Source: Catenulispora acidiphila DSM 44928
GTDB taxonomy: Bacteria > Actinomycetota > Actinomycetes > Streptomycetales > Catenulisporaceae
Assembly: GCF_000024025.1 (NCBI RefSeq)
Contig: NC_013131.1
Span: 310,001-374,000 of the forward strand
Direction of reading: 5' to 3'
Length of the DNA: 64,000 nucleotides
This document shows positions 1 to 64,000 of the stretch, piece by piece. The notes beneath the pieces are model-generated. The model was not told the origin of the DNA, did not search any database, and worked only from the letters and a program-made list of their open reading frames with translations. Within the stretch, counting starts at the first letter, position 1; the number at the start of each line of letters is the position of its first letter. A program made the position numbers and the translations under genes.

Positions 1-1551
1 TACTACGACGCCGCGGGCTCGATCGGCAGGATCTCCGCGGACGGCAGGACGCAGACCAAGCTCGCGGTCACCGTGCCGAACGGCTACAAGCTGCTGTCGG
101 TGGCGCCCAACGGGGCAATGGCGTTCACCGACTCGTCGGCCACGGCCCACATATGGATCCTCGACCCCGGTGCCACTGCCCTTCGCGACCTCACGACAGG
201 TCGCGACGCCCACTACTCGCCGACGACGGGCCGGCTTCTCGTGCTCGACCAGGTTTTCCCCCCCAGCGGCCAGTCCGCGCTCACGATCTTCGCAGTGGAC
301 ACCGTGAACGGGTCCCGTACCCAGGTCACGGATCCGACCATCGAGTTCGTCCAGTCGTTCACCTGGTCGCCGGACGGTACCCAGGTCGCGTATTCGGGCG
401 AGAGCCCCAACGGGGCGGACCGGAGCTCCACAGGCGTCTTCACTCGCAGCCTTGGCGGTGGTCCGCGTAAGGCTGTCGTTCTGAACCCCGGCGTCATTTG
501 GGTCACCGGCTGGCACAACGGCCCGATCGCACCCGCGCGCGCCGCGGACCGCATCGGCGGCGCGGACCGCATCGCGACCGCCGTGGACGCTTCGCAGTGG
601 TCGTACATGAACCACGGTGCCGGAGGCCGCCAGGCTTCGGTCGCCGTGATCAGCCGCTCCGACCAGTTCGCGGACGCCCTCGGCGGCAGCGCGCTGGCGG
701 CCCAGAAGGGCGGGCCGCTGCTGCTGACCGCGACGTCCGGACTGGACCCGCGCGTGCGCGAGGAGCTGAAGCGGGTGCTGGCGCCGGGTTCGGTCGTCTA
801 CGTCCTCGGCGGCGACGCGGCGCTGAGCCCGGCGGTCGAGCAGCAGATCAAGGCGCTGGGCTTCACCACGCGGCGGCTGGCCGGCACCGACCGCTTCGCG
901 ACCTCCGTGCTGACCGCGCAGCAGGTCTCGGCGCACCCGCACACCGTCATGGTGGCGACCGGGGTGCAGTACCCCGACGCGCTCACCGCCGGCGCGGCTG
1001 CCGCGCAGGACCCGAACGGCGGCGTGGTCGTGCTGTCCGATGACAAGACGCTGCCGGCCTCGGTCAAGTCCTACCTGTCGGGCGTGAACCCCGCTGCCAC
1101 CAAGGTGTACGGAGTCGGCGGACAGGGCGTCGCCGCGCTGAAGGGTTCCTTTCCGCAATGGACCGGCAAGGTCACGCCGCTCAGCGGCGCGGACCGCTAC
1201 GCCACCGCGGCCGCGGTCGCCTCGAGCCCGCTGTTCGCCGCGAACGGCCCTGTCGGCCGCATCGGCCTGGCGACCGGCGGCGGCTGGGCGGACGCACTGT
1301 CGGGCGGCGCGCTCATCGCCACCCAGCATGGTCCCCTGCTCCTGACGAACCCGGGGTCGGAGTATCTGCCGCCTTCGGAACTCTCGCTGGTGAAGGCGCT
1401 GGCTCCGCATCTGTCAGGCGCCGTGGCCTTCGGTGGACCGCAGGCGCTCGGCAGCGTGGCGACGAACACCTTCGTCAGCGCTCTGGGCGGCGCCAACCAC
1501 TTCTTCACCTATTCGAACCGCCAGAGTCCCGAACTGGGCGGAGCGCGCTAG
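1..1551 (+). CDS. Cell wall-binding repeat 2 protein with N-terminal beta-propeller-like part (5' truncated by window edge)
   Basis: The reading frame is open from base 1, so the gene begins before the window; an internal GTG lies at 73. The visible protein has about 516 residues. Its first third has WD40/TolB-like strands (for example FTWSPDGTQVAYSGESP). The rest holds three cell wall-binding repeat 2 units (PF04122 type), each opened by the family motif: RIGGADRIATAV, RRLAGTDRFATSV and PLSGADRYATAA, followed by ADALGGSALA-like and DALSGGALIA-like blades. Such repeats bind anionic wall polymers, so a surface or secreted protein is expected; the signal peptide would lie outside the window. 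It ends 22 bases before the next gene. Family assignment is firm; the biological role is unknown. Confidence 0.85.
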   Translation, partial: YYDAAGSIGRISADGRTQTKLAVTVPNGYKLLSVAPNGAMAFTDSSATAHIWILDPGATALRDLTTGRDAHYSPTTGRLLVLDQVFPPSGQSALTIFAVDTVNGSRTQVTDPTIEFVQSFTWSPDGTQVAYSGESPNGADRSSTGVFTRSLGGGPRKAVVLNPGVIWVTGWHNGPIAPARAADRIGGADRIATAVDASQWSYMNHGAGGRQASVAVISRSDQFADALGGSALAAQKGGPLLLTATSGLDPRVREELKRVLAPGSVVYVLGGDAALSPAVEQQIKALGFTTRRLAGTDRFATSVLTAQQVSAHPHTVMVATGVQYPDALTAGAAAAQDPNGGVVVLSDDKTLPASVKSYLSGVNPAATKVYGVGGQGVAALKGSFPQWTGKVTPLSGADRYATAAAVASSPLFAANGPVGRIGLATGGGWADALSGGALIATQHGPLLLTNPGSEYLPPSELSLVKALAPHLSGAVAFGGPQALGSVATNTFVSALGGANHFFTYSNRQSPELGGAR

Positions 1552-1573
1552 CGTCCCGCATTAAGCTCGCGGG

Positions 1574-2146
1574 GTGATCTCGCGTTCTGAATTCCAGCTG
1601 GTCCTGCTCCGCCGGATGGCTGATTACCAGCCGGGTCTGGTGGAGCAGGCTCGGCAGGGCTTGGGGTTCTCCATCACCGAGATGCGCGAAGTGAACGCGT
1701 GGTGGCAACGCTATCTGCGCGCGCGCTCCGCGCCCCGTGGGCCGGAACGCTTTAGAGCGGTACTCGGGCCGGCGGACAGCGAGCAGGATCTGCGGACCGG
1801 CGACCTGGTCAGCCGGCTGTACCACTGGACGCTGCCGGTGTGGCCGGAGCTGCGTTTCGAGATCGTGGTCGGTCCCGGTGGGCAGGTCTGGCAGGAGTGG
1901 CTGGTGCGGGCGCCTGGGGCGGAGCCGCCTGTTGCTCCGGCGGATCAAACGCTAGAGCCGTGGCAATACGTGGTCGGGGATCTGGAGCGCATGTATCCAC
2001 AGGTGCGCCATTTACCTGAGGACGCGCCTACGCGCTGGCAGAGTGAGTACGGGTACGACGACGGGCATGGCGGTGTCGTGCGGCGGCGTGCTCGGTTCTG
2101 CTACGGGCTTCTCCAAGAAGTATCGGAGCCTCTAGAGGTTCCCTAG
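1574..2146 (+). CDS. Hypothetical protein, 190 aa
   Basis: I do not recognise the family. The protein is soluble, rich in Trp, Arg and Glu, with no membrane segment or signal peptide. A GTG start at 1574 sits 6 nt after TAAGCT (1562-1567), which fits a leaderless transcript and is the reason for this start. Its 3' end overlaps the convergent isochorismatase-like gene by 15 bases. Codon positions look typically actinobacterial (GC-rich third positions), and the leaderless promoter supports a real gene. Function cannot be inferred from the context. Confidence 0.6.
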   Translation: MISRSEFQLVLLRRMADYQPGLVEQARQGLGFSITEMREVNAWWQRYLRARSAPRGPERFRAVLGPADSEQDLRTGDLVSRLYHWTLPVWPELRFEIVVGPGGQVWQEWLVRAPGAEPPVAPADQTLEPWQYVVGDLERMYPQVRHLPEDAPTRWQSEYGYDDGHGGVVRRRARFCYGLLQEVSEPLEVP

Positions 2147-2746
2147 GCGTTGAACCATCGCCAGGATCTCCTTCGTGGTGGCCCGCTGACCGATCTGCGG
2201 GAAGATCCGCTCGATCGCGTTCTCGTGGACCTCGATGCCCCGGTCGGCCATCGCGTCGATGGCGAAGGCGACGCTGTAGTTGTGCGCGTACGCCTCCCGC
2301 GCGGTGGTGTCGACGCCGCGGCTGGTGACGAGGCCGGCCAGGACGATCTGCGTGACGCCGCGGCGGCGGAGCTGGGTGTCCAGGTCGGTGCCGTGGAAGG
2401 CGCCCCACTGGTGCTTGGTGACGCGGATGTCGGTGTCCTGCGCGCCGAGTTCGTCGACGATGACGGCGAAGTCGGCGGGCATGTCCTCCTCATCCTTCTC
2501 TGCTTCACTCTCGTCGACCTCCGGCTCTTCGTCGTCCCGTCCCTTCGGGGCGTCGCCGAAGTCGGGGGAGAACGCGACGTTCACCAGGACCACCGGAAGT
2601 CCCTGGGCACGGAAGGCGTCGGCCAACTCCTTGCTGCACGCCACCACCTCCGCGCCGCTGCGGGGGACCGCCGGAGGGGCGACGATGCCGTGCTGGAGGT
2701 CGATCAGCACGAGGGCGGTCTTCGGGTCCAGCGTCGTCAGCGCCAT
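2132..2746 (-). CDS. Isochorismatase-family hydrolase lacking the catalytic cysteine
   Basis: 204 residues with the isochorismatase-like alpha/beta fold: the Asp motif LVLIDLQHG near residue 13, the Lys motif RVTKHQWGAFHGTDL in mid protein, and the loop GLVTSRGVDTTAREAY. In cysteine hydrolases of this family a Cys occupies the place of the Gly in SRGVD; isochorismatases such as EntB also carry Gly there. The protein is therefore better compared with isochorismatase-type or non-thiol members than with nicotinamidases. A strongly acidic insertion (about 20 Asp/Glu-rich residues near 70-92) is unusual. It starts 13 bases after the MFS stop codon and is probably the third gene of the marR-MFS operon. 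The substrate is unknown. Confidence 0.8.
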   Translation of the reverse strand: MALTTLDPKTALVLIDLQHGIVAPPAVPRSGAEVVACSKELADAFRAQGLPVVLVNVAFSPDFGDAPKGRDDEEPEVDESEAEKDEEDMPADFAVIVDELGAQDTDIRVTKHQWGAFHGTDLDTQLRRRGVTQIVLAGLVTSRGVDTTAREAYAHNYSVAFAIDAMADRGIEVHENAIERIFPQIGQRATTKEILAMVQRLGNL

Positions 2747-2759
2747 GTCGCGGGAATCC

Positions 2760-4544
2760 TTATCGGCTCTGTCCGCGGTTCTCGGTGCGGAGGGACAGCG
2801 AGCGGTCGGCGAGGACCACGGCGAGCAGCAGCGCGCCGCAAGCGATCATAACGACGGCCAGCTCGTGAAGGCCGACCGTGGAAGCCCCGGTACGGAAGAC
2901 GATCGCCACGGCAGCTGAGGACAGGATCGCGCCCAGGTACTGGAAGGTCCGCAGAAGCCCTGACGCGGTTCCCATACGCGCCGCATCTGCCTGACGGAAC
3001 AAGGCGTTCTGGTTGGCGAGGCCGTTCATCCCCTGCGTCGCACCCGCTAGGAGACCCACGCCTATGAGGATCCATATAGCGCTCTCCCGGTTAAGCGCCA
3101 GCAATGCCGCGGACGCCGCGATCATCGACAGGGTCCCCGCGAAGAGCTTGCTGCGGATGCCATTGCGCCGCCCCGTGAACCAGGCGACAACGATCGCGGT
3201 GAGCGACGTCGGCAGGACGACGAGCCCAGCTGCGGACGCGCTGAGTCCGCGTCCCTCCTCCAGCCACTGCGTGAATCCGTAGATGAAGGAGTAGGTGAGA
3301 ACGTACGTGAGCGTCTGCCGTAGATAGGTGATCAGCAGCGGGGTGTTCCCGCCGAAGACACGCATGTCTATAAAGGGCTCCCCAGAGCGAAGCTCTATAC
3401 GGACGAACGCTCCAGCCATCGCAGCGGCGATCACCAGCAGATACAGATTGCCGACGCTGAGGTCCATGAGGAACACCAGCAGGCTGGTCAGCATCGCCGC
3501 GAAGAGCCCCATGCCGACCAGATCGATGCGGCTCTCGTTCTGTACAGGCGCGCTCTTAGGGAGTCTGCGCGCACCGAGCGCTATACAGACCAACGCCAAG
3601 GGGATGTTGACGGCGAACACCAGGCGCCACCCGCCGACCCCAATGAGCGCGCCACCAAGCGTCGGCCCGATGACCATCGTGCTCTGCGCAGATATGGAGA
3701 GCGCAGTAAGGATTCCGCTAGGCGTCTTCAGCCCTGTGCGCTGCGCCTCGCCCCGCACAGTGTGCATAGCCGCAGGGAACTGCGCGCTCGTCCCGAACCC
3801 CAACAACACGCGCGCCATAATCAGCACCCCGAGCGACGGCGCCACCGCCCCGATCACCCCCGCCACGCCCACCAAAGCCGCTCCGGTGAGGAACAGCGGA
3901 CGCGCCCCAAACCGGTCCACAAGCCGCCCGATCACCGGCTGCCCAATAGCCGTCGCCAGATAGAGCGCGGAGACCAGCCACGCAGTCGCCGCAGGCGAGG
4001 CACCGAACGCCGCCCCGATCGGCACCAACGCGATCGCGATCATCGAGGAGTTGATCGGATTCAGCGTCGCCCCGAGCAGAAGCGGGACGGTGAGGCGATG
4101 GTTGAAGGCTGGGGTGGCGCTGCGGGAGGTCGCCGGCGTGTTGTTGGCCGAGTCCGGGGTGTCGCTGCGGGAGGCCGCGAGCGTGCTGTTGTCCGAGTCC
4201 GGGGTGTCGCCGCGGGAGGCTGCGAGCGTGCTGGTGTCCGAGCTCGGCGTGTCGCCGCGGGAGCCTGGCAGCGTGCTGTTGCCCGAGCCCGGGGTGTCGT
4301 TGCGGGAGGCCGCGAGCGTGCTGGTGTCCGGGCCCGGCGTGTCGCTGCGGGAACCCGCTGGTGTGCTGCTGCCCGAGCCCGGCGTGTCGCTTCCGGAGCC
4401 CGTCGGCGTGTCGTGGCGCGTTTCCGGCGTGTCGCTGCTCCGTGCGAGTGGAATGCGGCCGGTGGGCCTTCCTTCGGCGGTTGACGGTTCCTTATTCTCG
4501 ACTCGAGGGTGGTTAGTCCCCCGGATAGGGGCGGGGGCTGTCAT
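2760..4544 (-). CDS. MFS multidrug-type transporter with repetitive N-terminal extension
   Basis: 594 residues if started at the ATG at 4544, which overlaps the marR stop as ATGA; this translational coupling decides the start over an upstream in-frame codon. Residues ~150-590 form a DHA-type major facilitator with many hydrophobic helices. An antiporter motif C-like segment (MVIGPTLGGALIGVGGW) and a loop 2-3 motif (GRLVDRFGARPLF) suggest proton-coupled efflux. Residues ~34-143 are seven copies of a 15-residue Ser/Thr/Asp/Pro repeat (core SDTPGS..STLAASR) that is predicted to be disordered and cytoplasmic; I know of no such extension in this family. The neighbouring MarR gene probably controls it. 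The substrate is not predictable. Confidence 0.88.
   Translation of the reverse strand: MTAPAPIRGTNHPRVENKEPSTAEGRPTGRIPLARSSDTPETRHDTPTGSGSDTPGSGSSTPAGSRSDTPGPDTSTLAASRNDTPGSGNSTLPGSRGDTPSSDTSTLAASRGDTPDSDNSTLAASRSDTPDSANNTPATSRSATPAFNHRLTVPLLLGATLNPINSSMIAIALVPIGAAFGASPAATAWLVSALYLATAIGQPVIGRLVDRFGARPLFLTGAALVGVAGVIGAVAPSLGVLIMARVLLGFGTSAQFPAAMHTVRGEAQRTGLKTPSGILTALSISAQSTMVIGPTLGGALIGVGGWRLVFAVNIPLALVCIALGARRLPKSAPVQNESRIDLVGMGLFAAMLTSLLVFLMDLSVGNLYLLVIAAAMAGAFVRIELRSGEPFIDMRVFGGNTPLLITYLRQTLTYVLTYSFIYGFTQWLEEGRGLSASAAGLVVLPTSLTAIVVAWFTGRRNGIRSKLFAGTLSMIAASAALLALNRESAIWILIGVGLLAGATQGMNGLANQNALFRQADAARMGTASGLLRTFQYLGAILSSAAVAIVFRTGASTVGLHELAVVMIACGALLLAVVLADRSLSLRTENRGQSR
4114..4443 (-). 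repeat. 45-bp in-frame tandem repeat, seven units plus a partial one
   Basis: Unit starts at 4114, 4159, 4204, 4249, 4294, 4339 and 4384 are exactly 45 bases apart, and a partial unit begins at 4429. On the plus strand each begins with a GTGTCGCTGCGGGAG-like block. The unit encodes 15 residues, so copy number can vary without a frameshift. The units diverge from one another, most at the N-terminal end of the protein. Confidence 0.92.
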
Positions 4545-5068
4545 TCGCTGAGCCGTTCGAGCATGCCGAGCGCCGTGACCACCGTCGCGAGTTCCTCCGG
4601 CGAGAAGCGTTCCCGGAGGGCTCGTTCCAGCCATTCGTCGCGTGCGCGACGGGAGCCCCGGACTGTCTCGTCGGCGGTCGGGGTCAGCTCGATCAGCTGG
4701 CGGCGGCCGTCGTCCGGGTCTTGGCGGCGGGCGATCATGCCGCGTTCCTCCAGGACCGCGATGGTCGCGGCCATCGATTGCGGTCGGACGTGCTCGGCCT
4801 TCGCCAGGTCGCTGGTCGAGGCTGGGCCGTCGCGGTCCAGGCGGCCCAGGACGGCCAGCTGCGAGGCGGTCAGTTCGTGGACGTCGTCGACCTCGCGGAG
4901 CCGGCGGCGCAGGCGGCCGACCAGCACGCGCAGCTCGCGGGCGGCGTGCGCGGCGTCGGCGGGGTGCGCCGCGCCGGCAGGGCGCACGGCGTCGGCAGCG
5001 TGCGCCGCGTCCGCGCCGTCAACAGCGTCCTCGCCGCCCAAGGCGATCGTTCCAGGCTGAACATCCAT
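4541..5068 (-). CDS. MarR-family transcriptional regulator
   Basis: 175 residues. An Ala/Asp/His-rich low-complexity N-terminus (~10-44) precedes a winged helix-turn-helix: LTASQLAVLGRLDRDGPASTSDLAKAEHVRPQSMAATIAVLEERGMI, followed by the wing RRQDPDDGRRQLIELT. It is the first gene of an operon with the MFS transporter (ATGA overlap) and is divergent from purD. The ATG at 5068 lies 6 nt downstream (minus strand) of TAGACT, so the mRNA is probably leaderless. That hexamer lies inside an imperfect palindrome, consistent with autorepression. MarR proteins usually respond to small ligands exported by the linked pump. Confidence 0.88.
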   Translation of the reverse strand: MDVQPGTIALGGEDAVDGADAAHAADAVRPAGAAHPADAAHAARELRVLVGRLRRRLREVDDVHELTASQLAVLGRLDRDGPASTSDLAKAEHVRPQSMAATIAVLEERGMIARRQDPDDGRRQLIELTPTADETVRGSRRARDEWLERALRERFSPEELATVVTALGMLERLSE

Positions 5069-5070
5069 AC

Positions 5071-5122
5071 CTTCAGTCTAAACTGCACAGTCCAACCTGT
5101 CTATCTCCCCCGCCGGTACCCT
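5071..5122. promoter_or_regulatory. Divergent marR/purD promoter region with MarR-type palindrome
   Basis: CAGTCTAAACTG (5074-5085) is a palindrome with 10 of 12 matching positions and covers the minus-strand -10 TAGACT of marR. A second weaker inverted pair, ACAG...CTGT, lies at 5087-5100. On the plus strand TACCCT (5117-5122) ends 7 nt before the purD ATG and is its likely -10. The palindrome is a good candidate operator for the MarR protein; an effect on purD is possible because the sites are close. Confidence 0.55.
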
Positions 5123-5129
5123 AACGACC

Positions 5130-6383
5130 ATGAAGGTCCTCGTCATCGGCACCGGCGGCCGCGAGCACGCCCTCGCCCGCGCCCTCAGCACCGACCCCGC
5201 CGTCACCGCGCTCTACTGCGCGCCCGGCAACCCCGGCATCGCGGAGGTCGCCGAGCTGCGCGCGGTCGACCCCCTGGACCCGGCCGCGGTGCGGGATCTG
5301 GCCGTGGAACTCGGCGCGGACCTGGTCGTGGTGGGTCCGGAGGCGCCGCTGGTCGCAGGTGTCGCGGACCCGGTGCGCGAGGCGGGGATCCCGGTGTTCG
5401 GGCCGTCGAAGGCCGCCGCGCTCCTGGAGGGGTCGAAGGCCTTCTCCAAGGAGGTCATGGCCGCCGCCGGGATTCCGACCGCGAAGTCCTACGTCTGCGA
5501 GACCGATGCCGAATACGCCAAGGCGCTCGACGAGTTCGCCGGCTTCCCCTATGTGGTGAAGGACGACGCGCTCGCCGCCGGCAAGGGCGTCGTCGTCACC
5601 GAGGATCGCGCCGCCGCCCTGGAGCACGCGCGCGCATGCGGCCGCGTGGTGATCGAGGAGTACCTCGACGGCCCGGAGGTCTCCCTGTTCGGCATCACCG
5701 ACGGCACCGCAGTCGTCCCGATGATGCCCTCGCAGGACTTCAAGCGGATCGGCGACGGCGACACCGGCCTCAACACCGGCGGCATGGGCTCGTACTGCCC
5801 GCTGCCGTGGACACCGGAGGGTCTGACCGACGAGGTCGTCGCGACCGTGATCCAGCCGCTCGTCGATGAGATGCGGCGGCGCGGCACCCCCTTTGTCGGG
5901 CTCGTCTACGCCGGTCTGGCGCTGACCGCCAAGGGTCTGCGCGTCGTGGAGTTCAACGCGCGCTTCGGGGACCCCGAGACGCAGAGCGTCTTGGCGATGC
6001 TGGAATCGCCGCTGTCCGAGCTGCTCTACCCGGCCGCGACCGGCACGCTCGCCGACGCCCCTGCGCCGCGTTGGCGTGACGGCGCCTCCGTCACCGTGGT
6101 GCTGGCCGCCACGGGTTACCCGGGCACGCCGCGCAGCGATGACGTCATCACCGGGATCGACGCCGCCGAGCAGCTGGGCACCGTGGTGAACCAGGCCGGG
6201 ACCAAGCAGAACGCGGAGGGCGCCGTGGTCACCTCCGGCGGTCGGGTGCTGGCGGTGACCGCTGTGGCGGACAGTCTCGGCGCCGCGCGCGGCAAGGCGT
6301 ACGAGGGCGTCGCGGCCATCACTTTCGACGGCGCGCAGCACCGCACCGACATCGCGGCAGAGGCTGCCAAGACAGCCGCCTGA
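5130..6383 (+). CDS. purD: Phosphoribosylamine--glycine ligase (GAR synthetase)
   Basis: 417 residues, normal length for PurD, which joins glycine to phosphoribosylamine with ATP in step 2 of de novo purine synthesis. Visible features are the N-terminal glycine-rich nucleotide fold MKVLVIGTGGREHALARAL, the ATP-grasp region (YVVKDDALAAGKGVVV, then a Glu-rich VIEEYLDGPEVSLF) and the late motif VEFNARFGDPETQ. A -10-like TACCCT ends 7 nt before the ATG, suggesting leaderless translation. It is the first of the purine genes here but is separated from purC by about 9 kb of other genes, including purB. Confidence 0.97.
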   Translation: MKVLVIGTGGREHALARALSTDPAVTALYCAPGNPGIAEVAELRAVDPLDPAAVRDLAVELGADLVVVGPEAPLVAGVADPVREAGIPVFGPSKAAALLEGSKAFSKEVMAAAGIPTAKSYVCETDAEYAKALDEFAGFPYVVKDDALAAGKGVVVTEDRAAALEHARACGRVVIEEYLDGPEVSLFGITDGTAVVPMMPSQDFKRIGDGDTGLNTGGMGSYCPLPWTPEGLTDEVVATVIQPLVDEMRRRGTPFVGLVYAGLALTAKGLRVVEFNARFGDPETQSVLAMLESPLSELLYPAATGTLADAPAPRWRDGASVTVVLAATGYPGTPRSDDVITGIDAAEQLGTVVNQAGTKQNAEGAVVTSGGRVLAVTAVADSLGAARGKAYEGVAAITFDGAQHRTDIAAEAAKTAA

Positions 6384-6527
6384 TACGTCACGCTGAGGCA
6401 CGGATCCCTTACCCCGCCATCCGAAAGTGTGTATTCAAGCCACGTCCCTAACCGCTGTGGGTGATTCGCGCTAGCCTTCGCAACAGGCTCGTAAGCGGCC
6501 TGGACGCTTGGGGGATCCATCAGCACG

Positions 6528-7934
6528 GTGACTGCGACGACGGCGCGGGTGAGCGCTCACAGGGCGGCCCGCGCGCTACTGCGCGTCCGCGCGTGGGTGA
6601 TAGCGGCGTACGCCCTGAGCGCTGCCGCGGCATGCGCGGCTCTGATCGGACTGGCGCGCGTGCGCGGCTGGGACGGTGTCGGAGCCGGTGCGGTCGGGGC
6701 GGCTGCGGTGGTGTGCGTGCTGTGGGCACTGCCCGCGATCCGGCTGCATAGAGGCGCTTTGGCGCCGCCGAAGACTGTGCAACTGGCCGGTGAGTCGGCG
6801 CCCGAACTCGAACTGTTGGTGCGGCAGTTGGCGCTGCAACTCCAAGTGCCGACTCCTGCCGGCATCGAGCTGTCTCCCGACTGTGATGCCTGGCTGGATC
6901 CTCGTCCCGGCGGTCCGGTGCTCGTCATCGGGGCGCCTTTCCTGTGGTGGCTGCGCGTCAGCGAGTTGCGCGGGTTGCTGGCGCCGTTGGTCGCCGGGAT
7001 GGCGGCGGCCGGGGACGAACGGATCGTGCGGGCGCGGGCGTTCGCCAACCGGAGTATCGGTGCGCTTCATGGTCGTCCGGGGCGGACGCCGCATGTGTTT
7101 CCTTCGTTGCGCCGACGGCTGGCGGGGTACTTCGAAGCTCGCGCGGAGGTACTGGAGCGGGTTGTCGCGTGGGAGGCAGTGGCAGCCTCGCGGATGATCG
7201 AGCCCGCCGCGCGCGCTTATGCACATGAGCAGATCAACATGGCGGCCGCCGGGTGGGACCGCGTGCTCACTCGTTTGGCGCAGCCGGCGTGGGAGTCGGG
7301 GTACTGCCCGGTCGGGCTGAACGTGGCGCTGGTCGGGGCGCTGACCTCGTTGGGGCGCCGGGACCGGATGGCCGGTTCGCTGGCGACGCGGCTGAGCGAG
7401 CGGCCGGCGTGCGACCTGCTGGAGGAGCCCGGGGACGTGGACGCGCGCGCGTCGCGGATGGCCGCGGAGCTGTTCGAGGGGCGGCGGATCGAGCGGACGG
7501 TGACGTGGGAGCGGTACGTCACGGCGGTCACGGAGCCGGAGCTGGTGCGGCGCGCGGAGTCGGTGCCGGACGAGCATCCTGTGGCGAAGCGGATACGCAC
7601 CCTGATCAGCGAGGCGGGGGTGCCGGGGGCGCGGCAGGGCGGGGTGTCCGATGGTGGGACGCGGAGTGCGGTGATCCCGGCTCCGCGCGTGGGGGAAGCC
7701 GACGGGGTTCCGTCGGGCGATGTCATGGAGCCGGACATCGACGACTTCGCGGCGTATCTGGCGGTGCGGCTCGTCGAGGCGCGGCTGGCGGCGTGGGGAC
7801 TGGACTGGCTGGACGGGCCGGTGCTGCGCGACCGCGCCGGCGACCCGGTGCCGATCCACGACATGGCGGCGTCGGTCGCAGACGTCGGTGATGTTTCCCG
7901 ATTGTCTGATTGGCTGGCTAGAAACCTCCCCTGA
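6528..7934 (+). CDS. Membrane protein resembling an M48 peptidase with destroyed zinc site
   Basis: 468 residues with two hydrophobic helices near the N-terminus (~23-45 and ~50-70). The following domain recalls M48 metallopeptidases: VPTPAGIELSPDCDAWLDP corresponds to the segment before the active site, and VSELRGLLAPLVAGMAAAGDE aligns with the helix that normally carries HExxH (typical form ELRAVLAHELAH). Here both His and the Glu are replaced, so hydrolysis is not expected. The C-terminal half (~250-468) shows no motif I recognise. The start is GTG at 6528, with GGGGGA about 12 nt upstream. It stands alone between purD and the sigma factor gene. The M48 relation is inferred by eye and not certain. 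Confidence 0.6.
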   Translation: MTATTARVSAHRAARALLRVRAWVIAAYALSAAAACAALIGLARVRGWDGVGAGAVGAAAVVCVLWALPAIRLHRGALAPPKTVQLAGESAPELELLVRQLALQLQVPTPAGIELSPDCDAWLDPRPGGPVLVIGAPFLWWLRVSELRGLLAPLVAGMAAAGDERIVRARAFANRSIGALHGRPGRTPHVFPSLRRRLAGYFEARAEVLERVVAWEAVAASRMIEPAARAYAHEQINMAAAGWDRVLTRLAQPAWESGYCPVGLNVALVGALTSLGRRDRMAGSLATRLSERPACDLLEEPGDVDARASRMAAELFEGRRIERTVTWERYVTAVTEPELVRRAESVPDEHPVAKRIRTLISEAGVPGARQGGVSDGGTRSAVIPAPRVGEADGVPSGDVMEPDIDDFAAYLAVRLVEARLAAWGLDWLDGPVLRDRAGDPVPIHDMAASVADVGDVSRLSDWLARNLP

Positions 7935-8026
7935 GCTGCTCTGACCCGCTCTGAGACCCTTGACAACCGGATCGACCCCCACCCTCGTGTACCGGGTGTA
8001 AGGCAGGTCCGAGAAAGGGGGGTCTG

Positions 8027-8638
8027 ATGCGCGTTACGCGGGAATCCGATCAGCACGGTTCCGAGCAGTACGGGACTGATGAAACCGGGTCCATCACCGG
8101 CGGCTCCGGCGACGAGGAGTTCGGCCGGCTGGTCGTCGCGCGCTCGCACGCCCTCCGCCGGACGGCGTATCTGATGTGCGGCGACTGGTTCGAGGCCGAG
8201 GATCTGGTCCAACAGGCGCTCATCAAGCTGCACGCCGCCTGGGGGCGGGTGCAGCGCCACGACGACCTGGACGCGTATCTGCGCAAGACCCTGCTGCGGA
8301 CCTGTATCGACGAGAAACGCAGGGCCCGGTGGAGCAAGGAGCATCCGGCCTCGGACGCGATGCCGGACACCGTCGAGGCGCCGGGCGAGCCCGATCCCGA
8401 GACGCTGTCCGATCGCGACGAGCTGGTCGCCGCCCTGCGCGAGCTGCCGAGCGGCCAACGGGCCGTGCTGATACTGAGGTTCTGGGAGGACCTCAGCGTC
8501 GAGGAGACGGCGCAGTTGCTCAAGTGCACGGCGGGCACTGTGAAGAGCCAGACCTCGCGTGGGCTGGGCGCGCTGCGGGAGGCGTTCGGGGTGGACCGCG
8601 CCGGTGCCCTGTTGGCGAGGACGGAAGGGAAGGCATGA
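8027..8638 (+). CDS. SigE-family ECF RNA polymerase sigma factor
   Basis: 203 residues. Region 2 is recognised in HALRRTAYLMCGDWFEAEDLVQQALIKLH, with a following helix containing AYLRKTLLRTCIDEKRR. Region 4 is ELPSGQRAVLILRFWEDLSVEETAQLLKCTAGTVKSQTSRGL, a helix-turn-helix of the SigE type that is widespread in Streptomyces and relatives. The ~35-residue N-terminal extension is Gly/Asp/Ser rich. A purine-rich GAAAGGGGGG precedes the ATG. TTGACA (7960-7965) is a possible -35. The stop codon overlaps the next start as ATGA, so the downstream membrane protein is made together with it and may be its regulator. Confidence 0.9.
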   Translation: MRVTRESDQHGSEQYGTDETGSITGGSGDEEFGRLVVARSHALRRTAYLMCGDWFEAEDLVQQALIKLHAAWGRVQRHDDLDAYLRKTLLRTCIDEKRRARWSKEHPASDAMPDTVEAPGEPDPETLSDRDELVAALRELPSGQRAVLILRFWEDLSVEETAQLLKCTAGTVKSQTSRGLGALREAFGVDRAGALLARTEGKA

Positions 8639-10263
8639 CCCTGATGGATGAGGGCGCCGGGGACTGTGAGACGACCATGGGCAACGACATCAACGACATC
8701 AGCGAGACCAACGAGACCGGTACCACCAGTGCGACCGCTTCGACGGCCGCCACTTCTCTGACGGCGAACGACCCGCAGGACACCGATGCCAGCTCGGTCG
8801 AGCTGGCCTGGGCCCATGATCTCTTCGACAACACGCGCGGCGAGGCCGAACCGCCGTGGGCCGTGGACCTCGCGGTCATCACGAAGGCCGGACACCGGCG
8901 GCGGCGGTTCCGCCGGGCCCGGACCGGCGGCGGGGTGCTGGCGGTGCTCGCGGTCACCACCGCGGCGGCGGTGACGCTCGGCGCCGGGACCACGGACTAC
9001 GGCAGCAGCGCGGGTCCGGCCGGCGGCTGGGGCGCGCGGCCGCTGCAGGACGTCTTCCGGTACGTGGAGGTCAACGGCGGTTCGTTTCCGGGGAACAACG
9101 GAGACCTCTACCATCACGTGCCGAAGTCGGCGGCGGTCGACGCGGCGGTGCTGGTCGGGCACCTGGATCCGGCCGGCACGCATCTGCGGGGGGAACCGGA
9201 CAGGCCGGACGGCCCGAACCCGCGGATCGTCGGTGACGGCGATGCCTGGGTGAAGGGCGCGGCGAATATCGAGATGAGCTCGGATTGGTCGGCCGACGGG
9301 ACCGGTCCGACGAGCGCGCAGGTCTCCTACGGGTTCTTCGACGATGTGAACACCCTCCGGACCGGCATCGCGGGGAGGCCGGTGTCCGGGCCGTGCGGTC
9401 TGAACATGGAGCTGTTCCTCGGCGTGATCGATCCGACCGGCACCACGCCGTTGCCGCAGTGGTCCGGGTGCCGGTACACCACGCTGGCGGACGGATCCCG
9501 GGTCGCCGCCGCGTCCGCCTCGGTCGGCGCGGGGACGGAGACGGTCGCCGTGCGGATATTCGGCTCCGGGAACGTGATCGGCATGCTGGGTACCAACTAT
9601 CAGTGGACGGCGGCGGTCGACGGCGCGCGGCCCTCCGCCCGCGCGGTCGTGACCCCGTCGCCCTGGTCGGAGGACGGGTTCCGGGCCGCGCTGTCCGATA
9701 CCGCACTGGTTCCCGTGCTCCACCCGCGGGGTCCGGTGAACGCGGACGGCAAGCTGCTGGTGCCCTCCGACATCGGGTCGGATTGGGCGTACGACCCCAC
9801 CGGCGGCTCGGAGGGCACCGGGGAGTTCGTCCTGGACAACGGCTGCACCCCGGACCACAGCATCTTCGGCCTGGCGTCCGGCCGCGCCGTGGGCTACACC
9901 GGGACCCTGCCGGACGGGACCGCGGGCACCGGGTTCGAAGGCGAATACCGGCTGCCCGCCGGGACCGGCGCACGGACGATGCAGGATGCGCAGAAGTACG
10001 GTCAGGGCGGCTGCGGCGGCTTCTCCCAGGACACGGTGGCGGCGTTGCCCTCGGGGATCGGCGACAGCGCCTTCCTGCTATACCAACCGCAGCAGAGCAC
10101 CGTGCGGGTGACGGTCCGGCTCGGCGACACGATCCTGCAGACCGACATCGGCCGTGCCGACCATTCGCCGCTGACCCTCACCTCGGCGGCCGACCGCACC
10201 TGGCTCCAACAGATCGCGCAGCGGATGGTCGCGCACTACACCGGGGTGGCGGGACGGGGTTGA
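8635..10263 (+). CDS. Single-pass membrane protein coupled to sigma factor gene
   Basis: 542 residues, started at the ATG that overlaps the sigma factor stop (ATGA). The first ~100 residues are acidic and Thr/Asn rich and end in an Arg-rich stretch (HRRRRFRRAR). One membrane helix follows (GGGVLAVLAVTTAAAVTLGAG). About 400 residues would then be extracytoplasmic, with several Cys residues (GPCGLNM, SGCRYT, NGCTPD, GGCGGF) that could form disulfides. Topology and coupling suggest a membrane-bound modulator of the sigma factor. No zinc-finger anti-sigma motif (HxxxCxxC) is present, so anti-sigma activity is only an inference. I know no function for the outer domain. Confidence 0.75.
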   Translation: MTLMDEGAGDCETTMGNDINDISETNETGTTSATASTAATSLTANDPQDTDASSVELAWAHDLFDNTRGEAEPPWAVDLAVITKAGHRRRRFRRARTGGGVLAVLAVTTAAAVTLGAGTTDYGSSAGPAGGWGARPLQDVFRYVEVNGGSFPGNNGDLYHHVPKSAAVDAAVLVGHLDPAGTHLRGEPDRPDGPNPRIVGDGDAWVKGAANIEMSSDWSADGTGPTSAQVSYGFFDDVNTLRTGIAGRPVSGPCGLNMELFLGVIDPTGTTPLPQWSGCRYTTLADGSRVAAASASVGAGTETVAVRIFGSGNVIGMLGTNYQWTAAVDGARPSARAVVTPSPWSEDGFRAALSDTALVPVLHPRGPVNADGKLLVPSDIGSDWAYDPTGGSEGTGEFVLDNGCTPDHSIFGLASGRAVGYTGTLPDGTAGTGFEGEYRLPAGTGARTMQDAQKYGQGGCGGFSQDTVAALPSGIGDSAFLLYQPQQSTVRVTVRLGDTILQTDIGRADHSPLTLTSAADRTWLQQIAQRMVAHYTGVAGRG

Positions 10264-10294
10264 GGCAGATCACACCGGCGCTGAGCTGCGACGG

Positions 10295-10376
10295 TTAGGC
10301 AGGGCGGCGGCCTCCTGGGAGAATCGGGTGTCAAGACCTCCCGACGTAGCTCCTTAGTCGACACAGTCCCAGGAAG
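10295..10376 (+). promoter_or_regulatory. Probable purB promoter and ribosome binding site
   Basis: TTAGGC (10295-10300) and GAGAAT (10319-10324) are separated by 18 bases and resemble a housekeeping promoter. Transcription would then begin about 55 bases before the ATG. AGGAAGG (10370-10376) is a good ribosome binding site 9 nt before the start. Unlike many genes here, purB therefore seems to have a real 5' leader. Confidence 0.45.
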
Positions 10377-10385
10377 GCCGCTGCC

Positions 10386-11696
<1,311 letters not shown>

Positions 11697-12310
11697 GGTG
11701 ATGCGATGAGCGCCGAGCTGATGCAGTGAAGGGCAAGGGCGGTGCTGTCTCGGCGGAAGCGACAGAGGCCGAACATGGCTGATGACGCGGCTCGGTCGAC
11801 ACGGCGGAGGGCTGGGCTGGATGAGCCTGCGTGGCTCGGCTGAAAGCGGGTCCGGCACAGGGCAAAACTGAGCTGATGCGGCGAGGTGCGGAGTAAGCAC
11901 GGCTGCGCCTGCTGTGAGGTTGAACAAGGCTGACTCGGTGCGGCCGGGCTGAGCTGCTGCGAGCAAGGCTGATTTGATGCGGCCGGGCCGAGCTGATGTG
12001 GTGGGGCGCGAGCTGGGCCGAGCTGATGTGGTGAGGCGAGAAGTAAGCATGGCTGAGCCTGCTGCGAGGTTGGGCAAGGCTGATTCGGTGCGGTCAGGCT
12101 GAGCTGATGCGGTGCGATGAGGAGCACGGCGGAGCTGCTGAGGGCAAGGCTGATTCGGTGCGGCCGGGGTGAGCTGATGTGGTGAGGCGCGAGCTGGGCC
12201 GAGCTGTTAGGAGCAAGGCTCACTCGGTGCGGCTGGGCCGAGCTGGTGCGGTGAGGCGCGAGGTGGGCTGAGCCGATGTGGCTCGGCTGGTTTGGCGCGG
12301 TGGGTTGATG
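11697..12310. repeat. Degenerate reiterated intergenic tract after purB
   Basis: More than 600 bases are built from shuffled short phrases: GAGCTGATGYGGTG, GGCAAGGCTGATTCGGTGCGG, CGGCCGGGCTGAGCTG and GGCGCGAGCTGGGCCGAGC recur many times at irregular spacing. The minus strand stays open over much of it (11507-12223), but only as His/Gln/Leu/Pro-rich repeat peptide with no fold or start signal, so I do not call a gene. No convincing terminator or RNA gene is visible inside. A similar but unrelated tract follows blaI. Confidence 0.8.
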
Positions 12311-12390
12311 TGTGAGAAGCGGCTGTCAGGCGGGGTCTGGCGGCCGCTTTTTGCGTTGGCGGGTGGGGCGGGTGGGTCATTTTGTTAGGG

Positions 12391-12408
12391 ATGTTTCGCG
12401 TGAAACAT
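12391..12408. promoter_or_regulatory. parS-like: parS-like site (one mismatch)
   Basis: ATGTTTCGCGTGAAACAT differs from the ParB-binding consensus TGTTTCACGTGAAACA (found in Streptomyces and Bacillus) only by A to G in the left arm. The site lies in the intergenic gap between the purB repeat tract and the ribbon-helix-helix gene. I found no second match in the window by eye. Exact parS sites cluster around oriC, so this would place the window in the origin-proximal part of the chromosome. Confidence 0.6.
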
Positions 12409-12439
12409 CGGCGTGGTGTCGCGGGGGTGCCAGGGTGGC

Positions 12440-12468
12440 TTGTGGTGGTGCCAAAGTGGTGCCATGCT
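12440..12468 (+). promoter_or_regulatory. Promoter for ribbon-helix-helix/ABC operon
   Basis: TTGTGG (12440-12445) and CATGCT (12463-12468) are separated by 17 bases. The ATG follows 6 nt after the second hexamer, implying a leaderless mRNA for the first gene of the operon. Confidence 0.45.
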
Positions 12469-12474
12469 TGAGCC

Positions 12475-12996
12475 ATGGAACTCACCCGGTATGTCGAGGG
12501 GTTGCGGCGGGAGCTGACGGTCGCGGCCGAGGTTGGTGGCGAGGCTGCTCGGGCGCTTGCTGATCGGTTGGTGGCTCCGTTGGATGCGGCGGTGCGGCTT
12601 ATGTTGCTGGATGCCTTGTCGGCTGCTGCTGATGAGATCTCGGCGGAGCTTGCTCCGGGGTCTGTGGATGTGCGGCTGCGGGGTGGGAATGCCGCGTTCG
12701 TGGTGACGCCGCCGCCTGCTGCGGCTGGTGTGGATGCCGGGGCCGGGTCTGCGCCTGGGGATGTGCGGCTGCCTGTTGCTGAGGGCGATGACGCCGCCAT
12801 GGTGCGGATCAACCTGCGGTTGCCGTCGAATCTCAAGGCCCTGGTCGAGGACGCTGCCGGGGCGGCGGGGTTGTCCGTCAACGCGTGGATCGTGCGGGCG
12901 GCTGCTGCCGGGCTGGCCAATGAGGATCGGCGTGCCGGGCGGGCGCAGAGGTCCGATCGGATCGTGGGCGACAGCTATAGCGGCTGGGCGCGTTGA
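12475..12996 (+). CDS. Ribbon-helix-helix (Arc/HicB-like) DNA-binding protein
   Basis: 173 residues. The C-terminal part VRINLRLPSNLKALVEDAAGAAGLSVNAWIVRAAAAGL is a ribbon-helix-helix domain of the Arc/CopG/HicB-antitoxin class: one strand for DNA contact, then two helices. The N-terminal ~60 residues are helical, followed by a strand-rich segment and an Ala/Gly/Asp linker. It heads a four-gene operon with a DUF4097 protein and a two-component ABC exporter, an arrangement I know from Streptomyces. A role as autoregulator of that operon is likelier than a toxin-antitoxin role, since no toxin gene is adjacent. Confidence 0.78.
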   Translation: MELTRYVEGLRRELTVAAEVGGEAARALADRLVAPLDAAVRLMLLDALSAAADEISAELAPGSVDVRLRGGNAAFVVTPPPAAAGVDAGAGSAPGDVRLPVAEGDDAAMVRINLRLPSNLKALVEDAAGAAGLSVNAWIVRAAAAGLANEDRRAGRAQRSDRIVGDSYSGWAR

Positions 12997-13058
12997 CCCT
13001 GGCTGCTTAGCGCTGCGTCGAGAACTCACCCAAGCAAGACCAAGTCAAAGGAACTCTC

Positions 13059-13949
13059 ATGTCACACTCCACCTTCAACACTCCCGCCGCGATCGCCGTC
13101 GCTCTCGACCTCTATGTCGCGGACGTTCGGATCGTGGCCGCCGATCGCGCCGACACGGTCGTCGAGGTGCGGCCGAGCGATCCGAATAAGGCTGCTGACG
13201 TCAAGGCCGCGGAGAACACGCGCGTCGAGTATGACGAGGGGGCTCGGGTGCTCAGCATCGTCAGTCGCAAGCCGCGGAACCGGTTCGTCAACTTCAGCTC
13301 GAAGCGGCCGGAGTCCATCGACCTGCTCATCGAGGTGCCGACTGACTCCGATGTGCGGGGTGAGACCGAGATCGGTGACTTCGAGTCCGTCGGTGTGCTC
13401 GGCGCGGTGCAGCTCAAGGCTGGTGTGGGGACTGTGCGGCTGGCTCAGGTCGGGCCGGTGAACATCCGCGACGGTGTCGGTGAGGTTCTCATTGAGGAGG
13501 TCAGTGGTGCTGCCGATGTGAACTGCGGGTCCGGTGTCATCCGGCTCGGCGCCGTGGACGGGACCGCCGAGGTGTCCAACGGCAACGGCAAGGTGCGCGT
13601 CGGGGTTGTGACCGGGGCGGCGAATGTGAAGTCCGCCAACGGTGAGGTGTCCGTCGATCGTGCGCTGTCCGACATCACCGCCTCCGCCTCCAACGGAGAG
13701 GTGCGGGTCGGCGAGGTCGTGCGCGGTAAGGCGACCGTCACGTCGAAGAACGGTGCCGTCGAGGTCGGCGTGCGCGAGGGCAGCGCGGCCTGGCTGGAGC
13801 TGAGCACCGCGGTCGGCCGCGTCTACAACGAGCTCGAATCCGCCGACGCGCCGCAGGCCGGCGAGCCGGTCGACAAGGTCGAGATCCACGCCAGCACCAA
13901 GCTCGGGGACGTCACCATCCGCCGCGTGCCGCGCCTGGATGAGGACTGA
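13059..13949 (+). CDS. DUF4097 beta-strand-repeat protein
   Basis: 296 residues with repeated short strands in the DUF4097/adhesin-like pattern: GETEIGDFESVGVLG, GVGTVRLAQVGPVNIRDGVGEV, GSGVIRLGAVDGTAEVSNGNGKVRVG, ANGEVSVDRALSDITASASNGEV and KNGAVEVG. These predict a right-handed beta-solenoid-like body. There is no signal peptide or membrane segment, so it should be cytoplasmic. AAAGGA precedes the ATG by about 8 nt. It lies 5 bases before the ABC ATPase start and is probably cotranscribed with it. The biochemical role of the family is not known to me. Confidence 0.85.
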   Translation: MSHSTFNTPAAIAVALDLYVADVRIVAADRADTVVEVRPSDPNKAADVKAAENTRVEYDEGARVLSIVSRKPRNRFVNFSSKRPESIDLLIEVPTDSDVRGETEIGDFESVGVLGAVQLKAGVGTVRLAQVGPVNIRDGVGEVLIEEVSGAADVNCGSGVIRLGAVDGTAEVSNGNGKVRVGVVTGAANVKSANGEVSVDRALSDITASASNGEVRVGEVVRGKATVTSKNGAVEVGVREGSAAWLELSTAVGRVYNELESADAPQAGEPVDKVEIHASTKLGDVTIRRVPRLDED

Positions 13950-13954
13950 GTACC

Positions 13955-14878
13955 TTGATAGCGATCTCAGCGCGTGGCTTGCGCAAGTCCTTCGGCGAGA
14001 AGACGGTGCTCGACGGCATCGATCTGAGCGTGCCGGCCGGGACGATCCTGGCGCTGCTCGGCCCGAACGGCGCTGGCAAGACCACGGCGGTCCATCTGCT
14101 CACCACCTACCTGCGACCGGATGCCGGGGAGATCGTCATCGCAGGGCACGATCTCGCGAAGAGTCCCCAGGCTGTGCGGCGGGTGATCGGGGTGACCGGG
14201 CAGTTCTCCGCGGTCGACGGGTATCTCACCGGGCGCGAGAACCTGATGCTGATGGCTGATCTGCACCTGTTGCCGAAGGCTGTGGGGCGGCAGCGGGCCG
14301 ACGATCTGCTGGAGCGCTTCGAGCTGACCGAGGCGGCGGGGAAGGCGGCGGCGACCTGTTCCGGGGGGATGAAGCGCAAGCTCGATCTGGCGATGACGCT
14401 GGTCGGAGACCCGAAAGTGATCTTCCTCGACGAGCCGACGACGGGGCTGGACCCGCGGAGCCGCCGCGTCATGTGGGACATCATCCGCGGGCTGGTCGCG
14501 GAGGGGACGACCATCCTGCTGACCACGCAATACCTCGACGAGGCCGACCAGCTCGCGCACCGGGTCGCGGTGCTGGACGGCGGGCGGATCGTCGCCGAGG
14601 GGACGCCGGCCGAGCTCAAGACCCGGATTCCGGGCGGGCACATCGAGTTGACCTTCGCCGACCGCGCCGAGTTGGACGCCGCCGCGCTGGTGCTCGCGCC
14701 GACCCATCGCGACGACGACGCGCTCACGCTCCAACTCGCCGGCGACGGGCGGGTCAGCGCCCTGCGGTCCCTGCTCCAGCGGCTGGACGACGCCTCGGTC
14801 GAGGTCGAGGCGCTGGCCGTGCACACCCCCGACCTCGACGACGTGTTCTTCGCGCTGACCGGCAAGAAGGGAGCTTGA
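13955..14878 (+). CDS. DrrA-type ABC transporter ATP-binding protein
   Basis: 307 residues. Walker A (LLGPNGAGKTTAVHLL), signature (TCSGGMKRKLDLAMTL), Walker B (VIFLDEPTTGLDPRSR) and the H-loop region (TTILLTTQYLDEADQL) are all intact. The ~70-residue C-terminal tail ending VHTPDLDDVFFALTGKK is typical of daunorubicin-resistance DrrA-like exporters. Translation starts at TTG (13955), preceded by GAGGA; no better start fits the conserved N-terminus IAISARGLRKSFG. It pairs with the membrane subunit whose ATG is one base beyond its stop. It should energise export of a hydrophobic compound. Confidence 0.92.
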   Translation: MIAISARGLRKSFGEKTVLDGIDLSVPAGTILALLGPNGAGKTTAVHLLTTYLRPDAGEIVIAGHDLAKSPQAVRRVIGVTGQFSAVDGYLTGRENLMLMADLHLLPKAVGRQRADDLLERFELTEAAGKAAATCSGGMKRKLDLAMTLVGDPKVIFLDEPTTGLDPRSRRVMWDIIRGLVAEGTTILLTTQYLDEADQLAHRVAVLDGGRIVAEGTPAELKTRIPGGHIELTFADRAELDAAALVLAPTHRDDDALTLQLAGDGRVSALRSLLQRLDDASVEVEALAVHTPDLDDVFFALTGKKGA

Positions 14879-14879
14879 G

Positions 14880-15734
14880 ATGAGTGCGATGACCGTGGCC
14901 GACTCCGGTCTGGCCGACACCGGCGCCGACACCCGCTCGCACGCCTGGGTCCACGCCCGGATCATGCTGCGCCGCAACCTGCGCCACCTGCAGCGCTACC
15001 CGTCGCTGACCCTCATGGTCACCTTGATGCCGCTGGTCTTCCTGCTCCTGTTCGTCTACGTCTTCGGCGGGACGCTCGGGTCCGGGCTCGGCAGCCTCAC
15101 CCCGGCCGGCGTGCACGGCGGCCGTGCGGCGTACGCCGCCTACGTCGCCCCGGCGATCATCGTGATGGCGGTGGCCGCGGCGGCGCAGGGCACGGCGATC
15201 GCCGTCGCCCAGGACATGACCGAGGGCATCATCGCCCGCTTCCGGACCATGGCCGTCGCGCGGTCGTCGGTGCTGACCGGGCACGTCGTCGGCGCCGCGA
15301 TCCAGACCATGGCCGGTGTCGCGGTCGTGGTCGGCGCCGCGCTCGCGGTGGGCTTCCGCCCGCACGCGAACGCGGCCGAGTGGTTCGCCGCGCTCGGCGT
15401 GGTCCTGCTGCTGACCTTCGCCGTCACCTGGCTGTGCGTCGGGCTCGGGCTGTCGGCCAAGAGCGTCGAGACCGCGAGCAACTCGCCGATGTTCCTCCTG
15501 CTGCTGCCCTTCCTGAGCAGCGGTTTCGTTCCGACCGACTCGCTGCCGACGGGGATGCGCTGGTTCTCCGAGTACGAGCCCTTCACGCCGGTGACCGAGA
15601 CCCTGCGCGGGCTGCTGACCGGGACGAGGATCGGCGGCGACCTGGTCGTCACGCTGGCCTGGTGCCTCGGCGTCGCGGTGTTGTCCTACGCCTGGTCGCG
15701 ACGGCTATATGAGCGCGAGCCCAAGCAGAGTTGA
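14880..15734 (+). CDS. DrrB-type ABC-2 transporter permease
   Basis: 284 residues of the ABC-2 permease family: a cytoplasmic N-terminus, about six hydrophobic segments, and the family-typical phrases LRRNLRHLQRYPSLTLMVTLMPLVFLLLFVYVFGG, GIIARFRTMAVARSS and FLSSGFVPTDSLPTGMRWFSEYEPFTPV. It forms the membrane half of the exporter with the preceding ATPase. The gene ends 20 bases before the chosen purC start, so the exporter operon is inserted directly upstream of purC. Confidence 0.92.
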   Translation: MSAMTVADSGLADTGADTRSHAWVHARIMLRRNLRHLQRYPSLTLMVTLMPLVFLLLFVYVFGGTLGSGLGSLTPAGVHGGRAAYAAYVAPAIIVMAVAAAAQGTAIAVAQDMTEGIIARFRTMAVARSSVLTGHVVGAAIQTMAGVAVVVGAALAVGFRPHANAAEWFAALGVVLLLTFAVTWLCVGLGLSAKSVETASNSPMFLLLLPFLSSGFVPTDSLPTGMRWFSEYEPFTPVTETLRGLLTGTRIGGDLVVTLAWCLGVAVLSYAWSRRLYEREPKQS

Positions 15735-15742
15735 ACCGCCGG

Positions 15743-15748
15743 TATTCT
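15743..15748 (+). promoter_or_regulatory. -10 element of purC
   Basis: TATTCT lies 6 nt before the GTG at 15755. Transcription would start at or next to that codon, which supports the GTG over an upstream TTG (15731) that overlaps the permease stop. Confidence 0.5.
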
Positions 15749-15754
15749 GAGCGC

Positions 15755-16642
15755 GTGATCACCGGTCTGAACCACCTCGCCAGCGGCAAGATCCGCGACC
15801 TGTACGCGGTCGGCGACGACCTGCTCCTCGTCGCCTCCGACAAGATCTCCGCCTTCGACTACGTGCTGGAGTCCGAGATCCCGGACAAGGGCCGGATCCT
15901 CACCCAGCTGTCCATGTGGTGGTTCCGCCAGCTCGCCGACCTGGTGCCGAACCATGTGATCAGCGCCGACGTCGAGCAGTTCCCGGCGGAGTTGCAGCCC
16001 TACAAGGAGGAGCTGCGCGGGCGCTCGATGCTCTGCCGCAAGCTGAGCATGGTGCAGGTCGAGTGCGTGGCGCGCGGCTACCTGACCGGCTCCGGGCTGG
16101 CCGAGTACGAGCGGACCCGCACCGCCAACGGCGTGCCGCTGCCGCCCGGGCTGGTCGACGGCTCGCGGCTGGACCGCCCGATCTTCACCCCGGCGATGAA
16201 GGCCGAGGTCGGGCAGCACGATGAGAACGTCAGCTTCGAGGACATGGCCGAGCGGATCGGCGACCCGGAGCTGGCCGCGCAGCTGAAGGACCTGACGCTG
16301 GCGGTCTACTCGCGGGCCCGCGAGATCGCCGAGGAGCGCGGGATCATCCTGGCCGACACCAAGTTCGAGTTCGGGCGGCTGCGCGGCGGGACCCTGGTCC
16401 TCGCCGACGAGGTGCTGACCCCGGACTCCTCGCGTTTCTGGCCGGCGGACGAATGGAAGCCGGGACGCACGCAGTCCTCGTTCGACAAGCAGTACGTCCG
16501 CGACTGGCTGAGCTCCCCGGCCTCGGGCTGGGACCGCAAGTCCGACACCCCGCCGCCGGTGCTGCCGGAGGAGGTCGTGCAGGCGACCCGGGCCCGCTAC
16601 GTCGAGGCCTACGAGCGCCTCACCGGAGCGAAGTTCGACTAG
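15755..16642 (+). CDS. purC: Phosphoribosylaminoimidazole-succinocarboxamide (SAICAR) synthase
   Basis: 295 residues from the GTG at 15755. The protein then begins ITGLNHLASGKIRDLYAVGDD, as expected for actinobacterial PurC (GLTHLHTGKVRDLY-like). The SAICAR signatures QVECVARGYLTGSG and ILADTKFEFG are present. It couples CAIR with aspartate using ATP. The frame is also open to a TTG at 15731, which would add eight residues, but the leaderless -10 argues against it. About 100 bases separate it from purS. Confidence 0.95.
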   Translation: MITGLNHLASGKIRDLYAVGDDLLLVASDKISAFDYVLESEIPDKGRILTQLSMWWFRQLADLVPNHVISADVEQFPAELQPYKEELRGRSMLCRKLSMVQVECVARGYLTGSGLAEYERTRTANGVPLPPGLVDGSRLDRPIFTPAMKAEVGQHDENVSFEDMAERIGDPELAAQLKDLTLAVYSRAREIAEERGIILADTKFEFGRLRGGTLVLADEVLTPDSSRFWPADEWKPGRTQSSFDKQYVRDWLSSPASGWDRKSDTPPPVLPEEVVQATRARYVEAYERLTGAKFD

Positions 16643-16678
16643 GAGCCGGCGCGGGGCGGAAGCACCCATAACCCCCGG

Positions 16679-16684
16679 TAGAAT
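16679..16684 (+). promoter_or_regulatory. Possible purSQL promoter -10
   Basis: TAGAAT is the best -10-like hexamer in the 106-base gap between purC and purS. No good -35 is visible at the usual distance. It would give a leader of about 60 bases with a GGGAG ribosome site (16739-16743). Confidence 0.35.
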
Positions 16685-16748
16685 CGGGATCACCGCCATC
16701 CAATAGCCGCAGCGCGGACGTGCCGCGGCTGAAGCAATGGGAGAACCC

Positions 16749-17015
16749 GTGGCCCGCGTCCTCGTCGACGTCATGCTCAAGCCCGAGATCCTCGACCCCC
16801 AGGGCCAGGCGGTGCAGCGCGCACTGCCTCGCATGGGCTTCGACTCCGTCACCAACGTCCGCCAGGGCAAGCGCTTCGAGCTGGAGCTCGCCGACGCCGA
16901 CCCGGCCACCCTGCGGGCCACCGCCGAGCAGATGGCCGAGAAGCTGCTCGCCAACACCGTGATCGAGGACTTCAAGGTCACGGTGCTGCCCGCCGACAGC
17001 TCCGAGAACGCCTGA
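16749..17015 (+). CDS. purS: FGAM synthase PurS subunit
   Basis: 88 residues from the GTG at 16749. PurS dimers bridge PurL and PurQ in the three-subunit FGAM synthase. The sequence [30 protein letters not shown] matches the family closely, as does the C-terminal [10 protein letters not shown]. An ATG 12 bases upstream lies within the GGGAG ribosome binding site and would add MGEP, so the GTG is preferred. The stop codon overlaps the purQ start (TGATG). Confidence 0.94.
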
Positions 17016-17701
17016 TGCCCGCGCGCATCGGCGTCGTCACCTTCCCCGGCACCCTGGACGACCGGCAGGCGCTGCGCGCCGCGGCGGCCGTCGGCGCCGA
17101 GCCGGTGGCGCTCTGGCACAAGGATCGGGACCTGCACCAGGTGGACGCGGTCGTGCTGCCCGGTGGCTTCTCCTACGGCGACTACCTGCGCGCCGGCGCC
17201 ATCGCCCGGTTCTCCCCGGTGATGGACACGATCATCGACGCGGCCCGGGACGGTCTGCCGGTCCTGGGCATCTGCAACGGCTTCCAGGTGCTGTGCGAGA
17301 CGCACCTGCTCGAGGGCGCGATGATCCGCAACGGCGATCTGCACTTCATCAACCGCGACGTCACCCTGCGGATCGAGAACAACCGCACCGCCTGGACCTC
17401 GGACTACGAGGACGGCGCCGAGGCGGTCATCCCGATCAAGAACGTCGACGGCCGCTTCGTCGCCGACGAGCCCACGCTCGACGCGCTGGAGGCCGAGGGT
17501 CGAGTGCTGGCCCGGTACGTGGCGAATCCGAACGGCGCCGCGCGCGACATCGCGGGCATCACCAACGCCGCCGGCAACGTCGTCGGCCTGATGCCGCACC
17601 CCGAGTACGCCATCGACGACCTGACCGGTCCCCACCCGGGCCCGGGCACCGACGGTCTGCCGTTCTTCACCTCGATCCTCAAGAGCTTGGTTTCCGCATG
17701 A
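17015..17701 (+). CDS. purQ: FGAM synthase glutaminase subunit PurQ
   Basis: 228 residues. A class I glutamine amidotransferase that supplies ammonia to PurL. The nucleophile Cys lies in [13 protein letters not shown] (~residue 89), the His/Glu pair in [11 protein letters not shown] (~196), and the oxyanion segment in [17 protein letters not shown]. It overlaps purS by one base and purL by four (ATGA), so the three subunits are translationally coupled and likely made in fixed ratio. Confidence 0.96.
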
Positions 17702-20061
17702 GCAACGGCAACTCCTCCGAGAACGTCTTCGACACCACCGATGTGTTCGTTGACACGGCGGTCTCGTTCGACACCGTCGCGAAGGCCGCTCAGACCCCGG
17801 ACGTGAAGCAGCCGTTCCGCGAACTGGGCATGACCGAGGACGAGTACCTGCGCGTCCGCGAGATCCTGGGCCGCCGTCCCAGCTCCTCGGAGCTGGCCAT
17901 GTACTCGGTCATGTGGTCCGAGCACTGCTCCTACAAGTCCTCCCGGGTGCACCTGAAGCAGTTCGGCGAGAAGGCTCCGAAGACCGCCGCGCTGCTGGTC
18001 GGTCCCGGCGAGAACGCCGGCGTCGTGGACGTCGGCGAGGGCCTGGCCGTCACCTTCAAGGTCGAGTCGCACAACCACCCCTCCTACGTCGAGCCGTATC
18101 AGGGCGCGGCGACCGGGGTCGGCGGCATCGTCCGCGACATCCTGACCATGGGCGCCCGCCCGATCGCGGTCATGGACCCGCTGCGCTTCGGCCCGGCCGA
18201 CGCCCCGGACACCGCGCGGGTGCTGCCCGGCGTGGTGGCCGGCGTCGGCGGCTACGGCAACTGCCTCGGCGTGCCGAACATCGGCGGGGAGATCGTCTTC
18301 GACCCCTGCTACCTGGGCAACCCGCTGGTCAACGCGCTGTGCGTGGGGGTCATGCGGGCCGACGAGATCAAGCTGGCCAAGGCGCCGGGCCCGGGCAACC
18401 AGGTGATCCTGTTCGGCGCCCGGACCGGCGGCGACGGCATCGGCGGCGCCTCGGTGCTGGCCAGCGCCACCTTCGACGAGGACGGCCCGGCCAAGCGGCC
18501 CTCCGTCCAGGTCGGCGACCCGTTCATGGAGAAGGTGCTCATCGAGTGCTGCCTGGAGATCTTCGCGGCCGACCTGGTCGTGGGCATCCAGGACCTGGGC
18601 GCCGCCGGGCTCACCTGCTCCACCACCGAGCTGGCCGCGGCGGGCACCGGCGGCATGGACGTGCGGCTGGACCTGGCGCCGCTGCGCGACTCGACGCTGA
18701 CCCCTGAGGAAGTCCTCATGTCGGAGTCGCAGGAGCGGATGATGGCCGTGGTCGAGCCGGCCAAGGTCGAGGCGTTCCTGGCGGTCTGCGACAAGTGGGA
18801 CGTCACCGCCACCGCCCTCGGCGAGGTCACCGACACCGGCCGGCTGCGCATGTGGTGGCACGGCGAGATCATCGTGGACGTCCCGCCGCGGACCCTGGCG
18901 CACGAGGGCCCGGTGTACAACCGGCCGTTCGCGCGGCCGGAGTGGCAGGACGCGCTGCAGGCCGACGCGCCGACCGCCGAGCGGCTCAAGCGCCCGGGCA
19001 ACGCCGAGGAACTGCGCGAGACGCTGCTCCGGCTGGTCGGCTCGCCGAACCTGGCCGACAAGACCTGGGCCGTGGAGCAGTACGACCACCGCGTGCAGGG
19101 CAACACCGTCCTCGGGCACGGCGAGGACTCCGGGATGGTGCGGCTGGACGCCGCGCTGCCGGGCACCTCGCTCGGCGTGGCGCTGTCCACCGACGGCAAC
19201 GGCCGGTTCGCCAAGCTCGACCCGTATCAGGGCGCGCAGCTGGCGCTGGCCGAGGCCTACCGCAACGTGGCCGCCACCGGCGCCAAGCCGCTGGCCGTCA
19301 CCGACTGCCTGAACTTCGGCTCGCCGGAGGACCCGGACGTCATGTGGCAGTTCGCCGAGGCCTGCCGCGGTCTGGCCGACGCCTGCCTGGAGCTGGGGAC
19401 CCCGGTCACCGGCGGCAACGTGTCGTTCTACAACCAGACCGGAGAGCTGAACATCCACCCGACCCCGGTGGTCGGCGTGCTCGGCGTGATCGATGACGTC
19501 GACCGCCGCACCCGCAGCGCCTTCGAGCGCGAGGGCGAGATCCTGCTGCTGCTCGGCGACACCCGCGACGAGTTCGGCGGCTCGGAGTGGGCGCACGAGG
19601 TCCACGGCCACCTCGGCGGCCTGCCGCCGCGCCTGGACCTGCAGCGCGAGAAGGTGCTCGGCGAGGTGCTGATCGCCGGCTCGCGCGACGGCATGCTCTC
19701 GGCGGCGCACGACCTGTCCGACGGCGGCCTGGCGCAGGCGGTCGTCGAGGGCTGCCTGCGCGGCGGCCACGGCGCCCGCCTGGTCCTGCCGGAGACGGAC
19801 GCGGACGGTGCAGCGCTGGACCCCTTCGTCGCGCTGTTCGCCGAGTCGGCGGGCCGCGCGCTGGTCGCGGTTCCGCGCAGCGAGGAGCTGCGGTTCACCG
19901 ACATGTGCGTGGCGCGCGGGCTGCCCGTGGCGCGCGTGGGCGTCGTGGACGGCGACGTTCTGGAGGTACAGGGGCAGTTCACGGTGCCGATGGCCGAGCT
20001 GCGGACGGCGCATGAGGCGCCGTTCCGGAAGCTGTTCGGGCACTCGGTGGTGGACGCCTAG
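17698..20061 (+). CDS. purL: FGAM synthase PurL subunit (small form)
   Basis: 787 residues from the ATG overlapping the purQ stop. This start removes a long out-of-family N-terminus that the open frame would otherwise allow. PurL converts FGAR to FGAM with ATP and ammonia. Conserved blocks are [42 protein letters not shown], the second-half ATP motif and [12 protein letters not shown]. It has two AIR-synthase-like halves, as usual for the small PurL that needs separate PurS and PurQ. A convergent gene ends 9 bases downstream. Confidence 0.97.
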
Positions 20062-20070
20062 CAAACAGGT

Positions 20071-20865
20071 CTAAAGGTCGTCGTCCTCGTCTGCTCCGGC
20101 GGCCTCGCGGACGTCCTTGAGCGGGTCGCTGCGGAGCTTCTCCAGAAGCTCCGCGGCGGCTTTTTTGTTGAAGCCGCACAGCGCGTAGGCGAGTGCTTCG
20201 CGGACGTCGGGATCCGGGTGGTCGGCCAGGTGCGCGACTCGGAAGATGTCGCCTTGGCCGCGGCTGCGGAGTTGGTCGAGGAGTGTGACGATCTCCGCGC
20301 TGTCCCGTGTGGTGGCCAGCTTCTCCAGCACTTCTTGGCGGGGCGGGAGGTGGCTTGTGTCGTAGTACGAAGACTTGTCGCGGATGCGGGAGATCCGATA
20401 CTCGCCTCGGTCCAGGCAGGCAGGGCACGCGCAGGGCCGGTGCCCGTGAGCGTTCGGCCGATAGCGCCAGCCGATGGGGCGCTCTAAAGACTTGATACGC
20501 CGGATCTCCTTGGCGGTGACACCGCGGGGGAGGAACACTTCGTATCCGCGCATCTCCTCAGGGGACAGCGACAGGAAGCGCGCTACTGCCTGCGCCGCAG
20601 TCACCGGCTTGGGCGCGTCGCCGTAGTAGCCAACGGTTACCGCGGTGTCGTCCGGTATCCGGAAGTGCACGGCTGCCAACCGCGGTGACTTCCAGCGCTT
20701 GATCTCGCGGGACCACTGGTAGGTCAACGTGTAGTCCGCTAGGAGCGGAGTGCAGTAGAGACCGGGGCGCGGGTCGTCACTACGCGAGCGGCTGATCGGC
20801 GACAGGCCGGAGCGGCGGACGCGCGCGGAGTTCTTCTCCGGAGTCAGATGTACGAACCAGGCCAT
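20071..20865 (-). CDS. HEAT-repeat protein with ART-like N-terminus, 264 aa
   Basis: I do not know the family name. The start MAWFVHLTPEKNSARVRRSGLSP resembles the opening of ADP-ribosyltransferase-like folds (HLT...N...I...GL), followed by strand segments GLYCTPLL, LAAVHFRIPDDTAVTVGYYGD and VFLPRGVTAKEI; the similarity is weak. A Cys cluster PCACPACLDRGEY could bind zinc. The C-terminal ~80 residues are HEAT-like helices (VAHLADHPDPDVREALAYALCGF), ending in an acidic tail. A TAGCGT hexamer lies 9 nt before the ATG. It is convergent with purL. Confidence 0.65.
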   Translation of the reverse strand: MAWFVHLTPEKNSARVRRSGLSPISRSRSDDPRPGLYCTPLLADYTLTYQWSREIKRWKSPRLAAVHFRIPDDTAVTVGYYGDAPKPVTAAQAVARFLSLSPEEMRGYEVFLPRGVTAKEIRRIKSLERPIGWRYRPNAHGHRPCACPACLDRGEYRISRIRDKSSYYDTSHLPPRQEVLEKLATTRDSAEIVTLLDQLRSRGQGDIFRVAHLADHPDPDVREALAYALCGFNKKAAAELLEKLRSDPLKDVREAAGADEDDDL

Positions 20866-20895
20866 AGAGCGTCCACGCTAGGGGCGCGGCGCCTG

Positions 20896-21846
20896 TCAGT
20901 CACCTGCATTGTTGTAGCGGTAGGGCTCGTATACGCCGAAGCCGCTGTAGTACGGATACGGGATCACATGGTGCAGCGTCCCTTGGGGACACAGTTCGTA
21001 GCCCACATAGGAGTTGTGCGCGTAGTCCGCCCACCGGTCGAAGAGGATGACGTGTCCGGTGGCGACGTCCGTGTTCAACAGGACGTCCCCGGGACGCAGA
21101 TCCTCTTTGGCGATCCGGTGCGAGATCTGCGGCATGGTCGAGGTGACCATGGAGTCGCGCAGCCCCCAGCACATGGAGACGTAGCCCGAGCAGTCCGTGC
21201 GGTAGCCCTCGTGCCAAATGCCCTGGTTGTAGGGGACGTGCTGCGAGACCCAGCGGTCGGCGTGCGCGATCATCTGGCGGCGCATACGGCTGAGGGTGCC
21301 GAGGGCGGTCTCGGAGAGGTCTTGGGCGACCGCCGGATGCCAGAGACCGGAGCCGTCCGGCACGGGTACGGAGGCGGGCGCGGAGGCGGGTCCGTCTAGC
21401 GTTCCCGCGTAGGACCCCGCAGTGTCCGAACCGGGAGCGCTGCCGGGAGTGTTCTGATGTCCCGTGACGACCCCGGCGCCGAACACCGGGATGGTCGAGA
21501 CTTCCGGCGCGTGTCCGGGAGGCGGCTGCTCATGAGCGTGAAGAGGCGGCACTGATGCGTGGACCGTCGCGTCGGCGTGCTCGTAGGTCGCCTGGGTGCG
21601 GCGGATGCGCGCGGCGTCGTCGACCAGTTCCCGGACCAGCCGATCGGTCGCGGATTCGAGCGCCGCGAGCCCTGAGGACTCGGCTGCCAGCTGCGGATCC
21701 GCCGTCGCCGCCTCGACGATCTGCCGCAGCGTTTTGCTGACCTCGGCCAGCTCGTGGGCGAACCCGTCCCAGGCGGAGGCCATCCACTCGAACTCCGGGC
21801 CCAGCGCGTAGAAGCTGGCTCCAGTCGCCGTCGTCTCGGTGTTCAT
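20896..21846 (-). CDS. NlpC/P60-like cysteine peptidase with WXG-like helical N-terminus
   Basis: 316 residues from the ATG that overlaps the stop of the WXG gene (ATGA). Residues ~1-90 are helical and include FEWMASAWDGFAHELAEVSK, a WxG-type helix hairpin. A Pro/Ser/Gly/Thr linker (~95-165) follows. The C-terminal domain carries YRTDCSGYVSMCWGL (nucleophile Cys ~219), LRPGDVLLN and GHVILFDRW (His ~265), the catalytic layout of NlpC/P60 enzymes that cut peptidoglycan stem peptides. No signal peptide is visible; export, if any, might use an ESX-like route. The target may be the cell's own wall or another cell. Confidence 0.82.
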   Translation of the reverse strand: MNTETTATGASFYALGPEFEWMASAWDGFAHELAEVSKTLRQIVEAATADPQLAAESSGLAALESATDRLVRELVDDAARIRRTQATYEHADATVHASVPPLHAHEQPPPGHAPEVSTIPVFGAGVVTGHQNTPGSAPGSDTAGSYAGTLDGPASAPASVPVPDGSGLWHPAVAQDLSETALGTLSRMRRQMIAHADRWVSQHVPYNQGIWHEGYRTDCSGYVSMCWGLRDSMVTSTMPQISHRIAKEDLRPGDVLLNTDVATGHVILFDRWADYAHNSYVGYELCPQGTLHHVIPYPYYSGFGVYEPYRYNNAGD

Positions 21847-22277
21847 CGCGCCGGTCCGGACTCGCTGCTCGGTCGGGCACCGCCCACACCGCCGCCGGCC
21901 ACGCCAGGGATCTTGGTGCCTGCCATACCGCTGATCGCGCCGACAACTGCCGCGTGACCGCTCTTCTCGTCCGCCGGAGCCTGGCCCGCGTGCGTCGCCG
22001 CCGGCCGCGCTGTCTCCGCGGCGTGCACCCGCTCCGCCGAGGCGCGCAGCGCCACCGCCAGCTGCAGGCACTCTCGCGACCGTTCCGCCGCGCGCGCCCG
22101 GAATCGCTCGGCTGCCCGGCCGGACCACGTCACCTGCGAGGTCGCACGCACGATCGCGGCGGACAACTGGTCCATCCGGCGCGCCTGGGCGTCGATCGCA
22201 CCGGCCATCGCGGCGCGCTCGGGGGTCCGGCCGGCGTCGTCGGTGGGGGCTGAGGCGGGGGTCTGGGCGGTGATCAC
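21843..22277 (-). CDS. Small WXG100-like helical protein
   Basis: 144 residues, started at GTG 22277. The middle is predicted helix-turn-helix with the WXG signature in SQVTWSGRAAERFRARAAERSRECLQLAVALRAS, followed by a Gly/Pro/Ala-rich tail. WXG100 proteins form helical hairpins exported by ESX (type VII) systems. The stop overlaps the NlpC/P60 start, so the two are coupled and may form a complex through their WxG hairpins. No ESX ATPase (EccC) or membrane genes are in the window. Assignment rests on one motif and predicted helicity. Confidence 0.65.
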   Translation of the reverse strand: MITAQTPASAPTDDAGRTPERAAMAGAIDAQARRMDQLSAAIVRATSQVTWSGRAAERFRARAAERSRECLQLAVALRASAERVHAAETARPAATHAGQAPADEKSGHAAVVGAISGMAGTKIPGVAGGGVGGARPSSESGPAR

Positions 22278-22466
22278 GGTGACAGCACGCTAGTCGCGAA
22301 TCAGACAGATCACCGCACCTCGCCGGGCCGATTCACCGTAATGGATGAGTGCGCGCGAGGGTCGGCGGGCGGTGCGAAAGTCGGACGTCACAACAACTCC
22401 TCCGCATGCCAAAGCACCTGAATTGGCCCTCCCAAGCCGTCTGAACGCTCCGCTATATTCCGCGAC

Positions 22467-23234
22467 ATGCCGAAGACCCGCCGCCCCGCCTCCGCCAAGG
22501 TCCGCCAAGCCGTCGTGAACCAGTGGCAGGCCCATGTCGGCTACGCCGCCGCCCTGACCGCCGAGCAGCTCGCGGCGCCGTCGAAGCTCGCCGGCTGGGA
22601 CGTGAAGACGCTGGTCGGGCACGTCGCCTTCACGGTGCGCACGGTCGTGACCCGGGCCGCCGAGCCGGTCGCCGGGGACCAGGCCGAGGTCTACGACTGG
22701 CTGACCGCGACCCCGACCGCCAGCGCCGCGGTCGACGCCGGGACCCGCGAGCTGGTGGAGGACGGCGTGGTCCTGGCCGACGAGGTGACCGAGGCCGAGA
22801 AGCTCATGGAGCGCTACGGCGACGAGGACCTGATCGCCATGCGCTTCGGGCCCATGCGCTTCGACGACTTCCTGGTCTCGCGCATCGTGGAGGCCACGGT
22901 GCACGCCGACGACCTGGAGCGGTCCACCGGGATCGAGTTCCCGCACGACCGGGAGGCGCTGGCGATCACCGTCCGGCAGCTGGCCGACGCCATGGCGGCC
23001 AAGGTCCCGGGCAACTCGGTGGAGCTGCGGGTCCCGCCGTTCGCCGCCGTGCAGTGCGTCCCGGGTCCGCGCCACACGCGGGGCACGCCGCCGAACGTGG
23101 TCGAGATGACGCCGCGGACCTGGATCCGGCTCGCCGCGGGCCGGATGACCTGGGACGAGGCGATGGACCAGGCGCTGGTGTCGGCGTCGGGGCAGCGGGC
23201 GGACCTGAAGGAGTTCCTGCCGCTCATGGGGTGA
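22467..23234 (+). CDS. Mycothiol-dependent maleylpyruvate isomerase/sterol-carrier family protein
   Basis: 255 residues. The N-terminal ~150 residues show the DinB-like four-helix fold of mycothiol-dependent enzymes: LAGWDVKTLVGHVAFTVRTVV with one metal His, and VSRIVEATVHADDLERSTG with a second. The C-terminal part (RVPPFAAVQCVPGPRHTRGTPPNVVEM then TWIRLAAGRMTWDEAM) resembles an SCP2-like module. A homologous sterol carrier family gene lies near purF in Streptomyces, so the neighbourhood is conserved. TATATT (22454-22459) ends 7 nt before the ATG, so it is probably leaderless. The substrate is unknown. Confidence 0.82.
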   Translation: MPKTRRPASAKVRQAVVNQWQAHVGYAAALTAEQLAAPSKLAGWDVKTLVGHVAFTVRTVVTRAAEPVAGDQAEVYDWLTATPTASAAVDAGTRELVEDGVVLADEVTEAEKLMERYGDEDLIAMRFGPMRFDDFLVSRIVEATVHADDLERSTGIEFPHDREALAITVRQLADAMAAKVPGNSVELRVPPFAAVQCVPGPRHTRGTPPNVVEMTPRTWIRLAAGRMTWDEAMDQALVSASGQRADLKEFLPLMG

Positions 23235-23380
23235 CCAGGGGATGGCGGTCGGGACGGCCGTCGCAATGGCCGTCGAGGCGACCCTGGAGACGGCCATGGG
23301 GCGTCGCTCACAGGCATGTGATCGTCACAAGTGCAGATAGGCGGCTGTATCAGCCGGGAGGATCATCACAGTCCGTGGCT

Positions 23381-23386
23381 TAGACT
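23381..23386 (+). promoter_or_regulatory. -10 element of purF
   Basis: TAGACT ends 6 nt before the GTG at 23393, placing the transcription start at the start codon. No PurR-like operator is obvious around it. Confidence 0.45.
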
Positions 23387-23392
23387 CGAGGG

Positions 23393-24910
23393 GTGATCCA
23401 CCCTTCCGGCTTCCGCCCCGGCGATGGCAGACTCACCCACGAACTCGACCCCCAGGACACCGGCCCGCAGGACGCCTGCGGAGTCTTCGGCGTCTGGGCT
23501 CCCGGCGAAGAAGTCGCGAAGCTCGCGTACTTCGGCCTGTACGCGCTGCAGCACCGCGGCCAGGAATCCGCCGGCATCGCCGTGTCCAACGGCAAGCAGA
23601 TCCTGGTCTACAAGGACATGGGCCTGGTCTCCCAGGTCTTCGACGAGGCCACCCTGCAGTCCCTGCAGGGCTACCTGGCGATCGGCCACGCGCGCTACTC
23701 CACCACCGGCTCCTCGGTGTGGGAGAACGCGCAGCCGACCTTCCGGGCCACCGCGCACGGCGCCGTGGCCCTCGGCCACAACGGCAACCTGACCAACACC
23801 GGCGAGCTGGCCCGGCTGGCCGCCGAGCGGCGGACCACGTCCGGCGCCGGCGACAAGCACGCCATGACCTCGGACACCGGGCTGATGACCGAGCTGCTGG
23901 CGTCCTACTCCGACCGCTCCCTGGAGGACGCGGCCGCCGAGGTGCTGCCGCAGCTGCGCGGCGCCTTCTCCCTGGTGTTCATGGACGAGACCACGCTCTA
24001 CGCGGCGCGCGACCCGCAGGGTGTGCGGCCGCTGATGCTCGGCCGCCTGGACCGCGGCTGGGTGGTGGCCTCCGAGCAGGCGGCGCTGGACACCGTCGGC
24101 GCGAGCTTCATCCGCGAGATCGAGCCCGGCGAGCTGATCGCCGTCGACGAGAACGGCCTGCGCTCCCGGCACTTCGCCGAGCCCCAGCCCAAGGGCTGTG
24201 TCTTCGAGTACGTCTACCTGGCGCGCCCCGACGCCACCATCTCCGGCCGCAACGTGCACGCCGCGCGCGTGGAGATGGGCCGCACCCTGGCCCGCGAGGC
24301 GCCGGTGGAGGCCGACCTGGTCATCGCCACGCCGGAGTCCGGCACCCCGGCCGCGATCGGCTTCGCCGAGGAGTCCGGCATCCCCTTCGGCCAGGGCTTC
24401 GTGAAGAACGCCTACGTCGGGCGCACCTTCATCCAGCCCAGCCAGACGCTGCGCCAGCTCGGCGTGCGGCTGAAGCTGAACGCGCTGCGCGAGGTCATCG
24501 AGGGCAAGCGCCTGGTCGTGGTGGACGACTCGATCGTGCGCGGCAACACCCAGCGCGCGGTGTCCAAGATGCTGCGCGAGGCCGGCGCCACCGAGGTCCA
24601 CCTGCGGATCTCCTCCCCGCCGGTGAAGTGGCCGTGTTTCTACGGCATCGACTTCGCCACCCGCGCCGAGCTGATCGCCAACGGCCTGAACACCGACGAG
24701 ATCGCCAAGTCGATCGGCGCCGACTCGCTGGCCTACATCACCCTGGACGGCATGACCGCGGCCACGCACCAGCCGGCCGACCGGCTGTGCCGCGCCTGCT
24801 TCGACGGCGTGTACCCGATCGCGCTGCCCGAGGACGAGCTGCTGGGCAAGCATCTCCTGGAGATCTCGGTCGACCCGCTGGCCCACACCGACGCCCTGTC
24901 GCGCCCGTAG
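23393..24910 (+). CDS. purF: Amidophosphoribosyltransferase
   Basis: 505 residues. It makes phosphoribosylamine from PRPP and glutamine, the committed step of purine synthesis. The nucleophile Cys29 in QDACGVFGVW follows a 28-residue propeptide that must be removed. The PRPP motif is LVVVDDSIVRGNT. Cys residues in KGCVFEYVY, KWPCFYGID and LCRACFDGVYP match the four ligands of the 4Fe-4S cluster in the Bacillus-type enzyme. Transcription appears leaderless from the GTG. purM follows after 48 bases with its own ribosome site and is probably cotranscribed. Confidence 0.97.
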   Translation: MIHPSGFRPGDGRLTHELDPQDTGPQDACGVFGVWAPGEEVAKLAYFGLYALQHRGQESAGIAVSNGKQILVYKDMGLVSQVFDEATLQSLQGYLAIGHARYSTTGSSVWENAQPTFRATAHGAVALGHNGNLTNTGELARLAAERRTTSGAGDKHAMTSDTGLMTELLASYSDRSLEDAAAEVLPQLRGAFSLVFMDETTLYAARDPQGVRPLMLGRLDRGWVVASEQAALDTVGASFIREIEPGELIAVDENGLRSRHFAEPQPKGCVFEYVYLARPDATISGRNVHAARVEMGRTLAREAPVEADLVIATPESGTPAAIGFAEESGIPFGQGFVKNAYVGRTFIQPSQTLRQLGVRLKLNALREVIEGKRLVVVDDSIVRGNTQRAVSKMLREAGATEVHLRISSPPVKWPCFYGIDFATRAELIANGLNTDEIAKSIGADSLAYITLDGMTAATHQPADRLCRACFDGVYPIALPEDELLGKHLLEISVDPLAHTDALSRP

Positions 24911-24958
24911 TCCGGACGCCGCTGCCGCCGCTGACGCCGACCTTTAAGGAAATTCATC

Positions 24959-26044
24959 ATGTCTGGAGCCACCTACGCCGCGGCCGGCGTCGACATCGAG
25001 GCCGGCGACCGCGCGGTCGAGCTGATGAAGGAGTGGGTCGCCAAGACCCGGCGCCCGGAGGTCCTCGGCGGCATCGGCGGTTTCGCGGGCCTGTTCGACG
25101 CCTCGGCGCTGAAGGCGTACGACCGGCCGCTGCTGGCCACCTCGACCGACGGCGTGGGCACCAAGGTCGCGATCGCGCAGCGGATGGACCGGCACGACAC
25201 CATCGGCCGCGACCTGGTCGGCATGGTCGTGGACGACCTGGTGGTCTGCGGCGCCGAGCCGTTGTTCATGACCGACTACATCGCCACCGGCAAGGTCGTG
25301 CCCGAGGTGATCGCCGGGATCGTCAAGGGCATCGCCGAGGGCTGTGTGCTCGCCGGCTGCGCGCTGGTCGGCGGCGAGACGGCGGAGCACCCGGGCCTGC
25401 TCAAGCCGGGTGAGTACGACGTGGCCGGCGCCGGGACCGGCGTGGTCGAGGCCGACAAGGTGCTCGGCGCCGAGCGGGTCCGCGAGGGCGACGTGCTGGT
25501 CGCGATGGCCTCCTCCGGCGCGCACTCCAACGGGTACTCGCTGCTGCGGCATGTGTTCTTCGACGTCGCGGGCTGGGAGCTGGACCGCGACGTGCCGGAG
25601 TTCGGCCGCACGCTCGGCGAGGAGCTGCTGGAGCCGACCCGGATCTACTCGCTGGACTGCCTGGCGCTGATCGAGGCCGCCGAGGTGCACGCGATCTCGC
25701 ACATCACCGGCGGCGGCGTGGCGGCGAACATCGCTCGCATCATCCCGGCGGGCCTGGAGGCGCGGCTGGACCGCGGCACCTGGACCCCGCCGGCGGTGTT
25801 CGGCACGGTCGGCGCGCTCGGCGGCGTCGCGACGCTGGAGCTGGAGAAGACGCTGAACATGGGCGTCGGGATGGTCGCGGTGCTGCCGGCCGCCTCCGTC
25901 GACCCGGCGCTGGCGCTGCTGAACGCGCGCGGGCTGCCGAGCTGGGTGTGCGGCGAGGTCGTGGCCTCCGAGGGCGCGGTGACGGTCGGCGGCGCGAAGG
26001 GCGGCGACGGCGCGGCGTCCCTGCACGGCGACTACGCCGGGTAG
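24959..26044 (+). CDS. purM: Phosphoribosylformylglycinamidine cyclo-ligase (AIR synthase)
   Basis: 361 residues, close to the family norm. It closes FGAM to AIR with ATP. Recognised blocks are TYAAAGVDIEAGDRAVELM, GGFAGLFD, ATSTDGVGTKVAIA, GRDLVGMVVDDLVVCGAEPLF and GGGVAANIARI. AAGGA lies 10 nt before the ATG. The gene ends in front of two strong hairpins that should terminate the purF-purM transcript. Confidence 0.97.
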   Translation: MSGATYAAAGVDIEAGDRAVELMKEWVAKTRRPEVLGGIGGFAGLFDASALKAYDRPLLATSTDGVGTKVAIAQRMDRHDTIGRDLVGMVVDDLVVCGAEPLFMTDYIATGKVVPEVIAGIVKGIAEGCVLAGCALVGGETAEHPGLLKPGEYDVAGAGTGVVEADKVLGAERVREGDVLVAMASSGAHSNGYSLLRHVFFDVAGWELDRDVPEFGRTLGEELLEPTRIYSLDCLALIEAAEVHAISHITGGGVAANIARIIPAGLEARLDRGTWTPPAVFGTVGALGGVATLELEKTLNMGVGMVAVLPAASVDPALALLNARGLPSWVCGEVVASEGAVTVGGAKGGDGAASLHGDYAG

Positions 26045-26170
26045 CGGTCCCGGGGGAGCCGGGGCGTCGGTGCTTCAAAGAGTCAGCAGTGCCGGCGAGT
26101 GTCGGCGAGTCGGCGGGTCCGGGATATCCGGACAGTCAGCGGTCCGAAGAATTTAGAAAAAACTCAAGGG

Positions 26171-26198
26171 GCGCCTCGGCGGCCGACGGCCGGGGCGC
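26171..26198 (+). terminator. First hairpin after purM
   Basis: GCGCCTCGGC (26171-26180) pairs with GCCGGGGCGC (26189-26198) through ten pairs including one G-U, with an 8-base loop. No T-run follows. Confidence 0.5.
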
Positions 26199-26257
26199 TT
26201 CAGGTGTCTCACGAGACCCACACGCATCACGCGCATGCCCCGCTGTGGGCGTGACGA

Positions 26258-26282
26258 AGGCCCGTCCCAGGGGGACGGGCCT
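26258..26282. terminator. Bidirectional hairpin between purM and DUF3073 gene
   Basis: AGGCCCGTCCC (26258-26268) and GGGACGGGCCT (26272-26282) form a perfect 11-bp stem with a 3-base loop. It lies between convergent genes and can end both transcripts, though a T-run is lacking. Confidence 0.75.
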
Positions 26283-26314
26283 ACTCAACCGGCGCTAGGC
26301 GGCCCGGTCCAGCC

Positions 26315-26587
26315 TCAACTGCGGCGGTGGTGACTGCGGTGTGCACCGCCGTCGTCCGCGCTGTCGTAGTCGTCATCGCCGTCATCGTCGGCGTACTTCG
26401 CGTACAACTCATCGTCGTCCGCGTCGTCGTCCTGCTGCGACGGTGCCTCGGCGGAATGCCCGTTGGACGTGTGCACACCGTCTTGCTGCAGCTCACGCTG
26501 AAGCTGCGTCAGATCGGTGCGGACGTCGCGATACTTCAGGTCTCGGGCGACCCGCGTCTGCTTGGCCTTGGCCCGGCCGCGCCCCAT
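26315..26587 (-). CDS. DUF3073 protein
   Basis: 90 residues. The N-terminus MGRGRAKAKQTRVARDLKYR is the hallmark of DUF3073, a small actinobacterial family found next to purM in Streptomyces too. A very acidic Asp-rich middle and a His/Arg C-terminus (AHRSHHRRS) follow. The basic N-terminus suggests nucleic acid binding; no function is established that I know of. It is convergent with purM. Confidence 0.92.
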   Translation of the reverse strand: MGRGRAKAKQTRVARDLKYRDVRTDLTQLQRELQQDGVHTSNGHSAEAPSQQDDDADDDELYAKYADDDGDDDYDSADDGGAHRSHHRRS

Positions 26588-26829
26588 TGGCTCGACCCCC
26601 TCAACGATCGGGGCTGGTCTGCCCCTGCTCCGGTCATACGGTCAGTCGTGAGAATTCACGGTACCTGTTTCCCCAACCGATCGGTACGAGCCATACGGCT
26701 GATCGGCAAGAACAGGCATAGCCGACCGCGTTACTCGGGTGTCACAGGCACGACCCCACGATAGCGCTTATACCCGCATCGATGCCACGCGCCACCGGGG
26801 GTATCTGACGAGGCGTCCTTTCGGGACGT

Positions 26830-27918
26830 CTACGGCAGGTATACGCCGCGCAGTCGGCCGACGTCCCGCATACGCCTCTCGGCGAGCCGGTCGGCGGCCA
26901 CAGACGGGGGAACGCCCTCCTCCGAGGCCAGGGAGTAGATCCGCATCGTCGTGTCGAAAATGCCCGAGGCGCGGCGCTTGGCGCGTTCGAAGTCGAAGCC
27001 GTGGATCTCGTCTGCGACCTGGATCACACCGCCGGAGTTCACCAGGTAGTCGGGGGCGTAGAGGATGCCGCGGGCTTCCAGCTGCTTCTCCACGCCGGTG
27101 TGCGCGAGCTGGTTGTTGGCGGCGCCGCAGACGATCTTGGCGGTGAGGGCGGCGACGGTGGCGTCGTCCAGGGCGCCGCCGAGGGCGCACGGGGCGTAGA
27201 CGTCTATGTCGGCCGCGATCAGGTCCTCGGTGGTGGAGACCAGCTCGACCTGCGCGTAGTTGTCGCGCAGCCACTGGATCGCGCCCTCGTACGGGTCGGT
27301 GGCCACGATCGAGGCGCCGTCCTCGATCAGGTGCCCGATCAGGTAGCGGCCGACCTTGCCGACGCCGGAGATGCCGACCCGCTTGCCGGCCAGCGAGGGC
27401 GAGCCCCACAGGTACTCGGCGGAGGCGCGCATGCCCTGGAAGACGCCGTAGGCGGTGAGCACGGAGGAGTCGCCCGCGCCGCCGGACTCCATGGAGCGGC
27501 CGGTGACGAACCGGGACTCCTTGGCGACCACGTCCATGTCCTGCACGTAGGTGCCGACGTCGCACGCGGTGTAGTAGCGGCCGTTGAGGGACTGCACGAA
27601 GCGGCCGTAGGCGCGCAGCAGCGCCTCGGTCTTGATCTCGCTCGGGTCGCCGATGATGACGGCCTTGCCGCCGCCGAGGTCCAGACCGGCGAGGGCGTTC
27701 TTGTACGACATGCCCCGCGACAGGCGCAGGACGTCCTTCAGCGCGTCCTGCTCGGTGGCGTAGGGGAAGAAGCGAGTACCGCCGAGCCCAGGACCGAGCA
27801 GGGTGTTGTGAACCGCGATGATGGCCTTCAGGCCGGTCTCTTCGTCGCGGCAGTACACCACTTGCTCGTGGTCGCTGGCGAATACCTCGCTGACGTCGTT
27901 GTCAGGCTTGTCAGACAC
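26830..27918 (-). CDS. Leucine/valine-type amino acid dehydrogenase
   Basis: 362 residues from the GTG at 27918, which has AGGAG 8 nt upstream; the open frame extends much further but only into a promoter region. It is a Glu/Leu/Phe/Val dehydrogenase family member: [13 protein letters not shown], the catalytic-Lys loop [13 protein letters not shown], and the dinucleotide fold [16 protein letters not shown]. It interconverts branched-chain amino acids and keto acids with NAD. In Streptomyces the valine dehydrogenase vdh occupies the same position between purM and bldC, so Val/Leu catabolism is likely; exact substrate preference cannot be read from sequence. Confidence 0.92.
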
Positions 27919-28164
27919 TGCGTTGCTCCTGATGGTGACTGGTGGCCGGGGAGGCTTGCTGTGGTAGTAGAGGCCTCCGTCTGGCGGGGCCGCGCGGGGA
28001 TCGCCCGGTCTGAACCCCAAGGGATGGAGGCAGTATGGACGAAGCCTATTCGTCGGCGGGGGGCGAACGAGCGCGCGGGGCGCGGGTGGCGCGGAGTCCG
28101 CGGGAGGGCTGTGGGTCGGTCCATGCGTGACGCGCCGGAGCGCCATTGGTGAGAGCATCACTAC

Positions 28165-29100
28165 GTGCGCGCATCCCCCGGCGGCGCGATTCCGGCGCCC
28201 TACATGGCCTACCTGCGGGTCTATGAACCGCTGGCCGCGTTTCCGGCTGGGGAGCGCGCCGAGTGGGAAGCCTGGCTGCTGCGGAACCCGGAGCCCAAGA
28301 GCCTCGCCGAGGAGCAGAGCGCGTCGCTGCGCGGGCTGGTGGCGGTTCCCCCGATCGCCGTGCCGGAGAACGAGTCCCGGGTCGCCTATGTGCTCGACAA
28401 CGGTGAGACGACCCTGCTGTGTCCATGGCAGTCGCGGCTGCGGTCCTGGCTGGCGCTGACCGAACTGCGCGCGGTCCACGGCGACGGCGGCGTCCGGCTG
28501 TTCTGGCCGCGGGGCGTCCTGGAACGCGCCGACAGCGAATACGAGCGGTGGTGGGCCGAGGACCCGGAGGCGCTGCCGCACATCCTGACCGCGTCCTGGC
28601 AGGTGCCGATCCGCTGGCTCGTCCTGTTCGGCCTGGAGGACGCGGTGACCGATGCGGACGGTCCCGGCGACCGGAGCGATCGCGGCGACCGCGGCGAGGC
28701 CGGCGAGGGCGACGAGAAGGTCGCCGCCGTCACCCTCCAGTTCCGCACCGCGATGAGCCAGGCGCGCAAGCGCTGTGCCAGGGCGCTGCGAGTCCTCAAG
28801 CGGTCTCTGGGGGCGGGACCGCTTGTGGAGGCCGTGGAGACGCTGGGAATGTGGCTGGAGGAGTTCCACCCGCACTCGGTCGTCGAACTCGATTACGGGG
28901 GTCTGATGGGGTTGCTGGTGGCCCAGGGCGCCTTGGGCGCCGAGGAGCGGGTGGACGGAATCGTCCTGGACTGCTCCGTCCGTTATGTGGCAGACGGTCT
29001 CGCCGCCCTGGCTCAGGGTGACGATACCGGGGTCACCGCCGCGTATCTGCGGTATCGCGCCAAGTGGGACGCCGTCCGGGTGCTCGCCCGGGCGAACTGA
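28165..29100 (+). CDS. Conserved hypothetical protein upstream of bldC, 311 aa
   Basis: A soluble protein without recognisable catalytic motif. Ordered segments such as [49 protein letters not shown] and [14 protein letters not shown] are separated by an Asp/Gly/Arg-rich linker (~170-190). The C-terminal half is helical. A gene of this kind occupies the same place before bldC in Streptomyces (my recollection of the locus). The start is taken as GTG 28165 and has no clear ribosome site, so it may be off by a few codons. It is divergent from the dehydrogenase. Confidence 0.72.
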
Positions 29101-29499
29101 CGGACGAGTCGGGCCCTCAGAGGTCTTCCGCCCGGCCGCGGTCCGTGTCAAGATCACTCCACTGACGGCTTCCCGCCCGCCCCGGGGGTCGAATCCGGGC
29201 ATGGCGGGTGAAGCAACCACCTGATGCCGTCCTCGATCGACACAGCGTTACAAGGGTGAAGCTGTCCGTATATCGGCACCTACGTCCGCGGTCGGCCGGT
29301 GCGGGTTTTGTGTATCGATTTCATAGATATCGCCCACGGCCCCGGTTGGATGGTGTACTTGTACTGTGAACGACAAGCCGTTCGTCCTATAACCGACACG
29401 GCCGCACGGTCTTCCCGGGACCGGGCAAGCGAGGCTATCGGGGAGGGTCCACGAGAAATCGGGCGCGCTGGGCGCCCGTTTCCGTCAGGAGGAGTCCAT
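29101..29499 (+). promoter_or_regulatory. bldC: 399-base gap holding the bldC promoter and leader
   Basis: No gene is supported in this gap. Immediately before bldC lies AGGAGG (29488-29493), 6 nt from the ATG. Upstream is an AT-richer stretch (29300-29360) in which the bldC promoter probably sits, but I cannot assign hexamers with confidence. A long untranslated leader is likely. Confidence 0.4.
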
Positions 29500-29703
29500 A
29501 TGACCGCACGTACGCCGGACGCTGAGCCTCTGCTCACGCCCGCCGAGGTCGCCACGATGTTCCGCGTCGACCCCAAGACGGTCACGCGCTGGGCCAAGGC
29601 CGGCAAGCTGACCTCGATCCGCACCCTGGGGGGTCACCGCCGCTACCGCGAGCAGGAGGTGCGCGCTCTGCTGAACGGCATCCCGCCGCAGCGTGAGGGC
29701 TGA
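29500..29703 (+). CDS. bldC: BldC-type MerR-like developmental regulator
   Basis: 67 residues from the ATG that follows AGGAGG. A single winged helix-turn-helix of the MerR type: LLTPAEVATMFRVDPKTVTRWAKAGKLTSIRTLGGHRRYREQEVRALL. The length and sequence match Streptomyces BldC (68 residues), which binds tandem direct repeats and holds back sporulation genes during vegetative growth. The frame is open to an upstream start at 29299, but the ribosome site and family length favour 29500. A strong hairpin follows the gene. Confidence 0.95.
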   Translation: MTARTPDAEPLLTPAEVATMFRVDPKTVTRWAKAGKLTSIRTLGGHRRYREQEVRALLNGIPPQREG

Positions 29704-29751
29704 ACCGCCCAGGGAATCTCGTCGTAGTGCCCAACGGGGGACGTACAGGCG

Positions 29752-29781
29752 ACGCTCCAAGGGACGGGCCCCTTGGAGCGT
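29752..29781 (+). terminator. bldC terminator
   Basis: ACGCTCCAAGGG (29752-29763) and CCCTTGGAGCGT (29770-29781) form a perfect 12-bp stem with a 6-base loop, followed by TTCGC. It stands 48 bases after the bldC stop. Confidence 0.85.
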
Positions 29782-29880
29782 TTCGCATAAGTAGCCCCCG
29801 CCTTGCCACCACCTCGGGTCACGACCCACACGGCGCCCCCGCCCCGAACTCCCGTTGGCGCCCGCGTGGGGAAAAAACGT

Positions 29881-29920
29881 AACGCCCGCCATCTGGCCGA
29901 TGTCCCAGGAGGCGGGCGTT
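29881..29920. terminator. Middle hairpin in bldC-chitinase gap
   Basis: AACGCCCGCC (29881-29890) pairs perfectly with GGCGGGCGTT (29911-29920) across a 20-base loop. It may serve either strand. Confidence 0.55.
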
Positions 29921-29939
29921 GTCGTGCCCGCGTCATGCG

Positions 29940-29980
29940 AAGGCGCCGGTACCGCCTGTGGGGAGCGGTACCGGCGCCTT
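29940..29980 (-). terminator. Chitinase terminator
   Basis: AAGGCGCCGGTACCGC (29940-29955) and GCGGTACCGGCGCCTT (29965-29980) make a perfect 16-bp stem with a 9-base loop, 28 bases beyond the chitinase stop on the minus strand. Confidence 0.85.
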
Positions 29981-30008
29981 CCGCTTCGAGGCCGCCGCCG
30001 GGTGGGGG

Positions 30009-31532
30009 TCAGCCCGTGAAGGCCTCGAAGGTGTGCGCGAAGTCGTACGTGTTCTGCTGGATCGAGGAGCAGGTGGGGGAAGCCCACGACGACGGCTGCG
30101 CACACGCCTGGTCCCGCGTCAGGGACCACATGGCCAGCCGGCCGATGTGGTGCTGCGCGGCGAACTGTTCCACGACCGAGGCGTCGGAGACCTGGAACAC
30201 CTCGTCGGAGGTGTCGTTGACGCCGATCATCGGGGTGATCCCGACCATCGACCACAGCTGGGCGTCGGTCGCGCCGGGGTAGACGCTCTTGAGCTGGTCG
30301 TGCACGGACTGCGCGGACTGGTCGGCGTACTGGCCCATCTTCCCGGACGGGCTCGGGGCGGCCCAGTCGCCGAAGTCCATGGCCATCACGTTCACGACCG
30401 AGATCTTCAGGTTGTTCGTGGCCGCCGCGGTGACGATGTTCACCCCGTCCTGGGTCAGCCCGGAGGGCAGGACCGGCAGGGTCAGCGACACGTCCAGGGT
30501 CTTGCCGGCGGCGGCGTAGTCCGCCTGCAGCTGCGCCAACGCCTGGGCCCGGCGGGTGATCGAGGCCTGATCGGTGGTGGCCGCGCCCTCGATGTCGAAG
30601 TCCACGTGGGTCAGGTTGTAGGCGTCGATCACCGACTTGTAGGCGGCCTTCAGGCTCGGCACGTCCTTGCAGGCGCCGGCCAGCTCGGTGCCGTTGGCGC
30701 CGCCGAAGGAGGCGATGACGTCGCCGCCCTTGGCGCGCAGGTCGGCGACGCCCGCCTTCAGGGCGCCTTCGAAGCCGGCGTCGGCCGAGCCGTTCCACGC
30801 CGGGGTGCAGCCGCTGCCGCCGGCGAGCATGAACGCCGCGGTCACGTCCTTCGCCCCGGCCGCCGTCGCGATCGCGCCGAGGTCTTGGCGCTGGCTGGTG
30901 TCCACGTAGGGCGCGAAGCTGTAGGAGCCGCTGGAGGCGGGCGGCGGCGGCACCGAGGAGGGAGCCGAGGACGGCGCGCTGCTCGGTGCCGAGGACGGGA
31001 CGCTGCTCGGCGCGCTCGACGGAGCGCTGCTGGGAGCCGAGCTGGAACCCGGTGCCGTGCTCGGGGCGCCGCCGGGCGCCGAGCTCTGACCGCCGCCGGG
31101 CGTCCCGCCGTCGCAGGACGCTCCGTTGACCAGGCAATTCTGCGGCGCGGTGGACCCGGAGGTGGCGTCCACCACGAAGCCGAACGTCGCGCTGGTCCCG
31201 GTGGCTATGTCGCCGGCCCAGGTCGGATTGGCGACCGTGATGTGCTGCCCGGCGGCGGTCATGGTGCCGTTCCACAGGGAGCTGATGCGCTCCCCGGACG
31301 GCAGGTCGAAGGAGACGGTCCAGCCGTGCACGGTCTGGCCGGTGCTGTTGGCGATCGTGTACTGGCCCTGGAAGCCGGTACCCCAGTCGGACGTTTTGGC
31401 GAAGGCGGCCGTGACGCTGCCACTGCTGCTTCCGGCGGCGCCGGCCGAGAAGGCGGCGACGGCCCCGGCGCCGACGACGGCAGCGGTGGCGAGTGAGATC
31501 CCTATGACGCGGGCGCGCTTCGACAGTCCCAT
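30009..31532 (-). CDS. Secreted chitinase: CBM2 plus GH18
   Basis: 507 residues from ATG 31532 (AGGAGA about 12 nt upstream). A Sec signal peptide covers ~1-34 (KRARVIGISLATAAVVGAGAVAAFSAGA). The next domain is a family 2 carbohydrate-binding module with surface Trp residues (SDWGTGFQGQYTIAN, ISSLWNGT, NPTWAGDI). A Ser/Ala/Pro linker (~140-185) follows. The GH18 domain starts at YSFAPYVDTSQ and contains the catalytic HVDFDIEGA (DxDxE with the acid Glu). It should hydrolyse chitin outside the cell. It is transcribed alone, toward a strong terminator. Confidence 0.95.
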   Translation of the reverse strand: MGLSKRARVIGISLATAAVVGAGAVAAFSAGAAGSSSGSVTAAFAKTSDWGTGFQGQYTIANSTGQTVHGWTVSFDLPSGERISSLWNGTMTAAGQHITVANPTWAGDIATGTSATFGFVVDATSGSTAPQNCLVNGASCDGGTPGGGQSSAPGGAPSTAPGSSSAPSSAPSSAPSSVPSSAPSSAPSSAPSSVPPPPASSGSYSFAPYVDTSQRQDLGAIATAAGAKDVTAAFMLAGGSGCTPAWNGSADAGFEGALKAGVADLRAKGGDVIASFGGANGTELAGACKDVPSLKAAYKSVIDAYNLTHVDFDIEGAATTDQASITRRAQALAQLQADYAAAGKTLDVSLTLPVLPSGLTQDGVNIVTAAATNNLKISVVNVMAMDFGDWAAPSPSGKMGQYADQSAQSVHDQLKSVYPGATDAQLWSMVGITPMIGVNDTSDEVFQVSDASVVEQFAAQHHIGRLAMWSLTRDQACAQPSSWASPTCSSIQQNTYDFAHTFEAFTG

Positions 31533-31686
31533 GATCGTGCGGTGTCTCCTTGCGGTCGGGCGATCAGGTGGTGGCACTGTGAGCCAACCGCATGTTCGAT
31601 CCGCGAGGGGAGGTGGTTAAAGCGATCCGGTGCGGATCTTGACCGCCTCTTGGCATTCGCACGGGTGTTCTTGGCATCGCCTTTAC

Positions 31687-32703
31687 TCAGTTTGCGAGCC
31701 CACTACCGCCGGCCGCGCCTTCGGGCCCTGAGAAGACCTTCAACAGCAGGTAAAACGCGGGCAGGATGACCACCATCCCGAAGCCCATCGCGATCAGCAG
31801 GGCGTGCAGGTTCGCCGGTCCGGCCGCCGAGCCGCGGGCCGTCGCCGCCCCGACCGCCAGATCCGGGTACTGAGCCGCGGCCCAGCCGAGCAGCACGCCG
31901 ATCACCGCCGTGGCGGCCGTCGCGCGGGCCAGGACGTAGTGCCGCTTCCAGATCACCGCGAGGGAGCCGAATCCGCAGACCACTGCGACGGCCACGAAGG
32001 GGATCGAGCGCTCGGTGAAGCGGTGCGCGACGATCGGCGCGTCCTGATACAGCAGCGGCAGCAGGGCCATGCTGACGACCCCGGCCACCGCCGCCGCGCC
32101 GAGCGCCCTGCGCCGGAAGGCCGGGACCAGGTCCTCGGTCTCCGGGTCAGTGCCGGCGTCGTGGCAGAGGTAGACGGCGGCCAGGAACGCGGTCACCACG
32201 ACCGCGAAGACGCCGGCCACCAGCGTGAAGGGGGAGTCGAACGGGGTCAGCGGACCGGAGGTGGCGGTGATCTTGCCGGTCGCCAGCGCCGCGCCGCTGA
32301 CGCCGAGCATGAACGGGGTGATCGAGGAGGCCACCGCGAAGACCCGGCTCCACAGGCTGTCGGGCCCGGCGGCGCCCTCGCCGTAGGCGCGGTAGACGTA
32401 CGCCGCCCCGCGCAGCACGATGCCGGCCAGCGCCAAGGCCAGCGGCAGTTCCAAGCCGCGCGCGATGATGCCGAAGGCGGTCGGGAAGCCGCTGAAGGTC
32501 GCGACGATCACGAAGATCAGCCAGACGTGGTTCGCCTCCCAGACCGGGCCGAGCGCATGGGCGATGAGGCGGCGCTCGCGGTCGGCGTGGCGGCCGCGAG
32601 CCAGCAGATCCCAGACCCCGGCGCCGAAGTCGGCGCCGGCGAGCAGGGCGTAGGCGGCCAGGGCGCAGACGATCACGCCCAGGAGGAGGTCGACGGCGGT
32701 CAT
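31687..32703 (-). CDS. cydB: Cytochrome bd oxidase subunit II
   Basis: 338 residues, with about eight or nine membrane helices. Family features are the N-terminal YALLAGADFGAGVWDLL, GPVWEANHVWLIFVIVATFSGFPTAF and the middle SPFTLVAGVFAVVVTAFLAAVYL. Together with CydA it forms the bd quinol oxidase of the cytoplasmic membrane, used at low oxygen or when the bcc-aa3 branch is limited. The start overlaps the cydA stop (ATGA). The cydCD exporter genes that often follow in actinomycetes are absent here. Confidence 0.96.
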   Translation of the reverse strand: MTAVDLLLGVIVCALAAYALLAGADFGAGVWDLLARGRHADRERRLIAHALGPVWEANHVWLIFVIVATFSGFPTAFGIIARGLELPLALALAGIVLRGAAYVYRAYGEGAAGPDSLWSRVFAVASSITPFMLGVSGAALATGKITATSGPLTPFDSPFTLVAGVFAVVVTAFLAAVYLCHDAGTDPETEDLVPAFRRRALGAAAVAGVVSMALLPLLYQDAPIVAHRFTERSIPFVAVAVVCGFGSLAVIWKRHYVLARATAATAVIGVLLGWAAAQYPDLAVGAATARGSAAGPANLHALLIAMGFGMVVILPAFYLLLKVFSGPEGAAGGSGLAN

Positions 32704-34181
32704 CGGGCTGCTCCTTCCAGTTCGGGGCTGCTTTCGGGGGTGCTTTCGGCGTTGGTCTCAGTGCTCTCGGGGCTGTCTTCCGCATCGCCCTCAGAGCCCG
32801 AAGGCTCGTGCGTGGGGGACTCAGGGTCTTGCGGACCCGACGGCTCGGCGCCTTCCGCCAGCTCCGGCGGGGCGCCGGTCGCCAGCCGGCGCAGGATCAG
32901 CAGCAGCGCCGTGGCCAGTCCCAGGTAGACCGCGATCGTGGCGATCAGCGACCAGCCGATGCCGCCGCTGGTGGTCGCCGCCTGGCGCACGGTCATCCGG
33001 CCGTAGACGATCCACGGCTGGCGCCCGGCCTCGGTGACCTCCCAGCCGGCCAGCATCGCGGCCATCGCCGCCGGGCCGGTCAGCGCGCCGGCCAGCAGCC
33101 AGGGCCGGGTCAGCGGGATCAGGGGACGGACACCCTTGCGGCGGCGCCAGAGCGCGACCACGGCGAGCAGCCCGGCGAGGCCGAGGATCGCCATGCCGCC
33201 GCCGACCATCGTGTCGAAGGCCAGGTGCACCACCGGCGTCGCGGGCTGCTGCTTGGCGGGCAGGATGTCCAGACCCCGGATGGTCTTGTCGGTCCGGAAG
33301 CCGGTCAGCAGGGACAGCCCGTCCGGGATCTCGATGCCGAAGCGGGTCTTGCCGGTGCTCGGGTCGTAGATCCCGCCGAGGGTCAGCGGGGCGTGGCTCT
33401 GGGTGTGGGTCAGGGCTTCCATCGCGGCGAGCTTCGCGGGCTGGTACTTCTCGACCACGCGCGCGGCCAGGTCGCCGACCACCAGCTGGAGCGGCGCCGC
33501 CGCCAGGACCGTGACCAGCCCGACACGGAAGCCGCGCCGGTGATAGGAGTCGCGCCGCCCGCGCAGCATCCCGACCGCGTAGACCGCGGCGACCACGCCG
33601 CCGGTGCACATGATCGCGGCGAGCAGCATGTGCAGCGACTCCGGCAGCGCGCCCGGGCCGGTGAGCGGCGCCAGCGGTTCGGCGGAGACGACCTTGCCGC
33701 CGACCTCCTTGACGCCGGTCGGGACGTTCATCCAGGAGTTCGCGGTGACGATGAACAACGTCGAGAGCGTGCCGGAGATGGCGATCGGCCAGAGCGTGAG
33801 CCAGTGCGCACGCGGCGACAGGCGCTTCCAGCCGTAGAGGTAGAGGCCGACGAAGATCGCCTCGGCGAAGAAGGCGAAGGCCTCCAGCGTGAAGGGCAGC
33901 CCGAGCACCCCGCCGTAGCGCGCCATGAACGCCGGCCACAGCAGCCCGAACTCGAAGGACAGGACGGTCCCGGACACCGCGCCGATGGCGAACAGCACCG
34001 CCATCACCCGCGACCACTTGCGGGTCAGGGCGAGCCACACCGGATCGCGGGTCTTCAGCCAGCGGCCCTCGGTGACCAGCAGGAGCCAGGGCAGCCCGAC
34101 CCCGAAGACGGCGAAGACGATGTGGAAGGCGAGCGAGAACCCGGTCTCGATGCGGGCGTCGCTGAGACTGCTGCCGAGCAT
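32700..34181 (-). CDS. cydA: Cytochrome bd oxidase subunit I
   Basis: 493 residues from ATG 34181, with GGGAG 5 nt upstream. The N-terminus ARIETGFSLAFHIVFAVFGVGLPWLLLVTEGRW contains the heme-ligand His and the GRW motif. Hydrophobic helices alternate through ~450 residues, with a short Q-loop (GIEIPDGLSLL region). The last ~45 residues are a Pro/Glu/Ser-rich acidic tail that is not part of the oxidase core. CydA binds hemes b558, b595 and d and oxidises menaquinol. The promoter region carries two palindromes shared with divergent blaI. Confidence 0.96.
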   Translation of the reverse strand: MLGSSLSDARIETGFSLAFHIVFAVFGVGLPWLLLVTEGRWLKTRDPVWLALTRKWSRVMAVLFAIGAVSGTVLSFEFGLLWPAFMARYGGVLGLPFTLEAFAFFAEAIFVGLYLYGWKRLSPRAHWLTLWPIAISGTLSTLFIVTANSWMNVPTGVKEVGGKVVSAEPLAPLTGPGALPESLHMLLAAIMCTGGVVAAVYAVGMLRGRRDSYHRRGFRVGLVTVLAAAPLQLVVGDLAARVVEKYQPAKLAAMEALTHTQSHAPLTLGGIYDPSTGKTRFGIEIPDGLSLLTGFRTDKTIRGLDILPAKQQPATPVVHLAFDTMVGGGMAILGLAGLLAVVALWRRRKGVRPLIPLTRPWLLAGALTGPAAMAAMLAGWEVTEAGRQPWIVYGRMTVRQAATTSGGIGWSLIATIAVYLGLATALLLILRRLATGAPPELAEGAEPSGPQDPESPTHEPSGSEGDAEDSPESTETNAESTPESSPELEGAAR

Positions 34182-34197
34182 GGGCACTCCCAAAGTT

Positions 34198-34232
34198 TCT
34201 ACGTTCCGTAGAAGTTCTACCAGTTGTAGAGT
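34198..34232. promoter_or_regulatory. Twin palindromic operators between cydA and blaI
   Basis: TCTACGTTCCGTAGA (34198-34212) and TCTACCAGTTGTAGA (34216-34230) are two perfect TCTAC-N5-GTAGA inverted repeats whose centres are 18 bases apart. The second overlaps the blaI -10 TAGAGT (34227-34232), and the first lies 16 bases ahead of the cydA start. The layout resembles BlaI/MecI operators (TACA-N2-TGTA class), so BlaI should repress both itself and cydAB. I saw no Rex-type TTGTGAA-N5-TTCACAA site here. Confidence 0.75.
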
Positions 34233-34238
34233 AACCCC

Positions 34239-34628
34239 ATGGCGAACGAGCGCGCAGGCGGCCCCCCGAGGTTGGGCGAACTGGAGCGCGCGGTGATGGA
34301 CGTCCTGTGGAACGCCCCCGACGGAAGCACCGCGCAAGAGATCGTCGAACGCCTGGCGGCGCGCGACGGCACGGCGGAGCTGGCGGCCACGACGGTGCTG
34401 ACGGTGCTGGATCGCTTGCGCCGCAAGGACTTCGTCGAGCGCGAGCGTGTCGGCCGGGCGCATCGCTATCGGGCGGCGCGGACGCGGGACGACGTCATCG
34501 CCGCCTCGATGCTCGCCGTCCTGGAGACGACGGACGACCGGCGCTCGGCGCTGGTGCGCTTCGCGGGATCGGTGTCGGCCGAGGAGGCCGCGCTGCTGCG
34601 GGAGGCGCTGGCCGGGCTGGAGGAGTAG
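34239..34628 (+). CDS. blaI: BlaI/MecI/CopY-family repressor
   Basis: 129 residues. The winged helix-turn-helix covers LGELERAVMDVLWNAPDGSTAQEIVERLAARDGTAELAATTVLTVLDRLRRKDFVERERVGRAHRY, and the C-terminal helices mediate dimerisation. In this family a linked M56 membrane protease triggers proteolysis of the repressor. The ATG is 6 nt after TAGAGT, so the mRNA is leaderless. The divergent cydAB and the twin operators indicate that the oxidase, rather than a beta-lactamase, is a direct target. Confidence 0.92.
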   Translation: MANERAGGPPRLGELERAVMDVLWNAPDGSTAQEIVERLAARDGTAELAATTVLTVLDRLRRKDFVERERVGRAHRYRAARTRDDVIAASMLAVLETTDDRRSALVRFAGSVSAEEAALLREALAGLEE

Positions 34629-34920
34629 GCGCGGGCGAGTCGGCGGTGGCGAGGCAGCCGTGGCACATCGGCTGTGGTCGATCAGGGCTGTGGCGAATCA
34701 GCTGCGGCGTGGCAGCCGTGGCACCTCAGCTGTGGCGAGGCAGCCGTGGCACATCGGCGGTGGCCAATCAGCGCTGCGGCGAATCAGCGGTGGCAAGGCG
34801 GCCGTGGCACATCGGCTGTGGCTGGTCAGCTGCGGCCGATCAGCGCTGCGGCATATCAGCGGTGGCGAGGCAGTCGTGGCCGAACAGCTGTGTCCCGTCA
34901 GCTGTGGCCAATCAGTCACC
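34629..34920. repeat. Reiterated intergenic tract between blaI and M56 gene
   Basis: About 290 bases consist of variants of GGCACATCGGCTGTGGC, GGCCAATCAGCGCTGCGGC, GGCAGCCGTGGCACATC and GCGGTGGCAAGGC. The phrases alternate ATCAGC/ATCGGC with GTGGC/GCGGC at roughly 10-30 base intervals. All three forward frames are open in parts but give only repetitive peptide. The phrases differ from those after purB. Confidence 0.75.
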
Positions 34921-35020
34921 CGCAGGCGCGACGTGCACCGCGGCAGGTCTGAGAAGCTGGTCATGATGATCGCGCCGACCGTCCCGGGCTCGCCGACCGC
35001 CGTCTCGCAGGTGGCCGGCC

Positions 35021-35965
35021 GTGTTCGCTGACGCCTGGCCGCTGGCCGTCCTCGCGATCCTGCTCGCCTGGCCGGTCCCGGTGTTCCTGGCCCGCGCCGC
35101 TTGGCCGCGGCGGCATGCGCGCGCCGCCATCGCGTTGTGGCAGGCGGTCGGCGTCGCCGGTGGTCTGGCGCTGATCGGGGCGCCGTTGGCGGTGGGCGTC
35201 GCCCCGCTCGACGGTCATCTGCGCACCGGGCTGGTCGAGCTGTGGCGCGACGCCTTCCATCTGCGCGTGCCCGCGGCGCTCGGTCTGGCCCAGGAGATCG
35301 CGCTGGCGCTCGCCGCCGTGCTGACGGTCCGGCTGGTCGGTGTGACCTTGCTCTCGGCGTGGCGGATAGAGCGCGATCTGCGGCGCCAGCGCGACGCCGT
35401 CGACCTCGCCGCCGAGCACGCCGACCGGGATCTGCGCGTCCTGGAACACGCCGCGCCCGCCGCCTACTGCCTGCCCGGCACGCGGCCGCGCATCGTCATC
35501 ACCGAGGGCACCATCGCCGCACTCGCCCCCGACGAGCTCGAAGCGGTCCTCGCCCACGAGCGCGCCCACGCCCGGTGGCGCCACGAGCTCGTGGTCCAGC
35601 CCTTCGTCGCCTGGGAGTCGGCGCTGCCGCTGCCTCCGGCCCGGCGCGCGACCGCCTCGGTCACCGCCCTCGTCGAGATGCTCGCCGACGACCACGCCGC
35701 CCGCTCCGTCGGACGTCCGGCACTGGCCCGCGCGCTCGTCGCTATCGGCGGCACCGCCGGTCCGGTACCGAATCAGCGCACGGACGGCGCCCCGGGTTCC
35801 GGCTCCGATCCCAACCCCGTCCGCGCCACGCCGACCCTCGACCGCGTCCAGCGCCTGGTCCGCCGGCCCAAGGCGACCAGCCTCGCCGAACGCCTCATCG
35901 GCCCGGCGGCCTGGCTCGCCGCGGTGCTGCTCGTCGCCGGGCCGACCTGGTACGTCCTGCGCTGA
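35021..35965 (+). CDS. M56-family (BlaR1-like) membrane metallopeptidase
   Basis: 314 residues with four hydrophobic segments (near 5-25, 37-60, 85-110 and at the C-terminus). The zinc-protease motif is VLAHERAHARWRHEL (HExxH with His-Glu-Arg-Ala-His), with a downstream Glu in LVEMLADDHAARSVG. M56 proteins sense a signal at the membrane and inactivate the BlaI-type repressor. No penicillin-binding sensor domain is present, so the signal is not a beta-lactam by this route. The GTG start has no clear ribosome site. A 392-base repeat-filled gap separates it from blaI. Confidence 0.88.
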   Translation: MFADAWPLAVLAILLAWPVPVFLARAAWPRRHARAAIALWQAVGVAGGLALIGAPLAVGVAPLDGHLRTGLVELWRDAFHLRVPAALGLAQEIALALAAVLTVRLVGVTLLSAWRIERDLRRQRDAVDLAAEHADRDLRVLEHAAPAAYCLPGTRPRIVITEGTIAALAPDELEAVLAHERAHARWRHELVVQPFVAWESALPLPPARRATASVTALVEMLADDHAARSVGRPALARALVAIGGTAGPVPNQRTDGAPGSGSDPNPVRATPTLDRVQRLVRRPKATSLAERLIGPAAWLAAVLLVAGPTWYVLR

Positions 35966-36001
35966 CGCTCGTGTGCCGACGTTCGTGTGCTGACTCGCGA
36001 C

Positions 36002-37297
36002 TCAGCCGGCGAAGAAGCTCGCCGCCGCCGACGCCAGCAGGAACGGATCGTCCGCCCCGCCCATCTCGCGCGCCGAGTGCATCGACAGCGACGTGATCCC
36101 CACGTCGAACGTCGTCACGCCGAGCTTCGCCGCGGTGATCGGCCCGATCGTGGTCCCGCACGGCAGCGAGTTCTTCCCCACGAAGTACTGCGTCGGGATC
36201 CCCGCGCGCTCGCAGACGTCGGTCCAGATCGCGCGGCCGAGCCCGTCGGTGGCGTAGCGCTGGTTGACGTTCGTCTTCAGCGCCGGGCCGCCGTTGAGCC
36301 GGGGGCGGTGGCCGGGCTCGTGGCGCTCGGGGTAGTTCGGGTGGACCGCGTGGCTCATGTCGCTGGACATGACCACGGTCGCGGCCAGGGCCCGCGCGTA
36401 GTCGTCCGCGCTCCCGCCGAGCTGCGCCTGGGTCACGCGGCTCAGGATGGTGCCGAGCAGCGGCCCGCCCGCGCCGGTGTCCGACTCGCTGCCGGTCTCC
36501 TCGTGGTCGAACGCGGCGAGCACCGGGATCGCCGTCAGCGGTCCGCCGGCGCCGGAAGCCGCCGCGATCAGCGCCTGTACCCCGGCGTGCACCGAGACCA
36601 GGTTGTCCATCCGCGGGGCGGCGATCATCTCCTGGTCGCGGCCCAGGTAGGTCGGCGGGGTCACGTCGTGCAGCATCAGGTCGAAGCCCATGACGTCGGA
36701 GGCCGAGACGCCCGCCTCCTTCGCCGCGAACTCGATCAGCGCGCCGTCCTCGACCGGGCCCAGACCCCACGCCGGGGTCAGGTGCTGCTGCTTGTCCAGC
36801 AGCAGCCCGCTGTCGTTCACGCCGCGGTCCAGGTGGACGGCCAGCTGCGGCACGCGCATCAGCGCGCGGTCGACGTGCACCAGCGCCGCCTCGCCGCCGC
36901 GCAGCACCAGCCGCCCGGCCAGGCCCAGGTCGCGGTCCAGCCAGGAGTTCAGCAGCGGCCCGCCGTACAGCTCGACCGCCACCTGCCGGAAGCCCGCCGA
37001 GCCGGTGTCCGGCAGCGGCTTGACCCGCAGGTTGGGGGAGTCGGTGTGGGCGCCGACGACCCGGAACCCGGTCGGCGCCGCCGCGCCCTCGGGCAGGTAC
37101 CAGGCGATGATCGCCGCGCCGCGGATGGCGTAGAACCCGCCGCCGTCGGCGCTCTCCCACCCGGCGGATTGCCTGAGCTGGCGGAACCCGGCGGCCTCGA
37201 GGCGGGCGGCCGCGTTCGTGACCGCGTGGTACGGGGTCGGCGAGGCGGCGAGGAAGGCGAGGAGGTCGTCCGTGTGGGCGCGATCGAATATCGGCAT
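36002..37297 (-). CDS. M18-family aspartyl aminopeptidase
   Basis: 431 residues from ATG 37297, 6 nt after TATGCT on the minus strand (leaderless), rather than an upstream in-frame codon. M18 enzymes are dizinc exopeptidases that remove acidic N-terminal residues. Zinc and catalytic motifs seen are VVGAHTDSPNLRVKP, RMDNLVSV, AAFDHEETGSES and the late SMHSAREMGG. The length fits the family. The preceding M56 gene is convergent, ending 36 bases away. Confidence 0.95.
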   Translation of the reverse strand: MPIFDRAHTDDLLAFLAASPTPYHAVTNAAARLEAAGFRQLRQSAGWESADGGGFYAIRGAAIIAWYLPEGAAAPTGFRVVGAHTDSPNLRVKPLPDTGSAGFRQVAVELYGGPLLNSWLDRDLGLAGRLVLRGGEAALVHVDRALMRVPQLAVHLDRGVNDSGLLLDKQQHLTPAWGLGPVEDGALIEFAAKEAGVSASDVMGFDLMLHDVTPPTYLGRDQEMIAAPRMDNLVSVHAGVQALIAAASGAGGPLTAIPVLAAFDHEETGSESDTGAGGPLLGTILSRVTQAQLGGSADDYARALAATVVMSSDMSHAVHPNYPERHEPGHRPRLNGGPALKTNVNQRYATDGLGRAIWTDVCERAGIPTQYFVGKNSLPCGTTIGPITAAKLGVTTFDVGITSLSMHSAREMGGADDPFLLASAAASFFAG

Positions 37298-37314
37298 GGG
37301 TCGAGCATAAAACG

Positions 37315-37351
37315 ACGGCTCCCCCGCCACCTGGAGTGACAGGGGAGCCGT
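37315..37351 (-). terminator. Terminator of the MMPL gene
   Basis: ACGGCTCCCC (37315-37324) and GGGGAGCCGT (37342-37351) form a perfect 10-bp stem with a 17-base loop. It lies 52 bases beyond the MMPL stop on the minus strand and before the M18 promoter. Confidence 0.7.
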
Positions 37352-37403
37352 GGATTTCGTTATGGCAGTGGAACCCGCATGCGGGCCTTACCGCCGTCAC
37401 CCT

Positions 37404-39626
37404 TCACCGGTGCGCACCTGCGCCGACGACCTCGTCGTCCAGGTCGCTGACGACCGGCCGCCCAACCCCGGCGGTCGCGGACGCCACACCCTTGTGCCCG
37501 GGCCACCACGCCTTGGCTCCCATCAGCGCCGTGACGGCCGGCACCAGGAACATCGACATCACGAACGCCGCGATGCTGATGCCGAACGACACCGCGAACC
37601 CGATCTGCTGCATCATCGCCAGCCCGCCCAGCATCAGCGAGGCGAACGTGCCGGCCAGGATCAGCCCGGCCGAGGCGACCGACGGCCCGGCGTGCTCGAC
37701 GGCCAGCGCCGCCGCGCGCCGCGGGTCGTGGCCCTCGCGGGCCTCCTCGCGGAGCCGGGAGATCATCAGGATGTTGTAGTCGGTGCCGATCGCCACCACG
37801 AACAGGTAGACCATGACCGGCAGCATGAACATCATGCCGGGCTTGTTCTGGACGGTCTGGAACATCAGCACCGAGGCGCCCAGGGTTCCGGTGTAGCCCA
37901 GACCCACGGCGACCATCAGGTACAGCGGCGCGACCAGGGCCCGCAGCTGCAGCGCCAGCACCAGGAAGATCAGCAGCCCGGCGACCGGCAGGATCAGCGC
38001 CAGGTCGGAGTTGTTCGCCGCCTGGATGTCGGACAGCGCCGCGGTCCCGCCGCCGACCAGCGCCTTGGCTCCGGCCGGGACGGTGCTGTGCGCGGCGCTC
38101 TTCAGCGGGCCGTCGACCGCGCTCATCGCGGCCGCGGCGAACGGCGAATCCTTGGTCAGCACCTGGATGTGCGCCGCGGTTCCGGCCTGGTTGTACTCGA
38201 CCGTGGCGCCCTTGGTGCCGGCCGGGGAGCCCGGCTTGACCGGGAACGGCATCAGGCCGCTGAGCTCCGGCGAGGCCGCGCCGAGCCCGTCGGCGTAGGT
38301 CTGGAGCTTGGCCTGGTCCAGCGGCTTGCCGTCGGTAGAGGTGACGATCACGTCCGTCGCGGCGGTCGCGCCCTGGGCGAAGCCGGCCTTCTGCATGTCC
38401 TTGATAGCGATCGTGGACTCGACGCCTCCCGGCATCTGCGACTGCTGGTCGTAGTCCGCCTTGAAGCCGACCGCGCCGACCGCCAGCCCCGCCATGATGA
38501 CGAAGGAGACCGCGGCCACCGCGGCCGGGCGCTTGCCGACCAGGTTGCCCACCTTGCGGGCCGGGCCCGCGGTCGGGACGCGGCGCCACTTCTTGCCGGG
38601 CCAGAAGATCTTCGTGCCCAGCGTCACCATCAGCGCCGGGACCAGGGTCAGACCGGCCAGCAGCATCACCGCGACCGCGATGGCCAGCGCCGGGCCCAGC
38701 GAGGTGAAGGCCTTGAAGGTGGCCAGTCCCAGGGCGCAGAAGGCGATGATGACCGCGGCCGCGGCCGAGGCTATGGCCTCGCCGACGCGCTCGACGGTGG
38801 TCGCCACCGCCTGCTGGATCGTGTCCCCGGCCCGCAGCCGTTCCCGCAGCCGGAACAGCAGGAAGACGATGTAGTCGGTCCCGATGCCGAACAGCACCAC
38901 GACCAGCATGATCTCCAGGAAGGACTGCACGTGCAGTCCGAACCCCTTGGCCATCAGCGCGATGACCGGCTGGGAGACCATCATCACCAGGAACACCGAC
39001 AGGATCGGCAGCAGGACCGCGATGACGCCCCGGAAGATGAAGCCCATCAGGACGATGATCAGCAGCAGCGTGGCCATCATGACGATGCCGGTGGCCTTGT
39101 TCGAGGAGTCCGAGGTGTCCAGGCCCATGGCCGCGTCGCCGGTCACCTCGGCCTTCATGCCGGAGCCGTTCAGCTTGGCCGCCAGGTCCGCGCGCAGTGC
39201 CTTGACGGCGTCGCTGCTCGCCTTCTGGTCGCCCTGGTCGGCGGTCAGCTTGGCGAACATCAGCTGCGCGGTCTGCTTCGGCGAGACCTGGCCGGCCTGC
39301 ACCCCGGCGACCCCGGTGATGTGGTCGCCGGTCAAGGTGGTGGCCAGGTCAGAGACCTTCTGCTGCTCCGCGGCGGAGAGCGCGCCGTCGCCGACCGGCC
39401 GGATCACGATGGTCGCGACCTGCCCGACGGTGGAGGGGAACTCCGCGTCCAGGGCGTTCTTGGCCTGGACGGACTCGTACTTGGAGGGCAGGAAGGAGGA
39501 CTGGTTGTCGTTGGTGACGCTGGACAGCTGCGGGCCGAAGGCGACGAGCGCCACGGCCGCGATGATCCAGCCGACAATGATCTTCCAGGGATTGTGGACG
39601 ACGAAGCGTCCGAGCCGTCCGAACAT
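37404..39626 (-). CDS. MMPL/RND-type membrane transporter
   Basis: 740 residues from ATG 39626, with AGGAG 8 nt upstream. The MMPL layout is clear: TM1 (NPWKIIVGWIIAAVALVAFGP), a ~150-residue external domain, five helices with GTDYIVFLLFRLRERLRAG, a second external domain, and five more helices with GTDYNILMISRLREEAREG. The paired G-T-D-Y motifs provide the proton-relay Asp-Tyr pairs. MMPL proteins move lipids or hydrophobic metabolites across the membrane. A TetR gene is divergent. The substrate is unknown. Confidence 0.93.
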   Translation of the reverse strand: MFGRLGRFVVHNPWKIIVGWIIAAVALVAFGPQLSSVTNDNQSSFLPSKYESVQAKNALDAEFPSTVGQVATIVIRPVGDGALSAAEQQKVSDLATTLTGDHITGVAGVQAGQVSPKQTAQLMFAKLTADQGDQKASSDAVKALRADLAAKLNGSGMKAEVTGDAAMGLDTSDSSNKATGIVMMATLLLIIVLMGFIFRGVIAVLLPILSVFLVMMVSQPVIALMAKGFGLHVQSFLEIMLVVVLFGIGTDYIVFLLFRLRERLRAGDTIQQAVATTVERVGEAIASAAAAVIIAFCALGLATFKAFTSLGPALAIAVAVMLLAGLTLVPALMVTLGTKIFWPGKKWRRVPTAGPARKVGNLVGKRPAAVAAVSFVIMAGLAVGAVGFKADYDQQSQMPGGVESTIAIKDMQKAGFAQGATAATDVIVTSTDGKPLDQAKLQTYADGLGAASPELSGLMPFPVKPGSPAGTKGATVEYNQAGTAAHIQVLTKDSPFAAAAMSAVDGPLKSAAHSTVPAGAKALVGGGTAALSDIQAANNSDLALILPVAGLLIFLVLALQLRALVAPLYLMVAVGLGYTGTLGASVLMFQTVQNKPGMMFMLPVMVYLFVVAIGTDYNILMISRLREEAREGHDPRRAAALAVEHAGPSVASAGLILAGTFASLMLGGLAMMQQIGFAVSFGISIAAFVMSMFLVPAVTALMGAKAWWPGHKGVASATAGVGRPVVSDLDDEVVGAGAHR

Positions 39627-39697
39627 GGGCGAACTCCTGTGGCGGTTCCGACTGCGGTCAACGGACTTCGAGATATGTCTTGTGCAAGCTTTCACAA

Positions 39698-39720
39698 ACT
39701 TACCGTGCGGCAAGTAGACT
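39698..39720. promoter_or_regulatory. TetR operator and promoter between MMPL and tetR genes
   Basis: ACTTACCGTGCGGCAAGT (39698-39715) is an inverted repeat with 14 of 18 matching positions. It abuts TAGACT (39715-39720), a -10-like element for tetR. A second inverted pair TTGTG...CACAA lies just upstream (39680-39697). Confidence 0.6.
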
Positions 39721-39751
39721 GGGCCGTGAGAATTCGCTCCTGAGAGGGTCC

Positions 39752-40393
39752 ATGAGACGCAACTCACAGTCGGAGCACGACCCCGGCGGTACCAAGGAAC
39801 GCATCCAGCACGTCGCGCTGGAGCTGTTCGTCCTGCACGGGTATGAGAAGACCTCACTGCGCGAGATCTCCGACCGCCTCGGCATCACCAAGGCCGCGCT
39901 GTACTACCACTACGCGTCCAAGCAGGAGCTGCTGAAGTCGGTCACCCAGCCGCTGATCGACGAGTTCGAACTCCTGGTCGCCGGCGATCCGGATCCCGAG
40001 ACGCTGCTGCGTTCCTACGTCGACCTGCTGCATCGGCACCAGGCGGTCTTCCAGTTGGTCGCCAACGACCACGCCAGCCTGGCCGCCGCCGAGCTGGTCG
40101 AGCGCTCGGTGAAGCTGCGGCGGGACGTCGTGCGCAGGCTGGCCGGCCCCGAGCCGCAGCCCGCCGACTACATCCGCGCCGCGGCTGCGTTCGGAGCCAT
40201 ATCGCAGGGCTTCATGCTCGCGCGGCGCGTCGAGCCGGCGGCCGATCCGGCGCTGCCGGACGTCGAGGCGACCGCGGAGAAGGCTGCCGAGACGGCTGCC
40301 GGACTACCGGCTCCGGCGGACTACCCCGAGGGCGCCGAGCTCACGCGGATCTTGATGGACACCGCGCTGGCGGTGCTGCGCTCCGGGTCCTGA
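39752..40393 (+). CDS. TetR-family regulator of the MMPL transporter
   Basis: 213 residues from the ATG at 39752, preceded by GAGAGGG. The N-terminal HTH is IQHVALELFVLHGYEKTSLREISDRLGITKAALYYHYASKQELL. The ligand-binding C-terminal part shows no further motif. Its divergent position and the palindrome between the genes predict repression of the MMPL gene and of itself, relieved by a small ligand. Confidence 0.9.
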   Translation: MRRNSQSEHDPGGTKERIQHVALELFVLHGYEKTSLREISDRLGITKAALYYHYASKQELLKSVTQPLIDEFELLVAGDPDPETLLRSYVDLLHRHQAVFQLVANDHASLAAAELVERSVKLRRDVVRRLAGPEPQPADYIRAAAAFGAISQGFMLARRVEPAADPALPDVEATAEKAAETAAGLPAPADYPEGAELTRILMDTALAVLRSGS

Positions 40394-40451
40394 CGCCCGG
40401 GCACCGAAAAACCCTGATTCGCCCACCCCCACCACGCCTATCCTGGTGGGG

Positions 40452-41315
40452 ATGGATCTCGCGCTGCTGAGGACGTTCCTCGCCGTCCACCGCGCCGGCT
40501 CGCTCACCCGGGCCGCCGCGGATCTCGGCGTGTCCCAGCCCGCGGTGACCGCGCAGGTCAGGACGCTGGAGCAACGCGTCGGCCGCGAGCTGTTCGTCCG
40601 GCTGCCGCGCGGCGTCGCGCCCACGGCGGCCGCCGACGAGCTGGCCCGGGCGATCGCGCCGCATCTGGACGCGCTCGCCGCGGTCGCGCACGAGACGCTG
40701 GTCCCGGATTCCGGGCCGCTCGCCGCGGTACGCCTCGGCTGTCCGGCTAGTCTGACCACGACGCTACTGCTTCCGGCCCTCGCTCCCTTGGTGGACGAGG
40801 GCCTTCGCGTGGTCGTGGCCGGCGGGCGCAGCGACGACCTGGTCGCGCAGCTGGCGACCGGCCGCCTGGACCTGACGCTCGCGGTCACCAGACCGAGGCT
40901 GCCCGGAGTGACGGTGATCCCGCTCGCCGACGAGGAGTACGCGCTGGTCGGGGCGCCGCGCTGGAAGCCCTTCGACCGCACGGGCCGCACGCCGCTGCTC
41001 GACCTCTCGGAGAATCTTCCTTATATAAGTCTCTACTGGTCGTCCGTATACGACACCCGACCCACATCCGACGCCGCGCTGGTCATCCCCGACCTGCGCG
41101 GCGTTCTCGATGCGGCGGTCGCCGGCTGCGGCGCGGCGGTCCTGCCCCTGCCGCTGTGCGCCCCGGCGCTCGACGACTGGACACTGGTCCTGCTCGACGA
41201 GCCCGAGATTCCGCCGATCCGGACGCTGTTCGTCGCGGTGCGCGGGCAGCGGGCCCGGTCGGCGGCGGTGGCGCGGGTCCGGGACCGGCTGGTCGCTGTC
41301 GCCTCGCGCTGGTAG
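40452..41315 (+). CDS. LysR-family transcriptional regulator
   Basis: 287 residues. TATCCT (40439-40444) ends 7 nt before the ATG at 40452, favouring that start over a GTG two codons upstream. HTH: LLRTFLAVHRAGSLTRAAADLGVSQPAVTAQVRTLEQRVGRELFVR. The effector domain begins around residue 90 (AVRLGCPASLTTTLLLPAL). LysR genes commonly regulate a divergent neighbour, but here the upstream gene runs in the same direction, so no target is evident. Confidence 0.9.
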   Translation: MDLALLRTFLAVHRAGSLTRAAADLGVSQPAVTAQVRTLEQRVGRELFVRLPRGVAPTAAADELARAIAPHLDALAAVAHETLVPDSGPLAAVRLGCPASLTTTLLLPALAPLVDEGLRVVVAGGRSDDLVAQLATGRLDLTLAVTRPRLPGVTVIPLADEEYALVGAPRWKPFDRTGRTPLLDLSENLPYISLYWSSVYDTRPTSDAALVIPDLRGVLDAAVAGCGAAVLPLPLCAPALDDWTLVLLDEPEIPPIRTLFVAVRGQRARSAAVARVRDRLVAVASRW

Positions 41316-41501
41316 CTCCGTAGCGCTGTAGCTCCACTGGGACCGCAAGACGGAGCGCCCCGATGGCAAAGCGATGGCCAAGTCTGAGTCAAGAGTCACG
41401 GCCCGGACCTGTGCCTGCCTGGCCCACAGTGGCAGAGCGGATACGGGCTTTGCTTGGGTGTTCTACAGTGGGCGGGTCTGCCCAAGGGGGTTCCGAGCAC
41501 C

Positions 41502-42761
41502 ATGGAGACTTGTCATCACTGCGGGACCGTCCTGCCGAAAACGCCGGGCGCTCGCTATTGCCCGAATTGCGGAGAGATGTCCGCGTCGTTTACGGCAGCG
41601 GCGTCCGATCCGTCCCAGGCTTACGCGGCCGTGGCAGCCCATGGCCAGGGTGGTTCGGGCCTCCCGCCCGATCGCGGGATGACGTGGGAGCTGCCGGCGC
41701 AGGGCCAGGCCCAGGAAGCGACCCAGGCCATCCCGGCGCAGAACGGTTCGCTGAACCCTGATTCGCTGAACCCTGAGGTGTACGCCAGCCTGTTCCGCCC
41801 TGAGGGCGCTCCGGCGCGCGCGAACCCGAACGCCACGCAGGTCATGCCGTCGGTCCCGGACGACTACGGCCGGCCCGGGTACGACCAGGACGGCTATCCG
41901 CAGGCCGGATACGACCAGCGTGCTGCGAACCAGCCCGCCTACGACCAGCCGATCGACTACCAGGCCGCGGGCGGCGGCGCCTACGCCGAGCCTTACGAGA
42001 CCGGATACGCCGACGACTACCCGGACGAGCCCAGCGCCCGTCCGTCCAATCGCGGGACGAAGATCGGCATCGGTGTCGCGGCCGGCGCGGTGCTGGTGAT
42101 CGTGATCTCGCTGATCACCCTCGGCGGCGGCAGCTCGAAGCCCTCCGCCGGACCGGCCAACACGCCGGGCACGGTCACCACGCCGACCGTGCCGCCGAGC
42201 ACCTCCGCGCCGCAGGTCGCGGCCAGCGACCCGGCCACCTCCACGCCGAGCAGCCCGGCCAGCTCGACGTCGCACGCCCCGGGGACGCTGCAGCTCGGCG
42301 ACTCCGGCGCCGAAGTGAAGTGGCTGCAGACGCGGCTGCACCAGCTGGGCGTCTACAACGGCCCGATCAACAGCAAGTTCGACGCCGCCACGCAGGCCGC
42401 GGTCGCCGCGTTCCAGGCGAAGACCCACGCGAGCGACCCCGCGGGCGTCGTCGGCCGGTCCACCAAGACCGCGCTGATCGCGGCGGGGAGCAAGCCGACC
42501 CTGATGGGGCAGGTGCCGAATCTGCCCGGCGGTCCGCTCGGCGGGGACAAGCACCACCGGGGCAACAACCCCGCGGACGTGAAGCGGCTGCAGCAGGCGC
42601 TGGCCGTCGCGCTGAACACGAACCTGAAGGCCACCGGCCAGTTCGACCTGGACACCTTCGGCGCGGTGGTGCAGTACCAGGGCGCGATGCACATGACGCC
42701 GGACGGGCTGGTCAACGGCACGGTGTGGGCGGCGCTGCAGCAGGGGCGGATCTCGGGCTGA
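41502..42761 (+). CDS. Zinc-ribbon, single-TM protein with two peptidoglycan-binding domains
   Basis: 419 residues from the ATG at 41502 (AAGGGGG 11 nt upstream). The N-terminus is a zinc ribbon, METCHHCGTVLPKTPGARYC then PNCG (CxxC, CxxC). A Pro/Gln/Tyr-rich disordered region (~40-180) with DQ/YDQ repeats follows. One membrane helix (~188-208, IGIGVAAGAVLVIVISLITL) precedes a Ser/Thr/Pro linker. Two PG_binding_1 domains complete it: LQLGDSGAEVKWLQTRLHQLG and NPADVKRLQQALAVALN. The zinc ribbon would be inside and the wall-binding domains outside. A link between wall state and a cytoplasmic partner is plausible; the role is unknown. Confidence 0.85.
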   Translation: METCHHCGTVLPKTPGARYCPNCGEMSASFTAAASDPSQAYAAVAAHGQGGSGLPPDRGMTWELPAQGQAQEATQAIPAQNGSLNPDSLNPEVYASLFRPEGAPARANPNATQVMPSVPDDYGRPGYDQDGYPQAGYDQRAANQPAYDQPIDYQAAGGGAYAEPYETGYADDYPDEPSARPSNRGTKIGIGVAAGAVLVIVISLITLGGGSSKPSAGPANTPGTVTTPTVPPSTSAPQVAASDPATSTPSSPASSTSHAPGTLQLGDSGAEVKWLQTRLHQLGVYNGPINSKFDAATQAAVAAFQAKTHASDPAGVVGRSTKTALIAAGSKPTLMGQVPNLPGGPLGGDKHHRGNNPADVKRLQQALAVALNTNLKATGQFDLDTFGAVVQYQGAMHMTPDGLVNGTVWAALQQGRISG

Positions 42762-42850
42762 GGACGGTCGGCGCGCGTTGGCGCGTTGGTGCGTCGGCAC
42801 GCGTCGGCGGCGTGTTGGCGTGTCGGTGCCTCGGGTGCGTGCCGACGCGC
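42762..42850. repeat. Short reiterated GTTGGCGCG/GTCGGCACG tract
   Basis: About 90 bases after the stop codon are variants of GCGTTGGCGCGTTGGTGCGTCGG and GCGTCGGCGGCGTGTTGGCG. This is the third reiterated post-gene tract of the window, and the shortest. Confidence 0.55.
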
Positions 42851-42875
42851 CCGCACCGCCAGGCCGGAGCACGAA

Positions 42876-42908
42876 GGAAGCGGCCGTCGCCGGGCGTCGG
42901 CTGCTTCC
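42876..42908. terminator. Hairpin between convergent genes
   Basis: GGAAGCGGCCG (42876-42886) and CGGCTGCTTCC (42898-42908) pair in ten of eleven positions over an 11-base loop. It lies between the peptidoglycan-binding gene and the convergent TfoX-C gene and can serve both. Confidence 0.65.
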
Positions 42909-42922
42909 AGCCTTCGGCCCGG

Positions 42923-43228
42923 CTAGCGCTTTTTGGGCGCCCGCAGCTCGGAGGCGTCCTTCAGCCCGACCTCGACCAGCAGCGCGTCGCGTTCCGAGCG
43001 CGGGATCGAGGTCCACCGCTGGCCGCGCAGCGCGCCCTCCAGCGCCAGCAGCATGTGCGCGCACTCGTTGCCCTCGGCGGTGTGGGCGATCAGCTGCCAT
43101 ACCTCGATGGCGCCGCGCTCACGGACCTCGTCCAGGGTCGTGACGCCGACGTCGCGGAGCCGTTGTGTCAACACCGGCCCTATGTTCACGGCGTTCTGGA
43201 TCAGGGTGACCGTCTCAGTCGAACTCAC
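42923..43228 (-). CDS. TfoX C-terminal domain protein
   Basis: About 101 residues. The core NIGPVLTQRLRDVGVTTLDEVRERGAIEVWQLIAHTAEGNECAHMLLALEGALRG matches the C-terminal domain of TfoX/Sxy, here as a stand-alone protein. The helix-hairpin-helix character suggests nucleic acid or protein contacts. The start is uncertain: GTG 43228 follows CAGGCT by 6 nt, while the frame is open to a GTG at 43288. No competence genes are nearby, so a DNA-uptake role should not be assumed. Confidence 0.75.
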   Translation of the reverse strand: MSSTETVTLIQNAVNIGPVLTQRLRDVGVTTLDEVRERGAIEVWQLIAHTAEGNECAHMLLALEGALRGQRWTSIPRSERDALLVEVGLKDASELRAPKKR

Positions 43229-43305
43229 GCCTCCAGCCTGACCCGGGACGCCGGAGCGGGCATCCCGGACTGACCCGTCAGGGGACACCGACGGGTCCGG
43301 CCGCC

Positions 43306-43719
43306 TCAGAGGACCGTCACCGGCTCCTCGGTCACCTCGCCGTCGACGATCCGGAACGAGCGGAACTGGAAGTCGCCGAGTTTGTCGGTGTCGCGCGTGG
43401 ACACCAGCACGTAATGCGCATTGGGTTCAGAGGCATAACTGATGTCGGTCCGCGAGGGACGAGCCTCGGTCGAGGTGTGCGAGTGGTAGACGATCACCGG
43501 CTCCTCGTCGCGGTCGTCCATCTCCCGCCACACCTTGAACTGCTCGGCCGGGTCCAGCCGGTAGAACGTCGGCGAGCGCTCGGCGTTGGCCATCGGCACG
43601 AAGCGCTCGGGGCGGTCGGAGCCCTCCGGCCCGGCGACGATCCCGCAGGCCTCGTCGGGGTGGTCCCGGCGGGCGTGCGCGACGATCGCGTCGTAGATCT
43701 CCTGCGAGACGGTCAGCAT
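43306..43719 (-). CDS. JAMM/M67-family metallopeptidase (Mec-like)
   Basis: 137 residues from ATG 43719, which lies 7 nt after TACCGT (leaderless). The JAMM zinc site is complete: an upstream Glu in PDEACGIVAG, then HSHTSTEARPSRTD (HxH-x7-S-x2-D). Bacterial relatives such as Mec remove cysteine or extensions from sulfur-carrier proteins of the CysO/ThiS class. No cysO or cysM gene is adjacent, so substrate identity is inferred only from the family. Confidence 0.9.
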   Translation of the reverse strand: MLTVSQEIYDAIVAHARRDHPDEACGIVAGPEGSDRPERFVPMANAERSPTFYRLDPAEQFKVWREMDDRDEEPVIVYHSHTSTEARPSRTDISYASEPNAHYVLVSTRDTDKLGDFQFRSFRIVDGEVTEEPVTVL

Positions 43720-43796
43720 GCCGACCACGGTAGGCCAACCACCCGATCGGGCGCATCGCCGCATCGCCTGGCGGGATCGGCGGCAGGGGTAGGGGC

Positions 43797-45236
43797 ATGA
43801 CGACCAGGACCGGCCGCGAGAGCGGTCCCAACCCGCCGGGCGATTCCGCGGCGGCCCGCGTCGCGCCGCGCATCGTGTTCATCGCTGCCGCCGCGGCCTT
43901 GGGCGGCTTCCTGTTCGGCTACGACTCCGCGGTGATCAACGGCGCGGTCACCGGGATCCAGCACGACTTCAACGTCGGCAGCGGGACGACCGGCTTCGTC
44001 GTCGCCGCGGCCCTGCCCGGCGCCGCCGCCGGGGCGATCGCCGGCGGCTGGATGGCCGACCGGATCGGCCGGATCCGCGCCATGCAGATCGCGGCGGTCC
44101 TGTTCATCATCAGCGGCATCGGCAGCATGTTCGCCTTCCAGCCCTGGGACCTGACGATCTGGCGCATCCTCGGCGGCTTCGCTATCGGCATCGCCTCGGT
44201 GATCGGCCCGGCCTACATCGCCGAGGTCTCCCCGCCGGCCTTCCGCGGCCGGCTGACCTCCTTCCAGCAGCTGGCGATCGTGCTGGGCATCGCGATCTCC
44301 GCGCTCGTCAACTATCTGATCAACCAGTGGGCCGGCGGCACCAACACTGACCACCTCGGCGGGCTGGCCGCCTGGCGCTGGATGCTCGGCGCCGAGGTGA
44401 TCCCGGCGATCTTGTACGGCGTGCTGAGCACGATGATCCCGGAGTCGCCGCGCTTCCTGGTCGCGAACGGCGAGGACGACCGGGCCCGCGAGGTGCTCGC
44501 CGAGGTCGAGGGCACACACGCGAACGTCGCCGACCGCATCGCCGAGATCCGCGATCAGCTGGCCGGGGAGGTCAAACCGAAGCTGGCGGACCTGCTCACC
44601 CCGAGCCGGAAGAACCTGCTGGCGGTGGTCTGGATCGGCATCGGACTCTCGGTGCTGCAACAGTTCGTCGGCATCAACGTGATCTTCTATTACAGCTCCC
44701 TGCTGTGGCAGTCGGTCGGCATCGACACCTCCAACTCGCTGCTGATCTCGATGATCTCCGCGGCGGTGAACATCGCCGGCACCGTGGTGGCGATGGCGCT
44801 GGTGGACCGGATCGGCCGGCGTCCGCTGCTGCTGATCGGCTCGGTGGGGATGGCGGTGACGCTGGGGCTGTGCGCCTGGATGTTCTCCTACGGCACGCAC
44901 GCCAACGGCAAGACCACCCTGCCGAAGGCCCAGGGCGTCACGGCGCTGCTCGGCGCGAACGCCTACGTGTTCTTCTTCGCGATGTCCTGGGGCGTCGTGG
45001 TCTGGGTGCTGCTCGGCGAGATGTTCCCGAACCGGATCCGCGCCGTGGCGCTGTCGGTCGCGGCCAGCGCGCAGTGGCTGGCGAACTGGTTGGTGACGGT
45101 CTCGTTCCCGTCGCTGTCCCGCTGGAGCCTGGCCGGGGCGTACTCGCTCTACGCGATCGCGGCGGCGGTCTCCATCCCCTTCGTGTACTACCTTGTCCGG
45201 GAAACGAAGGGAAAAACCTTGGAATCGATGGGATAG
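43797..45236 (+). CDS. Sugar porter family MFS transporter (GlcP-like)
   Basis: 479 residues with twelve predicted helices. Sugar-porter motifs: GFLFGYDSAVINGAV in TM1, GGWMADRIGRIRAM between TM2 and TM3, RILGGFAIGIASVIGPAYIAEVSPPAFRGRL, PESPRFLV before the central loop, QQFVGINVIFYYSSLLW in TM7, and the C-terminal RETKGKTLESMG. These fit proton-coupled glucose or other hexose uptake, as by Streptomyces GlcP. It is probably monocistronic. Confidence 0.92.
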   Translation: MTTRTGRESGPNPPGDSAAARVAPRIVFIAAAAALGGFLFGYDSAVINGAVTGIQHDFNVGSGTTGFVVAAALPGAAAGAIAGGWMADRIGRIRAMQIAAVLFIISGIGSMFAFQPWDLTIWRILGGFAIGIASVIGPAYIAEVSPPAFRGRLTSFQQLAIVLGIAISALVNYLINQWAGGTNTDHLGGLAAWRWMLGAEVIPAILYGVLSTMIPESPRFLVANGEDDRAREVLAEVEGTHANVADRIAEIRDQLAGEVKPKLADLLTPSRKNLLAVVWIGIGLSVLQQFVGINVIFYYSSLLWQSVGIDTSNSLLISMISAAVNIAGTVVAMALVDRIGRRPLLLIGSVGMAVTLGLCAWMFSYGTHANGKTTLPKAQGVTALLGANAYVFFFAMSWGVVVWVLLGEMFPNRIRAVALSVAASAQWLANWLVTVSFPSLSRWSLAGAYSLYAIAAAVSIPFVYYLVRETKGKTLESMG

Positions 45237-45275
45237 GTGTCGCGTAAGGACCCTTCTGCGTCGCAGGATGGACCC

Positions 45276-45788
45276 ATGGGCCTTGACTTCCGCACCGACC
45301 CGGAGACGCTCCGCGAGATCGTCGACGATCCCGCGGCACTGGCGGCCCGCATCCACACCCTGGCCGCCCTCGACATGGACGAGCACCCCGAAGCCCGCTC
45401 CGAGTACGCCACCCTCCTGCGCATCGCCGGCCGCCTCGACGACGCCGCCCTGGAGGCCGAACTCACCCTCGCCGCCGCCGACCTGGCCGGCGACCTCCGC
45501 CGCATGGTCCGCGCCACCCTCCTGGTCGGCCACGTCCGCCAATACCGCGGCGAATGGGACCAGGCCGACACCATGTTCCACCGAGCAGAGAAACTTGCCC
45601 TGTATCTCAAGGACGACCGCCTGGTAGCCGCCGCGGCCCACCACTCCGGCCGCAGCTTCTACGACCAGGGCAAGCACGTGGAAGCCGCCCTGCGCTTCCG
45701 CCTCGCCCTGGAGATCGACACGAGGATCGGCAGCCCGAAGGTGTCCGCCGTGTGGGAGGCGTTCGAGGCGGCGATGGCGAAGTTGTAA
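45276..45788 (+). CDS. TPR-like helical repeat protein
   Basis: 170 residues from the ATG at 45276, 6 nt after CAGGAT; an in-frame GTG 39 bases upstream is less likely. The sequence is helical throughout with tetratricopeptide spacing: EARSEYATLLRIAGRLDDAALEAELTLAAADLAGD, VGHVRQYRGEWDQADTMFHRAEKLALYLKD and HHSGRSFYDQGKHVEAALRFRLALEI. Such proteins are scaffolds for protein contacts. No partner is evident from the neighbours. Confidence 0.8.
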   Translation: MGLDFRTDPETLREIVDDPAALAARIHTLAALDMDEHPEARSEYATLLRIAGRLDDAALEAELTLAAADLAGDLRRMVRATLLVGHVRQYRGEWDQADTMFHRAEKLALYLKDDRLVAAAAHHSGRSFYDQGKHVEAALRFRLALEIDTRIGSPKVSAVWEAFEAAMAKL

Positions 45789-45849
45789 GCGGTGGGGGCG
45801 GCGGTTTGTGTGAGACCGCCGCTCATCCGCCGGAGAACCGGCTCTGTTG

Positions 45850-46605
45850 TCAGTGCCCGTCGAGTCTGAAGCTCGCGACCACATATTCCGGATCCGGTCG
45901 GCGCACATCCTGCTCCGGCAGCGCCTCCAGCGCGCGGCAGATCTCTGCGATCCGCGCGGGATCCGCCCGCCGCGCCCACCCCGCCTGCTCTCGCAGCCGC
46001 CGGGCCCACGCTTTCGGCGTCTGCCCCTGCCCGTGCCCCACGTACCGAGCCGTCCCCGCGGCCTCCAAGCCCACCGCCGCCGCCAGCTCCCGCACCCGCT
46101 CCGCCTGGTCGCTGGCCGGCGGCGCCAGCTCCTGCCGGGCCGCGCGCATGATCGCGCCGACATCGGTGTTCATGCCGAACTGCGCGGAGTCCTTGTCCAC
46201 CGTCGTCACCATCACCCCGCCCGGCCGCAGGACCCGCGCCGCCTCCGCCACCGCCGCGGCCACCACCGCCTCGTCGACCAGATGCAGCAGCCACATGAAC
46301 GTCACCGCGTCCACCGCTCCCGACGCCAGCGGCAGCCGTGTCGCGTCCCCTCGCACCGCGCGTCCAGTGCCGCCGAGCCGAGGTCGGGCCAGCGCCAGCA
46401 TCCCGGCCGCCATGTCGACGCCGATCACCGTCCGGTCCGGCGTCCTCAGCAGCTCCGACACGATGCCGGTCCCGCAAGCCACATCGAGCAGCACCGCGCA
46501 GTCCTTCGGTACCAGCTCCAGCACCGCGTCCGCCGCCGCGCGGGCCCGCTCCACGCCGCCGCGGGTCTGGTCGTAGCGGGCGGCTTCAAGGTCGTAGTCC
46601 AACAC
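45850..46605 (-). CDS. Class I SAM-dependent methyltransferase
   Basis: 251 residues. Motif I VLLDVACGTGIVSELL binds S-adenosylmethionine. Further motifs are VIGVDMAAGMLALA (motif II), RGDATRLPLASGAVDAVTFMWLLHLV and the post-motif RVLRPGGVMVTTV. This is the UbiE/Methyltransf_11 type. GTG 46605 follows TATCGT by 7 nt on the minus strand, suggesting leaderless expression. The substrate is unknown. Confidence 0.9.
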   Translation of the reverse strand: MLDYDLEAARYDQTRGGVERARAAADAVLELVPKDCAVLLDVACGTGIVSELLRTPDRTVIGVDMAAGMLALARPRLGGTGRAVRGDATRLPLASGAVDAVTFMWLLHLVDEAVVAAAVAEAARVLRPGGVMVTTVDKDSAQFGMNTDVGAIMRAARQELAPPASDQAERVRELAAAVGLEAAGTARYVGHGQGQTPKAWARRLREQAGWARRADPARIAEICRALEALPEQDVRRPDPEYVVASFRLDGH

Positions 46606-46751
46606 GCTGGAGACGATACGAGACGTCCTCCCACCGCCGCCTACTCCCCGAAGAGTACGGACGCGACCTCCCCCGGCCGGACGCCCGCCTGCTTCCGCCG
46701 GGAGCAGGATCGGCGTAGACAGGAACGCAGGACCCTACTCAGGGAGAGCCC

Positions 46752-47615
46752 ATGCACCCCCGCACCTTCCGCTTCGCCGTCGTCGCGGCCCTCGCCCCGA
46801 CCGCCCAGGCCTGGCAGGAGCTGGCCCGGCGGGCTGAGGAACTCGGCTACGACACGCTGCTGGCCCCGGACACCATGACCACCCTGGAGCCGTTCACGGC
46901 CCTGGCCGCCGCCGCGACCGCCACCGAGCGGCTGCGCGTGGGCACCTTCGTCCTGCCGGCGCCGTTCTACCCGCCCTCGGAGATCGCCTGGCGCGCGCTG
47001 GCGCTGGACCTGCTCTCCGGCGGACGCTTCGACCTGGGCCTGGGCGCCGGCCGCCCCGGAGCCGAGGACGAGGTCGTGCACCGCGAGCGGCGCTTCGGCA
47101 CGCCGGCCGAGCGCGTGAAACAGCTCTCTGACGCCCTGCACATCGTCAAGGAGGAGCTCGCCGCCGCGGCGGCCGGCCGCTCCCCGCTCAAGCCGGTCCA
47201 GAAGCCGCACCCGCCGATCCTGGTCGCTGCCGCCGGACCCAAGATGTTCCAGCTCGCCGCCGCCGAAGCCGACATCCTGACCCTCGGGCTGGACCCGCGC
47301 ACCACCGAGGACGGCCTCGCGGCGAAGATCGCCGAGCTGCGCGCCATCGCGGGCTCCCGCGTCGACGACCTCGAACTCAGCTACAACCTGGCCGGTGTCG
47401 GCACCGAGCTGCCGGGCTTCCTGAGCCAGCAGATGGGCGTCGATCCCGCCGAACTCATCCGCACCGGCGCTCCGGCCGTCCTCACCGGCACGCCGCAGGA
47501 GATGGCCGACAAGCTGCGCCGCCGCCGCGACACCCTCGGGATCTCCTACATCGCCGTGAACGGAATGTTCTTGGAGCAGCTGGCGCCGGTGGTCGAGATG
47601 CTGGCTGGAAAATGA
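46752..47615 (+). CDS. LLM-class (F420-type) oxidoreductase
   Basis: 287 residues of the luciferase-like monooxygenase fold: RFAVVAALAPTAQAWQELARRAEELGYDTLLAPD, TERLRVGTFVLPAPFYPP, LDLLSGGRFDLGLGAGRPGAEDE and PPILVAAAGPKMFQLAAAEADILTLG. Actinobacterial members of this subgroup usually use coenzyme F420 or FMN; the cofactor is inferred. GGGAG precedes the ATG by 6 nt. The substrate is unknown. Confidence 0.88.
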   Translation: MHPRTFRFAVVAALAPTAQAWQELARRAEELGYDTLLAPDTMTTLEPFTALAAAATATERLRVGTFVLPAPFYPPSEIAWRALALDLLSGGRFDLGLGAGRPGAEDEVVHRERRFGTPAERVKQLSDALHIVKEELAAAAAGRSPLKPVQKPHPPILVAAAGPKMFQLAAAEADILTLGLDPRTTEDGLAAKIAELRAIAGSRVDDLELSYNLAGVGTELPGFLSQQMGVDPAELIRTGAPAVLTGTPQEMADKLRRRRDTLGISYIAVNGMFLEQLAPVVEMLAGK

Positions 47616-47645
47616 CCAGCTGAGGCCTCACCTGACGCCTCGCCC

Positions 47646-48116
47646 CTAAGCCGGAATCCGATCCGCCGGCATCCCCGGCCCGATCTCGGCCCGGATCTCC
47701 GCCGGATCCTCCACGACTCCGCAGTGCGCGCACACCGTCTTCTGCGTGACCCCGGTCCCGCACACCGAGTGCACGTAAAGAATCGGCGGCTCCCCATCCG
47801 TCGCCCACTGGTCGCCCCACTCCGAGAGCGCGACCAGCGAGTGCGCCAGCGCCCGCCCCTTGTCGGTCAGCAGGTACTCGTACTGCTCCCGCTGCTGCGA
47901 GTACTGATGCCGCCGCATGACACCCGTCTCGACCAAGCCGTCGAGGCGGGTCTTGAGCACGTTGGTCGCGATCCCCAGGCTCCGCTGGAAGTCGCTGTAC
48001 CGTGTCGCGCCGCCGAACAGCGCGTCCCGCACGATCAGCAGGCTCCAGCGCTCGCCGACCACCTCCAGCGCCCTCGCGATCGAGCACACCTGCGAGTCGT
48101 ACGTCTTCCCCAGCAT
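47646..48116 (-). CDS. HxlR-family transcriptional regulator
   Basis: 156 residues from ATG 48116, which is 6 nt after TACACT (48123-48128 on the minus strand). The winged HTH is CSIARALEVVGERWSLLIVRDALFGGATRYSDFQRSLGIATNVLKTRLDGLVETGVMRR. The C-terminal ~45 residues contain four Cys (HSVCGTGVTQKTVCAHCG), a possible metal or redox site that is absent from short HxlR proteins. It is divergent from an SRPBCC gene, with two near-identical operators between them. Confidence 0.9.
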   Translation of the reverse strand: MLGKTYDSQVCSIARALEVVGERWSLLIVRDALFGGATRYSDFQRSLGIATNVLKTRLDGLVETGVMRRHQYSQQREQYEYLLTDKGRALAHSLVALSEWGDQWATDGEPPILYVHSVCGTGVTQKTVCAHCGVVEDPAEIRAEIGPGMPADRIPA

Positions 48117-48136
48117 GCGTCCAGTGTAGCGAATCG

Positions 48137-48184
48137 CTTGCATGATGAAAGTCGTTCGCTCTAGGCTGACTTGCATGATGCAAG
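48137..48184. promoter_or_regulatory. Twin HxlR operators in the divergent promoter
   Basis: CTTGCATGATGAAAG (48137-48151) and CTTGCATGATGCAAG (48170-48184) differ by one base and start 33 bases apart, close to three helical turns. The second is a perfect palindrome of 7-base arms around one base. It contains the SRPBCC start codon (48175) itself, and TAGGCT (48162-48167) is the -10 of that gene. Confidence 0.75.
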
Positions 48185-48705
48185 CCACAGCCGAACAGCA
48201 GCAGCGCCCCTACACCACCGGCTTCACCGTCGCCCGGACCCCGCGCGCGGCGTACGACGCCGTCCTCGACGTCCGCGGCTGGTGGTCCGCGGCCGTCGAG
48301 GGAGTTACCGACCAGGTCGGCGGCGTCTTCGACTACCGGTTCCAGGACGTCCACCGCTGCAAGGTCCGGGTCGCGGAGCTCGTCCCGGAGCAGAAGGTGG
48401 TCTGGCACGTCGAGGAGAACTACTTCAACTTCATCGCGGACCAGACCGAATGGACGGGCACTGACATCGTCTTCGAGATCTCGCCGGCGCCGGACGGCGG
48501 CGCCGAGATCCGCTTCACCCACATCGGATTGCTCCCGCAGGACGAGTGCTACGACGTCTGCTCCAACGCCTGGGGCGGCTACATCGCCGGCAGCCTGCGC
48601 GCCCTGATCGAGACCGGCCAGGGCCACCCCAACCCGAAGCACGACGGAGACGCCCCGTCCCACCAGGACGCTGCTTCCGCCATCCGGGCCGAGCGCCGGC
48701 CCTAA
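48175..48705 (+). CDS. SRPBCC (AHSA1-like) domain protein
   Basis: 176 residues from ATG 48175, 7 nt after TAGGCT. The START/Bet v1-like fold appears in YTTGFTVARTPRAAYDAVLDVRGWWSAAVEGVTDQVGGVFDYRF, KVVWHVEENYFNFIADQTEWTGTDIVFEI and RFTHIGLLPQDECYDVCSNAW. AHSA1-type proteins bind small hydrophobic ligands. It is presumably controlled by the divergent HxlR protein. It overlaps the convergent PhyH gene by four bases. Confidence 0.88.
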   Translation: MMQATAEQQQRPYTTGFTVARTPRAAYDAVLDVRGWWSAAVEGVTDQVGGVFDYRFQDVHRCKVRVAELVPEQKVVWHVEENYFNFIADQTEWTGTDIVFEISPAPDGGAEIRFTHIGLLPQDECYDVCSNAWGGYIAGSLRALIETGQGHPNPKHDGDAPSHQDAASAIRAERRP

Positions 48706-49427
48706 ATCAGGGCACGAACAGGGCCGTACTCATACCAGGGCTCGGTCAGGATCCGCTCCGGACCCTCGGCGTGCCCGCGACCGCTGACCCGGTAGTACAG
48801 CATCCGCCGCGTCGTGTCCGACTCGTAGTTCCCGCCGATGTTGTGCCCGAGCAGATAGTGCGCGAGCAGCAGGTCGCCGGCGCGCGCGGTGACCTGTTCC
48901 GGCTCGGGCAGCTCGATGTCCGGGTACGCGCAGTACATCTCGATGCCGCGCTCGCGGAAGTACTCCGCGTGCGTGCGGTGCGTCCCCGGCCAGACCCACA
49001 GGTTCCCCGAGTTCTCCCGCAGCTGGTCGGTGACGAACACGCCGGCCAGCAGCGTGAAACTGTTCGGCGTGAAGCCCGGCGTCGGCTCGCTGATCGCGGC
49101 GTCGATGTGCGGCCGCCCCGGCCGGTGCGAGAACGGCGGGATGTTCAGCGCCACCTGCACCTGCTGCGGCGTCTCCAGAAGCCCGGGACCGGTCAGCGCC
49201 TCGGCGTACCCGAAAGCGCTGTCCATCAGCGTCTCGAGCAACTCCGGCTCGTCCGCCGCCGCCGGAAAGTAGAAGTGGTGGCCGACCTGTCCCTGCGCCG
49301 GCGGGTTGGCGGCGATCAGCTCGTCGATCCGCTTGTTCGCTTTTGCCACGACGTTCCGAGCCACCACACCCGGGACGACGACGTACCCCCGCTCGCCGAA
49401 TTCCTTCAGCTGTTCAGTGCTCAACAC
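48702..49427 (-). CDS. Phytanoyl-CoA dioxygenase (PhyH) family protein
   Basis: 241 residues. This is an Fe(II)/2-oxoglutarate-dependent oxygenase: the iron motif HxD in GRPHIDAAISE, the distal His in LLLAHYLLGHNIGGN, and Arg residues in SDTTRRMLYYR for 2-oxoglutarate. The opening LKEFGERGYVVVPGVV is typical of PhyH. GTG 49427 lies 6 nt after TACGCT on the minus strand. Members hydroxylate lipids or secondary metabolites; the substrate is unknown. The sterol-desaturase-like gene upstream is on the same strand. Confidence 0.88.
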   Translation of the reverse strand: MLSTEQLKEFGERGYVVVPGVVARNVVAKANKRIDELIAANPPAQGQVGHHFYFPAAADEPELLETLMDSAFGYAEALTGPGLLETPQQVQVALNIPPFSHRPGRPHIDAAISEPTPGFTPNSFTLLAGVFVTDQLRENSGNLWVWPGTHRTHAEYFRERGIEMYCAYPDIELPEPEQVTARAGDLLLAHYLLGHNIGGNYESDTTRRMLYYRVSGRGHAEGPERILTEPWYEYGPVRALI

Positions 49428-49469
49428 CTCGCCAGCGTAGGCACGGCGGCTAAGACCGGGCGACGGGTT

Positions 49470-50339
49470 TTAGACCGTCACCGCGGTCGCCGGCACCGGG
49501 CTCGCCGGCGACCAGCCCGGGCCGCGCAGCACGTAACCGAACCGTGCCCGCCAGCCTGCGGCGCCGCGCACGTCCCGCGCGATCGCGGCGTATTCGTGCG
49601 CTGCGACACGCAGCGGATTGAACGTCCCGATGTTCTTCGTCAGCCCGTACTCCACCGGCTCGCCCTCGGGCTCGAAAGACCGGAACAGCCGGTCGAAGAC
49701 GATGAACACGCCGCCGTAGTTCTTGTCCAGGTAGCCCTGGTTCGAGCCGTGGTGCACGCGGTGGTGCGAGGGCGTGTTCATCACGAACTCGATCGGGCGC
49801 CACATCGTGGCGATCCGCTCGGTGTGGATCCAGAACTGGTAGAGCAGGTTCATCGCCGCCGTCGCGAAGATCATGTACGACGGGAACCCGACCAGCGCCA
49901 GCGGCAGCAGGAAGATCGTGTTGCCGACCCCGGTCCAGGTCTGGCGCAGCGCCGTGGACAGGTTGTAGTGCCGGCTGGAGTGGTGCACCACATGCGACGC
50001 CCACAGGATGCGGACGCGGTGGTTGGCGCGGTGCTCCCAGTAGTAGAAGAAGTCGTACGCCACGAAGAGCACGAGCCAGCCGGTCAGCGAACTGGCGATA
50101 TGCCACGGCGCGAGCGCGTGCACGCCGGCCACCGCGGCGACCGTCACCAGTCCCCAGCCGAGGTTGCAGACGATCGAGCCGATGCCCATCGTCAGCGACG
50201 TCGCGGTGTCCTTGACGGTGTAGCCCTGCTCGACCGGGTCCGGGAAGAACCGCAGCGAGAGCAGCTCCAGTGCCATGAACAGCACATAGAAGGGGATCGC
50301 GAGGGTCGTGAGGTCTATGCCGTCGATCACAAGGCGCAT
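49470..50339 (-). CDS. Sterol desaturase/fatty acid hydroxylase superfamily protein
   Basis: 289 residues with about four membrane helices. The eight-His diiron pattern is visible: YYWEHRANHRV (HxxxH), WASHVVHHSSRHYN (HxxHH), and HHRVHHGSNQGYLDKNYGG (HxxHH). Enzymes of this group insert oxygen or double bonds into lipids such as carotenoids, sterols or fatty acids. It precedes the PhyH gene on the same strand with 42 bases between, so both may be cotranscribed oxygenases. Confidence 0.9.
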   Translation of the reverse strand: MRLVIDGIDLTTLAIPFYVLFMALELLSLRFFPDPVEQGYTVKDTATSLTMGIGSIVCNLGWGLVTVAAVAGVHALAPWHIASSLTGWLVLFVAYDFFYYWEHRANHRVRILWASHVVHHSSRHYNLSTALRQTWTGVGNTIFLLPLALVGFPSYMIFATAAMNLLYQFWIHTERIATMWRPIEFVMNTPSHHRVHHGSNQGYLDKNYGGVFIVFDRLFRSFEPEGEPVEYGLTKNIGTFNPLRVAAHEYAAIARDVRGAAGWRARFGYVLRGPGWSPASPVPATAVTV

Positions 50340-50411
50340 GTTACTGAGCGGTAGCGCACCTGACCAGAGGTCGGTGCGCCACCGCTCCTTACCGTGCGTC
50401 GCGACCGAACC

Positions 50412-51983
50412 TCAGAACGGCAGCGCCGGGTCGTCCCCGGAGGCGAGCAGTCCGAACAGGGTGAACACCTTGTCCGAGAACCCGCCGATCTCGAACCGGT
50501 TCCGCTTGCCGGGCGGAAGCGCGCTCGGACCGTAGCCCGCGGTGTTGATCCCGAAGACCGGGACCGTGTCCGGGATGAACGCGTCCGCGCCCTTGTTCTG
50601 GTGGTAGAAGTACGGGAACGCCTGCATGTCGCTGACGATCACCACGCGGTCGTGCCGGTCGTAGGTCGCCGCGATCGCGTCGATCATGCGGGTGCCGTGC
50701 CCGACCTCGCCGGAGCGCTTGGCGAACGCCTCGATCCCGCGCAGGACGCTGCCGCCCTTGGTCAGCTCGTGCCTGAAGACGCCGTCGGCGAAACCGACGA
50801 GGTCCACGTCGTCGGCGCGTCCGGAGCCCGCCGCGCGGTCCGCCAGCGCGACCCCGATCAGCGCACCGATGTCCAGGTGCGTGACCGTCGAGCGCGCCGA
50901 CACCCGGCCGGTCATCGACCCGGAGGTGTCGACCAGGACCAGGGTGCGCCCCGGCAGCTCCGGGACGCCGGCGATCGCGTGCCCCAGCGCCCCCTCCAGC
51001 GCGTGTCCCCACCGCAGCGACGGCGCGGCCTTGTACGCCGACAGCCACCGGTACGGCAGCATCCGCGACCGTCCCACCTGGCCGGCGTCCAGGAACCGCG
51101 AGCAGACCCGCCACGCCACCGCGTCGGCGACCCCGGCCTCGTCGAAGTTCCGCAGGTTCCGCGCCAGCGCCATCAGACCCATCGACGGGATGACCGCCTC
51201 CCAGGCGGCCTGGTCCATCGGGCCCTGCAGCCAGCCGGCCAGCGCCTCCCACGTCATGCCCGCCTCGGCCAGGCGCTGCGCGCCGCCCTCGGCGAGCAGC
51301 ACACCGCGCCGCTCCGCCACCGGCAGCCCGAGCAGCGCAGCCCGCTTGGCCAGCTTCGGCAGTGCCTCCGGCACCGGGTTGTCCCGGTTGTGGCGGCGGT
51401 CCAGCGCGTGCCGGAACAGCTCGCCCTGCCAAGGCTTGTCGGCCGCGGCAGCGGGGTGCACGAGATCGATGACGTCGCCGAAGCGGAAGCCCTTGGCGTC
51501 CGAGTCGTACTTCGCGAACGAGTACTCGTTGTACAGGTGCGCCACGGCGTCGGCGACACCGCGCTTCACCGGCTTCGGCAGCGCGCGGCCGTAGCGGCCG
51601 GTCCAGTACGCCAGGACCTCGCCGGGCTCGTCAGCACGCTGACACGCGGCGGCTATCAGCTGGCGGCCGTACCCGGACGCCTCCGCGTCCAGCCGGGCCC
51701 GCACGGACTCGCACGCCGCGACGACGGCGGCGCTGCGCATGTTCGCCTCGGCACGCAGCCAGGTGACGAAGCGCAGCATCCACTCGGGGTCGGAGACGGC
51801 GACGGCGTGCACGAGATCGCGGTAGCGCTCGTCACGGGTGTCGGCGGACTCGTAGAAGGTGTCCTCGCCGACCATGTTCGTGACCGCGAGCAGGAACAGG
51901 TCCGCCTTCGGGTCGCGCTTGTAGGCCTTGCCGCCCTCGAAGGTCTTGGCGGTCTTGGTCGCTGTCTTGTTGAACTTCGCCAT
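50412..51983 (-). CDS. rsr: Ro60 ortholog (TROVE domain plus vWA)
   Basis: 523 residues from ATG 51983. The TROVE module opens with FLLAVTNMVGEDTFYESADTRDERYRDLV and continues as HEAT-like helices forming the RNA-binding ring. The vWA domain begins with LVLVDTSGSMTGRVS, an intact MIDAS site, and ends ...FTLFGLLASGDDPALPF. Bacterial Ro proteins bind Y-type noncoding RNAs and, with polynucleotide phosphorylase, act in structured-RNA decay and stress survival. The 229 bases upstream are unusually structured and may encode the RNA partner. No rtcB gene is adjacent. Confidence 0.93.
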   Translation of the reverse strand: MAKFNKTATKTAKTFEGGKAYKRDPKADLFLLAVTNMVGEDTFYESADTRDERYRDLVHAVAVSDPEWMLRFVTWLRAEANMRSAAVVAACESVRARLDAEASGYGRQLIAAACQRADEPGEVLAYWTGRYGRALPKPVKRGVADAVAHLYNEYSFAKYDSDAKGFRFGDVIDLVHPAAAADKPWQGELFRHALDRRHNRDNPVPEALPKLAKRAALLGLPVAERRGVLLAEGGAQRLAEAGMTWEALAGWLQGPMDQAAWEAVIPSMGLMALARNLRNFDEAGVADAVAWRVCSRFLDAGQVGRSRMLPYRWLSAYKAAPSLRWGHALEGALGHAIAGVPELPGRTLVLVDTSGSMTGRVSARSTVTHLDIGALIGVALADRAAGSGRADDVDLVGFADGVFRHELTKGGSVLRGIEAFAKRSGEVGHGTRMIDAIAATYDRHDRVVIVSDMQAFPYFYHQNKGADAFIPDTVPVFGINTAGYGPSALPPGKRNRFEIGGFSDKVFTLFGLLASGDDPALPF

Positions 51984-52212
51984 CGGTGGATCACCCCGTG
52001 TGGAAACGCGGGGAGCGGCGCGCGGTTCACGGCAGGGCCGAGGACAGGATCGGCCGATGTGCCGGCCGATCCTGCGAGAAGTCGCGAGCGCACTCCCGAG
52101 ATCTGATTCGGCGGCGGGTGAGTACTTTCCCAAGAAGTATCCGCTGCCTGCGCACCGGGAGGTGCTCCCACAGAATGCTGGTGGAGCTTCGTGGGCGTCC
52201 ACCGTTTTTCCT
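51984..52212 (+). ncRNA. Structured region beside Ro60; candidate Y-type RNA
   Basis: CAGGATCGGCCG (52045-52056) and CGGCCGATCCTG (52063-52074) form a perfect 12-bp stem with a 6-base loop. GGGAG/CTCCC (52157-52169) forms a smaller hairpin. GGTGGA (52180-52185) and TCCACC (52198-52203) are followed by TTTTT (52205-52209), a classical plus-strand terminator and rare in such GC-rich DNA. TCCACCG (52198-52204) can alternatively pair with CGGTGGA at 51984-51990, joining both ends of the region. The terminator has no protein gene to serve on the plus strand. That it is the Y RNA is inference, and the promoter is not identified. Confidence 0.4.
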
Positions 52213-53790
52213 CTATGCCGAAGCCGATTCCGGAACCACTGTCGATGCCTCAAGCTGTGCCGTGACCGCCTCGGTCTTGGTCTTCCTGGGGTTCGCGAAC
52301 GCGCCGAACACCAGCAGCGCCCCGATCCCGGTCGCCGCCGCCGACCACACCATTCCGGTGTGCATCGCGTGCACGAACGCGAGGTCCGCCTGATGCGCCA
52401 GGTTCGGGATCCCGTTGTGCCGCGCGACGTTCCGGGCCATCTCGGCGGACGTCTCAGCCTGCTGTTTCAGTGGCGCGGGCAGGGCGGCCACCGAGCCGCC
52501 GATCGCGTGCCGGTATCCGATCGACAGGATCGTGCCGCCGAGCGCGATGCCCAGCACGCTGCCGGTCTGGCGCATGGTGGCGTTCACCGCGCTGCCCGCC
52601 CCGGCTTGGGCCAGCGGCAGCGAGCCGAGGATCGCGCCGGTCAGCGGGGCGATGGTCATGCCGATCGCGGTGGCCTGGACGATCGACACGGCGATGTAGG
52701 CGGGGATCGGCAACCCGAGGCCGACCCGGGAGAAGACCAGGAGCGTGATCGTGGAGACCGTCAACGCGGTGCCGCTGACCCGGCGGACCGAGGTACGGCG
52801 CGCGAGCTTCGCGGCGACCGGTCCGCCGATGACGACGCCGAGCGCGCCGGGGATGCCGACCAGGCTGGCGCGCAGGGCCGAGTAGCCGCGGGCGCCTTGG
52901 AGGTAGAAGGCGAAGTAGAAACCGCTCGCGCTCAAGGCGAGGAACAGCAGCGTCAGGGAGACGTTGCCGGCGGCGAACTGGCGCAGGCGGAACAGCCGCG
53001 GGTCGAAGCTCGGGTGTCGGCGGCGCAGCTCCACGACCACGAACGCGGCGGTCACCACCAGCCCGCCGGCGACGGTGATCCATACCTGCGGTTCGGTCAC
53101 GGTGCCGTCCTGCCCGGCCCGGATCAGGCCGTAGGACAGCAGACCGAGGCCGGCGGAGGAGAGCAGCAGACCGGGGAAGTCCAGTCCTCGCTTGGCCGGC
53201 GGCTGGAAGTTCGGCACGGTCCGGGCGATCGCGACCAGGCCGAGCACCACCACCGGCACGTTGATCAGGAACACCGAGCCCCACCAGAAGTTCGCCAGCA
53301 TCAGACCGGCCAGCACCGGTCCGGCGGCGATGCCCACCCCGGCGAAACTGCTGAGCACGCCGAAGGCCTGCGGGCGCTGCTCGGGCGGGTAGGTGAAGCT
53401 GATCACCGCCAGCGTCGCCGGGATCAGCAGCGCGGCGCCCAGGCCCATGACGGCGCGGGCCGCGATGAGCTGCCCGGTGTTCTGCGAGTACGCGGCGAAC
53501 ACTGAGGCCAGTCCGAACAGCGCCATGCCGGCCAGCAGGGTGTTGCGATGCCCGAAGCGGTCGCCGAGGGCGCCGCCGGTGAAGGTGACGGTGGCCAGGA
53601 CCAGCGTGTAGGAGCCGGTGGCCCACTGGAGCTGGCCGGGAGTGGCGCCCAGGCCGCGGACCGGGTCGGCGAGGGTTTCGTAGGCGGTGGACAGGACGGT
53701 GCCGTCGATCCAGATCAGGAGCTGCGCGAAGATCAGGACGGTCAGGATCAGGCGCTGCCGTCGGCCGGACGGCGGGCTGTTCGTGGACAT
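52213..53790 (-). CDS. DHA2-type MFS drug transporter
   Basis: 525 residues with 13-14 predicted helices in EmrB/QacA style: TM1 with the acidic WIDGTVLSTAYETL, GDRFGHRNTLLAGM between TM2 and TM3, and motif C in SSFAGVGIAAGPVLAGLMLANFWWGSVFLINVPV. GGGGGG lies just before the ATG on the minus strand. A marR gene is divergent, and perfect palindromes lie between them. It probably exports drugs or an endogenous metabolite; the substrate is unknown. Confidence 0.93.
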   Translation of the reverse strand: MSTNSPPSGRRQRLILTVLIFAQLLIWIDGTVLSTAYETLADPVRGLGATPGQLQWATGSYTLVLATVTFTGGALGDRFGHRNTLLAGMALFGLASVFAAYSQNTGQLIAARAVMGLGAALLIPATLAVISFTYPPEQRPQAFGVLSSFAGVGIAAGPVLAGLMLANFWWGSVFLINVPVVVLGLVAIARTVPNFQPPAKRGLDFPGLLLSSAGLGLLSYGLIRAGQDGTVTEPQVWITVAGGLVVTAAFVVVELRRRHPSFDPRLFRLRQFAAGNVSLTLLFLALSASGFYFAFYLQGARGYSALRASLVGIPGALGVVIGGPVAAKLARRTSVRRVSGTALTVSTITLLVFSRVGLGLPIPAYIAVSIVQATAIGMTIAPLTGAILGSLPLAQAGAGSAVNATMRQTGSVLGIALGGTILSIGYRHAIGGSVAALPAPLKQQAETSAEMARNVARHNGIPNLAHQADLAFVHAMHTGMVWSAAATGIGALLVFGAFANPRKTKTEAVTAQLEASTVVPESASA

Positions 53791-53830
53791 GGGTGGACGA
53801 CCCCCCAGGATCGCTGATGAGCAGGTGGGA

Positions 53831-53860
53831 GTGGTTCGGGATGGTTCAGAATGGTTCGGG
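53831..53860. repeat. Three 10-bp direct repeats upstream of the MFS gene
   Basis: GTGGTTCGGG, ATGGTTCAGA and ATGGTTCGGG start at 53831, 53841 and 53851, exactly 10 bases apart. They lie between the MarR operators and the MFS start codon, in what would be the MFS 5' leader. Confidence 0.7.
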
Positions 53861-53889
53861 ACGAGTGACGGGACGACGCGGCCGCGCGC

Positions 53890-53947
53890 TACAATCGACA
53901 GGTACCTGTCGGATACCAGCGTGGCAAACTCGTCAGGTACCTGTCAA
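53890..53947. promoter_or_regulatory. MarR palindromes and divergent promoters
   Basis: CGACAGGTACCTGTCG (53896-53911) is a perfect 16-bp palindrome, and its core CAGGTACCTG recurs at 53934-53943. TACAAT (53890-53895) is a -10 for marR on the plus strand. On the minus strand TTGACA (complement of 53942-53947) is a consensus -35 for the MFS gene, with CACGCT 18 bases on. Both promoters are covered by the palindromes. Confidence 0.8.
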
Positions 53948-54024
53948 TCGTTTCCGTGCTCTCTTCTGGCTGTCCGCGCTCTTCGCGAGCTCCTCCCGCG
54001 ATCGTGAGACCGAGGTGTCCTGCT

Positions 54025-54477
54025 ATGTCCACGTCTGACAAGCTCGGCGAGGACGGCGTCGTCAGCTTCGCCATCCGCCACGTCTGGCTCGGCATGCGCG
54101 CCGTCATCGAGGACGAGCTCACCGAGTTCGGACTGACCGTTCCGCAGTTCGCGACCCTGATGATGCTCGACAGCTCCCCGGGGTTGACCGTCGCCGAGGT
54201 GGCGCGGGCCTGCGGCACGACCCGGCAGTCCGCGAACGAGATGGTCGCCGGCCTGGAATCCCGCGGCCTGGTCGAGCGCGCCGCGCACCCGACGGACCGG
54301 CGCGCGCACCAGCTGCACGCGACCGAGGCGGGCCTGGAGATGTACGCGAAGGCGCGGCCGGCGGTGCGGCGCCGCGAGGAGGAGCTGGAGGCCGGGCTCA
54401 GCCCGCAGGTGCGGCAGGCCGCCAGGGAGTGGATGGCGGCGATCGCGATCTCGTGCGGCTTGCCGGACAAGAAGTAG
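54025..54477 (+). CDS. MarR-family repressor of divergent MFS gene
   Basis: 150 residues from the ATG at 54025; the open frame extends 69 bases further but through the leader. The winged HTH is LTVPQFATLMMLDSSPGLTVAEVARACGTTRQSANEMVAGLESRGLVERAAHPTDRRAHQLHAT. Location and operators predict repression of itself and of the DHA2 exporter. The mRNA would start near 53902 and carry a leader of about 120 bases. Confidence 0.9.
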   Translation: MSTSDKLGEDGVVSFAIRHVWLGMRAVIEDELTEFGLTVPQFATLMMLDSSPGLTVAEVARACGTTRQSANEMVAGLESRGLVERAAHPTDRRAHQLHATEAGLEMYAKARPAVRRREEELEAGLSPQVRQAAREWMAAIAISCGLPDKK

Positions 54478-54499
54478 AACCTGCTGACGTAAAACCCTG

Positions 54500-54529
54500 T
54501 TGCGCCGCGGCGCCGCAGCCCGATACCTT
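54500..54529 (+). promoter_or_regulatory. Promoter of the leader-peptide/hydrolase transcript
   Basis: TTGCGC (54500-54505) and TACCTT (54524-54529) are spaced by 18 bases. A start near 54536 would give a leader RNA of about 136 bases before the hydrolase ATG. Confidence 0.45.
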
Positions 54530-54565
54530 GCGTACGCCGTGACCGAAGCGAAGGAGGTGAGACCC

Positions 54566-54619
54566 ATGAAGGCGGTATCGACGTGGGTGCTCCCCGTGCT
54601 GTCACGGGCAGGCGACTGA
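54566..54619 (+). CDS. 17-residue leader peptide
   Basis: The ORF reads MKAVSTWVLPVLSRAGD and stops at TGA 54617-54619. AAGGAGGTGA (54551-54560), five bases before the ATG, is fully complementary to the 3' end of 16S rRNA and is the strongest ribosome site I saw in the window. The ORF sits in the 5' leader of the hydrolase gene, and its last codons form one arm of competing hairpins. The C-terminal SRAGD before the stop recalls the R-A-G of arrest peptides such as SecM (which ends RAGP). The resemblance is short and may be chance. Confidence 0.6.
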   Translation: MKAVSTWVLPVLSRAGD

Positions 54620-54668
54620 CTCAGGAGTCGCCGGGAGCGCCGTTATCAAGTGCTCCCGAAGGGCGACT
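54611..54668 (+). promoter_or_regulatory. Competing hairpins controlling the hydrolase ribosome site
   Basis: Segments: a GGCGACT (54611-54617), b AGTCGCC (54626-54632), c GGGAGC (54633-54638), d GCTCCC (54652-54657), e GGCGACT (54662-54668). b can pair with a or with e, but not both. b+c with d+e forms a 13-bp stem with a 4-base bulge that buries the GAAGGG ribosome site (54658-54663) three bases before the hydrolase ATG. a:b pairing frees that site. The leader-peptide stop codon lies in and next to segment a, so ribosome position would choose the structure. Confidence 0.6.
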
Positions 54669-54671
54669 GCC

Positions 54672-55445
54672 ATGTCTACTTCACTTCTTTTCACCAGTGA
54701 TTCCTCCGCGGACGGTGTCCGCGAACGCGACTTCACCGTGGGCGGCGTCCCCGGTGTCCTGTGGTCGCCGGACTCCCGTCCCGACCGCGCGCCCCTGGTC
54801 CTGATCGGCCACGGCGGCGGCATCCACAAGAAGGCGCCCGGCAGCGCCGGACGCGCCCGCGCGCTGGTGCTCGGCTGCGGGTTCCACGTCGCCGCCATCG
54901 ACGCGCCCGGCCACGGCGACCGCCCGCGCACCGAGCACGACGAGCGCGAGATCGACGCGCTGTTCGCGGCGCGCGACGCCGGCGAGCCGGAGGGCCCGAT
55001 CGTCGTGCGCTACAACGCCTATCTGGCCGAGCAGGCCGTGCCGGAGTGGCGCGCGACCCTGGACGCGCTCCAGGAACTGCGCGAGATCGGCGCCGACGGT
55101 CCGGTCGGCTACTGGGGCATCAACATGGGCACGGCGATCGGTATCCCGTTCGTCGCCGCCGACCCCCGGATCACGGCCGCCGTCTTCGGCCAGCACTGGC
55201 CGGACTTCCTGGCCGAGCCGGCGAAGCGGATCACGATCCCGGTCGAGTTCGATCTGCAGTGGGACGACGAGCACATCCCGCGCTCGGCCGGTCTGGCGCT
55301 GTTCGACGCCTTCGCCTCGCCGGAGAAGACGTTGCACGCCAACGCCGGGCGGCACAAGCAGCTGCCCCGGTTCGAGGCGGACAGCGCCGTCCGGTTCTTC
55401 GCTCGGCACTTCGGTGCCCCGGCCGCCGGCACGGCGGCCGCGTGA
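54672..55445 (+). CDS. Alpha/beta-hydrolase fold protein with Asn at the nucleophile site
   Basis: 257 residues of the dienelactone hydrolase-like alpha/beta fold: the oxyanion segment PLVLIGHGGGIHKKAP, AAIDAPGHGDRP and the nucleophile elbow GPVGYWGINMGTAIGIPFVAA. The elbow normally reads GxSxG; here it is G-I-N-M-G with codon AAC, one base from AGC (Ser). Asp (DDEHIPRSAG region) and His (NAGRHKQLP) of the triad remain. The protein may be catalytically silent, may use another residue, or the base may be a sequencing error. It is preceded by a leader-peptide/RNA-switch arrangement. Confidence 0.85.
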   Translation: MSTSLLFTSDSSADGVRERDFTVGGVPGVLWSPDSRPDRAPLVLIGHGGGIHKKAPGSAGRARALVLGCGFHVAAIDAPGHGDRPRTEHDEREIDALFAARDAGEPEGPIVVRYNAYLAEQAVPEWRATLDALQELREIGADGPVGYWGINMGTAIGIPFVAADPRITAAVFGQHWPDFLAEPAKRITIPVEFDLQWDDEHIPRSAGLALFDAFASPEKTLHANAGRHKQLPRFEADSAVRFFARHFGAPAAGTAAA

Positions 55446-55497
55446 GGGCAGCGTCGTCGGCGTCCGGCCACCCGGCCGGGCGCCGATGCCGCGCCGC

Positions 55498-56217
55498 TCA
55501 GGCGTCGGCGGTGTTCCCCAGCGATTCCTTGGTGATCGAGCCCATCGACACCGCGGCGACCCGTCCCTGCCCGTCGAACTGGACCGACGCGGTCGCCCCG
55601 CCCGGCAGCTCGGCGGTGATGGTGTCGCCCTCCTGCCGCCACGGGATGGTGAAGTGGTGGAAGTAGCCGGCGACCACCTCGTACGCCGACCGGTTGAAGA
55701 ACTGCGCCCCCTGCATCAGCAGTCGGGGCAGCGCTATCGGATCCGGATCGGCGACCGGCACCTGCGGATCGTCCGGCACCATGTACAGCCGCCCGGTCTC
55801 ATTGGCCTGCACGCCGATGTAGCCGTCGGCACGCAGCACCCCCATCGCCCCGAAAGCCAGCATCTCCGCGGCATACCGGGGGTCTTCGAAGCCCGAGAGG
55901 TCCACCAGCTCCTCGGAGAACTCGGGCACCCCGTGATCCAGCCCGAACGACCGCAGCGCCTCAGCCGCGGCCACCACCGGCAGCTTCCCGAACCCGGGGT
56001 TCGCCCACCCCCACAACCACGAACCCTCCGCGGTGTCGAAGCTCCCGAGCACACTGATCCGCAGCTCCCGCCCCGACTGCCGATACCGCCGCTCGTCCAG
56101 GTTCACCGTCCACGGCCCGATCGGCAGGAACTCGTTGAACTCCTCGATCTGGCGCATGCCCCAGGCCGCGTGGGGCTCCGCCATACGGAGGAAGGCATCG
56201 CTGAACGCAGAAGTCAC
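55498..56217 (-). CDS. DUF6882-type protein
   Basis: 239 residues from GTG 56217, which is 6 nt after TACTGT on the minus strand; the long open frame upstream is not used. The sequence has the layout I associate with DUF6882: WTVNLDERRYRQSGRELRISVLGSFDTAEGSWLWGWANPGF, then PEFSEELVDLSGFEDPRYAAEMLAFGAMG and a C-terminal strand-rich part. The family occurs widely in actinomycetes with no known function. It is convergent with the hydrolase gene. Confidence 0.75.
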   Translation of the reverse strand: MTSAFSDAFLRMAEPHAAWGMRQIEEFNEFLPIGPWTVNLDERRYRQSGRELRISVLGSFDTAEGSWLWGWANPGFGKLPVVAAAEALRSFGLDHGVPEFSEELVDLSGFEDPRYAAEMLAFGAMGVLRADGYIGVQANETGRLYMVPDDPQVPVADPDPIALPRLLMQGAQFFNRSAYEVVAGYFHHFTIPWRQEGDTITAELPGGATASVQFDGQGRVAAVSMGSITKESLGNTADA

Positions 56218-56386
56218 GTGTCGACAGTAGCGGGGCGCGGCGGATTCTGTCGGGGCGATGCTCCAAGCAGCGGGACTGCTCGCAGGTGGCGGGCATGATC
56301 TGAATTCTGGCGCGGGAGCGTGAGGGGGTCTGGTGGCTGGGTTGTTGAGGCTCTCAGGGAGCGGCGCGCGCGAGATCGCGATGCTT

Positions 56387-57406
56387 CTATTCGAGTCCGC
56401 CGCGTGCTCTCGTCGCCAGGCGGTCGGCAAAGGCGATGACAAGATCGCGGAGTTCGTCCGGGTCTTCGATCTCGAAGGGCAGGTCGAGTGCGGCCAACGT
56501 CGGCGGGATCCAGTCGAGGTGTTCGGCGCGGATGGCGAGGCGGTGCCATGGGGTCTGTGCCTCGTTGCCGTTGCCGTTGCCATCGCCATTGCCGTTGGCA
56601 TCGCTGAGCGGCTGAATTGTCGCCACACTCACCGGAAACCGCGCCCGGATCTGCTCGACCGTCCCGTGTACTCGGATCGCGACTTCGTACCGGTAGTCCG
56701 CCGCCGCGAACCCGGCGAGCAAGCTCTGCCCCGGATCATCGTCCATCGTCGGCGCCTCGAAAGAACCCGGCAGCGCCCTTGCCCCGTCGATCCGATCAAG
56801 CCGAAACGTGCGCTCCTCGCCGATTGCCGGATCCAGAGCCCTGACATACCAGCGCTCCCCATGGCTCACGATCGCATAGGGATGCAGTGTCCGGTCACCG
56901 CGAACACCGTCGCGGCCGGTGTATCGCACAGCGATCGGCCGCTGATTCGCCACGGCATCGGCGACCGTGAGCAACACCGTGGCATCCAGCGCAGCGCTCT
57001 GATCGGGTGCGCCGGTGAACGCCACACTGTCCAGCACGCTCCGGAGCCGCTCGGACAACCGTGCGGGCAGCACCCGCCGGATCTTGGCGCCCGCCGTCTC
57101 TCCCGCCGCTCCGAGCGCCGCCGTCAACCCGCTCCGCCGCCCGGCGAGCAGTCCCAGCAGTACCGCCAGCGCCTCGTCGTCACCCAGCATCAGCGGCGGC
57201 AGCCGGAAGCCGCGAGCCAGCCGGTAGCCGCCGTAACGCCCGCGCACGGACTCCACGGGGATCTCCAACTCCAGCAGCTGCTCCACGTACCGCCGCACCG
57301 TGCGCGCATCGACCCCGAGCCGTTCGGCGATTTCGGCCGCCGTGCGCACGCCTCCGGACTGCAGGAGCTCCAGCAGCGTCAGCACACGTCCGGCGGGGTG
57401 ATTCAC
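56387..57406 (-). CDS. WYL-domain (YafY-type) transcriptional regulator
   Basis: 339 residues from GTG 57406 (TAAATT ends 7 nt upstream on the minus strand); a TTG three codons earlier is possible. An N-terminal DeoR-like HTH (RVLTLLELLQSGGVRTAAEIAERLGVDARTVRRYVEQL) is followed by the WYL domain with the hallmark VSHGERWYVRALDPAIGEERTFRLDRI. The C-terminal WCX part contains a Gly/Asn run (GNGDGNGNGN) coded by 6-bp repeats at 56569-56600. WYL domains sense ligands or nucleic acids. The divergent VOC gene is the likely target. Confidence 0.9.
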   Translation of the reverse strand: MNHPAGRVLTLLELLQSGGVRTAAEIAERLGVDARTVRRYVEQLLELEIPVESVRGRYGGYRLARGFRLPPLMLGDDEALAVLLGLLAGRRSGLTAALGAAGETAGAKIRRVLPARLSERLRSVLDSVAFTGAPDQSAALDATVLLTVADAVANQRPIAVRYTGRDGVRGDRTLHPYAIVSHGERWYVRALDPAIGEERTFRLDRIDGARALPGSFEAPTMDDDPGQSLLAGFAAADYRYEVAIRVHGTVEQIRARFPVSVATIQPLSDANGNGDGNGNGNEAQTPWHRLAIRAEHLDWIPPTLAALDLPFEIEDPDELRDLVIAFADRLATRARGGLE

Positions 57407-57430
57407 GTCTCCCAATTTAGCGGGGATACC

Positions 57431-57462
57431 GGACCGATTCTGTCCACTATCGTCCGTACGGT
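57431..57462. promoter_or_regulatory. WYL/VOC divergent promoter
   Basis: GGACCGATTCTGTCC (57431-57445) has GGAC/GTCC inverted arms and is a candidate operator. TACGGT (57457-57462) ends 7 nt before the VOC ATG. The two gene starts are only 63 bases apart. Confidence 0.5.
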
Positions 57463-57469
57463 TCGAAGC

Positions 57470-57901
57470 ATGACTACAAACCTCGCGTCGACCCGCATCA
57501 TCACCGCCGACATCGCCAGCCTGGTCGCCTTCTACGAGAAGGCCACCGCCCTGCCCGCCACCTGGGCCACCCCGGACTTCGCCGAGCTCGCCACCCCCGC
57601 CGGCGCGACCCTCGCGATCGGCAGCACCCGCACCGTCCCGCTGTTCGCCCCCGACAGCGCCGCCCCGGGCGCCAACCGCAGCGTGATCATCGAGTTCCTG
57701 GTGGACGACGTCGACGCCCTCTGGCAGCGCCTCGCCGCCTGGATTCCCGCCTCCGACGTCGTCGCCGAGCCGAAGACCCTGCCCTGGGGCAACCGCTCCC
57801 TGCTGGTCCGCGACCCCGACGGCACCCTGGTCAACTTCTTCACGCCGGTGACGCCCGAGGCGCGCGCGAAGTACGGACTCAGCGCTCTGATCGAGTCCTG
57901 A
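57470..57901 (+). CDS. VOC (glyoxalase/bleomycin resistance) family protein
   Basis: 143 residues from the ATG at 57470, 7 nt after TACGGT. The vicinal oxygen chelate fold is recognised by LASTRIITADIASLVAFYEKATALPATW and the C-terminal half EFLVDDVDALWQRLAAW with RSLLVRDPDGTLVNFFTPV. Such proteins bind metals for small-molecule isomerisation or sequester drugs. It is divergent from the WYL regulator. Its end overlaps the convergent tetR gene by 23 bases. Confidence 0.9.
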   Translation: MTTNLASTRIITADIASLVAFYEKATALPATWATPDFAELATPAGATLAIGSTRTVPLFAPDSAAPGANRSVIIEFLVDDVDALWQRLAAWIPASDVVAEPKTLPWGNRSLLVRDPDGTLVNFFTPVTPEARAKYGLSALIES

Positions 57902-58469
57902 GCCCGTCCATCAGGACGTCGAGAAGTCGTTGCGCCTGCTCGGGATTCCCGCGTTCGCCCGAAACAGCGAGCAGACCGAGCACCGCAGCGCTGACGTCCT
58001 CGGCGCTGGTGTCCGCGCGGATCTCTCCGGCGGCGATCCCGGCGTCGAGGATCGTCGCGATCGCCGCCAGGAGCTCCCCGCGCGTGTGCGCTAGCGAGAT
58101 GTCCCCGGCGTCGACCATGGCGAGCAGCGTGCCGGTCATCCCGCGCTTGGTCGTCAGCCAGTCGGCGAACAAGTCCATCCACAGCCGCAGCGCCCGCGCC
58201 GGCGGATGCGCGGCGAGCAGGTCGCGCGCCCCGGCGGTCAGCCGCACGACCTGGTCCTGATACACGGCGTCGACGAGCGCCTCCCGGGTCGGGAAGTGGC
58301 GGTAGAGCGTGGCGACGCCGACCCCGGCCTGCCGGGCGATCTCGCGCATCGACGGCTCGGCCTCGGAAGCGGCGAACGCGGCGGTCGCGGCGGCGAGCAC
58401 GCTCTCGCGATTGCGCAGCGCGTCAGCCCGCAGCTGCTGCTGCGCGGGGGAGGACGGATCGGCGGTCAT
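57879..58469 (-). CDS. TetR-family regulator
   Basis: 196 residues. HTH: RESVLAAATAAFAASEAEPSMREIARQAGVGVATLYRHFPTREALVDAVY. The C-terminal helices resemble the SbtR-like ligand domain (LLAAIATILDAGIAAGEIRADTSAEDVSAAVLGLL). It is divergent from the oxidoreductase gene, with two operators between; the nearer one begins 5 bases before its own ATG, predicting autorepression. Confidence 0.92.
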   Translation of the reverse strand: MTADPSSPAQQQLRADALRNRESVLAAATAAFAASEAEPSMREIARQAGVGVATLYRHFPTREALVDAVYQDQVVRLTAGARDLLAAHPPARALRLWMDLFADWLTTKRGMTGTLLAMVDAGDISLAHTRGELLAAIATILDAGIAAGEIRADTSAEDVSAAVLGLLAVSGERGNPEQAQRLLDVLMDGLRTRSER

Positions 58470-58473
58470 GGCT

Positions 58474-58549
58474 AAACGGATCGCGTTCCACTTTGAGCGG
58501 TCATCGGGCTAGTATAAGCGGCACGAGCTAAACGGAGCATGTTCCGTTT
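58474..58549. promoter_or_regulatory. Twin TetR operators
   Basis: AAACGGAGCATGTTCCGTTT (58530-58549) is an inverted repeat with perfect 7-base arms. AAACGGATCGCGTTCCACTT (58474-58493) is a weaker copy. TAGTAT (58510-58515) between them is a probable -10 for the oxidoreductase gene, so the distal operator covers its transcription start. Confidence 0.8.
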
Positions 58550-58588
58550 ACCCTCCCCGCACGTCCCGAACCCCTGATTGGAGCCGAC

Positions 58589-59569
58589 ATGGCTGACCGC
58601 ATCACACCTCCCGACACCATGCGCACGGTGCGCTTCCGCGAGTACGGCGAGCCCGCCGACGTGCTCCGCCTGGAAATAGCATCCGTCCCCGCACCGAGCC
58701 CCGGCCGCATCCGCATCGCCGTCCACGCCTGCGGCCTCGCCCCCGCCGACTGGGCCCTGTGCCGCGGCCTGTTCGCCGGCGACCTGCCGCGCGGCATCGG
58801 CTGCGACGTCGCGGGCACCGTCGAAGCCGTCGGCGAAGGCGTCACGGACGTCGCGATCGGCGACCCCGTCTTCGGCACCGCCGACTACGCCGGCCAACCC
58901 AGCGCAGGCGCGGCAGATCACGCGATCATGGACCACTGGTACACCGTCCCCGAAGGACTGGACCTCATCCAAGCCGCCGCACTCCCGATGGCACTGAGCA
59001 CCGCCTACTGGCACCTCACCCGCCTCGGCCTCTCAGCAGGCAGCACACTGCTGGTCAACGGCGCCGGAACCACCATCGGCTACGCAGCGGTCCAGATAGC
59101 CCTCCATCGCGGTCTCCATGTGATCGCCACCGCCGGCGAGACCTACGCCCCGCAGCTGAAGAACCTCGGCGCCACAGTCACCGCCTACGGCGACGGCCTC
59201 CCCGACCGAGTCGCAGCCCTCAGCGATACCCCGATCGACATCGTCTTCGACACCGCACCCCCCAACGGCGCCCTCCCCGACCTCATCCGCATCGCCGACG
59301 ACGACCCCCAGCGCATCCTGACCTGCTCCGACCTGGCCACCGCACCAGACCTCGGCGCACGCGACACCTTCCACGAGGACCGCACCACCTTCACCGACGC
59401 CGACCGCTTCAGCCACTTCCCCGAGTTCGCACACCTCGCCGCCAAGGGAAAGTTCACCGTGCCGGTGGCAGGTACCTTCCCGCTCGACCAATGGCGCACA
59501 GCGTTGGACATCAGCCAGTCCGGACACGCCCGAGGCAAGCTCCTGCTCCTACCCGGCAGCCAGCGTTGA
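58589..59569 (+). CDS. Quinone oxidoreductase-like NADP-dependent MDR enzyme
   Basis: 326 residues of the medium-chain dehydrogenase/reductase family: N-terminal GroES-like domain (MRTVRFREYGEPADVLRLEIASVPAPSPGRIRIAVHACGLAPADW) and a Rossmann domain (GSTLLVNGAGTTIGYAAVQIALHRGLHVIATA). Zinc-ligand Cys/His sites are missing, as in quinone reductases. It is presumably induced when the divergent TetR protein binds its ligand, and may reduce quinones or enones. Confidence 0.92.
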   Translation: MADRITPPDTMRTVRFREYGEPADVLRLEIASVPAPSPGRIRIAVHACGLAPADWALCRGLFAGDLPRGIGCDVAGTVEAVGEGVTDVAIGDPVFGTADYAGQPSAGAADHAIMDHWYTVPEGLDLIQAAALPMALSTAYWHLTRLGLSAGSTLLVNGAGTTIGYAAVQIALHRGLHVIATAGETYAPQLKNLGATVTAYGDGLPDRVAALSDTPIDIVFDTAPPNGALPDLIRIADDDPQRILTCSDLATAPDLGARDTFHEDRTTFTDADRFSHFPEFAHLAAKGKFTVPVAGTFPLDQWRTALDISQSGHARGKLLLLPGSQR

Positions 59570-59648
59570 GCGCCGGCTGAGCTTCGCCTCCGGCACATCC
59601 CCGACCTGATCGACCTGCGGACTTGCGCCCCTAGGGCATGCTCAGCCC

Positions 59649-60095
59649 ATGGACGACGTCGAGGTTGTGGACCGCATCTCAGGCCGAGTGATTCTGCTCG
59701 ACCCGAACGGCCGAGCGCTGCTGTTTCAAGGCTTCGACCCACAACGCCCGAATCAGCTCTGGTGGATCACCCCCGGCGGCGGCCTGGAACCAGGAGAGAC
59801 TCCCCAGCAAGCCGCCGCGCGTGAGCTCCAAGAAGAGACCAGCCTCGACGTCCAACCGCAGGACCTGGGCGAGGCAGTCTTCCGCAACTACGTGGAGTTC
59901 TTCTTCGATGGCCGCCTACTGCGCCAACACAATCACTTCTTCACACTCCGCACCGAGCCCTTCGAGATCTCAACAGCCGGCTTCGACGCACTGGAGCAGC
60001 GCACCCACCTCACTCACCGCTGGTGGACCCTCGAAGAGCTCCGCACGACCGACGAGACCTTCTTCCCCGAGGAACTCCCCGACCTGCTCAGCTAG
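59649..60095 (+). CDS. Nudix hydrolase
   Basis: 148 residues. The Nudix box GGGLEPGETPQQAAARELQEETSLDV fits Gx5Ex7REUxEExGU except for Thr near its end. The remainder (HNHFFTLRTEPFEISTAGFDALEQRTHLTHRWWTLEEL) is typical of small MutT/NUDT-like proteins. The target may be a nucleoside diphosphate derivative, but specificity cannot be read from sequence. The start is ATG 59649, 6 nt after CATGCT. Confidence 0.9.
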   Translation: MDDVEVVDRISGRVILLDPNGRALLFQGFDPQRPNQLWWITPGGGLEPGETPQQAAARELQEETSLDVQPQDLGEAVFRNYVEFFFDGRLLRQHNHFFTLRTEPFEISTAGFDALEQRTHLTHRWWTLEELRTTDETFFPEELPDLLS

Positions 60096-60549
60096 AGTCA
60101 GAGCATGACGACCCCACGAAAGGGCCATGCCGCGTAGGCGCCCATCGACCCTACGGGCGAGCGACAAGTGTTTCGCCCGGCCCACAAAGCCCTATTCGAA
60201 GATCGGCCCTCTCTCGAGCGCCGCCCAAGCCCACGTGATCCGACTGGAGCAGACCCGCTTCGGTCCAGGGGCAGCGGCTTCGGCTCTCGCCGCGTGGACA
60301 GCCATAGCGCGAACGCCCAAAAGCCAGGAGCCCGCTCTATATTCGCCGGGATGCGGCCAGCCATCATGTTGTCCAGCGCCCGGCGACCAGCGCGAGGTCC
60401 TGGAACAGTTCATCTGCGCCCTGCCGCTCAAGTCGGCTCGGGAACTGCGAGCGATGGTGCGCACTCTCGATGATGCGATCATCGGCCACCCAGCCGTCGC
60501 GTACTCACACCCCACTAGCGGCAGGTGGTGGACTGCTGATGTCTGATGA
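60096..60549 (+). pseudogene. Probable decayed ORF between nudix and dnaB genes
   Basis: TAGAGT (60093-60098) is followed 6 nt later by ATG 60105, a leaderless start that reads only MTTPRKGHAA before TAG; the same frame then stays open to 60473. A second frame (60127-60546) ends with EVLEQFICALPLKSARELRAMVRTLDDAI, which resembles the helical C-terminus of a small Streptomyces hypothetical family. A stop codon and a frame change thus separate start and conserved tail. It could be a broken gene; the alternative is a short real ORF starting at ATG 60127. No other feature is visible. Confidence 0.35.
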
Positions 60550-61932
60550 CTAGCTCTGCGCCATGTCCACGAACCGCGAGTAGTGGCCCTGGAAGGCGAC
60601 GGTGATGTTCGCGGTCGGGCCGTTGCGGTGCTTGGCGACGATCAGGTCGGCTTCGCCGGCGCGGGGGGATTCGCGTTCGTAGGCGTCCTCGCGGTGGAGG
60701 AGGATGATGACGTCGGCGTCCTGTTCCAGGGAGCCGGATTCGCGGAGGTCGCTCATCATGGGGCGCTTGTCGGTGCGCTGTTCTGGGCCTCGGTTCAGCT
60801 GGCTGATGGCGATGACCGGGACTTCGAGTTCCTTGGCCAGGAGCTTCAGGGATCGGGAGATCTCGGAGACTTCTTGCTGGCGGCTGTCGGGGCGCTTGGA
60901 GTTGCTGCTGCTGTGCTGCATCAGCTGCATGTAGTCGATGATCACCAGCTGGAGGTCGTGGCGCTGCTTCAGGCGGCGGGCCTTGGCGCGGATCTCCATC
61001 ATGGACATGTTGGGCGAGTCGTCGATGAACAGCGGCGCCTCGGAGACCGGGCCCATGCGGCGGGCCAGGCGGGCCCAGTCCTCGTCGGTCATCGTGCCGC
61101 TGCGCATGTGGTGCAGGGCGACGCGGGCCTCGGCGGAGAGCAGGCGCATGATGATCTCGTTGCGGCCCATCTCCAGGGAGAAGATGACGCTGGTCAGGCC
61201 GTTCTTGATGGAGCAGCTGCGGGCGAGGTCCAGTCCCAGGGTGCTCTTGCCGATGGCCGGGCGGGCCGCGATGATCACCATCTGGCCCGGGTGCAGGCCG
61301 TTGGTCAGGGCGTCGAGGTCGTGGAAGCCGGTGGGGACGCCGGTCATCTGGCCGGAGCGGTTGGAGATCGACTCGATCTCGTCCAGGGCGCCTTCCATGG
61401 CGTCGGCCAGGGGGATGAAGTCCTCGCTGGTGCGGGCTTCGGTGACGTTGTACATCTCCTGCTGGGCGGCGTCGACGATCTGCTCGACGTCGCTGCCGTC
61501 GGTGCTGTAGCCCATCTGGACGATGCGGGTGCCCGCTTCGACCAGGCGGCGCAGGACGGCGCGCTCCTTGACGATCTCGGCGTAGTAGCCGGCGTTCGCG
61601 GCGGTGGGGACCGAGTTGATCAGGGTGTGCAGATAGGGCGCGCCGCCGATGCGGTTGATGTCACCCTTCTTGGTCAGCAGCGCCGCGACGGTGACCGGGT
61701 CCGCGGGCTCGCCGCGGCCGTAGAGCTCCAGGATCGCGCCGAAGACGGCCTCGTGGGCCGGCTTGTAGAAGTCGATGGCCTTGATGACCTCGATGACCTC
61801 GGCGATCGCGTCCTTGGACAGCAGCATGCCGCCCAGGACCGACTGCTCGGCCGGGATGTCCTGGGGCGGGGTCCGTTCGAATCCGCCCTGGTAGGCCTCG
61901 TCGGCGGTGTACGGGAGGTCGTCGATGCTCAT
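60550..61932 (-). CDS. dnaB: Replicative DNA helicase
   Basis: 460 residues, full length and without an intein. The N-terminal helical collar domain begins RTPPQDIPAEQSVLGGMLLSKDAI. The RecA-like C-terminal domain has Walker A in IIAARPAIGKSTLGLDLA, H1a FSLEMGRNEI, Walker B LQLVIIDYMQLM, and the H3/H4 region ISQLNRGPEQRTDKRPMMSDLRESGSLEQDADVIILLHRE. DnaB unwinds DNA at the replication fork. GGGAGG lies ~8 nt before the ATG on the minus strand. The upstream gap is rich in DnaA-box-like 9-mers. Confidence 0.97.
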   Translation of the reverse strand: MSIDDLPYTADEAYQGGFERTPPQDIPAEQSVLGGMLLSKDAIAEVIEVIKAIDFYKPAHEAVFGAILELYGRGEPADPVTVAALLTKKGDINRIGGAPYLHTLINSVPTAANAGYYAEIVKERAVLRRLVEAGTRIVQMGYSTDGSDVEQIVDAAQQEMYNVTEARTSEDFIPLADAMEGALDEIESISNRSGQMTGVPTGFHDLDALTNGLHPGQMVIIAARPAIGKSTLGLDLARSCSIKNGLTSVIFSLEMGRNEIIMRLLSAEARVALHHMRSGTMTDEDWARLARRMGPVSEAPLFIDDSPNMSMMEIRAKARRLKQRHDLQLVIIDYMQLMQHSSSNSKRPDSRQQEVSEISRSLKLLAKELEVPVIAISQLNRGPEQRTDKRPMMSDLRESGSLEQDADVIILLHREDAYERESPRAGEADLIVAKHRNGPTANITVAFQGHYSRFVDMAQS

Positions 61933-62053
61933 TACCCGCCTCCCTTGCCCGCGCCGCTACACCTGCGAAACCATCGTCCTTCTTTTGTACGGGACGGCTC
62001 CGACAAGCTTGTCGTCCCCACGGTACGGAACCGCGCCCCGCGGGTCGAGGCGG

Positions 62054-62228
62054 CCGTCCACACCCCCTGTGGATAACCTGTGGAAAACCTGGGGAAAGCT
62101 GTGGAGACACGCCGACGTACCTGGGGACAGAGTGTGGAAGGTCCCTGTGAATAATGCGACCATCGACTGATCGTGAAGCCCTGACGTGCACGGGAGCGTC
62201 GCCGATTCGTCCACCGGCTGTGGACGAA
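62054..62228. promoter_or_regulatory. DnaA-box-like cluster upstream of dnaB
   Basis: TGTGGATAA (62068-62076) is the exact complement of the DnaA box TTATCCACA. TGTGGAAAA (62079), TGGGGAAAG (62090) and TGTGGAGAC (62100) follow in the same orientation at 11, 11 and 10 bases. Further look-alikes are CCGTCCACA (62054), TGTGGAAGG (62133) and TGTGAATAA (62146). TTCGTCCAC-N5-GTGGACGAA (62206-62228) is a perfect inverted repeat beside AAATTTT. Without dnaA or dnaN nearby it is more likely a DnaA-responsive regulatory or titration site than oriC. Confidence 0.6.
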
Positions 62229-62302
62229 AATTTTCCTGGAAGAATCTTGCTGGGACCCCCGGATTTTGCTAGGCCGAGGGCTCTCGCGCGGCCCGATCCG
62301 TG

Positions 62303-63931
62303 CTAGGCCGAGCGCTTCCCGGTCATCCGATCCAGCAGGTTCCGCGTGGCCCGCTGGATCCGCACGTCGACGAACCCCGGCGTCGACAGCCCGTGGTTCC
62401 AGTGGAACGTCCCGGCGTTGAACATCCACGCCCCGGAGGGGTACTGGCTCAGCACGGTCTGCTGCGTGTCCTTGACCGGCGTGTTCTTCGGACCCTCGGC
62501 GGTGAACGGCGACGTCGCCAGGACCGTGGTCTTCGGCCCGCCCTTCACATGCGGGAACACCTTGTCCGCCTCGCCGGCCACCAGACGCGGGATCTGCTCC
62601 CCGTTCTTCAGCCCGGTCCCCGCCCAGAACCAGTGCCCGGTCTCGCCGACCACCAGCGGCTGCGGCTGGGTGTCGGTGATGATCGCGGTGTACATCGACC
62701 CCAGCACCTGCTGCTCGGGCTGGTTCAGGTCCCGCCACAGCACCGTGGGCGCCACGCTCCCGGTCGCCGCCGGGTCCGGACGCCGCTTGTAGCAGGTCAC
62801 CTGCCGGTACTGGGAGCCGCCCTGGGAGGCGTCCAGGCGGATGTTCCAGTAGACGTTGTTCGCGGCCATGAACGCGGCACTGACACCCCTAGAAAGCGCG
62901 CCTTGGAGCACGGCGCGCATCTGCGGCGTCCAGTATTCGTCGTGGCCTGAGAAGACCAGCGCCTTGTACTTCGCCGGGTCGATCCGGCCGGCGTGCAGGT
63001 CGATGCTCGAGGCGTAGGAGATGGTGTACGGCTGCGCCTCGACCCACTGCGCGAAGGCCTGGTCGAGCTCGAACAGCCGCGGCAGCCCGTCCTGGTGGTA
63101 CGGCCGGTCGAAGGAGACGCGGGTCGCGCAGATGTCGGCGCCGCCCTCCCTCCCGTCGGGCTGGTAGGCGTTGTACAGGCTGGCGCCGAGCGCCTTGTCG
63201 ACCGGGTACATGTTGTACGCCTGATACGTCGTGAAAGGCAGCACCACCAACAGATCCGCGGGCTTGCCGTCCTCGCGCACCACGAACGGGATGCAGCTGC
63301 GGTACTTGTCCGCGGTCTCCAGCGTCGCGACGTACAGACCGCCGCGCCAGGTGTTCGGGACGTTCAGCGTGTACGACAACTGCCACGGCGCCACGACGGT
63401 CCGGGTCGGCGCGACGACCTTCAGCGCCGGCTGAACCTTCCCGGTGACCTTGGCACTGGTGAAGACCAGCTCAGAGCCCTTCCCGGCGGCACTGCGCCCG
63501 ATCCGGTAGACCTTGACCGTGAAGCTCTGCGCCGGCCGCACGCTGATGTGGAAGTCGATCGACTCCCCGACGTTGATGCTGGTCGCCGAGGCGAAACCCT
63601 TGATCTGGTGGCCCTCGTCGTCGACCGCCAGGTACCCGGTGGCGTCCGGGCGCCAGGCGCCGTCGTCCGCCAGGGCCAGCGCGAGGCTCGGGACGGTCTC
63701 GCCGGTGGCGTTGCTCGGCTCGCCCTCCTGGCCCTCGTTGGCGTCGCCGGTGCCGTAGGTGCTCTTCGCACGCCCGCGCGCCTGCGGCTGCGGCTGGGGC
63801 TTGGGAGGGTTCGCGGCCGGCTTGCCGGAGCCGCCGCCGTGGTTCTCCAGCAGGTAAGCGCCGCCGGCAGTGGCCGCCAGCCCGAGACCGCCGAGAATCA
63901 GCAGTGATTGGCGGCGGGAGGGGACGTGCAT
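62303..63931 (-). CDS. Tat-exported N,N-dimethylformamidase-like protein
   Basis: 542 residues from ATG 63931. The N-terminus MHVPSRRQSLLILGGLGLAATAGGAYLL is a twin-arginine signal. A Pro/Gln/Gly linker follows, then an Ig-like part (VGESIDFHISVRPAQSFTVKVYRIG). The large domain resembles the N,N-dimethylformamidase beta-subunit C-terminal family: LLVVLPFTTYQAYNMY, RVSFDRPYHQDG, KALVFSGHDEYWTPQMR and NAGTFHWNHGLSTPG. Secreted actinobacterial members are common and their substrate is unproven; amidase activity is not assured. A start three codons upstream (TTG 63940) cannot be excluded. Confidence 0.85.
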   Translation of the reverse strand: MHVPSRRQSLLILGGLGLAATAGGAYLLENHGGGSGKPAANPPKPQPQPQARGRAKSTYGTGDANEGQEGEPSNATGETVPSLALALADDGAWRPDATGYLAVDDEGHQIKGFASATSINVGESIDFHISVRPAQSFTVKVYRIGRSAAGKGSELVFTSAKVTGKVQPALKVVAPTRTVVAPWQLSYTLNVPNTWRGGLYVATLETADKYRSCIPFVVREDGKPADLLVVLPFTTYQAYNMYPVDKALGASLYNAYQPDGREGGADICATRVSFDRPYHQDGLPRLFELDQAFAQWVEAQPYTISYASSIDLHAGRIDPAKYKALVFSGHDEYWTPQMRAVLQGALSRGVSAAFMAANNVYWNIRLDASQGGSQYRQVTCYKRRPDPAATGSVAPTVLWRDLNQPEQQVLGSMYTAIITDTQPQPLVVGETGHWFWAGTGLKNGEQIPRLVAGEADKVFPHVKGGPKTTVLATSPFTAEGPKNTPVKDTQQTVLSQYPSGAWMFNAGTFHWNHGLSTPGFVDVRIQRATRNLLDRMTGKRSA

Positions 63932-63940
63932 GACCGCCAA

Positions 63941-64000
63941 GTCAACCAGGTGCCCGCCACCGTGGGCAAACAGAATGCGAAAAGAACCGCTCCGCCGCGT
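63941..64000. other. Window end, no feature seen
   Basis: Sixty bases upstream of the dimethylformamidase-like gene. They presumably hold its promoter, but no clear hexamers are visible. Confidence 0.3.

Follow-up and report, generated by a model that had tools for sequence, protein, structure and literature searches.

A conserved leader with competing hairpins before an alpha/beta-hydrolase gene of Catenulispora acidiphila and four other actinomycete gene types: a candidate sensor of ribosomes held at initiation

The hydrolase gene and its leader

The window analysed here is a stretch of 64,000 nucleotides from Catenulispora acidiphila DSM 44928, whose genome is a single contig of 10,467,782 bases. 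The gene of interest encodes an alpha/beta-hydrolase-type protein (Table 1) that finds no family in Pfam or NCBIfam at 1e-3; relatives of it occur on 38 plasmid records, 30 of them from Streptomyces (for example NZ_CP108024.1:675350-676081). A MarR-family gene (54025-54477) lies upstream on the same strand and stands between the leader and a gene for a DHA2-type drug efflux transporter (TIGR00711, 235.6 bits against a cut-off of 230.2), which is two genes upstream of the leader on the minus strand (52213-53790). Also on the minus strand, 50412-52250 encodes a 612-aa protein with a match to the TROVE (Ro60-type) domain (PF05731, 36.5 bits; cut-off 23). There is no Rfam match anywhere in the window, and therefore no Y-RNA-like partner of the TROVE protein is seen.

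The first-pass annotation had described a 17-codon leader ORF with a perfect Shine-Dalgarno (SD) sequence ahead of the hydrolase gene, and both can be read directly in the sequence, with 52 bases between the leader stop and the main start. The three competing segments it had named are also in place: AGUCGCC (segment 6b) can pair with GGCGACU at the end of the ORF (segment 5) or with a second GGCGACU directly before the gene (the outer arm). The latter pairing had been put forward as a 13-bp stem that buries the main ribosome site. Its two parts, GGGAGC:GCUCCC (6 bp) and AGUCGCC:GGCGACU (7 bp), exist and end 3 bases 5' of the ATG at 54672, but a four-base bulge (GAAG, 54658-54661) splits the stem, and because the GAAG of the main SD sits in this bulge the SD is only partly paired. 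The best fold of the leader RNA alone contains an ORF-end hairpin and a short hairpin in place of the 13-bp stem. The leader RNA folds better than its shuffles (z = -2.56; 1 of 200 equally good), as does its 3' part (z = -2.42; 5 of 200). Three things had escaped the first-pass annotation: a hairpin that holds the leader's own SD and start (P2), a pairing between segments 3 and 6 (3:6), and the presence of the element before four other gene types.

Upstream of the leader, the best promoter-like site has 2 mismatches at the 13 constrained positions of the WblC/WhiB7 motif described in Streptomyces coelicolor (GAAAWY, 3 bp, -35, 16-19 bp, -10; PMC7157823). By the 7-8 bp rule given in the same source, the transcript is predicted to start at about 54536-54537, on the first bases of P1. 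Since such a site precedes the leader, there is no need to assume that transcription begins downstream of 54620, which the first-pass annotation had named as a case that would tell against its reading.

Table 1. Features of the hydrolase leader and its surroundings (positions in the window)
Feature	Position	Strand	Remarks
Promoter-like site, WblC/WhiB7-type motif	54491-54529	+	AAAACC 54491-54496, TTGCGC 54500-54505, TACCTT 54524-54529
P1 5' arm, CCGUGAC	54537-54543	+	Pairs with 54601-54607; double changes at all 8 helix pairs counted
Leader SD, AAGGAGGTGA (segment 2, together with start codon)	54551-54560	+	Read directly; kept in alignments A2 and A4
Leader ORF, 17 codons, MKAVSTWVLPVLSRAGD, stop included	54566-54619	+	ATG 54566, stop 54617-54619; read directly
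P2 3' arm	54582-54593	+	CGUGGGU 54582-54588 with ACCCAUG 54562-54568; CUCC 54590-54593 with GGAG 54553-54556
Segment 3 (candidate antisequestor), GGUGCUCCC	54586-54594	+	Can pair with segment 6; 98.0% of cells paired
P1 3' arm, GUCACGG, within leader ORF	54601-54607	+	Partner of 54537-54543
Segment 5, GGCGACU, at ORF end	54611-54617	+	Pairs with 54626-54632; 74.6% of cells paired, 16 double-change cells
Segment 6b, AGUCGCC	54626-54632	+	Partner is segment 5 or 54662-54668
Segment 6, GGGAGCGCC	54633-54641	+	Partner is segment 3 or segment 7
Segment 7, GUGCUCCC	54650-54657	+	Pairs with segment 6; 81.8% of cells paired
Main SD, GAAGGG	54658-54663	+	
Outer arm, GGCGACU	54662-54668	+	60.1% paired in 50 copies
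Alpha/beta-hydrolase-type gene, 257 aa	54672-55445	+	Related to solved esterase 4ao6, E 4e-33

Spread of the element over five gene types

Among 60 relatives, 39 have matches to the hydrolase, and the element lies upstream of it in 28 of the 30 relative loci fetched, down to about 50% protein identity; the leader SD is missing from two of the 30 (L019 and L021). An alignment of 22 of the 28 element-bearing loci (A2) shows that the 5' end, the leader SD, the start, the core GGGTGCTCCC, the ORF end and GGGAGCGCC...CTCCCGAAAGG are kept. A covariance model built from these 22 loci (R1) matched 54 of the 60 relatives at an E value of 1 or better, where the weakest matches are likely due to chance, and 38 of 148 class-wide genomes at 0.001. 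A broader model (R2) found the element in 88 of 296 Actinomycetes genomes, from 34 of 115 genera, at 1e-4; in the C. acidiphila genome it matched in two places, the window leader and a GNAT/IF-1 operon. Named genomes scanned with a DNA pattern gave at least 118 stretches, and the 80 loci retrieved among the matches listed include Streptomyces, Nocardia, Micromonospora, Nonomuraea, Rhodococcus, Arthrobacter, Mycolicibacterium, Kribbella and others. Both R1 and the DNA pattern were first built from hydrolase-type copies. The element scored below the gathering cut-off in every family of Rfam 15, with no match at E values up to 5 either, and no known Rfam element was found in it. At one Actinomadura nitritigenes locus the only matches are tRNAs, eight consecutive genes on the minus strand downstream of a PrmC-like gene (L131:3335-4152).

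After removal of 13 copies identical over their first 70 bases, 202 distinct copies remained, and 201 of them sit before one of five gene types: the hydrolase (93), a rifampin monooxygenase (24), a GNAT acetyltransferase operon with an IF-1 paralogue (19), a patatin-like protein (14) and a PrmC-like glutamine methyltransferase (51). The single unassigned copy (L196) is at a contig end, and three (L067, L151 and L154) were classed by eye. Because copies share descent, these counts are not independent events. The monooxygenase of L065 matches NF033145 (834.9 bits; cut-off 800) and PDB 5vqb (E 1.1e-210), the PrmC-like protein of L076 matches TIGR03704 (400.3 bits; cut-off 248.8), and the GNAT (L061) and patatin-like (L102) proteins have Pfam matches. 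The IF-1 paralogue follows the GNAT gene in all 18 operons with enough sequence and in none of 127 loci of the other classes. Two copies tallied with this type (L067 and L074) have the IF-1 paralogue immediately 3' of the leader, with no GNAT gene in between. A sixth gene family was sought in a second class-wide search and 50 further copies and was not found; all 50 belong to the five types.

In seven of nine monooxygenases compared (L082, L084, L088, L089, L091, L092 and L106), the N-terminal stretch of about 40 residues matches that of hydrolases, the best pairs reaching 51-69% identity (E 3.7e-8 to 1.2e-14, with four hydrolases as the database). The simplest reading is that the leader and the hydrolase 5' end were recombined together in front of the monooxygenase, in this presumed direction.

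In 198 of 202 copies a stop ends the leader frame ahead of the main start, as against 60 and 59 for the +1 and +2 frames, and neither the covariance models nor the DNA pattern made use of the reading frame. Conservation of the leader ORF, which the first-pass annotation had proposed as a check, is seen in the copies. Four hydrolase leaders (L015, L017, L020 and L174) have no stop ahead of the main start. Leaders are mostly 14-27 codons long, and across copies the RNA core GGGUGCUC is read in all three frames, so that it encodes WVLP, MGAP or HGCS. It lies in frame 1 in 87 of 89 hydrolase and 24 of 24 monooxygenase leaders, in frame 2 in 9 of 10 patatin leaders, and in frame 0 and frame 1 in ten GNAT leaders each. 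It is therefore the RNA and not the peptide that is conserved. The SRAGD ending recurs only in a few same-genus copies, and other leader peptides end in TVGR, SRAGG, TAGRPT, PSRSGG and so on.

The putative leader start, defined as the position 13 bases after the first G of GGAGGTG, differs among the gene types. In the 51 PrmC-like copies it is AUU in 30, AUC in 17, GUU in 2, GUC in 1 and AUG in 1 (L300, the sole PrmC-like leader with AUG); one of the AUU codons is at offset 14. The start is always AUG or GUG in the monooxygenase, patatin and GNAT/IF-1 copies. Among hydrolase copies, 11 of 93 have AUC, AUU or GUU, and AUC occupies the position in 5 of the 28 relative hydrolase loci (L014, L015, L017, L018 and L020). 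The frame of the PrmC-like leaders is closed in 51 of 51 copies (9 and 18 for the other frames). A GUG inside the leader SD, nine bases upstream of the start, shares this frame in copies with the usual spacing, and closure alone is for this reason no proof of initiation at AUU or AUC; a separate SD for this in-SD GUG would not fit.

The promoter motif, scanned in 158 of 159 copies and scored as a match at 2 or fewer mismatches, also follows gene type. It is found in 67 of 82 AUG/GUG hydrolase copies, 21 of 24 monooxygenase copies and 14 of 20 GNAT copies, and in only 1 of 10 patatin, 0 of 16 PrmC-like and 1 of 6 AUC/AUU hydrolase copies; block-shuffled controls gave fractions of 0.00-0.02. The hydrolase, monooxygenase and GNAT/IF-1 genes are likely to be under two layers of control, WblC-type transcription and a leader that opens the message for translation once ribosomes are stalled at initiation. 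The leader layer alone would act in the PrmC-like class and in most patatin-like copies, where the motif is missing.

Competing pairings and the position of the ribosome

Pairing was counted by column in an alignment (A4) of 50 diverse copies out of 54 picked (L014, L016, L018 and L080 omitted). Taken together, P1, P2 and 6:7 with the outer arm are paired in 78.1% of cells, compared with 74.5% in shuffles and 41-45% when slid, and contain 67 double-change cells (36.4 shuffled, 31-57 slid); none of 500 shuffles reaches either observed value. The pairs with a double change number 16, compared with 11.8 in shuffles (reached by 5 of 500) and 12-17 when slid. The two helices of P2 are paired in 82.7% and 99.0% of cells. 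The complementary segments persist in relatives, and both mutually exclusive pairings of the 54626-54632 arm that the first-pass annotation had proposed are kept with compensatory changes. For 5:6b, no shuffle in 500 attains the paired share and 3 in 500 attain the number of double-change cells; sliding by -3 gives 74.0% and 16, from fewer cells. Competing pairings of which one covers the main SD in part are what a translational attenuator would have.

The 3:6 pairing is kept far above its slid registers (45-62% paired) and forms a helix of at least 8 bp in 152 of 159 copies. It has 2 double-change cells, a number reached by 36 of 500 shuffles, and since the pairing is nearly invariant, covariation gives it no support. 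What favours 3:6 as such is its middle pair G66-C139, which is standard in 49 of 50 copies though P2 and 6:7 hardly use it: G66 is unused by P2, and C139 pairs within 6:7 in only 10 of 50 copies. A swapped-partner energy test on 156 of 165 copies favours the own partner in 123 of 156 for 6b:7 but barely, in 84 of 156, for the 6:7 core, with segment 6 misplaced in at least six copies (L001, L003, L006, L107, L109 and L075) and the P1 values invalid; the conclusions on pairing rest on the A4 column counts and not on these energies.

Segment 3 begins 18-20 bases after the first base of the start codon in 145 of 163 copies. The edge of a start-arrested Escherichia coli ribosome is reported at +16 to +18 (PMC12121999), which would place segment 3 just beyond a ribosome on the leader start, as in leaders that respond to start-codon arrest. 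The first-pass annotation had proposed that ribosome occupancy of the leader switches the structures; an effect of ribosome position is clear in nascent RNA and weak or absent at equilibrium. When the RNA ends just after segment 6 (152 of 165 copies, occupancy scaled to nine pairs), mean 3:6 occupancy rises above 0.5 in 151, 148, 120, 7 and 1 copies when codon 1, 2, 3, 4 or 5, respectively, is in the P site, in no copy for codon 7 or any later codon tested, and in 12 copies without a ribosome, where P2 forms in place of 3:6. For the window copy the values are 0.97, 0.97, 0.69 and 0.01 for codons 1-4 and 0.14 without a ribosome. This nascent-RNA fold was chosen after the result for the full leader was known and is not an independent test.

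The complete leader, analysed in 159 of 165 copies with ribosome masking on 67, behaves differently at equilibrium. In the window copy, 3:6 is absent from it at every ribosome position. A ribosome on the start raises 3:6 in three classes only, from 0.16 to 0.59 in patatin, from 0.24 to 0.46 in PrmC-like and slightly, from 0.00 to 0.11, in hydrolase leaders. Over the 67 copies, exposure of the main SD barely changes except for a drop with the ribosome at the leader stop, seen in four of the five classes and only slight in the PrmC-like one. Because the switch appears in nascent RNA but not at equilibrium, timing during transcription is essential to the model set out below.

A putative start-sensing attenuator and its alternatives

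The leader and its competing hairpins probably sense stuck ribosomes. We think it rather probable that the window element is one copy of a conserved and portable translational attenuator that opens when ribosomes are arrested at the beginning of the leader ORF. As long as no ribosome is arrested, P2 (segments 2:3) would hide the leader SD and start; once a ribosome has translated as far as the leader stop, 6/6b would pair with segment 7, leaving the main SD partly covered (the off state). A ribosome arrested on any of leader codons 1 to 3 would break P2 and leave segment 3 just past its edge, free to capture segment 6 once this is transcribed; segment 7 would then be single-stranded and the main gene translated (the on state). 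Arrest further along would leave 5:6b, a partly open state.

The pairings at the end of the ORF allow a switch to be placed there alone, which is the scheme of the first-pass annotation. A ribosome at the stop would cover segment 5, so that 6b pairs with the main SD region (off), and arrest upstream or lack of translation would leave 5:6b (on), with segment 3 kept only for P2. The compensatory changes in 5:6b and 6b:7 and the drop in main-SD exposure that a ribosome on the stop causes in four classes out of the five accord with such a scheme, which also needs no timing during transcription, but the 98% match of segments 3 and 6, including pairs outside P2 and 6:7, is left unexplained, and we consider it unlikely as the whole account. 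An ORF-end switch could instead add to the 3:6 switch.

Premature termination, in which transcription would stop at the hairpin in front of the gene except where ribosomes on the leader counteract it, would have a precedent in cplR-like leaders that combine both levels of control (PMC10201436). An intrinsic terminator is rejected because 155 of 159 copies have no U-run: TTTT follows segment 6 in only 4 of 159 over the stretch scanned, and the window hairpin is followed by GAAGGG. Transcription attenuation as a whole appears very unlikely, although a Rho-dependent version may yet apply. Reinitiation (PMC4833913), by which the leader would merely feed terminating ribosomes to the main start and its structure would be incidental, agrees with a frame kept closed upstream of the gene; the 52 bases from leader stop to main start in the window and a structure kept with compensatory changes speak against it, and we give it hardly any weight. 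Peptide-specific arrest near the leader end by a nascent chain of the R-A-G type, suggested in the first-pass annotation by the SRAGD ending of the window peptide, is scarcely credible and was rejected, since the peptide tail and middle vary among copies and the core is read in three frames.

In erm-type attenuators such as ermCL, a stalled ribosome releases one RNA segment, which then pairs with the following one, in a peptide- and drug-dependent manner, and there is older work on the leaders of Streptomyces chloramphenicol-resistance genes. The four-segment logic of the erm type may be common to both systems, whereas the leaders described here do not keep the peptide, and the segment that would be freed in them adjoins the start codon. 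The closest likeness in mechanism may be to toiL, the leader of topAI in E. coli, where tetracycline and retapamulin hold ribosomes on the start codon of a short ORF and the main SD is unmasked (PMC12121999). As described there, toiL pairs with the main SD itself, stalling anywhere works and one operon is controlled, whereas in the present leaders, which precede several gene types, segment 6 would be contested by a separate segment 3; the two are compared by mechanism, not by sequence. On the cplR (MRI), vmlR (MIN) and vmlR2 leaders of ABCF genes, ribosomes are believed to stall directly after initiation and largely irrespective of the peptide; cplR combines translational attenuation with termination (PMC10201436). 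In that account the leaders are very short and carry terminators, unlike the longer leaders without a U-run described here, which also precede other genes. The WblC/WhiB7 regulon of S. coelicolor comprises genes against translation-targeting drugs under transcriptional control, and the window site resembles its promoters in having a GAAAWY-type motif upstream; in the text of PMC7157823 available to us, a shared leader of this kind before regulon genes is not mentioned. Nor does the main text of the uORF4u paper mention Streptomyces, Actinobacteria or these enzymes. The first-pass annotation knew of no such control for this gene type, and none was found in Rfam or in the literature searched, which comprised few subscription papers and no supplements. 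What would set the present leader apart from start-arrest leaders is the separate antisequestor, the range of five gene types and the AUU/AUC class.

By family, the hydrolase, the monooxygenase and the others appear to be several kinds of drug- or translation-stress genes. Rifampin targets RNA polymerase and does not stop ribosomes, which makes the rifampin monooxygenase the odd one among the types; either its leader serves general stress, or the natural substrate of the enzyme is another drug. More tentatively, and with somewhat less than even confidence, we propose that the copies jointly form an unrecognised, portable and peptide-independent leader family of the Actinomycetes that senses ribosomes held at a start codon from any cause and regulates enzymes of detoxification together with an IF-1 paralogue and a PrmC-like methyltransferase. 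The AUU/AUC codons of the PrmC-like leaders would be kept so that the sensor reads initiation, through IF3-type discrimination against weak starts, and not elongation.

If this is true, a widespread regulatory RNA missing from Rfam marks actinobacterial genes that answer ribosome arrest, and stress and resistance genes that lack an assigned substrate could be tagged by it across whole genomes. In the AUU/AUC leaders, selection would then have kept a start codon weak, a case for comparison by which the part that initiation fidelity plays in stress sensing could be tested directly.
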